From an uncultured Pelagibacteraceae bacterium (GTDB lineage: Bacteria > Pseudomonadota > Alphaproteobacteria > Pelagibacterales > Pelagibacteraceae), in assembly GCA_902587295.1 (NCBI GenBank), contig CACIKS010000007.1:1-44637 (forward strand): a DNA stretch of 44,637 nt, written 5' to 3'. The notes under the pieces are model-generated. The model was not told the origin of the DNA. It worked only from the letters and a program-made list of their open reading frames with translations, and searched no databases. The position numbers were made by a program, and so were the translations under genes. Positions 1 through 44,637 of this stretch are shown piece after piece; position 1 is the stretch's first letter; each line of letters opens with the position of its first letter.

Positions 1-527
1 CTTTCAATATAATAATAATTTGTTTTAATTAATTTAATAATAGATTTAGCTTTATCTAAATTTTTATTTGCAAATACAACCGTTGTATTATTTTTTTTTG
101 ATAAGTCTTTTGCTAAACAGGGACCAGCTACTGCAGTAATTTCAGAATTTTTAAACTTTTCAGTAAGTATTGTGAATTTATTGTTTTGAATTGTTAAGCC
201 TTTTGTGAGCATTAATAATGGAGTTTTTAAATTAGTAGCGTCCTGTATTTCTTTTGCGACCCAATCAATACCTTTAGAATTAACACCGATTACAATTAAA
301 TCTGGTTTGTTTTTTAATTGGTCGTTTAAATTATCTGATCTTAAAAAATTAATATTCTTAGAAATAGTGCAATCTAAATCTTTATGGAAATTATTTTTTT
401 TGAGATTATCAATAACACTGTTTTCCAAAGGTGATCCTATAATAGAAACATCGTGATCATTATCCACGCAAGGAAAAGAAAAAGCTGTTCCCATAGCTCC
501 CGCACCAATAATAACTATTTTACTCAT
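1..527 (-). CDS. GpsA-like NAD(P)-dependent glycerol-3-phosphate dehydrogenase (3' end outside window)
   Basis: The reading frame opens at the ATG complementary to 525-527 and stays open to base 1, so about 175 N-terminal residues are visible and the C-terminus is missing. The start MSKIVIIGAGAMGTAF is a Rossmann dinucleotide-binding loop. Later come a beta-strand plus loop (LIVIGVNSKGID), LLMLTKGL, which resembles the conserved TKGL of GpsA, and VAGPCLAKDL in place of the family's usual S-G-P-S-F-A-x-E. GpsA reduces dihydroxyacetone phosphate to sn-glycerol 3-phosphate for phospholipid synthesis in the cytosol. The gene starts 2 bases after the trkH stop, so it is probably the last visible gene of the ntrYX-trkAH transcript. 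The divergent substrate motif means a related 2-hydroxyacid or ketopantoate-type reductase is not excluded. Confidence 0.72.
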   Translation of the reverse strand, partial: MSKIVIIGAGAMGTAFSFPCVDNDHDVSIIGSPLENSVIDNLKKNNFHKDLDCTISKNINFLRSDNLNDQLKNKPDLIVIGVNSKGIDWVAKEIQDATNLKTPLLMLTKGLTIQNNKFTILTEKFKNSEITAVAGPCLAKDLSKKNNTTVVFANKNLDKAKSIIKLIKTNYYYIE

Positions 528-529
528 AA

Positions 530-1945
530 TTAACTTTTAAAAAAAACCTTTCGAACTAATATTAAAATTGCCAATAATTCTACTTTAGCTATCACCATAA
601 AAATAATAAGCGAAATTTTCGTAAATGTGAATAAGTTTGAAAATTGTATATTTTCAATACCATAAATATTAGATGACGTTGTATTTGTAAGGGTTAAAAT
701 TGAAAGTTTAAATGAATTTTCAAAATCTAGCACATCTACTAGCAATATAGTACTTAAAATAAATAAACTAAAAAAGAATAATATAAAAATCAAAAAAGAA
801 ATTTTTATATTATCAGAATTTATTTTTTTTTCTGAGAACATTATTTTAGTATTTAATATTACATTTGGTTTAACAATTTTTGAAATTTCCAATAAGAAAG
901 CTTTTAACAGTATGTAAATTCTCAAAAACTTTATTCCAGAAGTTGTTGATAATACTGATCCTCCAAACAGAGTTAGGATAAGAAAATATAAGCCAAAATT
1001 TTCTGGTACATAACCAATAGATAATCCTGATGTAGATATGCTGCTTAGTATATTTAAAAAAACCACTAAAATTTTTAAATCATTAAAAAAATAGAATATT
1101 ATTGAAAAGGATATAATAAAAATGATTAAATAGATATCCTCCTTGTGTTCTTTAATATTATCTCTTGCTAAAACAATATTATAAAAAAGATAAAAATTTA
1201 AAATTGGTATTAGAAAAGTAAAACAAAGTAAAAATAATTGAAAATTATTTCTAATAATATCTTCAAGTGATTGGGTTGGTAAGAAACCACCAGAAGATAT
1301 TATGGTCATACTAAGATTCATACTGTCAAAAAGCCGAATACCAGAAATTAAAAATATAAAAAAAATTAGTGCCGTTAATGACAAATAAATAAAAAAAATT
1401 CTGTATGTTACTGATACAAGATTAGATGAAAAATTTATCTTTTTTTCAATCATATATGAAAGGTCTACCATTTTAAAATTTATTCTTTTATTTGAAAAAA
1501 TAAGAACTAAAAAAATTAAGAAATAAAAACCTCCTACCCATTGAGAAGATGATCTCCATAAAATTAATGGTTCATCTAGATTTTTGATATTAGTGAATAT
1601 TGTAAATCCTGTAGAAGTCAAACCTGAGATAGACTCAAAATAAGCATCCAAAAATGAAATATCATATGAGCTAAATAGGTATGGAATAAAGATTAAAAAG
1701 GAAATTAAAAAATAAATTAAAAAAATTAAAAATATCTGTTCATATACAGTTATATTATTTTTATCATTTCTTCCTATTTTAACTAAAATAAAAAAAAATA
1801 ATAAGGCAAGTATTAATACAGATAAATAAGAGTTTATATTTTGAAGATAATTGAAATAGAAACAATAAAATATGTTTAATAACGACATTAAAGCTATAGG
1901 TAAACAGCTTAGGCCTAAAAAATAAATACTTGGTTTTAATTTCAT
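530..1945 (-). CDS. trkH: TrkH/KtrB-type potassium uptake channel subunit
   Basis: A 471-residue, strongly hydrophobic protein with about ten predicted membrane segments. Four pore-loop-like repeats with selectivity-filter glycines can be read: LTSTGFT, ISSGGFL, ISTSGLS and the last, weaker TTSSNIYG. This four-fold M1-P-M2 layout is typical of the TrkH/KtrB/HKT superfamily. It would form the K+-conducting membrane subunit in the inner membrane, gated by the cytosolic TrkA encoded just upstream; the two genes are 2 bases apart. The fourth filter repeat has Asn-Ile-Tyr-Gly, the pattern often seen in TrkH. The length is close to the E. coli protein (about 480). The start follows the trkA stop directly, supporting translational coupling. 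Confidence 0.93.
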   Translation of the reverse strand: MKLKPSIYFLGLSCLPIALMSLLNIFYCFYFNYLQNINSYLSVLILALLFFFILVKIGRNDKNNITVYEQIFLIFLIYFLISFLIFIPYLFSSYDISFLDAYFESISGLTSTGFTIFTNIKNLDEPLILWRSSSQWVGGFYFLIFLVLIFSNKRINFKMVDLSYMIEKKINFSSNLVSVTYRIFFIYLSLTALIFFIFLISGIRLFDSMNLSMTIISSGGFLPTQSLEDIIRNNFQLFLLCFTFLIPILNFYLFYNIVLARDNIKEHKEDIYLIIFIISFSIIFYFFNDLKILVVFLNILSSISTSGLSIGYVPENFGLYFLILTLFGGSVLSTTSGIKFLRIYILLKAFLLEISKIVKPNVILNTKIMFSEKKINSDNIKISFLIFILFFFSLFILSTILLVDVLDFENSFKLSILTLTNTTSSNIYGIENIQFSNLFTFTKISLIIFMVIAKVELLAILILVRKVFFKS

Positions 1946-1947
1946 TC

Positions 1948-3315
1948 TTACGAAGTAATTCTAAAGATATCTTCAACTTCTTTTAGTTGTTCTCTTTTTG
2001 ATAGAACTATAACAATGTCGTTTTTTTCAAATACAAAATTAGATTTAGGCATCATTACTTTATCTTTTCTTACTATGGCGCCTACTCTAACTTCGTCTGG
2101 CAAGTTAGAATCTTTTATTGATTTATTAACAATATCAGATGTTTCTAAAATTTTAGCTTCTAAAAATTCGTACCGACCATCTAGTAAAGAATAAACTGTA
2201 TCTATTGTTCCCATATGAACATGTTTCATTATAGTTGAAACAGTTGCCATTTTAGGATCAACTAAGTCATCGATCTTTAAAGACTCCTGTAAAAGACTGT
2301 AATTATGTTTATTTATTATCGCTATAGTTCTTTTGGATGGTGTATATTTTTCAGCTAATACACAGGCCATAATATTGTCCTCGTCATCATCTGTTAATGC
2401 AAAAACAGTTTCTATTTCCTCAATGTTAGCTTCTTTGAGAATTTTTTCATCCAAAGGATCTCCGCATATAACAATTGAAGAAGAGAGCTCGCTAGCTAAT
2501 TGTTCTGCTCTTGATTTATTTTTTTCTATAATTTTTGTTCTTAAACCATCAGTATTTTCTAAAAGTTTCGCTAAATGAAGACCTATATTTCCACCACCTA
2601 TTATCAAAATTTTTTGGGCTAATTTTTCGTCATGACCAAAAACTGAAAGAAGTTTATTTATTTGTTCTGTGCTTACAACAAGATAAACTTTGTCTCCAAC
2701 TTTCATTTGGTCATCTTTTTTAAAAAAGACAAAACCTTCTTTTCTTTCAGCACCAAAAATATATGCTTTGAATTCAGGAAATTTTTTTGTTAAGTCTTTT
2801 AATGGAATATTTGCTATAGGACATTTATTTTCTATCGATATTTCCAAAAGCTTTACTTTATCCTTTACAAAAGGAACATTATCTAAAGCACCGGGTGCCT
2901 CAAGTTTTCTAAATAAAGACTTAGCTACTTCACGCTCTGGTGAAATAATTACATCAATTGGAATATTTGATTTGCTATATAATTTACTCCATTTACCTTC
3001 TAAAAATTCTTGCGATCGTATTCGAGCAATTTTTTTAGAAATGTTAAAAAGGGAGCTGGCTATTTGGCAAACAATCATATTAGTTTCATCATTTCTTGTT
3101 ACAGCAATAATCATATCTGCTTCTTTAGCTCCAGCATTTTCCAACACAGATGGAAAAGTTGCTCTTCCAACAATACCTTTAACATCTTGGGTATCATTAA
3201 TTTTTTTAATATCTTCAGATGATTGGTCAATAACAGTTACAGAATGTCCCTGTGCTTGTAATTGTTTACTTATCGAAAAGCCGACCATACCGGCACCACA
3301 AATTATAATGTTCAT
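1948..3315 (-). CDS. trkA: TrkA potassium channel regulatory NAD-binding subunit
   Basis: 455 residues with two tandem RCK units. The first begins MNIIICGAGMVGFSISKQL (GxGxxG nucleotide-binding loop) and the second has ILIIGGGNIGLHLAKLL near residue 240. Each is followed by a TrkA-C-type ligand domain with short beta-strand patterns (for example KVGDKVYLVV and KNDIVIVL). TrkA sits on the cytosolic face of TrkH and gates K+ flux in response to nucleotides. The gene is between ntrX (2 bases upstream) and trkH (2 bases downstream). ntrY-ntrX-trkA linkage is common in Alphaproteobacteria. The full-length bidomain form matches the usual TrkA of about 458 residues. The long open frame on the opposite strand here is only a shadow. 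Confidence 0.95.
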   Translation of the reverse strand: MNIIICGAGMVGFSISKQLQAQGHSVTVIDQSSEDIKKINDTQDVKGIVGRATFPSVLENAGAKEADMIIAVTRNDETNMIVCQIASSLFNISKKIARIRSQEFLEGKWSKLYSKSNIPIDVIISPEREVAKSLFRKLEAPGALDNVPFVKDKVKLLEISIENKCPIANIPLKDLTKKFPEFKAYIFGAERKEGFVFFKKDDQMKVGDKVYLVVSTEQINKLLSVFGHDEKLAQKILIIGGGNIGLHLAKLLENTDGLRTKIIEKNKSRAEQLASELSSSIVICGDPLDEKILKEANIEEIETVFALTDDDEDNIMACVLAEKYTPSKRTIAIINKHNYSLLQESLKIDDLVDPKMATVSTIMKHVHMGTIDTVYSLLDGRYEFLEAKILETSDIVNKSIKDSNLPDEVRVGAIVRKDKVMMPKSNFVFEKNDIVIVLSKREQLKEVEDIFRITS

Positions 3316-3317
3316 TA

Positions 3318-4679
3318 TTAATTGATACCTTTAATCCCCAAGGATTTAAGTTTTCTATGAAGCGCTGACCTCTCCATACCAATAAATTCAGCTGTTTTGG
3401 AGATGTTGCCTTTATTTTTTTTCAATTGTGCCAACAAGTAATTTTTTTCAAAATTTTCTCTAGCCTGTTTTAATGGATAAGACATTGATACTGCTGTATT
3501 ATCAAGTATTTCATTAGAATTCTTGCTTAAAATTTCATGTAAAAGTCTTCCAACATTAGATTTGTTCTCATTTTGTGAAAGAATAGATATTCTTTCAACT
3601 AAATTTCTTAGTTCTCTTACGTTACCAGGCCATTGATAAGTGTATAATAATTCATCATCAACATTGATTTCAATTTCTGGAATTCCATTAATTTCAGAAA
3701 TTTTCTTTTGAAAGTATTTAATTAATAAAGGAATATCTCCAGTTCTTGAGCTTAAAGATGGTATTTCTATCGGTACAACGTTAAGTCTGTGGTAAAGATC
3801 TTCTCTAAAATTTCCTAAAGTAACTTCGTTTTTAAGATCTTTTGATGTAGATGAAATTATACGTACATTTACAAATAAATCTTCTTTACCATTGATTCTT
3901 TTAAATTTTTGATCCATTAAAATTCTTAAAATCTTTGCTTGGGTTTCTAAAGGTATCTCGGAGACTTCGTCTATTAGTAAAGTTCCTTCTTTGGCTCTTT
4001 CTAAAAAACCATAATTTGTACTACCATCGGTGTTGTCTGATCCAAATAATTCTATTTCATAGTTATCTGGTTGTAAAAGAGCTCCATTTAAAACTACAAA
4101 AGGTTCATTACTTCTTGGTGAATTTTTATGCAATTTTCTTGCTAAAAGTTCTTTGCCAGATCCAGTTGGTCCTGATATTAAAATTCTGCTATCTGTAGAT
4201 GAAAGTTTTGAAATTAACTTTTTTATTTTAGAGATTTGTGGATTTTCGCCTATAAATTCAAATGAATGGAAAGATCTATTTTCTAATTGAACATTTTCCT
4301 TCTTAAGACGAATATTTTCCAATCCTCTGCTTATAAAATTTAATAATTGTTCTGGTGCAAAAGGCTTTGTAATAAATTCATAAGCACCTAACTTAAGTGA
4401 TTCTACGGCCATTTCTACATTGGCGTGTCCTGATATCATTATTACAGGAACAAGGTCTGTAATTTCTTTAATTTTTTTTAATAATTCAATTCCATCTTTG
4501 TCACCTTTATCTAATTTTACATCAATGACAGCAATATCAGGAAGATTTTTGTTTATTTCAAAACAAGCTTGCTCAAAATTTGCCGCTACCCTAACTCTAT
4601 AATTATTATCTTTTAAAATTTCTGAAATTAAATTTCGAATATCAAAATTATCATCAATAACTAAAACTTCTTGTTTCAT
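3318..4679 (-). CDS. ntrX: NtrX-family response regulator (AAA+ domain lacking GAFTGA)
   Basis: 453 residues: receiver domain (phospho-acceptor Asp53 in VIDVKL, Lys105 in TKPF), AAA+ ATPase domain with Walker A GPTGSGKE (about 170-177) and Walker B LLIDE (about 234-238), and a C-terminal Fis-type helix-turn-helix (GNISKTAEFIGMERSALHRK). It would be the DNA-binding partner of NtrY. The sigma-54 contact loop GAFTGA, expected shortly after ELFG (about 210), is not present; the stretch reads SDNTDGSTNYG instead. This agrees with alphaproteobacterial NtrX acting without sigma-54. The start overlaps the ntrY stop in ATGA. Receiver and ATPase residues otherwise look intact, so phosphorylation and ATP binding are likely kept. 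Confidence 0.93.
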   Translation of the reverse strand: MKQEVLVIDDNFDIRNLISEILKDNNYRVRVAANFEQACFEINKNLPDIAVIDVKLDKGDKDGIELLKKIKEITDLVPVIMISGHANVEMAVESLKLGAYEFITKPFAPEQLLNFISRGLENIRLKKENVQLENRSFHSFEFIGENPQISKIKKLISKLSSTDSRILISGPTGSGKELLARKLHKNSPRSNEPFVVLNGALLQPDNYEIELFGSDNTDGSTNYGFLERAKEGTLLIDEVSEIPLETQAKILRILMDQKFKRINGKEDLFVNVRIISSTSKDLKNEVTLGNFREDLYHRLNVVPIEIPSLSSRTGDIPLLIKYFQKKISEINGIPEIEINVDDELLYTYQWPGNVRELRNLVERISILSQNENKSNVGRLLHEILSKNSNEILDNTAVSMSYPLKQARENFEKNYLLAQLKKNKGNISKTAEFIGMERSALHRKLKSLGIKGIN

Positions 4680-6454
4680 ATAATATTTGGAAGAGAAATT
4701 ATTATCTCAGCTCCTTCAGATTTTTTAACAAAATTTATGTCACCATTATGTTCGTTTATAATTTTAGTAACAATAGGAAGGCCTAATCCTGTTCCATCTT
4801 TTTTAGTGGTAAAATAAGGCTTGGTGATATTTTTAATATCAGCAAAACCAGCACCATTGTCTTGCATTTTGATCACTATATATTCATTATTTTTGATTAT
4901 TTCTACATTAATTTTCCCTTGTAAATTGGCATTTTTTTGTTTTTTTTCTTCTATAGCCTCTAAAGAATTTTTTATTAAATTAATAAACACTCTATATAGT
5001 TGCTCAGAGTCTCCCTTAATTAAAAAATCAATATTCTTACTTTGATTATAAATAAAAGAAGTTTTATTATCTGACATTTTGTAAAAACTTATTGCCCTCT
5101 GCAATACATCTTGGATATTAATTTTTTTTAATATTGGCGATGGCATTCTTGCAAAATCAGAAAATTCATTAACTAATTTTTTTATGTCAAAAATTTGTCT
5201 ATTAATAGTCTCAAGGTAATTATTAAATTCTTTTTTTTGATCGCTTAATTTATCGGAGTATTTTTCTTTTAATCTGTCAATTGAAAGTTGTATAGGTGTT
5301 AATGGATTTTTTATTTCATGTGCTAATTTTCTCGCAACAGACTCCCATGCAGAATATCTTTCGGTTACGAGAAGTCTTTGTTGCTGTTTTTTTAACCTAT
5401 CAATCATATTATTAAAATTATCATTAAGAATTTTTATTTCTTCATCGGTTTCGATGTTTGGAACTTTACTGTCTAATTTTCCAGAACTTATATTTTTTGA
5501 AGCTGATATTAAATTAATAATAGGTTTAGTTAATCTTCCTGCAAAGGTAATAGCAAGCACTATGGTTAAAAATAATAACATTGAAACTACAATTATATAA
5601 ATTATTGCAAATGTAATTTTTATTCCTGTTCGGTTGTTTTCAACAGTATAATAGAAATTAACTGCCTGTTCAGTATCTTCTAAATATTCAAGTAATTTTG
5701 GCTGAACATTCCTTGAAACATAAAGATATGTGTCTATAAAATTATTTAATTTTAGCATTACTGCTGTTTTATTTTCACCAGAGTCACCTATTGAAACTAT
5801 TTTTCCTTCTAGAGCTAAATCAAATTCTTCTTCTGTAGGTAATGTAAATTCATTTTCTGGATTATTAGTTTCTCCAAGTAAGATAGTTCCAGAGCTATCT
5901 ATAAGGTAAACTTCGTCCAGTCTTCTTAAAATTTTTTGTGTTCTAATACTTTTTTGGACTCTTTTTGGATCCAAAAATAAAATTCCCGAGTATCTGTTTA
6001 AATCTAAACCAACTAGAGTTACATCTGCTTCGACAGATTTTTTTGTTTCATCGATATAATTTCTTGCTACTTCATATGAATTATTTACAGCAGATTTAAT
6101 TTTTTGATCAAAATATTTCTGCAATCCAACATTAAATAAAATTAATGAAAAAATTGCCACTATTAACGATGGAATAAAAGCAAATAATGAAAATTGTAAA
6201 ACATAATTTAACCCAGTTTTTGATCCTGCTTGTTTAGATTTATATTGTGAAAAAATTCTTGATGTTTCTTTTATTAACAAGATTATAAATATCAAAAGTA
6301 TAGTTACATCTAGAATTAATAAATATTGTAGATTATTCTCATTTAAAAAAATAAAATTCTGATTTATAAAAGTTATAAAAGTGAATACACCTAATAAAAC
6401 TGATATAATTGAAATGGTAAAAAACCATTTAAAATTTTTTAAAGTGTTTAACAT
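4676..6454 (-). CDS. ntrY: NtrY-family sensor histidine kinase without PAS domain
   Basis: 592 residues. Three hydrophobic segments lie in residues 1-110, followed by a periplasmic region (about 113-276), a fourth membrane helix (about 278-306) and HAMP. The kinase core follows: H-box with His379 in LAHEIKNPLTPIQLS, N-box NLIKNSLEAI, G1 DNGAGF and G2 GTGLGL. It would sense an extracytoplasmic or redox signal and phosphorylate NtrX. Canonical NtrY carries a PAS domain between HAMP and the H-box and runs past 700 residues. Here HAMP leads straight into the H-box through a short coiled linker, so the PAS is absent. The gene heads the minus-strand run and diverges from ispDF across 45 bases. Confidence 0.93.
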   Translation of the reverse strand: MLNTLKNFKWFFTISIISVLLGVFTFITFINQNFIFLNENNLQYLLILDVTILLIFIILLIKETSRIFSQYKSKQAGSKTGLNYVLQFSLFAFIPSLIVAIFSLILFNVGLQKYFDQKIKSAVNNSYEVARNYIDETKKSVEADVTLVGLDLNRYSGILFLDPKRVQKSIRTQKILRRLDEVYLIDSSGTILLGETNNPENEFTLPTEEEFDLALEGKIVSIGDSGENKTAVMLKLNNFIDTYLYVSRNVQPKLLEYLEDTEQAVNFYYTVENNRTGIKITFAIIYIIVVSMLLFLTIVLAITFAGRLTKPIINLISASKNISSGKLDSKVPNIETDEEIKILNDNFNNMIDRLKKQQQRLLVTERYSAWESVARKLAHEIKNPLTPIQLSIDRLKEKYSDKLSDQKKEFNNYLETINRQIFDIKKLVNEFSDFARMPSPILKKINIQDVLQRAISFYKMSDNKTSFIYNQSKNIDFLIKGDSEQLYRVFINLIKNSLEAIEEKKQKNANLQGKINVEIIKNNEYIVIKMQDNGAGFADIKNITKPYFTTKKDGTGLGLPIVTKIINEHNGDINFVKKSEGAEIIISLPNII

Positions 6455-6499
6455 TTAAATTCCTTAACATTTTACATAAATATGAGGTAAATTAACATA

Positions 6500-7636
6500 A
6501 TGAGTTTTTGCTTAATTTTATTGGCAGCAGGAGAAGGTAAAAGATTTAAATCTAAAATTCCAAAACCTTATGTAAAAGTGGGTGGAAAAACCCTTTTAGA
6601 ACACTCTTTGCTAAAATTCGCAAAAATAAGTGAAATTAAAAAAATAGTGGTTGCTTATAATGCTAAACACACGAAATTTATTAACAAAATTAATACCAAG
6701 AATTTTTCAAAAATTTTAGGTGGAAAAACAAGACAAGAGTCGACACATAAAGCATTAAAATATTTAAAAAAAGAAAAAACAAAATTTAACAAAGTTTTAA
6801 TACACGATGCAGCAAGACCCAATTTTTCTATTAAATTGATAAAAAAAATAGTTAAAATTTCAAAAGCAAAAACTATTATTCCAAAAATTCCATTATATGA
6901 TGCATTAAAAGAAGTTGTTGATAATAAAATATTATTAAATCTTCCAAGGGAAAACTTCTTTGTGACACAAACTCCACAGTGTTTTAAATTTAATGAAATT
7001 TTAAATCTTCATACTAAAAATAAACATTTATATAAAGATGATGATCTATCACTCATACAATCTTTAGAAAAAGTTGGATTTGTAGACGGAGAAAAAACTA
7101 ATATAAAAATTACAGATTCAAAAGATCTTTTGACTTTAAAAAATTTTATGAAGTTAAATATTAGAACAGGAATAGGTTTTGATGTTCACAGACTTGTTCC
7201 TAATAGAAAACTATATATAGCTGGTTTAAAAATTAAATCTAAACTAGGGACATTAGGACATTCAGATGGGGATCCAGTATTACATGCAATAACAGACTCG
7301 ATTCTTGGAGCATGTAAAATGGGAGACATTGGTCAAATGTTTTCAGATAAAAATATAAAGTATAAAAATATTAGATCTAATATTTTATTAAAAAAAGTTG
7401 TCGATAAGATTAAATCAAAAGGTTATTATGTGAATAATTTAGATATTAATGTAATTACTCAAACTCCTAAAATACAAAAATATAAAAATAAAATGATATA
7501 TAATATTTCTAAAATTTGTGAAATTTCAATAAACCAAATAAATATAAAAGGTAAAACAACAGAAAAATTAGGTCTTATAGGAAAAGAAAAAGCTATAGCT
7601 GCAGAGGTAATATCTTCCATCATTAAATATGATTAA
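6500..7636 (+). CDS. ispDF: Bifunctional IspD-IspF (MEP pathway)
   Basis: 378 residues fusing two isoprenoid enzymes. The N-terminal half is the CTP:2-C-methyl-D-erythritol 4-phosphate cytidylyltransferase, with the glycine-rich loop LLAAGEGKRFKSKIPKPY and LIHDAARPN. The second half starts near residue 221 with RTGIGFDVHRL. It is the 2-C-methyl-D-erythritol 2,4-cyclodiphosphate synthase, with metal ligands in DVH and a distal His, GHSDGD and the C-terminal TTEKLGLIGK. These catalyse steps 3 and 5 of the pathway; dxr (step 2) lies at 34.6-35.8 kb. The fusion is typical of Alphaproteobacteria and Campylobacterota. It is shorter than the usual 400 or so. A GAGG sits 12 bases before the ATG, a rather long spacing. 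Confidence 0.96.
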   Translation: MSFCLILLAAGEGKRFKSKIPKPYVKVGGKTLLEHSLLKFAKISEIKKIVVAYNAKHTKFINKINTKNFSKILGGKTRQESTHKALKYLKKEKTKFNKVLIHDAARPNFSIKLIKKIVKISKAKTIIPKIPLYDALKEVVDNKILLNLPRENFFVTQTPQCFKFNEILNLHTKNKHLYKDDDLSLIQSLEKVGFVDGEKTNIKITDSKDLLTLKNFMKLNIRTGIGFDVHRLVPNRKLYIAGLKIKSKLGTLGHSDGDPVLHAITDSILGACKMGDIGQMFSDKNIKYKNIRSNILLKKVVDKIKSKGYYVNNLDINVITQTPKIQKYKNKMIYNISKICEISINQINIKGKTTEKLGLIGKEKAIAAEVISSIIKYD

Positions 7637-8138
7637 TAAATTTAATTATTATTTCGTAACTCTTTTTATTTTTGCTGACTCAATTCAGAAATTTAGAGGA
7701 ACCTGGGCATCATTATTTACTACGTTATTTTTATTTTTTATAATCTATATTATTAAAATACCTGTCCTAATAATCGCATTATTAATATTGGTAATTTTTT
7801 TTTATTCATTTGTTGCAATTAAATCCTGCCTTAAAGACTTTAAAGACGATGATCCGCAAGAAATAGTTGTTGATGAATTTATTGGCCAATCAATTCCTAT
7901 AATTTTATATGAACTTTTTCATTCAGATCGAATTAACTCTAATATAGAAGTGTTACAAATATATTTTTGGTTCTTTTTATTATTTAGATTGTTTGACGGA
8001 CTTAAACCTTTTCCAATAGATTATATTGATAAAAAATATAAAAATACATTTGGTATTATATTTGATGATATTTTGGCTGGCATATATGTAGTTATCTGTT
8101 TTATATTATATATGGTAGGAAAAACCTTCTTTTTTTAA
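7629..8138 (+). CDS. pgpA: Phosphatidylglycerophosphatase A
   Basis: 169 residues of the PgpA family. The signature acidic block DDPQEIVVDEFIGQ is present (about residues 75-88), with FRLFDGLKPFPIDYID and several membrane helices. It dephosphorylates phosphatidylglycerophosphate to phosphatidylglycerol on the inner membrane. The GTWASL near the N-terminus matches the conserved G-T-x-G/A-S segment of the family. The ATG overlaps the ispDF stop by 8 bases, and its own stop shares one base with the next gene, so the three are a single operon. Linkage of pgpA between ispDF and cinA is a common alphaproteobacterial arrangement. Confidence 0.92.
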   Translation: MINKFNYYFVTLFIFADSIQKFRGTWASLFTTLFLFFIIYIIKIPVLIIALLILVIFFYSFVAIKSCLKDFKDDDPQEIVVDEFIGQSIPIILYELFHSDRINSNIEVLQIYFWFFLLFRLFDGLKPFPIDYIDKKYKNTFGIIFDDILAGIYVVICFILYMVGKTFFF

Positions 8139-8611
8139 TGAAAAAATTAAGCAAGAAAATAGTTAGATTATTTTTAAAAAAAAAATTTAAATTAGCTGTA
8201 GCAGAGTCATGTACTGGTGGAATGCTTTCAAGCACTATTACCTCTGTAAGTAAATCTTCAAAAATGTTTACTCTGGGATTAGTTACTTATTCTAATCAAT
8301 CAAAAAATCGTCTTCTTAAAGTACCAAAACAAATTATTAGAAATTATGGTGCAGTTAGTTTTGAATGTTGTAATTCAATGGTTACTAATTTAGGTAAAAT
8401 AAGTAAGTGTGACGTTGCAGTATCTATTACTGGAATAGCCGGACCTAGCGGTGGTTCTAAACAAAAGCCGGTTGGATTAGTATATATAGGTATAAAAAGA
8501 GCTAATAAAGTTACAATAAATAGATTTTTTTTTAAAAAAAGAGGGCGTTACAATATCCAAAAAGCTGCTGTTAAAAAATCTCTAGATCTAATTTTAAGAT
8601 CTATTAAATAA
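8138..8611 (+). CDS. CinA C-terminal-type nicotinamide-nucleotide amidase
   Basis: 157 residues equal to the stand-alone C-terminal CinA domain (PncC-like). Motifs include AVAESCTGGMLSSTIT (catalytic Ser/Thr region, about residues 19-34), GLVTYSNQSK, GAVSFECC and VSITGIAGPSGGSKQKPVGLVYIG. The family deamidates nicotinamide mononucleotide to nicotinate mononucleotide in pyridine-nucleotide recycling. No N-terminal MoCF-like domain is present, as in E. coli PncC. The start shares a base with the pgpA stop (TAATG). Its 3' end overlaps the convergent ratA gene by 18 bases, leaving no room for an intergenic terminator. Confidence 0.92.
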   Translation: MKKLSKKIVRLFLKKKFKLAVAESCTGGMLSSTITSVSKSSKMFTLGLVTYSNQSKNRLLKVPKQIIRNYGAVSFECCNSMVTNLGKISKCDVAVSITGIAGPSGGSKQKPVGLVYIGIKRANKVTINRFFFKKRGRYNIQKAAVKKSLDLILRSIK

Positions 8612-9043
8612 TTGAATGGCTCTTTTCTCAAAAGCATCAGCGATTTCTTTCAAGCCTTTATCAAATGATTTTTTCATTATCATATTATAAAAAACATTCT
8701 TTATTTCAAAATCAATTAAAAAACTAACTTCGCTTTGACTGTTAATCTCTTTAATCTGCCATTCATTCTTTAAGTGTTTAAGCGGTCCACCTATATTACT
8801 AACTAAAATTTTGTCCTTGTCCTTGTAGTAAGTAACATGACTTTTATAAGTTTGATTTAGAAACTTTTTCCCTACTGTCAAGTCTGCCTCTATTTCAATA
8901 ATATCAGACATATCTTTTTTTTTATGTATTGTACCTTTTAAACACCATGGAACAAATTCTGGGTATTTTTCAATATCTAGTATCATATGAATAATATCAA
9001 TTTTTTTACAGGGTATGATTTTTTTTATTGAAGCGTTTGGCAT
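8594..9043 (-). CDS. RatA/COQ10-like START-domain ubiquinone-binding protein
   Basis: 149 residues of the polyketide-cyclase/START fold. Recognisable are the [11 protein letters not shown] segment (about 28-38), where an aromatic-rich helix follows the first strand, a central beta-sheet ([22 protein letters not shown]) and a long C-terminal helix ([16 protein letters not shown]). Mitochondrial COQ10 and its alphaproteobacterial relatives bind coenzyme Q and help its delivery or biosynthesis; E. coli RatA has been proposed as a toxin, a role I would not assume here. The gene follows lipA with a 19-base overlap, the standard alphaproteobacterial order lipA-COQ10-cinA. Confidence 0.87.
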
Positions 9044-9966
9044 TTAATAAATTCATCTCTTGCGCTTTTAAGTTTTTTAAAATCTTCGTCTGCATGATAA
9101 GAAGATCTTGTTAGTGGAGATGAAGCAACCAATAAAAATCCTTTGGATAAAGCAATATCTTTTAATTCTTTAAATTCATCAGGATGATAATATCTAGAGA
9201 GAGGGTAATGTTTGGATGATGGTTGAAGATATTGACCAATAGTTAAAAAATCCACATTTGCCATTCTTAGATCGTCCATAACCTGAAGTATTTCATTTTT
9301 CCTTTCACCCAATCCAACCATTAAACCAGATTTAGTAAAAACATTTGGTTTAATTTTTTTTGCTGAGTCTAATAACTTTATAGAAGCAAAATATCTTGAT
9401 CCAGGTCTAACGTTTAAATAAAGACTGGGTACAGTTTCTATATTATGGTTAAAAACGTCTGGAGAAGAATCTAAAACTTTTTTAAAAGCATCTCCCTTTC
9501 TAAGAAAATCTGGCGTTAAAACTTCTATGGTTGTCTTAGGATTATTTTTTTTTGTTTCTAAAACAACATCTCTAAAATGATTTGCTCCGCCATCTTTTAA
9601 ATCATCTCTATCTACAGAAGTAATTACAACATGATGAAGGTTAAGTTCTTTTACTGCTTTAGCAATTTTAAGTGGTTCTAAAGGATCCAGTCTATTAGGT
9701 TTTCCTGTTTTAACATCACAAAAAGCACATCCTCTTGTACAAGTATCGCCCATTATCATAAAAGTTGCATGCTTTTTGCTCCAACACTCAGATATATTTG
9801 GGCAATTAGCTTCTTGGCAAACAGTATTTAATCTATTTCTATTTACAACTTCCTTGGTTTTAAAAAAAGTTTTTGTGTCTAAAATTTTAGACCTAATCCA
9901 ACTTGGTTTTTTTTTAATAGGATTAATTGGTTTATTTACTTTTTCCGGGTGTCTTGGTTTACTCAT
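9025..9966 (-). CDS. lipA: Lipoyl synthase
   Basis: 313 residues of a radical-SAM sulfur-insertion enzyme. Both iron-sulfur binding sites can be counted: auxiliary cluster Cys50, Cys55, Cys61 (CX4CX5C) and radical-SAM cluster Cys76, Cys80, Cys83 (CX3CX2C, in [10 protein letters not shown]). The C-terminal R-S-S-Y-H motif that ligates the auxiliary cluster is present ([10 protein letters not shown]). It inserts sulfur at C6 and C8 of protein-bound octanoate to make lipoate for 2-oxoacid dehydrogenases and glycine cleavage. The start overlaps the ftsB stop by 8 bases. In many alphaproteobacteria the pyruvate dehydrogenase genes lie between ftsB and lipA; here they are absent. Confidence 0.97.
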
Positions 9967-10258
9967 GCAATTTTATTAATATTTCATTCTTATTTCCAAA
10001 TTTTAATTTATCCCTAATTAAAATATCTACAAAATCAAAATTTAAATTTTCTGAAAGTAACAAGTTTTTTTTCTCAGTCTTATGAATTTCATTTGAAAGA
10101 AAAACTTTTTTATTTTCAAGATACTTGTTTAGTTCTTTTTTATCAAAATATGAAATAAGACCTCTGTCTCCTGTAAAAAGATTCGTAATAATATATAAAA
10201 ACAAAAAAATGTTTAAAAAGATTATTTTCTTTTTTATTAAAATTTCAAAAAATTTCAT
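9959..10258 (-). CDS. ftsB: FtsB/DivIC-like septum formation initiator
   Basis: 99 residues: short cytosolic lysine-rich start, one membrane helix (about 11-28), then the GDRGLISYF motif typical of alphaproteobacterial FtsB. A charged coiled-coil ([21 protein letters not shown]) and a short distal segment follow. FtsB is a bitopic divisome protein that forms the FtsQBL complex. The location between eno and lipA is the expected one. The match rests on topology, the GDRG motif and synteny, since the family is poorly conserved in sequence. Confidence 0.84.
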
Positions 10259-10260
10259 AG

Positions 10261-11457
10261 TTAGATTTTAGCCATTTTAGCGTGATTTCCAAGTTCCTCT
10301 TCGATTCTTATTAGTCTATTATACTTAGAAACCCTCTCAGATCTTGCTAAGGAACCGGTTTTTATTTGAGATGAATTTGTCGCAACCGCCAAATCGGCAA
10401 TAAAAGTATCCTCTGAGTCGCCTGACCTGTGAGAAATAATAGTTTTAAAACCGCTATTATGGGCCAATTCTATAACACTTAAGGTTTCACTTACTGTTCC
10501 AATTTGGTTTAATTTAACTAATACAGCATTAGCTGATTTTTCCTTAATACCTTTTTTTAGTCTTTTTATGTTTGTTGCAAATAAATCGTCTCCTACAATC
10601 TGAATATTCGAAGTATTTGTTAATTTTTTCCAGGAATCCCATTCATCCTCTTTAAAAGGATCTTCTATTGATTTAATCGGATATTTTTTAATTAATTCTA
10701 AAAAATTGTTAATTTCGATTGGTTTTTTTAATTCATTCGCAGCTACATCTAAACATATTGAAATATCATCACCTAATTTTAAACCAGATTTATTAATAGC
10801 TTTGGTTATCAGTTTAATAGCTTCTTCGGTATCTTTTAAATTTGGAGCAAATCCGCCTTCGTCACCGACATTTGTATTATCAACCATTCCTTTTAAATTT
10901 TGTATTACTAAAAAGCTTTTTCTTAATGCGTCAGAAAATGATTGCGCTTTTTCAGGACGTATCATAAATTCCTGTATATCCAAATTGTTGTTAGCGTGAA
11001 CTCCACCATTTATTATATTTAACATTGGCAATGGTAATTTATATTCTTTTGAATTTCCAATGTGTCTAAATAAAGATATTTTTTTTTCAATTGATGCTAA
11101 TTTACAAGATGCAATTGAGACAGCTAAGATTGCATTAGCGCCAAGTTTTTTCTTTTGATCTGTTCCATCTAATTCGATTAAGGTTTTGTCTATTTTGGTT
11201 TGATCCTCACTGTCAAAATTAGTTATTGCCTTTGAAATTGGTCCATTTATATTTTCTACAGCTTGCAATACACTTTTACCGAGATAATTTTTATTATCAG
11301 TATCTCTTAGTTCAAAAGCCTCGTGGGAGCCAGTTGATGCACCCGATGGAACTATTGCCAAAGCAGACTCATTTTCTGAAAAAACTTCAGCTTCTACTGT
11401 TGGGTTTCCTCTACTGTCAAAAACTTGTCGACCCTTAATCTTTTTAATTTTTACCAT
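10261..11457 (-). CDS. eno: Enolase, shortened by an internal deletion
   Basis: 398 residues; families usually run about 425-432. It interconverts 2-phosphoglycerate and phosphoenolpyruvate. The active site is intact: SGASTGSHE loop (about 38-46), Glu163 in QEF, Glu200 in GDEGG, Asp237, Glu265 in SIED, Asp290 in GDDLF, Lys315 in VKLNQIG, SHRSGDSED and IKTGSLARSER. The spacing from Asp237 to Glu265 is 28 residues, against 44 between the equivalent E. coli residues, so about 16 residues are missing after VAANEL. This region normally holds a beta-hairpin (EFYxDGxY-type). All other spacings match, so the gene looks functional. It overlaps kdsA by 14 bases. Confidence 0.96.
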   Translation of the reverse strand: MVKIKKIKGRQVFDSRGNPTVEAEVFSENESALAIVPSGASTGSHEAFELRDTDNKNYLGKSVLQAVENINGPISKAITNFDSEDQTKIDKTLIELDGTDQKKKLGANAILAVSIASCKLASIEKKISLFRHIGNSKEYKLPLPMLNIINGGVHANNNLDIQEFMIRPEKAQSFSDALRKSFLVIQNLKGMVDNTNVGDEGGFAPNLKDTEEAIKLITKAINKSGLKLGDDISICLDVAANELKKPIEINNFLELIKKYPIKSIEDPFKEDEWDSWKKLTNTSNIQIVGDDLFATNIKRLKKGIKEKSANAVLVKLNQIGTVSETLSVIELAHNSGFKTIISHRSGDSEDTFIADLAVATNSSQIKTGSLARSERVSKYNRLIRIEEELGNHAKMAKI

Positions 11458-12277
11458 TCTTAATTAAACTGTCTATTTCTACTAATTGACTTAAAAGTTT
11501 TGGCATTTTTGCTAATGGAACCATATTAGGACCATCTGATGGTGCATTATCAGGATCAGGATGAGTTTCAATAAAAATTGCAGCAACTCCAACTGCAATA
11601 GCAGCTCTTGAAAGATATTCAACAAATTCTTTTTGTCCACCACTTTTGTCTCCCATCCCCCCTGGTTGTTGCACAGAATGAGTAGCATCGTAAACAACTG
11701 GATATCCATTTTTTGCCATAATAGGTAATGATCTCATATCAGAAACTAGAGTATTGTAGCCAAAGCTAGCACCTCTTTCGGTTACCAGAATATTTTTATT
11801 CCCAGAGTCTTCAATTTTTTTTGTAACATTAACCATATCCCAGGGAGCTAAGAATTGACCTTTCTTAACATTTATAATTTTTCCCGTTTTAGCAGCGGCT
11901 ACTAATAAATCTGTTTGCCTACATAAAAAAGCTGGTATTTGTAAAACATCAACGTGTTTAGATACTACTTCACACTGTTCTGAATTATGAATATCAGTTA
12001 GAACAGGAACGCCAATATCTTTTCTTATTTTATCGAAAATGGGTAAGGACTTTTCAAGACCAGCACCCCTTTTACCGTTAAGACTGGTTCTATTTGCTTT
12101 ATCAAAAGAGGTTTTATAAATAAAACTGACACCAAGTCTTTCTGTAATTTTTTTCAATTCATTTGCAACATCTAGCGCATGTTTCTCATTTTCTAATTGG
12201 CATGGCCCTGCAATCAATGTAAATGGTCTAGTGTTTGAAATATTAATTTTTCCGCACTTAACAATTTTACTTCCCAT
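11444..12277 (-). CDS. kdsA: 3-deoxy-8-phosphooctulonate synthase (KDO-8-P synthase)
   Basis: 277 residues of the DAHP/KDO8P synthase TIM barrel. Motifs read: FTLIAGPCQLE (about 19-29), YKTSFDKANRTS, GKRGAGLEKSL, VLTDIHNSEQCE, QIPAFLCRQTDLL, NVKKGQFLAPWDM, TERGASFGYNTLV, DATHSVQQPGG and ETHPDPDNAPSDGPNM. It condenses phosphoenolpyruvate with arabinose 5-phosphate, the first committed step of KDO for the lipopolysaccharide core. The start shares one base with the pyrG stop. The gene order pyrG-kdsA-eno is common in proteobacteria. Its presence with lpxA, lpxB, lpxD and lpxI shows the organism makes KDO-lipid A. Confidence 0.97.
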   Translation of the reverse strand: MGSKIVKCGKINISNTRPFTLIAGPCQLENEKHALDVANELKKITERLGVSFIYKTSFDKANRTSLNGKRGAGLEKSLPIFDKIRKDIGVPVLTDIHNSEQCEVVSKHVDVLQIPAFLCRQTDLLVAAAKTGKIINVKKGQFLAPWDMVNVTKKIEDSGNKNILVTERGASFGYNTLVSDMRSLPIMAKNGYPVVYDATHSVQQPGGMGDKSGGQKEFVEYLSRAAIAVGVAAIFIETHPDPDNAPSDGPNMVPLAKMPKLLSQLVEIDSLIKNGKN

Positions 12278-13902
12278 TATCGTTTCCTTCCGTTAGAACC
12301 AGCTGCTTTAATAAAAGATGAAAATAATGGGTGTGGTGTAAATGGTCTTGATTTAAATTCGGGATGAAATTGAACACCTATGAACCAAGGATGATCTCTT
12401 AATTCTATAATTTCTGGAAGTGTACCATCAGGAGATAAAGCAGAAAAAATTAGGCCTTTTTTTTCAAAATCGTTTTTGTACTTAATATTCACTTCGTATC
12501 TATGTCTGTGTCTTTCTTTAATTTTTTTTTCAGAATAAATTTTAGATATTAAGGAATTATTTTTTAATATTGCATCGTATAAACCTAATCTCATCGTTCC
12601 ACCTAAATTAATTTTTGTTCCTTTAATTTTTTTTTTACCCTTTTGCCACTCTTCAATTAATCCAACTACAGGGGTACAGTTATTTCCAAATTCACTTGTA
12701 GATGCATTCTTAATATTCAATAAATTTCTAGCAGCTTCAATTACTGCCATTTGCATACCGAAACAAATACCAAAGAAAGGTATACGGTTCAATCTTGCGT
12801 ATTTTATGGCAGCAATTTTACCCTCGGTGCCTCTTTTCCCAAAACCACCAGGTATAAGGATTCCAGTTACATCTTTTAAGTCAGATTTAATATTTTTAGG
12901 TTTTAAATTTTCAGAATCTATCCTTTTTAAATTAACTTTAACATTATTTGATATACCGCCATGAATTAAGGCTTCATCTAAAGATTTATATGCATCTTTC
13001 AAATTAACATACTTTCCTATAATTCCTATGCTGACATCCTTCTTTGGATTTAGAACTCTTGAAGTAATGCTTTTCCACTTACTTAAGTCAGGTGATTTTT
13101 TGCTTTTAATATTAAAATAAGAAAGTACTCTATCGTCCAATTTTTCTTTATGAAAACTAATTGGTGCCTCATAAATAGTTTTTACATCAACAGTTTCTAT
13201 AACATTGTCTATCGGAACATTGCAAAATAAAGATATTTTTTTTCTTTCATTTTTTGGAATTTCTCTTTCAGACCTACAAATTATTATGTCAGGTTGTATT
13301 CCTAAACTTCTTAATTCTTTGACAGAATGTTGAGTGGGTTTTGTTTTTAATTCGCCAGAGGCTTTTAAATATGGAACTAGAGTTAAATGAATAAATAAAC
13401 TATTTTTTTTTCCCACATCATTTGAAAATTGCCTAATTGCTTCTAAAAATGGTAAACTTTCTATGTCGCCAACTGTTCCTCCAATTTCACAGATGATGAA
13501 ATCTTCTTTTCTTAAGTCTTGAGAAATAAATTTTTTAATTCTATCAGTAACATGAGGAACTACTTGAACTGTTCCTCCTAAATAATCTCCTCTTCTTTCT
13601 TTTTGAATTATGTCACTATATATTCCACCAGTAGTAATATTATCTGATTGCATTGCTGAAATTCCTGTAAATCTTTCGTAGTGGCCAATATCTAAATCTG
13701 TTTCGGCTCCATCGTCAGTAACAAAAACTTCGCCGTGTTGAAAAGGATTCATAGTTCCTGGATCAACGTTTAAATAAGGATCAAGTTTTCTTACACGAAC
13801 TTTATAACCTCTTAATTGAAGAAGTGATGCTAATGAAGCGGAAGAGAGACCTTTGCCTAGTGATGATACCACGCCGCCAGTAACGAATACATATCGCGCC
13901 AT
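12277..13902 (-). CDS. pyrG: CTP synthase
   Basis: 541 residues with both domains. The N-terminal synthetase has [20 protein letters not shown] and [19 protein letters not shown]. The C-terminal class I glutamine amidotransferase has the oxyanion region IPGGFGKRG, catalytic Cys in FFGICFGMQ and the His-Glu pair in [12 protein letters not shown]. It makes CTP from UTP, ATP and glutamine. The protein length is standard. It is followed without gap by kdsA. Upstream, 39 bases separate it from secG; this short gap holds no obvious hairpin. Confidence 0.98.
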
Positions 13903-13941
13903 GGAAGGACAGTATATCTACATTTGACTAAAAAATAAAGT

Positions 13942-14247
13942 TTATTTTGATGACTCGGGGATTTTAGGTGATCCTGATTCTTTTTCTTCCTCAATTTTCT
14001 CTAAAACTGATTGGGTTTCTTGCAAATCGCCCCTTGATAACAGAACAAGAGAAATACTTGATATAATGAATAAAGCGGCAATTATTGATGTGGATTTAGT
14101 TAAAAAATTTCCCACAGATCTAGTTGAAGCAAAATTATCTTGTGATAAGCCTAAACCAAGTGCCCCGCCCTCAGACCTTTGTAATAAAACTAGTATAATT
14201 AATATTATTGCCAAAACTACATTTGCAACTATTAGGATTGTTTCCAT
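13942..14247 (-). CDS. secG: Protein translocase subunit SecG
   Basis: 101 residues with two membrane helices (about 4-21 and 52-68) separated by the conserved cytosolic loop QRSEGGALGLG. A Ser/Thr-rich turn and a charged, Glu-rich C-terminal tail follow. SecG is the small auxiliary subunit of the SecYEG channel and helps SecA-driven export. The tpiA-secG-pyrG order is the usual one in Alphaproteobacteria. It starts 5 bases after the tpiA stop. Confidence 0.94.
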   Translation of the reverse strand: METILIVANVVLAIILIILVLLQRSEGGALGLGLSQDNFASTRSVGNFLTKSTSIIAALFIISSISLVLLSRGDLQETQSVLEKIEEEKESGSPKIPESSK

Positions 14248-14252
14248 AGATG

Positions 14253-15011
14253 TTATTTATAGAAATTTTTTATTATATCAATGAAATTCTTTGAGGATTT
14301 AGAGGCCCCTCCAATTAAAAAACCATCTAATTCTTTGATAGTTTCAAAATCTTTAGCATTCTTTTTGTCTACTGATCCGCCGTAAATAAGTTTTGGATTA
14401 TAATTTAACCTAAATTTCTGTTTAATAAATTTTTTTAAGAATACTACATTTTTTTTTAATAATTTTACTGAAGGTGTTAAACCAGTCCCGATAGACCAAA
14501 CTGGTTCATATGCGAAAATTATATTTTTTAAATTATAATTTTTGGATAAACCACTTAAAATTTGTTTTTTTAAAACAATAAAAGTTTTTTTTTGTTTTTT
14601 TTGTTTTTTATTTTCACCTATACAAAAAATAATTTTAAGTTTATTTTTTAAAGCAAGCTTTATTTTTTCTTGTATTATTTTATTATTTTCAATAATTCTA
14701 TTCTCCGAATGTCCAATAATTACATATCTAATTCCAAGTTTTTTAATCATAAAAGGACTTACGTTACCAGTGAATGCGCCATAATTATCCTTCTCGTAAC
14801 AGTTTTGTGATGAGATTTGTATTTTCTTATTCTTAAATCTTTTTGAAAAATCATAAAGCAATGTAAATGGTGGTGCTATTATAATTTTATATTTTTTATT
14901 ATGTTTTTTGTCATTAACAAAAAACCTTTCAATTCTGTATAAAATTTTATTAGAGCTTGGAATTCCAAACATTTTCCAATTTCCTATGAAGTATTTTACG
15001 CCATTAGCCAT
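14253..15011 (-). CDS. tpiA: Triosephosphate isomerase
   Basis: 252 residues of a TIM barrel. Catalytic residues are visible: Lys in GNWKMFG (residue 12), His in VIIGHSENR, Glu in FAYEPVWSIGTG, and the phosphate-gripping IYGGSVDKKNA and GFLIGGASK. It interconverts dihydroxyacetone phosphate and glyceraldehyde 3-phosphate. The middle section is unusually lysine-rich (KQKKQKKTF). The gene is the first of the minus-strand run to eno and faces the foldase gene at 15074 across 62 AT-rich bases, which must hold both promoters. Confidence 0.96.
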   Translation of the reverse strand: MANGVKYFIGNWKMFGIPSSNKILYRIERFFVNDKKHNKKYKIIIAPPFTLLYDFSKRFKNKKIQISSQNCYEKDNYGAFTGNVSPFMIKKLGIRYVIIGHSENRIIENNKIIQEKIKLALKNKLKIIFCIGENKKQKKQKKTFIVLKKQILSGLSKNYNLKNIIFAYEPVWSIGTGLTPSVKLLKKNVVFLKKFIKQKFRLNYNPKLIYGGSVDKKNAKDFETIKELDGFLIGGASKSSKNFIDIIKNFYK

Positions 15012-15073
15012 ATTTATAGACTTTATATATAGATTTTTTAATTCAATTAATTTAAATTTCTTAAATTAAAATT

Positions 15074-16528
15074 ATGCTAGCTTCAATAAGAAAATTTTCT
15101 AAAACGATTTTTGCTAAGATTTTTGTAGCAATTATTGCTCTTCCATTCATTCTTTGGGGTATGGGAGATCTTTTTAGATCTGGAAAACAAAATGTTTTGG
15201 TTGAAATAAATAAAGACAAGATTAACTCAAAAGAATTTATTTCGTACATACAAAAAATTAACATAACTAAGGATGAAGTTGAGTCAGTGGGTAAATCAAA
15301 ACTATTTGATGATTTATTAACCAATTATATAAGTGAAAAAATTATAGATATAGAAAGAAAAAATAAAGGAATAATATTAAATGATAATGGATTAAAGAAA
15401 ATAATAGTATCAGATAAAAAATTCTACAAAGATAATAAATTTTCAAGAACTAAGTATGAAAAATTTTTAATTGAGAATAATTATAATGCAACAACTTATG
15501 AAAAATATATTAAAAATGCTGAACTAAAAAGTCAGTTATTAAACTATTACAGCGGCGGAATAAAATTACCGAAGTTCATTATTGACGATCTATACAAAAA
15601 AGAAAATAAGACCAAAGAAATTGAATTTATAGATTTGAATAAAATATATTCCAAAAAAATAATATCTGAGGAAGAAATAAAAGAATTCTATATTAAAAAT
15701 AAAGATTTTTTTAAAGAAAAATTTATTACATTTAAGTATATAAAATTATTACCAGAATATTTAACAGAAAATAATGAGTATAATGAAGAGTACTATCAAA
15801 AACTAGATGAATTAGAAAACAAAATTCTAGACGGACAAACCTTTGATGAGATTGTGAGCGATAATAAAAAAAATGTCAAAAGATATGAGTTGTTAAATTC
15901 TCGTAAAACTAAAAAGGATGGGAGAATTGTAAAAGAAATTAATGACAGTTTATTTAGCAAAATTTTTTCTATCAAAAACAAAAATGCTCCACAATTTATA
16001 AATCTTGATAACGACTATTATATTGCCGAAATATTAGATGATCCAAATATCACCCTAACACTAAATGATAAAGAATTAAGAAATACAATTGAAGCTCAAT
16101 TAAAAGTTCAGTTTAAAATAAAAGAGAATATAAGTTTGGTTGATAAGATTAATAGTAAAAAATTTAAAAAAAAGGATATGTATAACTTTTATCTAGAAAA
16201 TAATGTTTTGCTTAACAAAACAAAAATTAACGGTATAAATGATAAAAAAAATTTTAGTCTGGATTTAGTTAAAAAAATATACCAGCATAACAATGAAGAA
16301 ATATTTGTACTTACAGATAACATTCTGCAAAAAAACTTTTTAGTCAGAATCAATAAAGAAACCGACCCTATTATTAAAAATGAATCTAAAGATTACAAAA
16401 AATACACTGATAGAGCTAATAGCCTATATATTTCAAAAATTTACAAGTCATATGATAAGTATATTAATTCTAATTACAAAATTGAAACAAATCAAAAAGT
16501 TCTTGAAAGGTTAAAAAATTCATTTTGA
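15074..16528 (+). CDS. PpiD/SurA-N-like membrane-anchored periplasmic foldase
   Basis: 484 residues. One N-terminal membrane anchor (IFVAIIALPFILWGMGDLF, about 17-35) is followed by the conserved G-K-x-N-V-L-V-E-I-N-K-D-K-I SurA-N-like start and a long helical chaperone domain (about 50-190). A middle stretch sits where a parvulin domain is expected (LDGQTFDEIVSDN, about 254-266), but the glycine-rich G-G-D-L-G signature cannot be found, so isomerase activity is doubtful. It probably chaperones exported proteins at the inner membrane. tpiA-foldase-trpE linkage is standard for alphaproteobacteria. It is shorter than E. coli PpiD (about 620). The stop shares one base with the trpE ATG. Confidence 0.85.
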   Translation: MLASIRKFSKTIFAKIFVAIIALPFILWGMGDLFRSGKQNVLVEINKDKINSKEFISYIQKINITKDEVESVGKSKLFDDLLTNYISEKIIDIERKNKGIILNDNGLKKIIVSDKKFYKDNKFSRTKYEKFLIENNYNATTYEKYIKNAELKSQLLNYYSGGIKLPKFIIDDLYKKENKTKEIEFIDLNKIYSKKIISEEEIKEFYIKNKDFFKEKFITFKYIKLLPEYLTENNEYNEEYYQKLDELENKILDGQTFDEIVSDNKKNVKRYELLNSRKTKKDGRIVKEINDSLFSKIFSIKNKNAPQFINLDNDYYIAEILDDPNITLTLNDKELRNTIEAQLKVQFKIKENISLVDKINSKKFKKKDMYNFYLENNVLLNKTKINGINDKKNFSLDLVKKIYQHNNEEIFVLTDNILQKNFLVRINKETDPIIKNESKDYKKYTDRANSLYISKIYKSYDKYINSNYKIETNQKVLERLKNSF

Positions 16529-17985
16529 TGAAATTAAGCACAAGTTTAGTAAATTTAAAAAAAATACACAAAAAAAAACGAAATCAAATAGTTTTTTTTT
16601 CTCAAAAATGTAAAGATTATAAATTTGTTGAAAATATATACAAATTTATTTTATCGAAAAAAAATAGCTTTATATTTGAGTCTGTTGAAAAAGGAGTTTT
16701 AAGAGGTAGATATACTATTATAGGTTTTAATCCTGATAAAATATACAATATTAAGAATAATAAAATCATAGTTGACGACTTCAAGAAAAAAAAAATAATT
16801 AAAAAAGATGTTTTAAAATATCTAAATAAATTAATTGAAGATTTTAAAGTAAAATCACCAGTAAATGTGCCAAGAATGTCGTCTATGCTCGTTGGTTACT
16901 TTTCATATGATATAATACGTTTAATAGAGAAAATTCCTAATAAATGTAAAAATGACTTAAATATTCCTGACATAAGATTAATGAGACCAAAAGATTTAGT
17001 TATTTATGATAATTTAAAAAAAAAAATTTTTTTTATACATAATATTTTTAAGGAAGAAAATATAAGTGACTACAATACTAAATATCATTTGATCAAAAAA
17101 AAATTCAATGAATTAAATAATTTTGGTAAAATAAATCTTCCCGAGAATTTTTATAAATCAAATAAAAAAGTCAATATTAAATCAAATGTATCAAGTTCAA
17201 AATTTAAAAAAATTGTTCTTAAAGCAAAAAATTACATTAAAAAAGGTGATATTTTTCAAGTTGTTTTGAGTCAAAGATTTGAAGCCCCGATTCAAAAACC
17301 TCCTATCGAAATCTATAATAAACTAAGAGTTCTAAATCCATCACCTTTTATGTTTTATTTTAATTTCGAAGATTTTAAAATTTTAGGTAGTAGTCCTGAA
17401 ATTTTAGTAAGGTTATTGAATGGTGAAGTTACTATTCGCCCAATCGCAGGCACTAGACCTCGAGGTAAAAATAAAAAACAAGATAAAAAGCTAACCATCG
17501 AATTATTACAAGACCCTAAAGAACTCGCTGAACACCTAATGCTATTAGATCTAGGGCGAAATGACATTGGTAAAGTTTCAAAAGTTAATAGTGTTAAAGT
17601 AACTGAAAAATTTAAAGTAGAAAAATATTCTCACGTAATGCATATAGTTTCAAATGTAACAGGAAAACTTAAAAAAAATTTTTCTATCTTTGAAACTTTT
17701 TTATCAGGATTTCCAGCTGGCACAGTAAGTGGTGCACCTAAAATTAGAGCTATGGAAATAATTGATGAATTGGAAGGCACCAAAAGAAAACTTTATGCTG
17801 GCGGAATTGGATATTTTACTGGGAAACAAGACTTTGATACTTGTATAGCATTAAGGACCGCTTTGATTAAAAATAAAAAAATTTATGTTCAATCAGGTGC
17901 GGGAATAGTTGCAGATAGCAACCCACGAAACGAATATGTTGAAACTGTTAACAAAGCAAAAGCATTGCTGAAAGCAATTAATTAA
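16528..17985 (+). CDS. trpE: Anthranilate synthase component I
   Basis: 485 residues from the ATG at 16528, which shares a base with the preceding stop (TGATG). A TTG one codon upstream is possible but less likely. Motifs: FESVEKGVLRGRYTIIGFNP near the N-terminus, where tryptophan-binding feedback residues lie, then GDIFQVVLSQRFEAP, LGSSPEILVR, IRPIAGTRPRG, LLDLGRNDIGKVS, FPAGTVSGAPKIRAMEII and GGIGYFTG. These match the chorismate-binding core. It uses ammonia from TrpG to turn chorismate into anthranilate. It lies directly before trpG with no intervening base. No leader peptide for attenuation can be placed upstream, because the foldase gene runs into it. Confidence 0.97.
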   Translation: MKLSTSLVNLKKIHKKKRNQIVFFSQKCKDYKFVENIYKFILSKKNSFIFESVEKGVLRGRYTIIGFNPDKIYNIKNNKIIVDDFKKKKIIKKDVLKYLNKLIEDFKVKSPVNVPRMSSMLVGYFSYDIIRLIEKIPNKCKNDLNIPDIRLMRPKDLVIYDNLKKKIFFIHNIFKEENISDYNTKYHLIKKKFNELNNFGKINLPENFYKSNKKVNIKSNVSSSKFKKIVLKAKNYIKKGDIFQVVLSQRFEAPIQKPPIEIYNKLRVLNPSPFMFYFNFEDFKILGSSPEILVRLLNGEVTIRPIAGTRPRGKNKKQDKKLTIELLQDPKELAEHLMLLDLGRNDIGKVSKVNSVKVTEKFKVEKYSHVMHIVSNVTGKLKKNFSIFETFLSGFPAGTVSGAPKIRAMEIIDELEGTKRKLYAGGIGYFTGKQDFDTCIALRTALIKNKKIYVQSGAGIVADSNPRNEYVETVNKAKALLKAIN

Positions 17986-18555
17986 ATGAAAATCTTATTA
18001 ATAGATAATTATGATAGTTTCACTTACAATCTTTACCACTATCTTCTATCCTTAAGATGCAGGGTGGAAGTTGTAAGGAATGATAAGATAGACTCAAGAA
18101 GAATTTTAAAAAAAAAATATAAAAAAATTGTTATTTCGCCTGGTCCTGGAAATCCAACACAAGCAGGAAATTGTTTAAAAATTGTGAAAGAACTGTCAAA
18201 AAAGATTTCAATTCTTGGTGTTTGTTTAGGTCACCAAGTAATTGGCCAAGCATATGGAGCAAAAATAATAAATGCTAAAAAACTGATGCATGGAAAGACA
18301 AGTGAAATTTTACATAATAAAGTTGGAATTTTTAAAGGTATAAAAAATAATCTTATAGGAACTAGATATCATAGTCTTATAATAGATAGAAAAAGCTTGA
18401 ACAAAGACTTTATAATTACAGCAAAAACAGAGGACAATGTAATAATGGGAATAATGCATAAGAAATATGATTTACACGGAGTACAATTTCATCCTGAAAG
18501 TATAAATACTAAAGAAGGAATGAAAATAATTAAAAATTTTCTAAATTATAATTAA
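17986..18555 (+). CDS. trpG: Anthranilate synthase component II (glutamine amidotransferase)
   Basis: 189 residues of class I glutamine amidotransferase. MKILLIDNYDSFTYNL starts the protein, the oxyanion-loop glycines are in SPGPGNP, the nucleophile is Cys80 in GVCLGHQ, and His169 and Glu171 lie in QFHPES. It supplies ammonia to TrpE. The protein could also serve PabB in folate synthesis, since streamlined genomes often keep one amidotransferase; this is inference. The ATG follows the trpE stop directly (TAAATG) and trpD begins 2 bases after its own stop. Confidence 0.96.
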   Translation: MKILLIDNYDSFTYNLYHYLLSLRCRVEVVRNDKIDSRRILKKKYKKIVISPGPGNPTQAGNCLKIVKELSKKISILGVCLGHQVIGQAYGAKIINAKKLMHGKTSEILHNKVGIFKGIKNNLIGTRYHSLIIDRKSLNKDFIITAKTEDNVIMGIMHKKYDLHGVQFHPESINTKEGMKIIKNFLNYN

Positions 18556-18557
18556 AA

Positions 18558-19550
18558 ATGAATGAAATTATTGCAAAACTTAAAAAAAAAGAAAATCTAA
18601 CTTTTGAAGAAAGTAAATCTGCCTTTGAAAGTATGATGTCTGGAAAGGTTAAGGAGGAAGATATTTTTAATTTTTTAACCTTTTCTTCGAATAAAGGCGA
18701 AACATCCGAAGAAGTTGCTGGCGGTGTTTATGTTCTTCGTAATAAAGCAAATATGGTAAATGTACCAGATAATACTATCGATACGTGCGGGACAGGAGGC
18801 GACGGAAAAAACACTTTAAATATATCTACTGCTGCAGCATTATTATTATCAAGTTTTGGGTTAAAGGTTGCAAAACATGGAAATAAGTCAGTTTCATCAA
18901 AATGTGGTTCTGCGGATGTTCTTGAAAAATTAAATATAAATATAAACCTTAAACCTAAAGAGGTAGAAAAAAGTATAAACGATAATAATTTCGGATTTAT
19001 GTTTGCTCCAAGTTATCATTCAACAATGAAATATGTTGGTCCAGTTAGAAAAAAAATTGGTAAAAGAACAATATTTAATTTAGTTGGACCATTGAGTAGT
19101 CCAGCAAAAGTAAAAAGACAGGTCGTTGGAGTTTTCGATAAAAAACTCCTCAAAATTTTTGCTGAGGCACTCAAAAACCTAAACTTGAAAAAAGCATTAA
19201 TCGTTAACAGTGAAGATGGGTTAGATGAAATTTCTCCATACTCAAATACGAACATCGTAGAACTTAACAATGGAGTAATTAAAGAAAGTATTTTCAATCC
19301 AAGTGACTTAGATATAAAAGCGAATAATTTTAATAATATTATTGGAAAAGACCCTGAATATAATGCCGAAAAATTAAAAGAAATATTTAAAGGTGAAGAA
19401 AATGACTTTTCAATTGCCGTTTGTTTGAATGCAGCAGCTGGATTAATTGTTGCAGAAAAATCAAATTCTTTAAAAGATGGGTATATAAAATTAAAAGAAC
19501 ATCTGCTATCTGGTAAAGTTATTAATCATATTTCTAAATTGACAAAATGA
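18558..19550 (+). CDS. trpD: Anthranilate phosphoribosyltransferase
   Basis: 330 residues. Helical N-terminal domain (LTFEESKSAFESMMSGKV), phosphoribosyl pyrophosphate-binding CGTGGDGKNTLNIST (about 77-91), KHGNKSVSSKCGSADVLE, FMFAPSYHSTMKYVGPVRK and GKRTIFNLVGPLSSPA are all standard TrpD motifs. It transfers phosphoribose from PRPP to anthranilate. It overlaps trpC by 4 bases (ATGA). The trpEGDC set is complete for the first part of the pathway, apart from PRA isomerase (trpF). trpF, trpB and trpA are not in the window; in alphaproteobacteria they usually form a separate trpFBA cluster. Confidence 0.97.
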   Translation: MNEIIAKLKKKENLTFEESKSAFESMMSGKVKEEDIFNFLTFSSNKGETSEEVAGGVYVLRNKANMVNVPDNTIDTCGTGGDGKNTLNISTAAALLLSSFGLKVAKHGNKSVSSKCGSADVLEKLNININLKPKEVEKSINDNNFGFMFAPSYHSTMKYVGPVRKKIGKRTIFNLVGPLSSPAKVKRQVVGVFDKKLLKIFAEALKNLNLKKALIVNSEDGLDEISPYSNTNIVELNNGVIKESIFNPSDLDIKANNFNNIIGKDPEYNAEKLKEIFKGEENDFSIAVCLNAAAGLIVAEKSNSLKDGYIKLKEHLLSGKVINHISKLTK

Positions 19551-20341
19551 ATAATATCTTAGAAAAAATCATAATAGATAAGAAGAAAACTATAGAAAAA
19601 TACAAAAAGTTATATCAAATTGTAGATCTTGAAAACAAAATATCGTCTTATAAAAATTATATAAATTTTAAGGATAAATTAACTAAAAATGAAGTTGCAG
19701 TAATTGCTGAAATCAAAAAAGCGAGTCCGTCAGCTGGTATTATCATAGAAAATTATAATCCTATTGATATAGCTAAACAATATTTAAATTCTGGCGCTTC
19801 TTGTCTTTCTATATTAACAGAGGAAAATTATTTTAAAGGTAATTTGGAACATATTTCTCAAATTAAAACAGAGGTTAAATTACCTTTATTGTGCAAAGAT
19901 TTTTTTATAGATCCCTTTCAAGTCTATCTTGCTAGAAGTTTTGGTGCTGATGCTATATTAATTATACTCTCTGCAATTGATGAGGAAACTGCAAAAGAAA
20001 TTTATAATATTGCCGAGGAATTAAATTTGAGCACAATTGTAGAAGTTCATACAATTGATGAGGCCAAAAAATCTCTTGATTTTAAAAATGCAATAATAGG
20101 TATTAACAATAGAAATCTTAAAACATTAAAAACGGACCTAAGGACAACTTATAATTTATATAAATTCCTTATTGATCACAAAGGACCAATTGTGTGTGAG
20201 AGTGGTATTGAGTCGGCAGAAGAAGTGGAGAAAATAGTTAAAAATACAAAAATAAATAACTTCCTTATAGGTGAATCACTTCTTAAGGACTTAAACAAAA
20301 ATACTTCTCTACTAATGAAAATTACTCAAATAAAGGCTTAA
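19547..20341 (+). CDS. trpC: Indole-3-glycerol-phosphate synthase
   Basis: 264 residues of a TIM barrel. Catalytic and phosphate motifs include VIAEIKKASPSAGII (about 52-66, the first Glu-Lys pair), CLSILTEENYFKG, LPLLCKDFFIDPFQVY, EVHTIDEA, IGINNRNLKTLKTDL and CESGIESAEEV. It closes the indole ring from CdRP. It is not fused to TrpF. The last codons and the following bases form a 12-base tandem repeat (20333-20351). The next gene, lexA, has its own LexA-controlled promoter, so trpC is probably the last gene of the trp unit. Confidence 0.97.
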   Translation: MNNILEKIIIDKKKTIEKYKKLYQIVDLENKISSYKNYINFKDKLTKNEVAVIAEIKKASPSAGIIIENYNPIDIAKQYLNSGASCLSILTEENYFKGNLEHISQIKTEVKLPLLCKDFFIDPFQVYLARSFGADAILIILSAIDEETAKEIYNIAEELNLSTIVEVHTIDEAKKSLDFKNAIIGINNRNLKTLKTDLRTTYNLYKFLIDHKGPIVCESGIESAEEVEKIVKNTKINNFLIGESLLKDLNKNTSLLMKITQIKA

Positions 20342-20373
20342 ATAAAGGCTAATTTGGCGTTGATATTACATTA

Positions 20374-20388
20374 GAACTTTTATAGAAC
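20374..20388 (+). promoter_or_regulatory. LexA-binding SOS box before lexA
   Basis: The bases read GAACttttataGAAC: two direct GAAC repeats 7 bases apart. This is exactly the alphaproteobacterial LexA operator GAAC-N7-GAAC (GTTC-N7-GTTC on the other strand). It ends 22 bases before the lexA ATG and overlaps a TATAGA element, so LexA binding would block its own promoter. Confidence 0.9.
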
Positions 20389-20410
20389 ATAGATGTACAG
20401 GATTTGTTCT

Positions 20411-21085
20411 ATGCTTACAAAAAAACAAAAAAACTTATTAATTTTTATTAATAAAAAAATTAGGTCAACTGGTGTTTCTCCTTCATATGAGGAAATGAAA
20501 AATTCGCTCAACCTTAAGTCGAAATCTGGTATTCATCGCTTAATATCAGCGTTAGAAGAAAGAGGTTTTATTAAAAGATTAGCACATAAAGCTAGAGCTC
20601 TCGAGGTCATCAAGCTTCCAGAAACAGCAAGTGCACATGATTTATTCAACAGTTTTACTCCAAGTGTGATAAAAGGTGGTCTCGACCAGAGTTCAAATAA
20701 ATCTACTAAAGTTTCAATTCTTGGCTCTATAGCGGCTGGTACTCCTATCGAGGCAATACAACATGAAGTTGATAAAATTAATTTGCCCTCTGATTTTAAC
20801 AAAAATGATGATCACTTTGGACTAAGAGTAAAAGGTGATTCAATGATTGAAGCAGGAATTAATGATGGTGATACAGTTATCATCAAAAAAAGCTCTAATG
20901 CAGAAAACGGGCAAATAGCCGTGGTATTGATAGATAATGAGGAAGCAACTTTAAAAAGAATAATTAAAAAAGGAAATACTGTAGCTTTAGAGAGTGCAAA
21001 TAAAAAATACGGCACAAAAATATACGCAGCAAAAAGAATTAAGATTCAAGGAAAATTAGTTTCTTTATATAGAAACTTCAATTAA
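20411..21085 (+). CDS. lexA: LexA repressor
   Basis: 224 residues from the ATG at 20411. MLTKKQKNLL matches the family start, and an AGGA lies 8 bases upstream. An ATG at 20393 is in frame but would add six residues foreign to LexA. An N-terminal winged helix-turn-helix (about 1-65) precedes a peptidase S24 domain. The autocleavage site is Ala109-Gly110 in GSIAAGTPIE, with the nucleophile Ser144 in GDSM and Lys182 in ATLKRI. Ala109-to-Ser144 spacing (35) equals that in E. coli. RecA-triggered self-cleavage would derepress SOS genes. It carries its own SOS box upstream. The usual moaC-moeA pair between trpC and lexA is not here, and no comEC separates lexA from gltX. Confidence 0.97.
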   Translation: MLTKKQKNLLIFINKKIRSTGVSPSYEEMKNSLNLKSKSGIHRLISALEERGFIKRLAHKARALEVIKLPETASAHDLFNSFTPSVIKGGLDQSSNKSTKVSILGSIAAGTPIEAIQHEVDKINLPSDFNKNDDHFGLRVKGDSMIEAGINDGDTVIIKKSSNAENGQIAVVLIDNEEATLKRIIKKGNTVALESANKKYGTKIYAAKRIKIQGKLVSLYRNFN

Positions 21086-21104
21086 AATAGTTTAATTTCA
21101 ATTC

Positions 21105-22496
21105 ATGGCTTTTATATGTAGGTTTGCACCTTCACCGACTGGACCTTTGCACATTGGTGGTGTGAGAACTGCTCTATTTAATTGGCTACTGGCTAAAAAA
21201 AATAAGGGAAAATTTTATCTGAGAATTGAGGATACAGATAAAGAAAGGTCTAAAGAAGAGTTTAAAAAACAAATAATTCAATCTTTAAGTTGGGTTGGGG
21301 TAAAATATGATGATAACGAATTTATTCAATCAAAAAATATTAATAAACATCAAGAGGTAGCTAAAGAGCTTCTTGAAAAAGGTTTTGCATATAAGTGTTA
21401 TTGTTCCGAAGAAGAAATTAAAGAACAAAAAGATAAATGTAAGAAGCAAGGTATACCCTATATTTATAATAGAAAATGGAGAGACCCTAAAAATATTCAA
21501 ATTCCAAAAGATATCAAACCAGTTATTAGGTTTAAAAGCAAAATTTCAGGAAACTCTACAATCAAAGATTTGGTCCAAGGAGATATTAATGTTTCAAATT
21601 CTATTATTGAAGATTTTGTTATTTTAAGACAAGATGAATCGCCGACTTATCAACTATGTGCTACAGTGGACGATCATACAATGAAGGTTTCTCACGTAAT
21701 TAGAGGTGATGACCATAAAATTAATACATTTAAGCAAAAGCAAATTTATGAGGCTATGAAATGGAATATTCCTAAATTTGCGCACATACCTTTAATCCAT
21801 AGCGAAAAAGGATCTAAACTTTCCAAAAGAGATAAATCTTCAACCATTGATGATTATGTTAAAATCGGGATTTTACCTGACGCATTAAGAAATTACTTGT
21901 TGAGATTAGGTTGGGCATATAAAGATAAGGAAATATTTACTTTAGAAGAAAGTATTCAACTATTTGACTTAAAAGGTGTTGGAAAATCTCCTTCAAAACT
22001 TGATATGTCTAGAATACTGTCACTAAACGAACATTATATTAAAAATATGGATGAAAAAATTCTTTTTGAATTTTTAAAAAAATATGCTCAAAGTTTTAAA
22101 AAAGCTATTAGTTCATCTAAAGAAGAGTCTATTATGAAGTCTATAAATTTTCTTAAAAATAAAGCAAAAACCCTTGATGATATTTACCAAAATTCACAAT
22201 ACATACTGAACGATGATATAAAGATAGTACCAGAAGACATTAAGCTTTTAGATGCAAATGCCAAAAAAATTATCACTGAGTTTCTTGAAGAATTTAAAAA
22301 TATGAAAAAGATAAACAAAGAAATTCTTGAAAAATTGATCAATAATTTGATTGGTAAACACAAAACTAACTTTAAAGGTGTTGGTCAACCACTAAGAATA
22401 GCCTTGATAGGTTGTAGATTTGGTCCTGGTATCTATAATATCATCCTCTCTCTCACAAAAGATGAAGTCGTAAAAAGAATTTCTAAAATTAATTAA
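21105..22496 (+). CDS. gltX: Glutamyl-tRNA synthetase
   Basis: 463 residues of a class I synthetase. The HIGH motif is in FAPSPTGPLHIGG (about 7-19) and the KMSKS counterpart is KLSKR (about 238-242) in GSKLSKRDKS. Other conserved segments are LRIEDTDKERS, DDEFIQSK-type and HVIRGDDH, plus a helical anticodon-binding C-terminus. It charges tRNA-Glu. In many alphaproteobacteria two GltX paralogues exist, the second acting on tRNA-Gln; only one is in view. It starts 19 bases after the lexA stop. The start context is unremarkable and the length is normal for the family (about 470). Confidence 0.96.
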   Translation: MAFICRFAPSPTGPLHIGGVRTALFNWLLAKKNKGKFYLRIEDTDKERSKEEFKKQIIQSLSWVGVKYDDNEFIQSKNINKHQEVAKELLEKGFAYKCYCSEEEIKEQKDKCKKQGIPYIYNRKWRDPKNIQIPKDIKPVIRFKSKISGNSTIKDLVQGDINVSNSIIEDFVILRQDESPTYQLCATVDDHTMKVSHVIRGDDHKINTFKQKQIYEAMKWNIPKFAHIPLIHSEKGSKLSKRDKSSTIDDYVKIGILPDALRNYLLRLGWAYKDKEIFTLEESIQLFDLKGVGKSPSKLDMSRILSLNEHYIKNMDEKILFEFLKKYAQSFKKAISSSKEESIMKSINFLKNKAKTLDDIYQNSQYILNDDIKIVPEDIKLLDANAKKIITEFLEEFKNMKKINKEILEKLINNLIGKHKTNFKGVGQPLRIALIGCRFGPGIYNIILSLTKDEVVKRISKIN

Positions 22497-22515
22497 TTTC
22501 TTTTGCTAATTAAAC

Positions 22516-22544
22516 TTGACGATTTTGTATCATACCTTTATAAA
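22516..22544 (+). promoter_or_regulatory. Sigma-70 promoter of umuDC
   Basis: TTGACG at 22516-22521 and TATAAA at 22539-22544 are separated by exactly 17 bases, a near-consensus housekeeping promoter. Transcription would begin near 22551, inside the SOS box and about 15 bases before the umuD ATG. This gives umuDC its own LexA-controlled start downstream of gltX. Confidence 0.75.
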
Positions 22545-22546
22545 AA

Positions 22547-22561
22547 GAACAAATCAAGAAC
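22547..22561 (+). promoter_or_regulatory. LexA-binding SOS box before umuDC
   Basis: GAACaaatcaaGAAC, the same GAAC-N7-GAAC arrangement as at lexA. It lies 2 bases past the -10 element and ends 4 bases before the umuD ATG, covering the predicted transcription start. The position explains damage-inducible control and rules against a TTG start further upstream. Confidence 0.88.
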
Positions 22562-22565
22562 ACTT

Positions 22566-22946
22566 ATGAAGCTTAAATTACCTTTTTATATTCACAAAGT
22601 TGGCGCCGGTTTTCCTTCGCCTGCCACTGATTACATTGAGGATGATGTAGATTTAAATACACATCTAATAAAAAATCCACCAGCAACCTTTATAATAAGA
22701 GTGCAAGGTAAATCTATGAGTGGTGTTGGTATCTGTGACGGAGATTTATTAGTCGTTGATAGAAGTATTAATCCAAAGAATTCATCAACAGTAATAGCAA
22801 ACGTTAACGAAGAATTGGTAGTAAAAACCTTTATGAAAGGAAAAAATAATAATTACCTGGCTTCTGGTCCAAACAAAATTGAATTAAGTGAAAATCCTAA
22901 TGTAATAATTTGGGGAACAGTTACTTATGTCATTCATAAATTATAA
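22566..22946 (+). CDS. umuD: UmuD-like SOS mutagenesis peptidase (Pol V accessory subunit)
   Basis: 126 residues from the ATG at 22566. A longer frame with a TTG start at 22503 is possible but would begin upstream of the promoter and SOS box. It is a peptidase S24 domain. The cleavage site is Ala14-Gly15 in HKVGAGFPSPATDY, the nucleophile is Ser50 in GKSM, and the general base is Lys87 in LVVKTF. The spacing cut site to Ser (36) and Ser to Lys (37) equals that of E. coli UmuD, which has Cys24-Gly25. RecA-stimulated cleavage would activate it as a partner of UmuC. Ala at the cut site, as in LexA, replaces the Cys of the enteric protein. It overlaps umuC by 20 bases. Confidence 0.93.
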   Translation: MKLKLPFYIHKVGAGFPSPATDYIEDDVDLNTHLIKNPPATFIIRVQGKSMSGVGICDGDLLVVDRSINPKNSSTVIANVNEELVVKTFMKGKNNNYLASGPNKIELSENPNVIIWGTVTYVIHKL

Positions 22947-24207
22947 TAAAAATAAAATTGCTCTAGTAGACTGTAATTCTTTCTATGTTTCTTGTGAGAG
23001 GTTATTTAATCCAAAAATACAATATAAACCGGTTGTGGTTTTATCAAACAATGATGGTTGTGTAATTTCAAGATCTAACGAAGCAAAATCTTTAGGAATT
23101 AAAATGGGCGAACCCTATTTTAAAGTAAAAGAATTAATCAAAAAAAACAAAGTATATATTTTTTCATCAAACTATGCTTTGTACGGAGATTTATCTCGTA
23201 GAGTTATGAGGGTATTGAAAAGTTTTGCAACTAACGTAGAAATTTATTCTATTGACGAGGCATTTATTGATTTGTCTTTTTTAGATGAAAAAAGCATAGA
23301 AAATTATGGAAAAGAAATAAGAAAAAAAATTTTGAAATGGACGGGTATTCCAACAAGTGTTGGTATATCATCAACAAAAACTCTTAGTAAAGTTGCAAAT
23401 AATATTGCTAAAAAAGAAAAAACAGGAGTTATGTATTTAAATGAAAATATAGACGAAAAACTTAAAAAATTTCCCATAGGAGATGTTTGGGGTGTTGGAA
23501 GAAAATTATCAAAATTATATATAAAAAACGGTATTGATAATGCATACAAATTAAAATCAACCTCAAATACCTGGATCAAAAAAAGCACAAACGTTCTAGG
23601 ATCAAGAACAGCTATGGAACTTCGTGGTATAAATTGCATTGGTTTACAAACATACGAAGAGAAAAGAAAAAATTGTTGTGTATCTAGATCGTTTGGTAAA
23701 AAAGTGACAGACCTACAAAAACTAGAGGAAGCTGTCACTACTTATTGCTTAAACGCAGCCGAAAAAATAAGAGGAGACAATCAGATATGTAAAACATTAA
23801 CAGTTTTTATTAGAACAAGTCCTTTTAACAAAAAAAGAAAATATTATTCAAATGGACTAACCATTGATCTTCCGATAGCAACAAGTAATAGTATTGAGTT
23901 AGTGAAAAATGCCAGAAAGGCATTAAAGAGTATATATAAACCTGGTTACTATTATCAAAAAGCTGGAATAATTTTATCTAAATTAAAAGACTCGGACGGT
24001 AAAGACATTAATCTATTAAGTCCTATACTAGAAAATAAATCAAAAGAGTTAATGAAAGCTATTGACTATACAAATATGAAATACGGAAGGCATGCAATTA
24101 GTATTGCAAACGCAGGAATAAGTAAAGGTTGGAAAATGAGAAGAAAACATTCTTCCAGAATAGATACGGCTTCATTTGATTATCTTCCAAAAGTAAGTGC
24201 GTCATAA
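22927..24207 (+). CDS. umuC: UmuC, Y-family DNA polymerase V catalytic subunit
   Basis: 426 residues of a Y-family polymerase. Metal-binding carboxylates are in ALVDCNSFYVSCERLF (Asp near residue 14) and YSIDEAFIDLSF (DE pair near residue 110). Other motifs are KPVVVLSNNDGCVISRSNEAK, IPTSVGISSTKTLSKVANN and GDVWGVGRK (helix-hairpin-helix). A little-finger domain is followed by a C-terminal UmuC-specific tail, MKYGRHAISIA through MRRKHSSRIDTASFDYLP. It carries out error-prone bypass of lesions with UmuD'2. The start codon lies within the end of umuD, so the two are translated together. The full Pol V pair is a substantial load for a streamlined genome. Confidence 0.96.
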   Translation: MSFINYNKNKIALVDCNSFYVSCERLFNPKIQYKPVVVLSNNDGCVISRSNEAKSLGIKMGEPYFKVKELIKKNKVYIFSSNYALYGDLSRRVMRVLKSFATNVEIYSIDEAFIDLSFLDEKSIENYGKEIRKKILKWTGIPTSVGISSTKTLSKVANNIAKKEKTGVMYLNENIDEKLKKFPIGDVWGVGRKLSKLYIKNGIDNAYKLKSTSNTWIKKSTNVLGSRTAMELRGINCIGLQTYEEKRKNCCVSRSFGKKVTDLQKLEEAVTTYCLNAAEKIRGDNQICKTLTVFIRTSPFNKKRKYYSNGLTIDLPIATSNSIELVKNARKALKSIYKPGYYYQKAGIILSKLKDSDGKDINLLSPILENKSKELMKAIDYTNMKYGRHAISIANAGISKGWKMRRKHSSRIDTASFDYLPKVSAS

Positions 24208-24258
24208 TTATTCTAAATCAATATTGATAAAAAGGTAAAAAATTGGCTATAAAAACTA

Positions 24259-25179
24259 GTGGAAAAAAATATATATATAATTCACGAAAATGATGAATGG
24301 CTAGTTCCATTAAGAGAGAGTTTTAAAAAAATAAACGCTCCATATAAAGAATGGCATATGGACAAAGAAGTTTTTGATTTTAAAAAAACTCCACCTGATG
24401 GAGTATTTTATAATAGAATGAGTGCAAGTTCACATTCTAGGGGGCATCGATACGCACCAGAAAATACAAAAGATGTGCTTGGATGGTTAGAAAAAGAAAA
24501 AAGAAGAATTATAAATAATTCAAGAGCGTTAGAATTAGAAATTAGTAAACAAAAACAATACAATGAGCTCAAAAAATTTAATATAAAGTTTCCAAAAACT
24601 TTTTATGCAAAAGATAAAAATGAAATAATAAAAAATTCAAAAAAATTTGATAAATCATTTATTACAAAACACAATAGGGGTGGAAGAGGTTTAGGAGTAA
24701 AATTTTTTAAAAATTCTTTTGAACTTGAAAAGTATGTAAACGAAAATTTTGAAAATTCAGTAGATGGGATAATGTTATTACAAGAATATATCGAGTCTGA
24801 TCCTAGAGTAATTACTCGCGTCGAATTTGTAAAAGGAAAATTTTTATATGCAGTTCAAGTTGATGCATCTGATGGTTTTGAATTATGTCCAGCAGACGAA
24901 TGTAATATTGAAGAAAAGTTTTGTCCCACAAATCCTGATGGTAATAAATTTATGATATTAAAAAATTATAAAAACTCAGAAATTCAAAAATATGAAGATT
25001 TATTAAAATCAAACGATATTGAAATTGCAGGTATAGAATATATTAAAGGTAAAGATGGAATACATTATACTTACGATATAAATACAAATACGAATTATAA
25101 TTCAATCGCTGAGAGAAAGAGTGATTTAAAAGGAATGGATTCGATAGCATCATTCCTTTACAATGAGTTAAGAAAATAA
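24259..25179 (+). CDS. RimK-like ATP-grasp ligase, substrate unknown
   Basis: 306 residues with a GTG start. The N-terminal ~100 residues are a pre-ATP-grasp region (IIHENDEWLVPLRESF, DGVFYNRMS). The ATP-grasp core has a glycine-rich loop KHNRGGRGLGV (about 137-147), LLQEYI (about 173-178) and a metal-binding DINTNTN (273-279). RimK-type enzymes join a carboxylate to an amine through an acyl phosphate. An unusual cysteine trio lies at 210, 215 and 222 (ELCPADEC, then FCP). No signal peptide or membrane segment is visible. It sits 51 bases after umuC and just before the TPP riboswitch, so a tie to pyrimidine or thiamin metabolism is plausible but only inferred. Confidence 0.72.
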   Translation: MEKNIYIIHENDEWLVPLRESFKKINAPYKEWHMDKEVFDFKKTPPDGVFYNRMSASSHSRGHRYAPENTKDVLGWLEKEKRRIINNSRALELEISKQKQYNELKKFNIKFPKTFYAKDKNEIIKNSKKFDKSFITKHNRGGRGLGVKFFKNSFELEKYVNENFENSVDGIMLLQEYIESDPRVITRVEFVKGKFLYAVQVDASDGFELCPADECNIEEKFCPTNPDGNKFMILKNYKNSEIQKYEDLLKSNDIEIAGIEYIKGKDGIHYTYDINTNTNYNSIAERKSDLKGMDSIASFLYNELRK

Positions 25180-25246
25180 ATTTTAGGGGTGTCTAATATG
25201 ACTGAGATTATACCCTTGAACCTGACCGGTAATTCAGTGAGGAAAT
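25180..25246 (+). ncRNA. TPP riboswitch (THI element), compact form
   Basis: The conserved THI core can be read in order: GGGGT at 25186, CTGAGA at 25202, ACCC followed by TTGAACCTGACC from about 25212, GGTAAT and then GTGAGGAAAT. GGGGT pairs with ACCC (P2). The variable P3 arm has shrunk to GTC/GAC around a six-base loop (25191-25202). P1 can form between ATTT at 25180 and AAAT at 25243-25246, next to the ribosome-binding site GAGG (25239-25242). Binding thiamin pyrophosphate should therefore close the start of the next gene, a translational off-switch. No terminator hairpin with a U run follows. Confidence 0.9.
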
Positions 25247-26116
25247 ATGAAAATAAAATTAGCACTTGAGTGGTTTATAAATCCTGATCACCTACCCTTC
25301 ATTGTAGGTTTGGATAAAGGTTTATACAAAAAAAATAATATTGAGTTAGAAATTATTGAGCCTGAAGGTCATTATGATGGATTTAAAGAACTTGCCCAAA
25401 ATAATATTCAATTAGCAACCAATGAACCTTTGCACTTAATTGAAAAATATCAAAAAAATATTTGTTCAATTGGAAACTTTTTTGAAACAAACGGAGGTAT
25501 TATATTTACAACCAAAGGCTACGAAAATTTAATTAATGAAAAAGAAGTTAAAATTACCTCACCAGTTAGTAATCCTGTTACAGACAAAATAGCTAATGAT
25601 ATTATTCAAAGACATTTGAAAAAAATTAATAAAACAAATAACAATATAAAAATTGTAGCTAATGATTTTTATCATATTAAACATCTAAAAGCTGGATTTG
25701 ATGCGGCTTGGCTATGTTTTGAGAACTTTGAGGGTGTTGAGTCTAAATTGGAAGGTTTAGAAGTAAAAAAAATATATTTGGAGGATGTTGAAATACCTAA
25801 TTTTTGTGCACTAGATGTGTTTGCCTCTAAAACTTTTGCAAGTAAAAACATGAATTTAATTAATGACTTTAAATCTATGGCCCAGGAAAGTATCAAGATT
25901 TTAAGTTCAGATTTCGATTATTCTAAATCTTCTTATTATGCTTATACAAAAACAAAATCTAGTACTTTGATGGACAATATTATTAAAGATACGATACACA
26001 GATTTAAGAATCCTTTTCAAAATTCAAAAAGTAAATGGATAAACTTACATCAATACGTGGTAAAAGAAAAAATTTCCGATATATCTGACTCACAATATAG
26101 CGATATGTTTGTTTAA
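25247..26116 (+). CDS. THI5/NMT1-like thiamin-pyrimidine protein, no signal peptide
   Basis: 289 residues of the SsuA/THI5 fold. It opens LALEWFINPDHLPFIVGLDKG, which matches the family pattern W-x-P-N-x-x-H followed by K-G, then IIEPEGHYDGF and TNEPLH (about 58-63). His63 lines up with the histidine of yeast Thi5 that supplies pyrimidine atoms, but its PLP lysine position reads Asn and the CCCFC cluster is reduced to one Cys (Cys187). Neither an N-terminal signal peptide nor a lipobox is visible, so the protein looks cytosolic, unlike ThiY-type binding proteins. No ABC permease or ATPase gene is adjacent. The TPP riboswitch directly before the ATG ties it to thiamin supply. Reaction and ligand are unknown. 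Confidence 0.78.
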   Translation: MKIKLALEWFINPDHLPFIVGLDKGLYKKNNIELEIIEPEGHYDGFKELAQNNIQLATNEPLHLIEKYQKNICSIGNFFETNGGIIFTTKGYENLINEKEVKITSPVSNPVTDKIANDIIQRHLKKINKTNNNIKIVANDFYHIKHLKAGFDAAWLCFENFEGVESKLEGLEVKKIYLEDVEIPNFCALDVFASKTFASKNMNLINDFKSMAQESIKILSSDFDYSKSSYYAYTKTKSSTLMDNIIKDTIHRFKNPFQNSKSKWINLHQYVVKEKISDISDSQYSDMFV

Positions 26117-26118
26117 TA

Positions 26119-27255
26119 TTAAGAAAGTGATTTGTTTAAAACTGAGCTAGCAATTTCAGATGATTTTTCTGTTTTGAAATCACTAATAATTGTCTGTGTT
26201 TTTGTTATTTGTTTTTCCATAGCCTGTTTGTCGCTTAAAAGTTTATCAACGGTATTATAAATATTAGTTGCATTGCATTTAGATTGCAATAACTCAGGAA
26301 TTACTTCTTCATTAGCAGCAATGTTAATAATGTTTGCAAATTTAACTTTGACTAACATTTTAACAATAAAAAAATTAATCATACCCATCTTATAAATAAT
26401 GATAGATGGTATTTTTACATTACAGATTTCCAAAGATATAGTTCCAGATTTTGCTATGGCAAAAATAGATGATTTTAGTATATGTGATTTAATTTTTTCA
26501 TCCCCTATAGCACCACAATTCTTAAATCCTTCTTTTAATAAAAGATTTTGGATTAATTGTACATGTTCAGCTGTTGAGTGAAAAACAAAAAACAAATCCC
26601 TGTACTTTTCATTCATTTTTTTAACAAATTTCAATAATATTGGAGTTAAAACATTAATTTCAGACAATCTACTTCCAGGATAAATGGAAAAAATTTTTTT
26701 GTTATCTTTAATGATTTGGCTAATATCAACTTTACTTTTATCCCCTTCCTCTAATAAAGGATGTCCTGTAAAAGTTGATTGAATGCCTTCTTTGTCAAAG
26801 TATTTCTTCTCAAAAGGAAATAATAATAAAATATGATCTAAAAATGATTTAAGTTGCTTAACTCTATGTTCTCTCCAAACCCAGACTTGTGGTGCTACGA
26901 AATGAATTGTTTTTATAGCTGGATCTCTTTTTTTAACTTCTTTTGCTACACGTAATGTAAAATCAGGACTATCAACCGAAAAAAGAATATCTGGTTTAAA
27001 TTTAATAATTTCTTTTACAGTTTCATTTATTTTGTTCTTTATTTTAAAAATATTTAATAAAACTCTCGTAAATCCAAGATATGTAATTTCTTTTAAATCA
27101 TAAAGTGACTTAATACCTAAAGCATTTAAATATTCGCCACCGACAGATAAATATTCTATATCTGATCTTGAGTTTTTAAGTTTAGTAATAACCTTTGAGG
27201 CTAATTTATCTCCTGAAGGTTCGCCAGTTAATATAAATATTTTCCTCATCCCCAA
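26119..27255 (-). CDS. lpxB: Lipid-A-disaccharide synthase
   Basis: 378 residues of a GT-B glycosyltransferase. Family motifs include ILTGEPSGDKLA at the start, DILFSVDSPDFTLRVAK, IHFVAPQVWVWREHRVK, LLFPFEKKYFDKEG, TFTGHPLLE, SIYPGSRLSEI and AIAKSGTISLEI. It joins UDP-2,3-diacylglucosamine and 2,3-diacylglucosamine 1-phosphate into the lipid A disaccharide at the inner membrane. The UDP-sugar donors come from the LpxI product encoded at 28873-29667. It overlaps the msrA end by 10 bases. Its 3' end meets the THI5-like gene tail to tail, with only 2 bases between. Confidence 0.96.
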   Translation of the reverse strand: MGMRKIFILTGEPSGDKLASKVITKLKNSRSDIEYLSVGGEYLNALGIKSLYDLKEITYLGFTRVLLNIFKIKNKINETVKEIIKFKPDILFSVDSPDFTLRVAKEVKKRDPAIKTIHFVAPQVWVWREHRVKQLKSFLDHILLLFPFEKKYFDKEGIQSTFTGHPLLEEGDKSKVDISQIIKDNKKIFSIYPGSRLSEINVLTPILLKFVKKMNEKYRDLFFVFHSTAEHVQLIQNLLLKEGFKNCGAIGDEKIKSHILKSSIFAIAKSGTISLEICNVKIPSIIIYKMGMINFFIVKMLVKVKFANIINIAANEEVIPELLQSKCNATNIYNTVDKLLSDKQAMEKQITKTQTIISDFKTEKSSEIASSVLNKSLS

Positions 27256-27818
27256 ATTTTTTTTAATGTTTCTTCTCTTTGACAGCTCTTTTTGTACATC
27301 AAATACCTTATAAAATTCTTTTCATAATAATCCTGATGGTAAGTCTCTGCCACATAGAATTCTTTAAATTTTTTGACGTAAGTAACCACTTTTTTGTTGA
27401 ATTTTGTTTCAATATTTTTAATTGAGTCCTCAATAATTTTTTTTTGATCATTATTTTCAAAAAAAACCACAGACTTATAACTTTCTCCTTTATCACAAAA
27501 CTGACCATCGGCATCAAATGGATCTACATTTACCCAATATATCTCTAGTAACTTATCGAAGTTAATAAGTGTTGTATCATAAGTAATTTCTAATGTTTCG
27601 TAATGACCAGTGGTATTTTTTACTACATCCTTATATTTTGGATTTTTTATATGACCTCCTGAATAGCCGGAAATAGTTTTGATAACACCTTTTACTTTAT
27701 CAAAAGACTCTTCCATGCACCAAAAACAACCTCCTGCAAAGTAAACCTTTTGAGTATTTATTGCATTTGAGTTTGAGCTTAATGTTAAAAATAATAGAGT
27801 TAAAAATATTTTTTTCAT
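27246..27818 (-). CDS. msrA: Exported peptide methionine sulfoxide reductase A
   Basis: 190 residues. An N-terminal hydrophobic signal peptide ends near SNSNA (about 19), so the enzyme is likely periplasmic. The MsrA core has the catalytic Cys in YFAGGCFWCMEE, then GVIKTISGYSGGH, DPFDADGQFCDKGESYKS and TYHQDYY. It reduces the S-form of methionine sulfoxide in oxidised proteins. Most bacterial MsrA proteins are cytosolic; a periplasmic copy suggests repair of exported proteins under photo-oxidative stress. It sits between lpxB and a sugar dehydrogenase, with 4-base ATGA overlap, and is not part of the usual lpx operon. Confidence 0.93.
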   Translation of the reverse strand: MKKIFLTLLFLTLSSNSNAINTQKVYFAGGCFWCMEESFDKVKGVIKTISGYSGGHIKNPKYKDVVKNTTGHYETLEITYDTTLINFDKLLEIYWVNVDPFDADGQFCDKGESYKSVVFFENNDQKKIIEDSIKNIETKFNKKVVTYVKKFKEFYVAETYHQDYYEKNFIRYLMYKKSCQREETLKKIWG

Positions 27819-28876
27819 TTATACATTCTCCAAAGTTCTCCTTTATCTGAAAGCATATAAAGTTCTCCTGTTTCTTTTTGTATTTTTATATCCCTAATTC
27901 TTCCTATTTTACTTTTAAAAATAATTTCCTCACTTAAAAATTTATTATCTTTAAATTTAATTTTTCTTAACGATTGATCCTTAAGCGATGTAATCAGAGC
28001 ATCGCCATTCCACTCACTAAATTCATCACCCTTATAGATTACCATTGCACTTACAGCTATAGATGGAACCCAATATTTAATTGCTTTTGTGAAACCTGGT
28101 TTCCATTTAGGACCAATTTTTGTTCCTGAATAGTTTGTTCCACCCCATCCTAATATTTTCCATCCATAATTCTCACCATAATTTGCTGTTCCAAACCAAT
28201 CTCCTCCTTTGGCACCATGATTAGTCATATAAATTTTATTATCGAAAGGGGATAAAGCCATTCCTTGAGGATTTCTTACACCAATTTGAAATATTTCAGG
28301 TAACCAATCTTTTTTGTTTTTAAATTTAGGGTTATTTTTAGGAATAGATCCATCAAGGTTTATTCTAATTATACTACCTGGATGTTGAGTTGCATCTTGA
28401 GCTATCATTCCTTTACCTCTTTCACCTGCGCTTACATAGAGATGCTTGTCTTTAATTACTAATCTAGATCCAAAATGATAACCAGAATCTATTGGAGGTT
28501 CCGCCTGAAAAATATTTTTAAATTGAATATTAGATTGGTTAATAACACCTTTGGCAACAGAGGTGCTTGTTTCCCAATTACCTCTATTTTCTGAATATGA
28601 AATATAGATATGCTGATTATCATATAAAACATCAAGCAATCCACCCTGTCCATTCTCTAAAACTGAAAGATTATGTTTAATCTCAATTATTTTTTTGTCT
28701 TTTAAATTTAAACCAAATAATTTACCTGACTTTTCAGTGAATATAATATTATCTTTATCTATAAAAGTTAGACTCCAGGGTTTATCTAAATCTTCAACTA
28801 TTTTTTCTAATTTTATTTCTGAAGCAGATATGTTGGAAGAAATAAAATAAAATATAAAAATAAATAATTTTTTCAT
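27815..28876 (-). CDS. Soluble PQQ-dependent aldose sugar dehydrogenase-like protein
   Basis: 353 residues, secreted: the N-terminal hydrophobic run ends near SASE (about 20). It is a six-blade beta-propeller of the glucose/sorbosone dehydrogenase family (Asd/YliI). Motifs include LDKPWSLTFID, GQGGLLDVLYD, HFGSRLVIKDKHLYVSAGERG, QHPGSIIRINLDGSIP, GVRNPQGMALSP, NHGAKGGDWFG and VSAMVIYKG. The family oxidises aldoses with pyrroloquinoline quinone and calcium, passing electrons to the respiratory chain. No PQQ synthesis gene is in the window, so cofactor supply is unknown. It overlaps both msrA and lpxI by 4 bases. Confidence 0.88.
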   Translation of the reverse strand: MKKLFIFIFYFISSNISASEIKLEKIVEDLDKPWSLTFIDKDNIIFTEKSGKLFGLNLKDKKIIEIKHNLSVLENGQGGLLDVLYDNQHIYISYSENRGNWETSTSVAKGVINQSNIQFKNIFQAEPPIDSGYHFGSRLVIKDKHLYVSAGERGKGMIAQDATQHPGSIIRINLDGSIPKNNPKFKNKKDWLPEIFQIGVRNPQGMALSPFDNKIYMTNHGAKGGDWFGTANYGENYGWKILGWGGTNYSGTKIGPKWKPGFTKAIKYWVPSIAVSAMVIYKGDEFSEWNGDALITSLKDQSLRKIKFKDNKFLSEEIIFKSKIGRIRDIKIQKETGELYMLSDKGELWRMYK

Positions 28877-29667
28877 TTTACAGTAATAAACATTTTATTT
28901 TTATTAGCGAATTTAATGCATTTTTTTCTATCTAAAAAAACATTTCTGTTACTTTTCAATACAACACCTTTAAGCCCAGCTGATTTACATTGTAGGAAAG
29001 TTTTTAGACCAACTGTAGGTAAATCAATCCTAAGATCTTGTTTTTTCTTTGGAAATTTAACTAACACACCCCTGCTTCTAAATTTTTTACTTTTACATCT
29101 TTGAAGTAATTTTTGGGTACCACCCTTGCCTTCTATGGCAATGACTTTGTTATTTCTTACTACTGTTCCCTGACTAAATGTATATTTTCCTAATCTATTT
29201 AAAATTTTAATTCCCTTAATTATATCTTCTTTATCTTTCTTGTTAGGTTTTAATTTTGAATAGTTGCCTTTTTTTAAAGTTAATTCGGGATTATAAGTTA
29301 GTGAACTTATTGTTTTAATTTTTTCTTTGTTTAATATTTTAATTATTTCTTTTAATAGGGCTGCATCACCAAGTTTTGAACTTTTAATTATTCTAGGCAT
29401 ATAATAGATACCTTTTATATCTAAACGTAGTTTATATAAATTGGGCTTTTTAACTCTTCCTGCAAATAAGACTTTGTTGCAGCTATTCATTTTTAATATG
29501 TTAATTATTTTCCCAAATTGTCCTATCGATACTGCGTAAGAGTATCTGTCTTTTTTAAATACTTTGCTCCTTGTTAAATCAATAATTAAATATTTGGACT
29601 TTCTTTTTTTAATTTTTCTAAGGATTTCTTTTGGAAAGGATGTTTCTCCAAATATTAAACCAATCAT
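28873..29667 (-). CDS. lpxI: UDP-2,3-diacylglucosamine pyrophosphatase LpxI
   Basis: 264 residues of the DUF1009/LpxI family. The start MIGLIFGETSFP and Rossmann-like N-terminal half are followed by a C-terminal catalytic half with GTVVRNNKVIAIEGKGGTQK (about 168-187), DLRIDLPTVGLKTF and GLKGVVLKS. It hydrolyses UDP-2,3-diacylglucosamine to 2,3-diacylglucosamine 1-phosphate. LpxI replaces LpxH in alphaproteobacteria. Its ATG shares a base with the lpxA stop. The usual lpxB partner is separated by two inserted genes. Confidence 0.93.
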   Translation of the reverse strand: MIGLIFGETSFPKEILRKIKKRKSKYLIIDLTRSKVFKKDRYSYAVSIGQFGKIINILKMNSCNKVLFAGRVKKPNLYKLRLDIKGIYYMPRIIKSSKLGDAALLKEIIKILNKEKIKTISSLTYNPELTLKKGNYSKLKPNKKDKEDIIKGIKILNRLGKYTFSQGTVVRNNKVIAIEGKGGTQKLLQRCKSKKFRSRGVLVKFPKKKQDLRIDLPTVGLKTFLQCKSAGLKGVVLKSNRNVFLDRKKCIKFANKNKMFITVK

Positions 29668-30449
29668 TATTCAGACAAAGGTGAGCAAATAGGTCTTCTT
29701 TTATCCTTTTCTATAAATTTAGTGACCTCTTGTACTAATTCGTTTTCTTTATATTCCCCGTTAATTTTACTCAAATTCTCATAGAGATTATTTGATGAAA
29801 ATATTTTTTTATACGCTTGATCTAATTCCATTATTTTTTTATTGTCATATTTTTTTCTTCTTAATCCTATTAAATTTATTCCTTTTAAATAGTTTCTATT
29901 CCCAAAAGATAGACCAAAAGGAATTACATCTTTTAATACTCCAGTCATTCCACCAATCATGGCTAACCTTCCTATTCTTGTAAATTGCTGAACAGCAGAA
30001 TTACCCCCAATTACAACTGAGTCTTCAATAGTAACGTGTCCTCCTAGAGGGACATTGTTAGCAATAACAACGTTATTTCCAATTTTGCAATCATGGGCAA
30101 TATGGGAAGAAATCATAAATAAACAATTGTTTCCAACCACCGTCTTACTTCCACCCCCGGCTGTACCAGGATTTATTGTAACGTATTCTCTAATAACATT
30201 ATTTTCTCCTATCTCTAAACTATTAGCTTCACCTTTATATTTTAAATCTTGTGGAGCTGTTCCAATGCTTGCAAAGGGATAGATTTTTGTTCCCTTTCCT
30301 ATTTTTGTATTGCCCTCAATATGAATACTTGAAATTAATTCAACACCATTATCTAATTGTACGTTTGGTCCAACAGAACAAAATGGTCCAATTTTAACAT
30401 CTTTTGCAATTTTAGCTTTAGCGTCTATTACACTAGATTTGTGTATCAT
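29667..30449 (-). CDS. lpxA: UDP-N-acetylglucosamine acyltransferase
   Basis: 260 residues of a left-handed beta-helix. Hexapeptide repeats run through the N-terminal two thirds (AKIAKDVKIGPFCSVGPNV onwards), with catalytic His in SSHIAHDCKIGNN, the conserved REYVTINPGTAGGGSKTVVG loop and a helical C-terminal domain (GINLIGLRRKKYD). It adds a 3-hydroxyacyl chain to UDP-GlcNAc, the first lipid A step. The ATG overlaps the fabZ stop by 4 bases. lpxD-fabZ-lpxA-lpxI is the expected order. Confidence 0.97.
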   Translation of the reverse strand: MIHKSSVIDAKAKIAKDVKIGPFCSVGPNVQLDNGVELISSIHIEGNTKIGKGTKIYPFASIGTAPQDLKYKGEANSLEIGENNVIREYVTINPGTAGGGSKTVVGNNCLFMISSHIAHDCKIGNNVVIANNVPLGGHVTIEDSVVIGGNSAVQQFTRIGRLAMIGGMTGVLKDVIPFGLSFGNRNYLKGINLIGLRRKKYDNKKIMELDQAYKKIFSSNNLYENLSKINGEYKENELVQEVTKFIEKDKRRPICSPLSE

Positions 30450-30898
30450 CTTTTTCTATCTACTATTGTGGCTGACCATTCTGCATCTGCCATTTTTTTA
30501 TCTTTAACTCTTGCTACTCCTTTGTATTTCCAAACTCTTCCGTGTGATCTAATTGCCTCTATATCCAAATGTAACTCACAATCTGGCATAACGGGGTTTC
30601 TAAAACGCGCCTTTTCAACACTCATTAAATAGACTAATTTATCTTTATATTCTTTTGGATCGATACCGTGTGCAGTAAGTGCTGCAGCAGCTTGTCCAAA
30701 AGCTTCAACAATTAAAACTCCAGGCATTACAGGTTGTCCAGGAAAATGTCCATCAAAAAAGAATTTTCCTTTTTTAACATTAACAATTGCCGTAGCTGAT
30801 TTTAAAGGAACTATATTTATTAATCTGTCAATCAAAAGCATTGGCTCTCTATGAGGAAGAAGTTTTTGGATTTCATCTTTGCTTATACTATTAACCAT
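30446..30898 (-). CDS. fabZ: (3R)-hydroxyacyl-ACP dehydratase FabZ
   Basis: 150 residues of a hot-dog fold. LLPHREPMLLIDRL at residues 13-26 and the active-site segment GHFPGQPVMPGVLIVEAFGQ (catalytic His and later Glu) match FabZ. The middle and end (DKLVYLMSVEKARFRNPVMP, VARVKDKKMADAEWSATIV) also fit. It dehydrates 3-hydroxyacyl-ACP in fatty acid elongation and competes with LpxA and LpxD for their substrates. It is placed between lpxD (8-base overlap) and lpxA. Confidence 0.97.
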   Translation of the reverse strand: MVNSISKDEIQKLLPHREPMLLIDRLINIVPLKSATAIVNVKKGKFFFDGHFPGQPVMPGVLIVEAFGQAAAALTAHGIDPKEYKDKLVYLMSVEKARFRNPVMPDCELHLDIEAIRSHGRVWKYKGVARVKDKKMADAEWSATIVDRKR

Positions 30899-31877
30899 TG
30901 TTTTTTTCCTTTTTTAAAAAATCTCTTAATGGAACAGCTGGATATCCCATTACCGTTGTATTATCAGGAATATCCTTAATAACGCCACTGCCACCTCCAA
31001 TTCTAACATTGTTACCAATTTTTAAATGTCCTGAAACTCCTGCTTGTCCACCTATTGAAACATTGTCTCCAATTGTTGAACTACCAGCAAAACCAACTTG
31101 TCCTGCTATCATACAATTTTTCCCTAATTTCACATTATGAGCCATATGAACTTGGTTATCTAAAAAAGTATTCTCATCAATTATAGTGTCTCCAATTGAT
31201 CCTCGGTCGATAGTGCAGTTTGCTCCTAATTCAACATTATCGTTTAAAATTACTCTTCCAATGTGGGGAAATCTAAAATTTTTATTTTTAATAGGGATAA
31301 ACCCAAATCCTTTAACGCCAACTTTACATCCATCTTGTATAACCACATTATTACCAATTATTGAATTTTTAATTGTAACATTAGAACCAATCAAACAATT
31401 CTTTCCTATTATAACATTATGCTCAACAACACTATTACTACCAATTGACGTCTTAGACCCTATTTTAACTTTTTTTCCAATAAAAATATTCTTACCAAAT
31501 GTGACGGATGAATACTTGGATGAGACTTTTTTTGATTCAACAAGGGTTTTGTCTAAATAATCAAGTTCAGCTTCTGGGTAAAATTTTTTGGATACTTGAG
31601 CGGCAGTAAATAGAACATTTTTAACAACAATTTTTATACATTTATCTGGTAAACAATCTTTTAAATTATTTGTAGTAATACAAGCAACTGCCTTAGTTTT
31701 TTTTGCATCTGATTGATAGTTAATTGAATTTAAAAAACTTATATCTTTGTTTGTAGCAAAATCTAAAGTCTTGATATCGTAAATCTTAATTTTAATTTTT
31801 TTTTCCATAGGTAGGTTTTTAGATAGATCGCTAAGATTAAAAGGACCTTTGGGTACAAAGAAAAATGTTGAAGACAT
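30891..31877 (-). CDS. lpxD: UDP-3-O-(3-hydroxyacyl)glucosamine N-acyltransferase
   Basis: 328 residues. The N-terminal uridine-binding domain (residues 1-~105) includes DISFLNSINY. A left-handed beta-helix of hexapeptide repeats follows, with catalytic His in LDNQVHMAHNVKLG, then GFAGSSTIGDNVSIGGQ and the terminal GYPAVPLRDFLK. It transfers an N-linked acyl chain from ACP to the sugar. It lies 6 bases after the skp stop. The order bamA-skp-lpxD is classic. Confidence 0.96.
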   Translation of the reverse strand: MSSTFFFVPKGPFNLSDLSKNLPMEKKIKIKIYDIKTLDFATNKDISFLNSINYQSDAKKTKAVACITTNNLKDCLPDKCIKIVVKNVLFTAAQVSKKFYPEAELDYLDKTLVESKKVSSKYSSVTFGKNIFIGKKVKIGSKTSIGSNSVVEHNVIIGKNCLIGSNVTIKNSIIGNNVVIQDGCKVGVKGFGFIPIKNKNFRFPHIGRVILNDNVELGANCTIDRGSIGDTIIDENTFLDNQVHMAHNVKLGKNCMIAGQVGFAGSSTIGDNVSIGGQAGVSGHLKIGNNVRIGGGSGVIKDIPDNTTVMGYPAVPLRDFLKKEKNNG

Positions 31878-31883
31878 TTAATG

Positions 31884-32405
31884 TTATTTTAAATTTATAG
31901 ATTTAACTTCTTTATCTAAAATTTTTAAAATTTTTCCAGTTAATTCAAAATTTGAATTTGCTAAAAGAATATATTTTTTATCTACAATTGTTTCAATTTT
32001 ATTATCAGCCATGTATTTTTGCATTATTGGAGTAAGTGCTTTTAAGAGTTTTGCCCTGGCTTCATTTTTTTTTCTAATCCATTCGTTAGTGGCATTTCTT
32101 TTTTTCTTTTGATAATTTACACTTTTTTCCCTAAGGGTATTAAGATTTTTTTTATATTCTTCGGCAGATATGAGTTTTTTCTTTGCTATTAGATCTGTTT
32201 CTTCTTTTTTAAGAGCCAAACCTTCTTTTTCGAATTTCTTATTTTCACTTTCAAAATTTTTTTTTAAAAATTCTTGTGCGCCTTTGCCTGCTTTACTTTC
32301 GTTTAAAATTTTTGTTAGATCAACAAAATAAATTTCTGATGAATAACTAAAGTTATTAAAATTCAATAATATAGATAAAAAAAAGATAATTCTTAAATAT
32401 TTCAT
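31884..32405 (-). CDS. Skp/OmpH-like periplasmic chaperone
   Basis: 173 residues. Signal peptide of about 22 residues (IIFFLSILLNFNNFSYSS), then a short beta part (IYFVDLTKILNESKAGKGAQ) and a long charged coiled coil (about 45-120) rich in Lys and Glu. This is the Skp tentacle architecture. It would hold unfolded outer-membrane proteins in the periplasm before BamA inserts them. It is only 3 bases from bamA and 6 from lpxD, the expected slot. Sequence identity in this family is low, so the call rests on layout and synteny. Confidence 0.85.
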   Translation of the reverse strand: MKYLRIIFFLSILLNFNNFSYSSEIYFVDLTKILNESKAGKGAQEFLKKNFESENKKFEKEGLALKKEETDLIAKKKLISAEEYKKNLNTLREKSVNYQKKKRNATNEWIRKKNEARAKLLKALTPIMQKYMADNKIETIVDKKYILLANSNFELTGKILKILDKEVKSINLK

Positions 32406-32408
32406 AAT

Positions 32409-34655
32409 TTAAAAAGATGTACCTATTTCGAATTTAAATGTTTGCGTGACATCACTTTCAGCTGAAGTTATATCTTGAGCAAGAACAAAGTTTAAGGGTC
32501 CTATTGGTGTATACATATTAGTTGCTACTCCAAATGAAGATCTTATTTTGCTAGATTGTCCAACTGTTGAATCATAATCTGCGTGCCATAAATTAGCTAT
32601 ATCTATAAATGCAGCAACATCAGTCTGCGTGGCTTCTGGTAGTAAATTCGGTAAGGCAGCTTCTAAATTCAAAGCTGTTGCATAATTTCCACCAACATAA
32701 TCACCTCCATCAACTGGGCCTATCTTTCTTTTTTCAAAACCTCTTAATCTTCTTGAAGGTATGTGTAATCTTTTACTTATCCTAACTTCATCTTCTACAG
32801 CAACAACAGCCGCTGTATAAAATTTTAAGGCTCCTAAGAAGTTATCACTAAATCCATAATATTTATTCCAGCTAAATTGATTGAATACTGATGCTTTATC
32901 CTCTGCATACATCGGTAGTCCTTGTGAAAAACTAAAAATTGATCCACTTGTCGGCATAAAACTTCTGTCTCTTGTGTCTTTTTCAACTCTGTATGAAAAT
33001 TCTACATCCGTAAAATCACCAGCTTGTTTTTTTAAAGTATTCGAAGCCGTGTTATCAACAGTTAAATTATCAAATGAAAAATTTATTCGCGGAGAAAGAT
33101 ATAAATCATCATATTGCTCAAATCTTGTACCTATTCCAAATTGCGTTAATGTATTTTCATATCCAGACTCTGGTCTATCTGTTTTTTTACTTGAAACTCC
33201 TGCATCTACAGAATTACCAGAATAATTATAATTTGGATCTACTATATCTAATCCACCTCTTATAGAACTTTCTGAAAGCTCGAGTGATGTATCCACTTTT
33301 AGACCTTTTCCTAAATAATTATTTTCACTCAAAGCAAATTGAAAAGTTGTACCATCTGTACCTGTACCTGCTCCTGCTGAAATTTCACCAGTTGGTTTTT
33401 CTTCAACTGTAATTTCCATTATTTTTAAATCTTTAGATGAACCTTCAGTTAATTTATGTGTCACAGTTTTAAAAATTCCTCTAGCTCTAATATTTGATAT
33501 AGACTTCTCAAGTTTTACTTTGCTATAAGGATCACCCTCATCTAGTAATAATTCAGATCTTATGACGGAGTCGTTTGTTACAGTGTTACCTTTAATATTC
33601 ACTCTTTCAACCTGAACTTTTCTTCCCTCAAATATGTTAAATACAACATTTATGTAATCTTCATCTACAGTCTCAGATACTGAATGTTGAACAAACTGAA
33701 GTTCATTATCATCAATTATTTCATCAATACTTTCTAAAATTTTAGCTATTTTGAAAGGAGAATAAAAGTCACCAGCATATTTTTTAAAATCTGAAGATAA
33801 TGGAGCGAAAATGGATTTGTCAAATACAGGGTCTATATTTGTTGAAATTTTTTTGACTCTATATCTTTTGCCAGAATTTATACTAAAAGTAAGTTCAATT
33901 CCTTCTTTATCCTTTATAAATACGTTGCTAGATAAAATTTGAACATCAAAATATCCTTTTCCTAAATAATAATTTTTTAATAGTCTTTTATCGAGTTCAA
34001 TTCTTTCCTCATTTAAATAAACATTTCTTGATAAAAATTTCCAAAATTTTGATTCTTCTGTTGCAATAACGTCTCTTAATCTTTTTGTTTTAATTTTTTT
34101 ATCACCAACAAAAAATATTTTAGATATTTTTTCTCTTTTACCTTTATCGACAACGAAAATTAAATCTAAAATATTATTTTCGTTCTCTAGATCTCTAACT
34201 CTAGCTTCAACTTTTGGTGAATAGTATCCAAGTGATTTATAAAATCCCTTAATAATTTCAACATCTTTTCTTACATCGCTTTTAATATAAGAAGCTTTTT
34301 CCTTAAGAGAAATGACATCTAATATAACTTTAGTATATTTTTTTGTAGGCTCGCCTTGCAAAATTATAGTATTAATAATTGGATTTTCTTTTACTGTTAT
34401 TTTTAATATTCCATTAAAAAAATTTACTGAAATATTAGAAAAAAAATTAGTTTCATAAAGTTTTTTAATTACCTTATCAACATCCTCTTGAAAATAATCC
34501 TGATTTTTTTTTATTTCACCATAAACTAAAATTGTTTCTTTGCCTATCCTCTCATTGCCGTATATTTCAACTTTTTTTAAAATTTCAGCTTTTAGAATTG
34601 TTGGGGTAAGAACAATCAAAGCCAAAAAACAAATTTTATAAAGTATTTTTTTCAT
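32409..34655 (-). CDS. bamA: Outer membrane protein assembly factor BamA
   Basis: 748 residues. N-terminal signal peptide (ILYKICFLALIVLTPTILKA), five POTRA repeats (about 24-420, for example ILKKVEIYGNERIGKETILV and VERVNIKGNTVTNDSVIRSEL), then a 16-strand barrel (about 425-748) ending FKFEIGTSF with a terminal Phe. The conserved barrel-lid region RLRGFEKRKIGPVDG is present. It folds and inserts beta-barrel proteins in the outer membrane. The gene overlaps dxr by 4 bases; rseP, which usually lies between them, is absent. Confidence 0.97.
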   Translation of the reverse strand: MKKILYKICFLALIVLTPTILKAEILKKVEIYGNERIGKETILVYGEIKKNQDYFQEDVDKVIKKLYETNFFSNISVNFFNGILKITVKENPIINTIILQGEPTKKYTKVILDVISLKEKASYIKSDVRKDVEIIKGFYKSLGYYSPKVEARVRDLENENNILDLIFVVDKGKREKISKIFFVGDKKIKTKRLRDVIATEESKFWKFLSRNVYLNEERIELDKRLLKNYYLGKGYFDVQILSSNVFIKDKEGIELTFSINSGKRYRVKKISTNIDPVFDKSIFAPLSSDFKKYAGDFYSPFKIAKILESIDEIIDDNELQFVQHSVSETVDEDYINVVFNIFEGRKVQVERVNIKGNTVTNDSVIRSELLLDEGDPYSKVKLEKSISNIRARGIFKTVTHKLTEGSSKDLKIMEITVEEKPTGEISAGAGTGTDGTTFQFALSENNYLGKGLKVDTSLELSESSIRGGLDIVDPNYNYSGNSVDAGVSSKKTDRPESGYENTLTQFGIGTRFEQYDDLYLSPRINFSFDNLTVDNTASNTLKKQAGDFTDVEFSYRVEKDTRDRSFMPTSGSIFSFSQGLPMYAEDKASVFNQFSWNKYYGFSDNFLGALKFYTAAVVAVEDEVRISKRLHIPSRRLRGFEKRKIGPVDGGDYVGGNYATALNLEAALPNLLPEATQTDVAAFIDIANLWHADYDSTVGQSSKIRSSFGVATNMYTPIGPLNFVLAQDITSAESDVTQTFKFEIGTSF

Positions 34656-35824
34656 AATCTCTTTTCAATAATTTCAATTGTTTTTTGTCTTGCCCATTTA
34701 TCAATTTTGTAAATATCATTAGTATTTGGTCTCTTTTTTATAGCATATTTATTAAAATCTCTATCCCTAAATAAAAGTCTTAGACATTGATAAATTGCAG
34801 TAAAAGATATTTTTTTATTTAGGAAGTTATGCACTAAAACTTCATTACTTGCATTTAGAATAATTGGTCCGGAATTTTCGTATATTTTTTTATTCAATAG
34901 AGTAACAATTGGAAATCTTTTTTTATCAACTTTTTCAAACTCAAGGTGTTTTAAATTTTTAATAAAATTTTTGTCACTTTTTATAAAATTGCCTACATCT
35001 ATTTTATTATCATAAAGTCCGTTTGCTATTGGTATCTTCATATCTGTTTTATGATATAAAAACTTTGTTTGTCCGTTTTTAAAAAAAACTATTGCGTGTA
35101 TTAATGATTGTGGATGAATCAATATTTCAAATTTTTTTGGATTAAATGGAAAAAGATTGTACGCTTCAATGAGTTCAAAAACTTTATTCATAAGATTTGA
35201 TGAATCTATAGAAATCTTTTTTCCCATTTTCCACCTTGGGTGTTTTGCAGCTTCTATTGGATTTATATTCTTAAAGTACTTTAGGGGTTTTCTTAAAAAT
35301 GGACCGCCAGATGCTGTTATGTAAATTTTTTTAATATCTGAGTCACTGCAGCCTTGAGTTAATTGATGTATAGAGAAATGTTCGGAATCTATTGGGAGAA
35401 TTTTAGTTTTATATTTTAACGAGATTTTTTTTAATATATGCCAACCACAAATAATACTTTCTTTATTTGCTAATAAAATTTTTTTACTTTTTTTAATAAA
35501 ATTAATAGTTGGTTCAAGTCCAGCTATTCCAACAATAGCGGAAATGGTTATATCAAATCTTACATTTGCTGGTATATTAGAAAATTTATTATAAATATTA
35601 GTTTTTTTATTATGAAATTCTTTTTTTATTTTATTGTATACATTTTGATTATTTATAATAAAAAAATTTGGTTTAAAATTCTTAATTTGTTTTTTTATTA
35701 AAAAATAATTGGAGTTAGCAGATAGTAAAGTTATTTTAAATTCTGATTTATTTTTTGAAATTACTTCTAAAGAAGCTTTACCAATAGATCCTGTTGATCC
35801 TAGAATAGCAATTTTTTTTTTCAT
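34652..35824 (-). CDS. dxr: 1-deoxy-D-xylulose 5-phosphate reductoisomerase
   Basis: 390 residues. The NADPH-binding start KKKIAILGSTGSIGKASLEVI, LLANKESIICGW (about 118-129), PIDSEHFSIHQL, ITASGGPFLRKP, WKMGKKISIDSSNLMNKVFE and LIHPQSLIHAIVFF are the family's NADPH-, metal- and substrate-binding motifs. It makes 2-C-methyl-D-erythritol 4-phosphate, the substrate of the fused IspDF at 6.5 kb. Length is normal (about 390-400). It lies between cdsA and bamA, overlapping both by 4 bases. Confidence 0.97.
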   Translation of the reverse strand: MKKKIAILGSTGSIGKASLEVISKNKSEFKITLLSANSNYFLIKKQIKNFKPNFFIINNQNVYNKIKKEFHNKKTNIYNKFSNIPANVRFDITISAIVGIAGLEPTINFIKKSKKILLANKESIICGWHILKKISLKYKTKILPIDSEHFSIHQLTQGCSDSDIKKIYITASGGPFLRKPLKYFKNINPIEAAKHPRWKMGKKISIDSSNLMNKVFELIEAYNLFPFNPKKFEILIHPQSLIHAIVFFKNGQTKFLYHKTDMKIPIANGLYDNKIDVGNFIKSDKNFIKNLKHLEFEKVDKKRFPIVTLLNKKIYENSGPIILNASNEVLVHNFLNKKISFTAIYQCLRLLFRDRDFNKYAIKKRPNTNDIYKIDKWARQKTIEIIEKRL

Positions 35825-36477
35825 GGAAATAATTTTAGTGCATAGAAGATGTATGCTGTCAACGCTACGAACATCAAGCTATCTATACGGTCAAATATAC
35901 CACCATGCCCTGGCAGAAGTTTTCCGGCATCTTTAATTTTTTCTAACCTTTTAAAATAAGATATTGTAAGGTCGCCTAATTGAGCAGCTAAAGATAATGC
36001 TATTGCTAAAATAAAATATCTGGGTTTTTGAAAAAAATCACTTTCTACTCCAGAAACAATTTCAATTATAAAACCTAATAAAAATACAGATCCTAATGAA
36101 AACAAGAAAGATCCAATAACACCTGAAAGTGTTTTGTTGGGACTAATTTTTGTAAATTTTTTTCCTTTAAATATTTTGCCAAAAATATAACCACCAATAT
36201 CTGAACAAACAGTAAGTATTATAACCCATATCAATAATACAAATGATGAGGTAGTATCATTTCTCAAATATAATATTGAAAGAAGAGAAATTACAAGCAA
36301 CCCATCTAGTGTGATAATTAAAATTTTTCTTTTAAAAAATGAAAATACCTCAAAGTTTGCTAAAATTAATACTGCATATAAAAATGAAACAATATAATAC
36401 CCCCCTTTGATAATAAAAAAAATTGACAAAGGAAAAATAATAACTGATGTTAAGATTCTTTTTTTTAAATTATTCAT
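35821..36477 (-). CDS. cdsA: Phosphatidate cytidylyltransferase, short form
   Basis: 218 residues with about six membrane helices. The C-terminal signature TISYFKRLEKIKDAGKLLPGHGGIFDRIDS is clear: KxxKDxGxxxPGHGGxxDRxDS. It makes CDP-diacylglycerol from phosphatidate and CTP for all membrane phospholipids. It is clearly shorter than the E. coli enzyme (about 285), apparently by loss of N-terminal helices, yet the catalytic end is complete. It overlaps uppS and dxr by 4 bases each. Confidence 0.93.
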   Translation of the reverse strand: MNNLKKRILTSVIIFPLSIFFIIKGGYYIVSFLYAVLILANFEVFSFFKRKILIITLDGLLVISLLSILYLRNDTTSSFVLLIWVIILTVCSDIGGYIFGKIFKGKKFTKISPNKTLSGVIGSFLFSLGSVFLLGFIIEIVSGVESDFFQKPRYFILAIALSLAAQLGDLTISYFKRLEKIKDAGKLLPGHGGIFDRIDSLMFVALTAYIFYALKLFP

Positions 36478-37151
36478 ATTTTACCAAAATTTCTTTTTAC
36501 TTTTTTAAAATGTCTAATAATTTTATTATAATCTGAAATGTTAAAATCTGGCCACAACTTATTTATAAAATATAATTCTGAGTATGCTAATTGCCACAAC
36601 ATAAAGTTACTAAGTCTTCTTTTTCCTCCTGTTCTTATTAAAATATCAGGATTTGGTATACCTTTAGTCTGTAAATTTAATTCAAAGCTTTTTATAGAAA
36701 CATTTTGATTTTTTCTTTTTAATTTATTCAAAGCTTCTAAAATCTCATTTTTTGATCCATAATTAATTGCAAGATTGACTATAATTTTTTTACACTTTCT
36801 TGTTCTTTTCATAGATTCATATAATTTATTTTTTACTTTTTTTGGTAGGGTTTTTATGTTTCCAATAATATTAATTCTTATATTATTCTTAATTAAATTA
36901 TTTATTTCTTTTGTGAAATAATGATCAATTAGTTTAAATAAGAAGTTAATTTCTTTTTTTGGTCTTTTCCAATTTTCTGTGGAAAAAGTAAAAAAAGTCA
37001 ATATTGGAATATTTATTTTTATAGAATTTTTTACAATCTTTTCAATTACATTTATACCGTTTAGGTGGCCAAAATTTCTAGATTTCTTTTTTTTTCTACC
37101 CCATCTACCATTTCCGTCCATAATAATGGCAATATGGTTAATTTTGTTCAT
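36474..37151 (-). CDS. uppS: Undecaprenyl diphosphate synthase
   Basis: 225 residues of a cis-prenyltransferase. HIAIIMDGNGRWGRKK (about 6-21, with catalytic Asp), FGHLNGINVIEKIVK, LTFFTFSTENWKRP, VNLAINYGSKNEI and the C-terminal PDILIRTGGKRRLSNFMLWQ plus AYSELYF match the five family regions. It builds the C55 carrier lipid for peptidoglycan and O-antigen from farnesyl diphosphate. It is one base-overlap block away from frr (4 bases). Confidence 0.97.
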   Translation of the reverse strand: MNKINHIAIIMDGNGRWGRKKKKSRNFGHLNGINVIEKIVKNSIKINIPILTFFTFSTENWKRPKKEINFLFKLIDHYFTKEINNLIKNNIRINIIGNIKTLPKKVKNKLYESMKRTRKCKKIIVNLAINYGSKNEILEALNKLKRKNQNVSIKSFELNLQTKGIPNPDILIRTGGKRRLSNFMLWQLAYSELYFINKLWPDFNISDYNKIIRHFKKVKRNFGKI

Positions 37152-37705
37152 AAAGTAAGAATTTCTTTTTCTTTCTCTGAAAGAATTTTGTCAATTAAAG
37201 AAATATTATCATCAGTGCTTTTTTGAATTTCTTTTTCATAACTTTCTCTTTCATCTTCGCTGATTTTTTTTTCTTTTAGTAAGTTTTTAATGTTATCATT
37301 AGAGTCTCGTCTTATATTTCTAACTGAAACTTTACTTTTTTCTCCAAGAGTTTTTAGCACCTTCGTTAGCTCTTTTCTTCTTTCCTCTGTAAGTTGTGGA
37401 ATTCGTATTCTTACAATTTGTCCATCTATTTGTGGGTTTACGCCAAGGTTTGATTTTTTAATTTCTGTATCAACTAAATTAACATTATTTTTATCCCAAA
37501 CTTGGATCGTTATAGTTCTGGGTTCAGGCACTGTAACTGTAGCAATTTGATTAATAGGCATTTTTTGGCCATATACATCAATTCTTATTAAATCAAGCAT
37601 AGCAGGATTAGCTCTCCCGGTTCTTAAAGTGCTTAAATCTTTTTTAAAAGCTTCGATTGATTTGCTCATTTTGTCGGCAATATTTTTTTTTTCAAAAAAA
37701 GCCAT
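37148..37705 (-). CDS. frr: Ribosome recycling factor
   Basis: 185 residues. LSTLRTGRANPAMLDLIRIDVYG (about 25-47) and the mid-region VPEPRTITIQVWDK are diagnostic, with the C-terminal three-helix part EERRKELTKVLKTLGEKSKVSVRNIRRD. It splits post-termination ribosomes with EF-G. It starts 6 bases after the tsf stop; pyrH, which normally separates tsf and frr, is missing. Confidence 0.97.
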   Translation of the reverse strand: MAFFEKKNIADKMSKSIEAFKKDLSTLRTGRANPAMLDLIRIDVYGQKMPINQIATVTVPEPRTITIQVWDKNNVNLVDTEIKKSNLGVNPQIDGQIVRIRIPQLTEERRKELTKVLKTLGEKSKVSVRNIRRDSNDNIKNLLKEKKISEDERESYEKEIQKSTDDNISLIDKILSEKEKEILTL

Positions 37706-37711
37706 AAATAA

Positions 37712-38575
37712 TTAAATGCCCTCACCCACTTTATATCTAATGAAATCTAAAACTTGAATATTTTCATTGTCAGCATAATTTTTAATTACCTGGTTTACTC
37801 TCAATTTTGTATCCATAATCCAAAGCTGATTCATAAGTGTATTATCAGAAATAAATTTTTTAATTTTACCATTTGCAATTTTCTCCACCATATCACCTTT
37901 TTTACCACTATTCTTTATCTCTTCTTTGATAATTTCAAGTTCTTTATCTATAGATTCTTTCTTAAGCCCTTTTTCATCAATAGAAATTGGGGCTTGTGCA
38001 GCTATGTGCATAGCTAATTTTATTCCTAGATCTTTTAAATCTTTTTTTGAACTTTTTGAAAGCTTAACAATAGATATGACTTTTCCAATATTTTTTTCTA
38101 AACTATTGTGAACATAACAAAAATTAGCACCGTCATTAGAGAAAAACTTAGCTCTTCTAATCGTAATTTTTTCACCAATTTTTGTAATTAAAGTCACAAG
38201 ATTTTCTTCAACTGTCTTTCCATTATTCATTTTTTTTGAGTTTAATAAATTAAGATCTGCTTTTACCTCATAATTTAATTCAGAAATTTCCTTACAAAAA
38301 GAAATGAAGTCTTTATTCTTAGCTACAAAGTCAGTTTCACTATTAATCTCTACCCCAGAAATATTTCCATCATTTTCTTTTAATAAAACTAATCCATCGG
38401 CAGCAACCCTGCTCATTTTTTTTGATGCTTTAGCAATTCCCTTTTTTCTCAAATATTCGATTGCTTTATCGATATTTCCATTATTTTCTTGTATAGCTAG
38501 TTTACAATCTGAAAAGCCAACTCCAGTTATTTCCCTTAACTTCTTGATGTTTTCTAAATTATTTTTGTCGGGCAT
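37712..38575 (-). CDS. tsf: Elongation factor Ts
   Basis: 287 residues. The UBA-like N-terminal domain has LREITGVGFSDCKLAIQENNG, and the core has DGLVLLKEN, VEINSETDFVAKN and GIKLAMHIAAQAP, all EF-Ts hallmarks. It exchanges nucleotide on EF-Tu. It is 11 bases after the rpsB stop. Normal length. Confidence 0.97.
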   Translation of the reverse strand: MPDKNNLENIKKLREITGVGFSDCKLAIQENNGNIDKAIEYLRKKGIAKASKKMSRVAADGLVLLKENDGNISGVEINSETDFVAKNKDFISFCKEISELNYEVKADLNLLNSKKMNNGKTVEENLVTLITKIGEKITIRRAKFFSNDGANFCYVHNSLEKNIGKVISIVKLSKSSKKDLKDLGIKLAMHIAAQAPISIDEKGLKKESIDKELEIIKEEIKNSGKKGDMVEKIANGKIKKFISDNTLMNQLWIMDTKLRVNQVIKNYADNENIQVLDFIRYKVGEGI

Positions 38576-38586
38576 TTATAAAGAAT

Positions 38587-39384
38587 TTACTTAATATTAT
38601 TTTTCTTAGGTGAAGGATCTAAATTTTTGGGCTTTATATTAATTTTTTCTGACTTAATTTTATTTTTATCTATACTTTCTGTTATTTCTTTTTTTACAAT
38701 ATTTTTTTTGGCATCAATAATTGTATTTTTTAATACTTCACAATAAAGATCGATAGATCTTCTTGCATCATCATTTCCGGGAATAGGAAAATTAATCCCT
38801 CTTGGATCTGAATTGGAGTCTAAAATTCCAACAATCGGTATTTTTAATTTTATTGCTTCTTTAACTGCTAATGACTCCATATTAGTGTCTATTATGAAAA
38901 TCATTTCTGGAACTTTGTTCATATTTGATATCCCGCCTAATGATCTTTTTAATTTATCTCTTTCTTTTCCTAATTTAAGAATTTCTTTTTTAGTGAATCC
39001 AATATCTTCTTTTGATAAATCTTTATCGAGTTTTTGTAATCTTTTAATAGAATTTTGAATTGTTTGCCAATTTGTTAACATTCCTCCAAGCCATCTATAA
39101 TTCACATAAAATTGGTCAGTTTCATTAGCAAGTTTTAAAACAGTTTCGGATGCTTGTTTTTTTGTAGAAACAATTAAAATTTTTCCCCCAGAAGAAATGC
39201 ACTTGTGTATTTCTTTCATTGCACTTTTTAAAAGAACAACGGTTTGAGTTAGATCTATAATGTGAATTGAATTTTTTTCTCCGTATATAAATTGTTTCAT
39301 TCTTGGATTCCACCTTAAAGTCTTGTGACCCAAGTGAACGCCTGCCTCTAATAATTGTTTGATAGATATATTAGGTATATTCAT
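38587..39384 (-). CDS. rpsB: Small ribosomal subunit protein uS2
   Basis: 265 residues. ISIKQLLEAGVHLGHKTLRWNPRMKQFIYGEKNSIHIIDLTQT, WLGGMLTNWQTI and GIPIVGILDSNSDP-like segments are characteristic of S2. The C-terminal tail (from about residue 220) is Lys-rich and low-complexity. It binds the 30S head near the platform. It is preceded by a structured leader and promoter, so it likely starts the rpsB-tsf-frr-uppS-cdsA-dxr-bamA-lpx run, perhaps all one transcript. Confidence 0.98.
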   Translation of the reverse strand: MNIPNISIKQLLEAGVHLGHKTLRWNPRMKQFIYGEKNSIHIIDLTQTVVLLKSAMKEIHKCISSGGKILIVSTKKQASETVLKLANETDQFYVNYRWLGGMLTNWQTIQNSIKRLQKLDKDLSKEDIGFTKKEILKLGKERDKLKRSLGGISNMNKVPEMIFIIDTNMESLAVKEAIKLKIPIVGILDSNSDPRGINFPIPGNDDARRSIDLYCEVLKNTIIDAKKNIVKKEITESIDKNKIKSEKINIKPKNLDPSPKKNNIK

Positions 39385-39457
39385 ATTTTTTCCGGTTAAA
39401 CCACCACAGCTTTCCTTTCGGACCGGTGGGCTTTTGCCCTTTGCTGTGTGCGAAATT
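39385..39457 (-). ncRNA. Structured rpsB leader with predicted pseudoknot (autoregulatory)
   Basis: The rpsB upstream RNA, read on the minus strand, folds into several helices. CACAGC (complement of 39443-39448) pairs GCTGTG (39405-39410). A hairpin GGGC-AAAA-GCCC covers 39428-39439, and TCC-GAAA-GGA covers 39413-39422. CCGGT (39422-39426) can also pair with ACCGG (39392-39396), which lies at the ribosome-binding GGA just before the ATG, giving a pseudoknot that would hide it. A ribosomal-protein S2 leader is reported in alphaproteobacteria, including SAR11; this matches that idea. S2 binding is the likely signal. Confidence 0.78.
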
Positions 39458-39463
39458 AGCTAG

Positions 39464-39492
39464 TAAATATAATCAATTTTAAAAGAAATCAA
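39464..39492 (-). promoter_or_regulatory. Predicted sigma-70 promoter of rpsB
   Basis: On the minus strand TTGATT (complement of 39487-39492) and TATTTA (complement of 39464-39469) are 17 bases apart. The start of transcription would fall near 39457, giving a leader of about 73 bases. A shifted TATATT with 15-base spacing is an alternative. The site lies in the 112-base gap before dnaE ends, the largest non-coding gap of the window. Confidence 0.5.
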
Positions 39493-39496
39493 GATA

Positions 39497-42400
39497 TTAA
39501 AAGCTTATTTTTTTGACATATTCTTTACTTCTTATGTTTTTAAACGTGTTAAAATTAAATTTTCTGGGGTTTTTTAGTGAAAATGTGTAAATTTTAGAAC
39601 TTTTTTTCATTTTAATCTGTATTTTTGTTTCACCATTCTCACTTAGTAAACTTTGCAGTTCATTTAAATTTGACTTTTCATTTATCTCAATAATTACATT
39701 ATCGTAAGATTTTTTTATAAAATTTCCCAATTCGGATATACTTTTAATATTTATTCTTCTAGAGTTATTTAAGTCAGATGTGGTATCCTTTTGTAAAGTA
39801 AGCACGAAAGAATTTGCATTTTTTAACTTATCTCGATTAAAAACCAATAGATCAGAAAATAAAAATAATTCGAACTCACTTTTTAAGTCTGTAAATTTAA
39901 TTATAGCAAAAGGGTTTCCTTTGGCACTTTTTTTCTCTTGAATAGACATTATTGTACCAGCAACAATACCATTACTGTCAGTATTATTTATAAAATCCAC
40001 AAAAGAAGTAATTTTGGCTTCATCAAAATAATCTTTATACTCATTAAGTGGATGATCTGACATATAAAACCCTATTGAATGAAATTCATTCATTAGCATT
40101 TCATTTTTTGACCATTTCTTTGTTTCTTCTAATTTAAAAATAACTTCCTCATCTTCTGATTTTGATGAAAACAAACTATTTTGATTACTAATTTTTTCTT
40201 CCCAAAGACTCTTATTAATTTGAATTATTTTGGGTATTGAATTTAATAGAGCACATCTATTTTTCTCTAATTCATCAAAAGCTCCTGCTTTTACTAAACC
40301 CTCCAATTGTAATTTGTTTATATCCTTAGGACTAACTCTTTTAATAAAATCGTTCAAAGATTTAAATATACCGTTTTTCTCTCTTTCTTTGACCAGATTA
40401 GATACTGCTTCTTGACCTACGCTTTTAATTCCAGAAAGTGCATAATAAATTTTATTTTTTTCCGATTTGAAATCTGCAAAACAAGAATTTATATTTGGTC
40501 TAATAATGTTAATTTTTAATCTTTTCAACTCTTCAACAAATTCTCTAAGCTTATCAGTATTCGATAATTCTGTGGACATTGTGGCAGCAATAAAATCTTC
40601 TGGATAATATTTTTTTAAATATGCAGTTTGATAAGCTATTAAAGCGTATGCAGCCGCATGACTTTTGTTGAAACCGTATTCAGCAAATGGCATTATTTTT
40701 TTAAAAATAAATTGGGCTATATCTTTTCTGATACCGTTATTTGTTGCACCCTTTATAAATTTTTCTTCTTGTTTTTCTAACTCTTTTCTTTTCTTTTTAC
40801 CCATCGCTTTTCTTAATATATCTGCCTCTCCAGGTGTAAAATTTGCTAGTATTTGTGCTATCTGCATTACTTGTTCTTGATAAATTATAATTCCATAAGT
40901 TGGTTTTAGGATATTTTCTAAACTTTTATGAATATAGTCTGGTTTTTTTAAACCATTTTTACAATCATTATAAATCGGAATATTATTCATTGGACCGGGT
41001 CTGTATAATGCAACTAAAGCTATTATATCTTCAAACTTATTAGGCTTCATTTGTTTTAAAGCTGATCTCACACCAGAACTTTCTAGTTGGAACAGCCCTG
41101 TTGTTTCCCCCGTTGATAACATTTCAAATATTTTATTATCATTAAGTGGTATCTTAGCTAGATCTATTTCAATTTTTTTTCCTTTAAGAATTTGAATTGT
41201 CTTGTAAATTAATGTCAAAGTATTCAATCCCAATATATCAAATTTTACTAATCCAGCATTCTCCGAAGAATGCATATCAAATTGGGTGGACGGTAAAAGT
41301 AATTCTGAACTATTGTCTTTGTATAGAGGAACCTCTTCAGCTAATTTTTCACCAGCTATAACAACTCCTGCTGCATGAGTAGCAAGGTTTCTGTTTAATC
41401 CCTCTAATTTTAAAGATAATTCAATTAATTTTTTTACCTTAATATTATTTTTTATCTCTTCTTTAAATCTAGGTTCCCTATCAATAGACTCTTGTAAACT
41501 TAAGGGTCTAGAAGGATCAAAAGGTATCATTTTGCAAATTTTGTCAACATGTCCGTAAGGCAAACCCAAAACCCTTCCAATATCTCTTAAGGCCATTCTT
41601 GCTTTTAATTTACCAAAAGTAATTATATGCGCTACACCGTTTTTATATTTTGATTTTAAATACTCAAAAACTAAATCTCTTTTTTCTTCACAGAAATCAA
41701 TATCAAAATCAGGCATAGAAATTCTGTCAGGGTTTAAAAATCTCTCAAAAATTAAACCAAATTCGATTGGATCAAGGTCTGTTATGTCAAGAGAATAAGC
41801 TACTAAAGATCCCGCGCCAGATCCTCTTCCTGGACCAACAGGAATATTATTTTTTTTTGCCCATTTTATATAATCAGATACTATTAGAAAGTAACCTGAA
41901 TAATTCATTTTTTTTATAATAGATAACTCGTGATCTAATCTATCTTCATACTTTTTTTTGATGTCTTTGGGGTTAATTGACAAATTTTTTTTTAAAATAA
42001 ATTTTTCTAATCTATTTTTCAAACCTAAATTTGATTGAGATACAAGTTCATCATCTTCGGTAAGATTATTCACAATCTTCAAGGATGGAAGAATAGGTTT
42101 GGATTTTTTTGGTTTATAATTAAAGCGGTATGGAAAATTATAATTGTTTTCAAGAGCTTCAGGTATATCAGAATATACTTTGATTAATTCATCGAAAGAT
42201 CTTAAATAGTGTTGATTTGAATATTTTTTTCTATTTTTTTCATCAACATATGTTTTTTCTCCTATACATAAAAGAGCATCGTGTGCTTCGTGCATATTTT
42301 TATCAATATAAAAAACTTCTTGTGATGCAATAAGTGGTATCTTTAAATGATCTGATAAATCTAAGAATAAGTTCTCAAGTAATTTTTCACCCTCATCGTT

Positions 42401-42916
42401 ATGTCTCTGAATTTCAAAATAAAAAGAATCTGAGAATATTTTTTTTAGTTCTGAGGATAGTGTTTTTAATTCTTTATTTTTATTTTTTTTTACTAAATTG
42501 AAAAATAATGAGTCGATTCCTCCACTTAAAACAATTACGTCTTTGTAATTTTTAAGAAGATCTTCAATGGAACAACAGGGTATTTCTTTGTTTTTAGAAT
42601 CTAAAAAACTTCTTGAAGATAATTTAACTAGATTATTATACCCTTGATCTGTTTTAGCAAAAATTGGTAATTTGCCAATTGTTTCGTGATATTTAAAATT
42701 TATTTGTGTTCCAATAATAGGTTGTGTACCAACTTTACTTATTGTTTCAGAAAATTCTAATGCTCCGCAAAGATTAAAACTATCACTAAGTCCAATTGCT
42801 GAGATTTTATTTTCTTTACAATATTCCGCTAAATCATTAATTTTGATAGCGCCTTCGCATACTGAATACTGTGTGTGTATTTTAAAATTAGTAAACTGCG
42901 ACTTACCATTTTTCAT
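39497..42916 (-). CDS. dnaE: DNA polymerase III alpha subunit
   Basis: 1139 residues. An N-terminal PHP domain (FKIHTQYSVCEGAIKI, about 9-24) has some metal-ligand positions replaced, as is usual in proteobacteria without proofreading in PHP. The polymerase core has VGPGRGSGAGSLVAYSL, the catalytic DFDIDFCEEKRD, ITFGKLKARMALRDIGRVLG, AALYRPGP-type, YQEQVMQIAQ and AYQTAYLKKYYPEDF. A helix-hairpin-helix (LEGLVKAGAFDELE) and an OB fold follow. It is the replicative polymerase. Length is near the family's 1150-1160. The ATG overlaps the lolD stop by one base, giving the run lolC-lolD-dnaE. Confidence 0.98.
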   Translation of the reverse strand: MKNGKSQFTNFKIHTQYSVCEGAIKINDLAEYCKENKISAIGLSDSFNLCGALEFSETISKVGTQPIIGTQINFKYHETIGKLPIFAKTDQGYNNLVKLSSRSFLDSKNKEIPCCSIEDLLKNYKDVIVLSGGIDSLFFNLVKKNKNKELKTLSSELKKIFSDSFYFEIQRHNDEGEKLLENLFLDLSDHLKIPLIASQEVFYIDKNMHEAHDALLCIGEKTYVDEKNRKKYSNQHYLRSFDELIKVYSDIPEALENNYNFPYRFNYKPKKSKPILPSLKIVNNLTEDDELVSQSNLGLKNRLEKFILKKNLSINPKDIKKKYEDRLDHELSIIKKMNYSGYFLIVSDYIKWAKKNNIPVGPGRGSGAGSLVAYSLDITDLDPIEFGLIFERFLNPDRISMPDFDIDFCEEKRDLVFEYLKSKYKNGVAHIITFGKLKARMALRDIGRVLGLPYGHVDKICKMIPFDPSRPLSLQESIDREPRFKEEIKNNIKVKKLIELSLKLEGLNRNLATHAAGVVIAGEKLAEEVPLYKDNSSELLLPSTQFDMHSSENAGLVKFDILGLNTLTLIYKTIQILKGKKIEIDLAKIPLNDNKIFEMLSTGETTGLFQLESSGVRSALKQMKPNKFEDIIALVALYRPGPMNNIPIYNDCKNGLKKPDYIHKSLENILKPTYGIIIYQEQVMQIAQILANFTPGEADILRKAMGKKKRKELEKQEEKFIKGATNNGIRKDIAQFIFKKIMPFAEYGFNKSHAAAYALIAYQTAYLKKYYPEDFIAATMSTELSNTDKLREFVEELKRLKINIIRPNINSCFADFKSEKNKIYYALSGIKSVGQEAVSNLVKEREKNGIFKSLNDFIKRVSPKDINKLQLEGLVKAGAFDELEKNRCALLNSIPKIIQINKSLWEEKISNQNSLFSSKSEDEEVIFKLEETKKWSKNEMLMNEFHSIGFYMSDHPLNEYKDYFDEAKITSFVDFINNTDSNGIVAGTIMSIQEKKSAKGNPFAIIKFTDLKSEFELFLFSDLLVFNRDKLKNANSFVLTLQKDTTSDLNNSRRINIKSISELGNFIKKSYDNVIIEINEKSNLNELQSLLSENGETKIQIKMKKSSKIYTFSLKNPRKFNFNTFKNIRSKEYVKKISF

Positions 42917-43593
42917 TAATTCTTTCTTATATTACCATTACTTAAGCTTAAAGTATAATCAGCTTTCTTGGCTAATTCTCTATTATGAGTTGCAATTAAG
43001 ATTATTTTATTTTTTTCTTTTAACTTAAGAAAATAAGAAAAAACTTCCTGTGAATTTTTATAATCGAGATTTCCAGTCGGTTCGTCTGCTAAAATTATTT
43101 TTGTCTCAGCTATGAGTGATCTTGCAATTGCAACTCTTTGTTGTTCGCCCCCTGATAGATCGGAAGGGAAATGATTCAATCTGTGACCTAAATTAACTTC
43201 TTTCAAACATTTTTCAGCTTTTTTTAATGCAAATGTATAATTTTTATTTCTAATTATTAAAGGTATTGCTACATTTTCAATTGCGGTAAAATCAGATAAT
43301 AAATTATTATTTTGAAATATAATAGAAATATGGTTTCTTATAAGTAAATCTTTTTCTGTTTCTGATGCGTTAGAAATATTTTTGCCTAAAATAAAAATTT
43401 TTCCTTTTGTTGGTTTATCAAGCATTGATATTAAATGTAAAAAAGTAGATTTACCAGAACCTGATGGACCTATAAGAGCAACAACTTTTCCAGATTCAAA
43501 ATTTAAATTTATATTTTTTAGAACTTTTATTGTAGAATTATTATTCTCAAAATTTTTATTTAATTTTTTTATTTCAATTATAAATTTATTCAT
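42916..43593 (-). CDS. lolD: LolD lipoprotein-release ABC transporter ATPase
   Basis: 225 residues of an ABC ATPase. Walker A GPSGSGKST (about 42-50), Q-loop IIFQNNNLLSDF, signature LSGGEQQRVAIARS, Walker B IILADEPTGNLD and switch His in ATHNREL are complete. The family drives removal of lipoproteins from the inner membrane with LolC/E. Its start overlaps the 3' end of the neighbouring permease by 8 bases, the standard lolC-lolD order, which supports LolD over other MacB-type ATPases. Confidence 0.94.
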   Translation of the reverse strand: MNKFIIEIKKLNKNFENNNSTIKVLKNINLNFESGKVVALIGPSGSGKSTFLHLISMLDKPTKGKIFILGKNISNASETEKDLLIRNHISIIFQNNNLLSDFTAIENVAIPLIIRNKNYTFALKKAEKCLKEVNLGHRLNHFPSDLSGGEQQRVAIARSLIAETKIILADEPTGNLDYKNSQEVFSYFLKLKEKNKIILIATHNRELAKKADYTLSLSNGNIRKN

Positions 43594-44637
43594 ATTTTAA
43601 AGCCTTTATAGGTTCAATTTTAGTTACTGCTATTGAAGGAAATAATGAAGCTAAAGATGAAACAATAATAGAGAATGAGGAAATTAATAATATTGATTTT
43701 GGATTTAATTCACTAGGCATTTCACTTAAAAAATAAATATCTTCAGGGAATATTTGCAAACCTAGTGTCATTGAAAGGAATTGTCTTATCTCCTCAATAT
43801 AAAATGAAAAAGTAACCCCAAAAATTACTCCTGCAATTGTAGCAAGAAAACCTATTAAAAAACCAGTTAAAAAGAATGATTTCACAATTGATTTTTTGGA
43901 TAACCCTAACGATTTAAGTATGGCAATTTCTTTGGTTTTATTTTTAATAAGGATTGTTAAACCAGAAATAATATTAAATGCAGCAACAACAATTATTAAT
44001 GTAAGAATTAAAAACATAACATTTCTTTCGACTTTTAGAGCTGAAAGAAATGATTTATTTAAATCAGACCAACTATTGACGTAAAAATTTGAATTATTTT
44101 TTTGTATAATAGATTTATACTTGTCTGCGTTGAGAGGGTCTTTAAGGAAGATTTCTAAGCTAATATCATCTTTATTTTTTTCAAAGAAAGAAAGAGAATC
44201 TTGGAGATTAAAAAATGAAACATTCCTATCAAATTCATAAAGGCCGCTATTAAAAACTGCTGCAATTTTAAACGAAGATTGTTTAGGAATAGCACCAAAA
44301 GGAGTAGATACAGAAGAAGATGACATTATGTTAACTCTATCACCGACAACAACGCCTAGTTCAATGGCTAGATGTTTTCCAACAATTATTGTTCCATTTA
44401 CAAAATTTGATAATTCACCATCTATTATATTTGAATTAAATAGTTCAATTTCTTTTTTTTTTTGACTATCTATACCTCTAATCAAGACGCCTTTTGCAGA
44501 CTCATTCCTCATAATAACTGCTTCGCCATTATAGGTTTTTATTATTTTTAAGTTTGGAAATTCTTCTTTAATGTTCCTGTAAATGTTATCGGTTATTAAA
44601 TTTCTATAAGGTTTTACAGTTATGTGTGGATTAAAAC
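43586..44637 (-). CDS. lolC: LolC/E lipoprotein-release permease (5' end outside window)
   Basis: About 350 residues are visible. The frame remains open from the internal Met at 44512 up to the window end, where it reads FNPHITVKPY, so the true start is beyond. The visible part has a periplasmic MacB-like domain (GTIIVGKHLAIELGVVVGD through about residue 200) and three C-terminal FtsX-type helices (MFLILTLIIVVAAFNIISG, GFLIGFLATIAGVIFGVTF and SILLISSFSIIVSSLASLF) with the cytosolic loop KTKEIAILKSLGLSKKSI. The end PIKALKYE is typical of LolC/E. Alphaproteobacteria often use a single LolC/E protein here, so a subunit name is tentative. Confidence 0.9.
   Translation of the reverse strand, partial: FNPHITVKPYRNLITDNIYRNIKEEFPNLKIIKTYNGEAVIMRNESAKGVLIRGIDSQKKKEIELFNSNIIDGELSNFVNGTIIVGKHLAIELGVVVGDRVNIMSSSSVSTPFGAIPKQSSFKIAAVFNSGLYEFDRNVSFFNLQDSLSFFEKNKDDISLEIFLKDPLNADKYKSIIQKNNSNFYVNSWSDLNKSFLSALKVERNVMFLILTLIIVVAAFNIISGLTILIKNKTKEIAILKSLGLSKKSIVKSFFLTGFLIGFLATIAGVIFGVTFSFYIEEIRQFLSMTLGLQIFPEDIYFLSEMPSELNPKSILLISSFSIIVSSLASLFPSIAVTKIEPIKALKYE

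Follow-up and report, generated by a model that had tools for sequence, protein, structure and literature searches.

A leaderless ThiY-like protein stands in place of ThiV behind a TPP riboswitch in a SAR11 genus

The locus

The window analysed here, i.e. the whole stretch of 44,637 nucleotides of contig CACIKS010000007.1, belongs to a Pelagibacteraceae (SAR11) genome of 852 kb (76% complete). Within it, a riboswitch and a single gene occupy a slot beside lpxB. The features of this slot and its borders are as follows:

24259-25179, + strand: RimK-like ATP-grasp protein of 306 aa, the upstream neighbour and left border of the slot
25175-25261, + strand: TPP riboswitch aptamer (THI element, RF00059), compact and lacking P3a, its 3' end overlapping the start of the coding sequence
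25239-25242, + strand: GAGG, which resembles a Shine-Dalgarno sequence and forms part of the 3' strand of P4, a helix of the aptamer, as read from the sequence
25247-26116, + strand: leaderless ThiY-like protein (NMT1/THI5 fold) of 289 aa, assigned by PF09084, fold search and invariant residues
26119-27255, - strand: lpxB, the downstream neighbour and right border of the slot

The RimK-like ATP-grasp gene is not thought to be part of the thiamin function. It lies to the left of the switch in most loci with the NMT1-like gene and in six loci with thiV, and is absent in genomes G049, G077 and G118. Further to the left, the window encodes a LexA-like protein (20393-21085), a short S24-type protein (22503-22946) and a UmuC/DinB-type polymerase (22927-24207), so that two S24-type genes are present within 2.6 kb.

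A compact TPP riboswitch overlapping the start codon

A covariance-model search matched the window aptamer to the full RF00059 model (positions 1-105) at 38.3 bits (E = 2e-6), and the conserved CUGAGA, ACCUGA and GGUAAU core is present in this match. The first-pass annotation, made from the sequence alone, had spoken of an almost textbook THI element; the aptamer is indeed real, but it represents a minimal variant and this wording was a little strong. Its score, like those of all 24 copies in the genus, falls under the Rfam curated cut-off of 54.3; the shortfall stems from a short P3 and a missing P3a, which every one of them shows. The window aptamer is considered genuine since it is the sole credible RF00059 match in the host genome, since aptamers of 36-49 bits occur in 24 of the 31 genus genomes with a near-invariant core, and since all 24 stand 5' of a thiamin-pyrimidine gene. 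Further RF00059 matches to this genome score 12 bits and are attributed to chance. The pairs of P2, P3 and P4 are almost invariant, with three pairs changing on both sides, and the genus offers too little variation for covariation alone to establish the aptamer.

The switch runs to the very start of the protein, with the ATG at 25247 lying within the Rfam span of the aptamer. In helix P4, CCT (25221-25223) pairs with AGG (25240-25242), and these pairs are found in all 20 distinct aligned sequences. Since the putative ribosome site GAGG is part of the 3' strand of P4, TPP binding should block initiation; it would bury the site directly, without a separate expression platform.

A ThiY-like protein without an export signal

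The 289-residue product matches the Pfam NMT1 family (PF09084) at 88.3 bits (E = 9e-25, curated cut-off 20.5), and the top matches of a fold search are 4nmy, 3ix1 and Thi5, in agreement with the THI5 fold initially assigned to it. Indeed, each of the 22 highest-ranking PDB fold matches is a thiamin-bound substrate-binding protein, FAMP-binding ThiY or Thi5. The best of these in both sequence (E = 2.6e-6) and fold (E = 7e-16) is 4nmy, a thiamin-bound substrate-binding protein of C. difficile, which differs in being annotated as an extracellular ABC component and is only 18% identical to the window protein. Matches to OXA beta-lactamases in NCBIfam and the PDB were dismissed as chance.

No export signal or lipobox was found in the window protein, which begins MKIKLALEWF at the point where mature ThiY starts. 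There is no room for a signal peptide, because an in-frame TGA lies three codons 5' of the ATG, inside the aptamer; all genus members that were checked likewise have an in-frame stop, 3 to 6 codons before the start. A missed start with a cleavable signal was accordingly dropped, and the earlier claim of a protein without a signal peptide is upheld. The absence of thiX/thiZ neighbours was also borne out: the adjoining genes are the ATP-grasp gene upstream and lpxB downstream. When the rest of the incomplete host genome was checked for NMT1-family proteins, a single other match emerged, a TRAP-TAXI binding protein located beside its own permease. The gene is not a pseudogene, with a dN/dS of 0.05-0.10 that indicates purifying selection, and misassembly or contamination is ruled out by its occurrence in the same place in 15 other genomes.

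Three mutually exclusive cargoes in one slot

The slot was compared across 31 genomes of the genus, in 25 of which lpxB is present and the slot resolved. In all 25 the cargo is located 3' of lpxB (with one extra gene between them in G049); it consists of the NMT1-like gene in 16, thiV in seven and tenA in two; no genome among the 31 holds two of the three. Where lpxB is missing, in the remaining six genomes, none of the three cargoes is present either, apparently owing to a gap in the assembly. The window protein is represented, at 86-92% identity, in 16 of the 31 genomes, and the TPP switch is found at 24 of the 25 resolved slots, the exception being a tenA locus (G001). A weak family match in G028 (L019) lies in an apparent KDO-transferase-like protein and is ascribed to chance.

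A thiV gene behind a TPP riboswitch is known in SAR11 (SAR11_0811; PMC11452348, PMC2704228). It shares with the window gene the same switch and the same slot beside lpxB, and in some genomes the aptamers are letter-identical; in contrast, thiV encodes a membrane sodium symporter whereas the window protein is soluble, and the two are mutually exclusive. No thiV was found anywhere in the 16 NMT1-like carriers, and the chance that genome incompleteness explains its absence from all of them is, by a crude estimate, 2e-11. The NMT1-like gene takes the thiV slot and excludes thiV from the genome.

The third cargo, tenA, is known in some SAR11 (IMCC9063, subclade IIIa; PMC10030771, PMC10470507). It resembles the window gene in offering an alternative route to HMP from the same slot, and differs in its unrelated fold and known reaction. 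The slot TenA of the two genomes is of the catalytic type, with LSPCVIGYGEIG. These copies were seen at L041 and L050 (G077 and G001, respectively), the G001 copy lacking a TPP switch and standing behind a hemB-like gene. A TenA-family gene present in most of the genus (L058 type) appears CADD/PqqC-like by eye and is distinct from the slot TenA.

SAR11 bacteria have been described as almost universally ThiC-less and in need of dissolved HMP, taken up via a ThiV 'conserved across SAR11 genomes' (PMC11452348). The lack of ThiC noted in the first-pass annotation holds for this genus: ThiC was found in none of the 31 genomes, the host included, in a search whose controls were positive in 13 of 14 cases. 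Full-strength ThiE (123-165 bits) is present in 12 of the 16 carriers, again including the host, so the pyrimidine half of thiamin is still needed. In G049 (C1:53390-53933) and G136 (C6), ThiE is apparently in pieces.

Exchange of the cargo behind the switch

Two genomes, G121 and G091, hold the NMT1-like cargo, but over the 740 bases upstream they share 93-97% identity with thiV genomes and only ~83% with the window. The upstream gene and aptamer match thiV strains at 93-100%, and the G121 aptamer equals that of the thiV genome G072 through GTGAGGGA. Beyond the aptamer, cargo and lpxB are of the non-thiV type, lpxB being 97% identical to that of the carrier G024 and 79% to that of the thiV genome G081. 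The junction is located at the 3' end of the aptamer. Because both genomes pair a thiV-type aptamer and upstream gene with the other type of cargo and lpxB, the cargo has been exchanged behind the switch, for which homologous recombination in the shared switch would be the simplest explanation. This represents a clear case of cargo swap, in which the regulatory RNA is kept and the regulated gene replaced.

A leaderless family spanning three phyla

Outside the genus, relatives of the window protein are few: a Campylobacteraceae MAG (L076, 43% identity), a complete alphaproteobacterium (L107, 31%) and Staphylococcus plasmids (33% over 65% of the length). All are leaderless (L107 assuming an ATG start), and no relative was found in viral contigs. 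In profile comparison, the leaderless family matches ThiY at E = 1.9e-25 and Thi5 at E = 5e-10, and so stands closer to the former. In the tree, the leaderless proteins part from both ThiY and Thi5 with support of 100/98 to 100/100, a result to be read with the caveat of long branches, and the leaderless state spans three phyla. The distant relatives at 31% and 43% identity reside in genomes with ThiC and without a TPP switch. A contig filed under Candidatus Neomarinimicrobiota MED589 (L060, NZIV01000029.1) carries the window protein at 99% identity; in all likelihood it derives from SAR11 and was misassigned during binning.

The pairing of switch and protein recurs independently in Staphylococcus. 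In S. epidermidis and S. saprophyticus, a leaderless homologue is encoded on plasmids immediately 3' of a TPP switch, which scores 64-65 bits and exceeds the cut-off, while on an S. capitis plasmid the copy of the switch is cut by the record edge. The staphylococcal homologue joins the clade of the window protein at 100/98. Taken together, the SAR11 and Staphylococcus loci indicate that two bacterial phyla pair the leaderless protein with TPP control. No clear partner gene adjoins the homologue at the S. epidermidis, S. saprophyticus or S. capitis loci; in S. capitis, an ABC ATPase fragment and a permease lie nearby, parted from it by IS257, and in S. saprophyticus IS257 copies flank it. Matches to the staphylococcal protein from Pantoea, Rhodobacterales and faecal 'phage' records were set aside, those opened being ordinary ThiY with ABC partners and, in some cases, TenA.

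Residues that set the family apart

ThiY (PDB 3ix1) shares with the window protein its fold, the [DE]WFxNPDH motif, N160 and E162 and, in some loci, a TPP switch. However, ThiY has a signal peptide and adjoining ThiX/ThiZ, neither of which the window protein possesses; in the true ThiY loci examined, ThiX/ThiZ were present and TenA was found sometimes. Furthermore, H42, E60, P61 and H143 are invariant in the leaderless family and different in both ThiY and Thi5, ThiY having P/Y/Q/L at these positions.

Thi5/THI13 (PDB 4h65, 4h67 and 4esx), including a bacterial representative (L112), is leaderless and cytosolic, has the same fold and a His equivalent to His63 (His66 in Thi5), and would share a role in the TPP pathway. 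The window protein differs in lacking the PLP lysine, the GEFGK loop and CCCFC, and in belonging to a separate clade (100/98-100). The residue alignment given in the first-pass annotation proved correct: His63 aligns with Thi5 His66, Asn59 occupies the PLP-lysine position, and one Cys (C187) is left of CCCFC. The latter position reads PNFCAL, and its Cys is a Ser in L076 and L107. Lys62, which bears the PLP imine in Thi5 (PMC10848271), corresponds to N59 in the window protein and to N or T in all relatives; the family has no invariant lysine, and the GEFGK loop is missing.

H63 is invariant in the leaderless family, and some ThiY also have a His there or at an adjacent position. The His63/His66 match speaks less strongly for Thi5 chemistry than it might seem to: the family is nearer ThiY, has no invariant lysine and includes two distant relatives with ThiC. 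The conserved D44 is common to nearly all compared proteins. Together with D44, the set H42, E60, H63 and H143 appears to resemble a catalytic or metal site more closely than a pocket that simply binds a ligand. The predicted model (pLDDT 77, pTM 0.75) has poor confidence at the pocket loops (residues 11-20, 41-50 and 61-70), on which any closeness of the conserved histidines would depend. The initial proposal is supported in part: the support extends to a cytosolic, TPP-regulated protein that departs from the standard Thi5 synthase and to the lack of ThiC in its SAR11 genome. It gains strength from the replacement of thiV in the slot and from the leaderless homologue found behind a TPP switch in Staphylococcus.

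The bacterial Thi5 itself, encoded in a 1.3 Mb alphaproteobacterial genome without ThiC (L112, G359), seems complete, retains both LKAMIH and CCCFC and is a candidate bacterial HMP-P synthase. As contrast cases, this locus and the true ThiY loci conform to expectation.

Possible function

In cells that lack ThiC, a gene for a soluble protein, standing alone, replaces the one HMP importer known, and its product should therefore itself yield pyrimidine. We propose that, when TPP is scarce, the aptamer would open and free the GAGG ribosome site in P4, whereupon the cytosolic protein of ThiY/Thi5 fold would be made. This protein would supply HMP or HMP-P inside the cell, replacing the HMP symporter ThiV of related strains. 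It would have descended from ThiY-like pyrimidine-binding proteins, losing the export signal and gaining the polar set H42, E60, H63 and H143, and would most likely be an enzyme, either synthesizing the pyrimidine or releasing it from a precursor. We put the probability of this reading, a TPP-repressed cytosolic cargo that supplies pyrimidine instead of ThiV and is probably an enzyme, at roughly 0.55. Against it, a precursor importer, for instance a transporter of the CytX/PucI type, may exist elsewhere in these incomplete genomes, and the relatives L076 and L107 live with ThiC and without a TPP switch.

As to the activity, it is a real possibility that the protein is a salvage enzyme or its partner, acting on imported FAMP, AmMP or thiamin and releasing HMP as TenA does. 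TenA, itself a salvage enzyme, is one of the three slot cargoes, and canonical ThiY operons elsewhere hold TenA and a FAMP deformylase; the closest kin of the family is ThiY, a solved relative of which binds FAMP, and the top fold match is thiamin-bound. Relatives with ThiC also fit salvage better than synthesis. However, salvage requires an importer, and none was found, thiV being absent from all carriers, although a CytX/PucI-type transporter may be present; moreover, the gene stands alone on the staphylococcal plasmids.

More tentatively, the protein might be a de novo HMP-P synthase of the Thi5 kind, consuming PLP and a protein His with Fe(II) and oxygen at a different active site. A self-sufficient source would explain both the loss of the only transporter and the stand-alone mobile gene; the fold, the leaderless and cytosolic state and the position of H63 are those of Thi5, and a genuine bacterial Thi5 exists in a ThiC-less alphaproteobacterium (L112). 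The replacement of Lys62 by Asn or Thr without any invariant lysine, the missing GEFGK loop and CCCFC, and the closer kinship to ThiY argue against this, as do, for synthesis in general, the two distant relatives that live with ThiC. One may also speculate, with slightly less confidence, that nature has a third route to the pyrimidine besides ThiC and Thi5, namely an enzyme that descends from ThiY, has no leader and uses a His/Glu active site of its own.

It seems unlikely that the protein only binds pyrimidine or thiamin and passes the ligand on, as a cytosolic carrier or buffer: the solved bacterial relatives listed are indeed binding proteins, but a binder alone does not replace a high-affinity importer, and the new invariant His and Glu residues suggest chemistry. 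Finally, an ordinary ABC binding protein with a missed start or another export route and a permease elsewhere, as implied by the public annotation of the staphylococcal homologue ('ABC transporter substrate-binding protein'), is highly improbable given that all genus members checked have an in-frame stop shortly before the start codon, that the leaderless state is common to three phyla, and that the only other NMT1-family match in the genome is a TRAP-TAXI protein with its own permease.

Consequences for SAR11 and Staphylococcus

In the open literature on NMT1 or THI5 in SAR11 with a TPP switch, we found no description of such a gene. In 16 of 31 genomes of one Pelagibacteraceae genus, no ThiV was found and a different cytosolic cargo is carried on the same switch. 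Should pyrimidine indeed come from this protein, as in the reading preferred here, part of the most abundant bacterial group of the sea would have another vitamin-B1 economy, and models that score such cells as HMP consumers would be wrong for them. If the more speculative third route were true, about half of this SAR11 genus would be independent of dissolved HMP, and the route would travel as a single TPP-controlled gene, on staphylococcal plasmids included.

The pairing of switch and protein on plasmids points to an undescribed way of supplying the thiamin pyrimidine, and because it recurs in Staphylococcus, the function can be tested in laboratory strains. One staphylococcal homologue (L181, 8995-9906) has an IS257 copy on either side, and the mobilizable plasmid on which it resides also bears genes for arsenic resistance.
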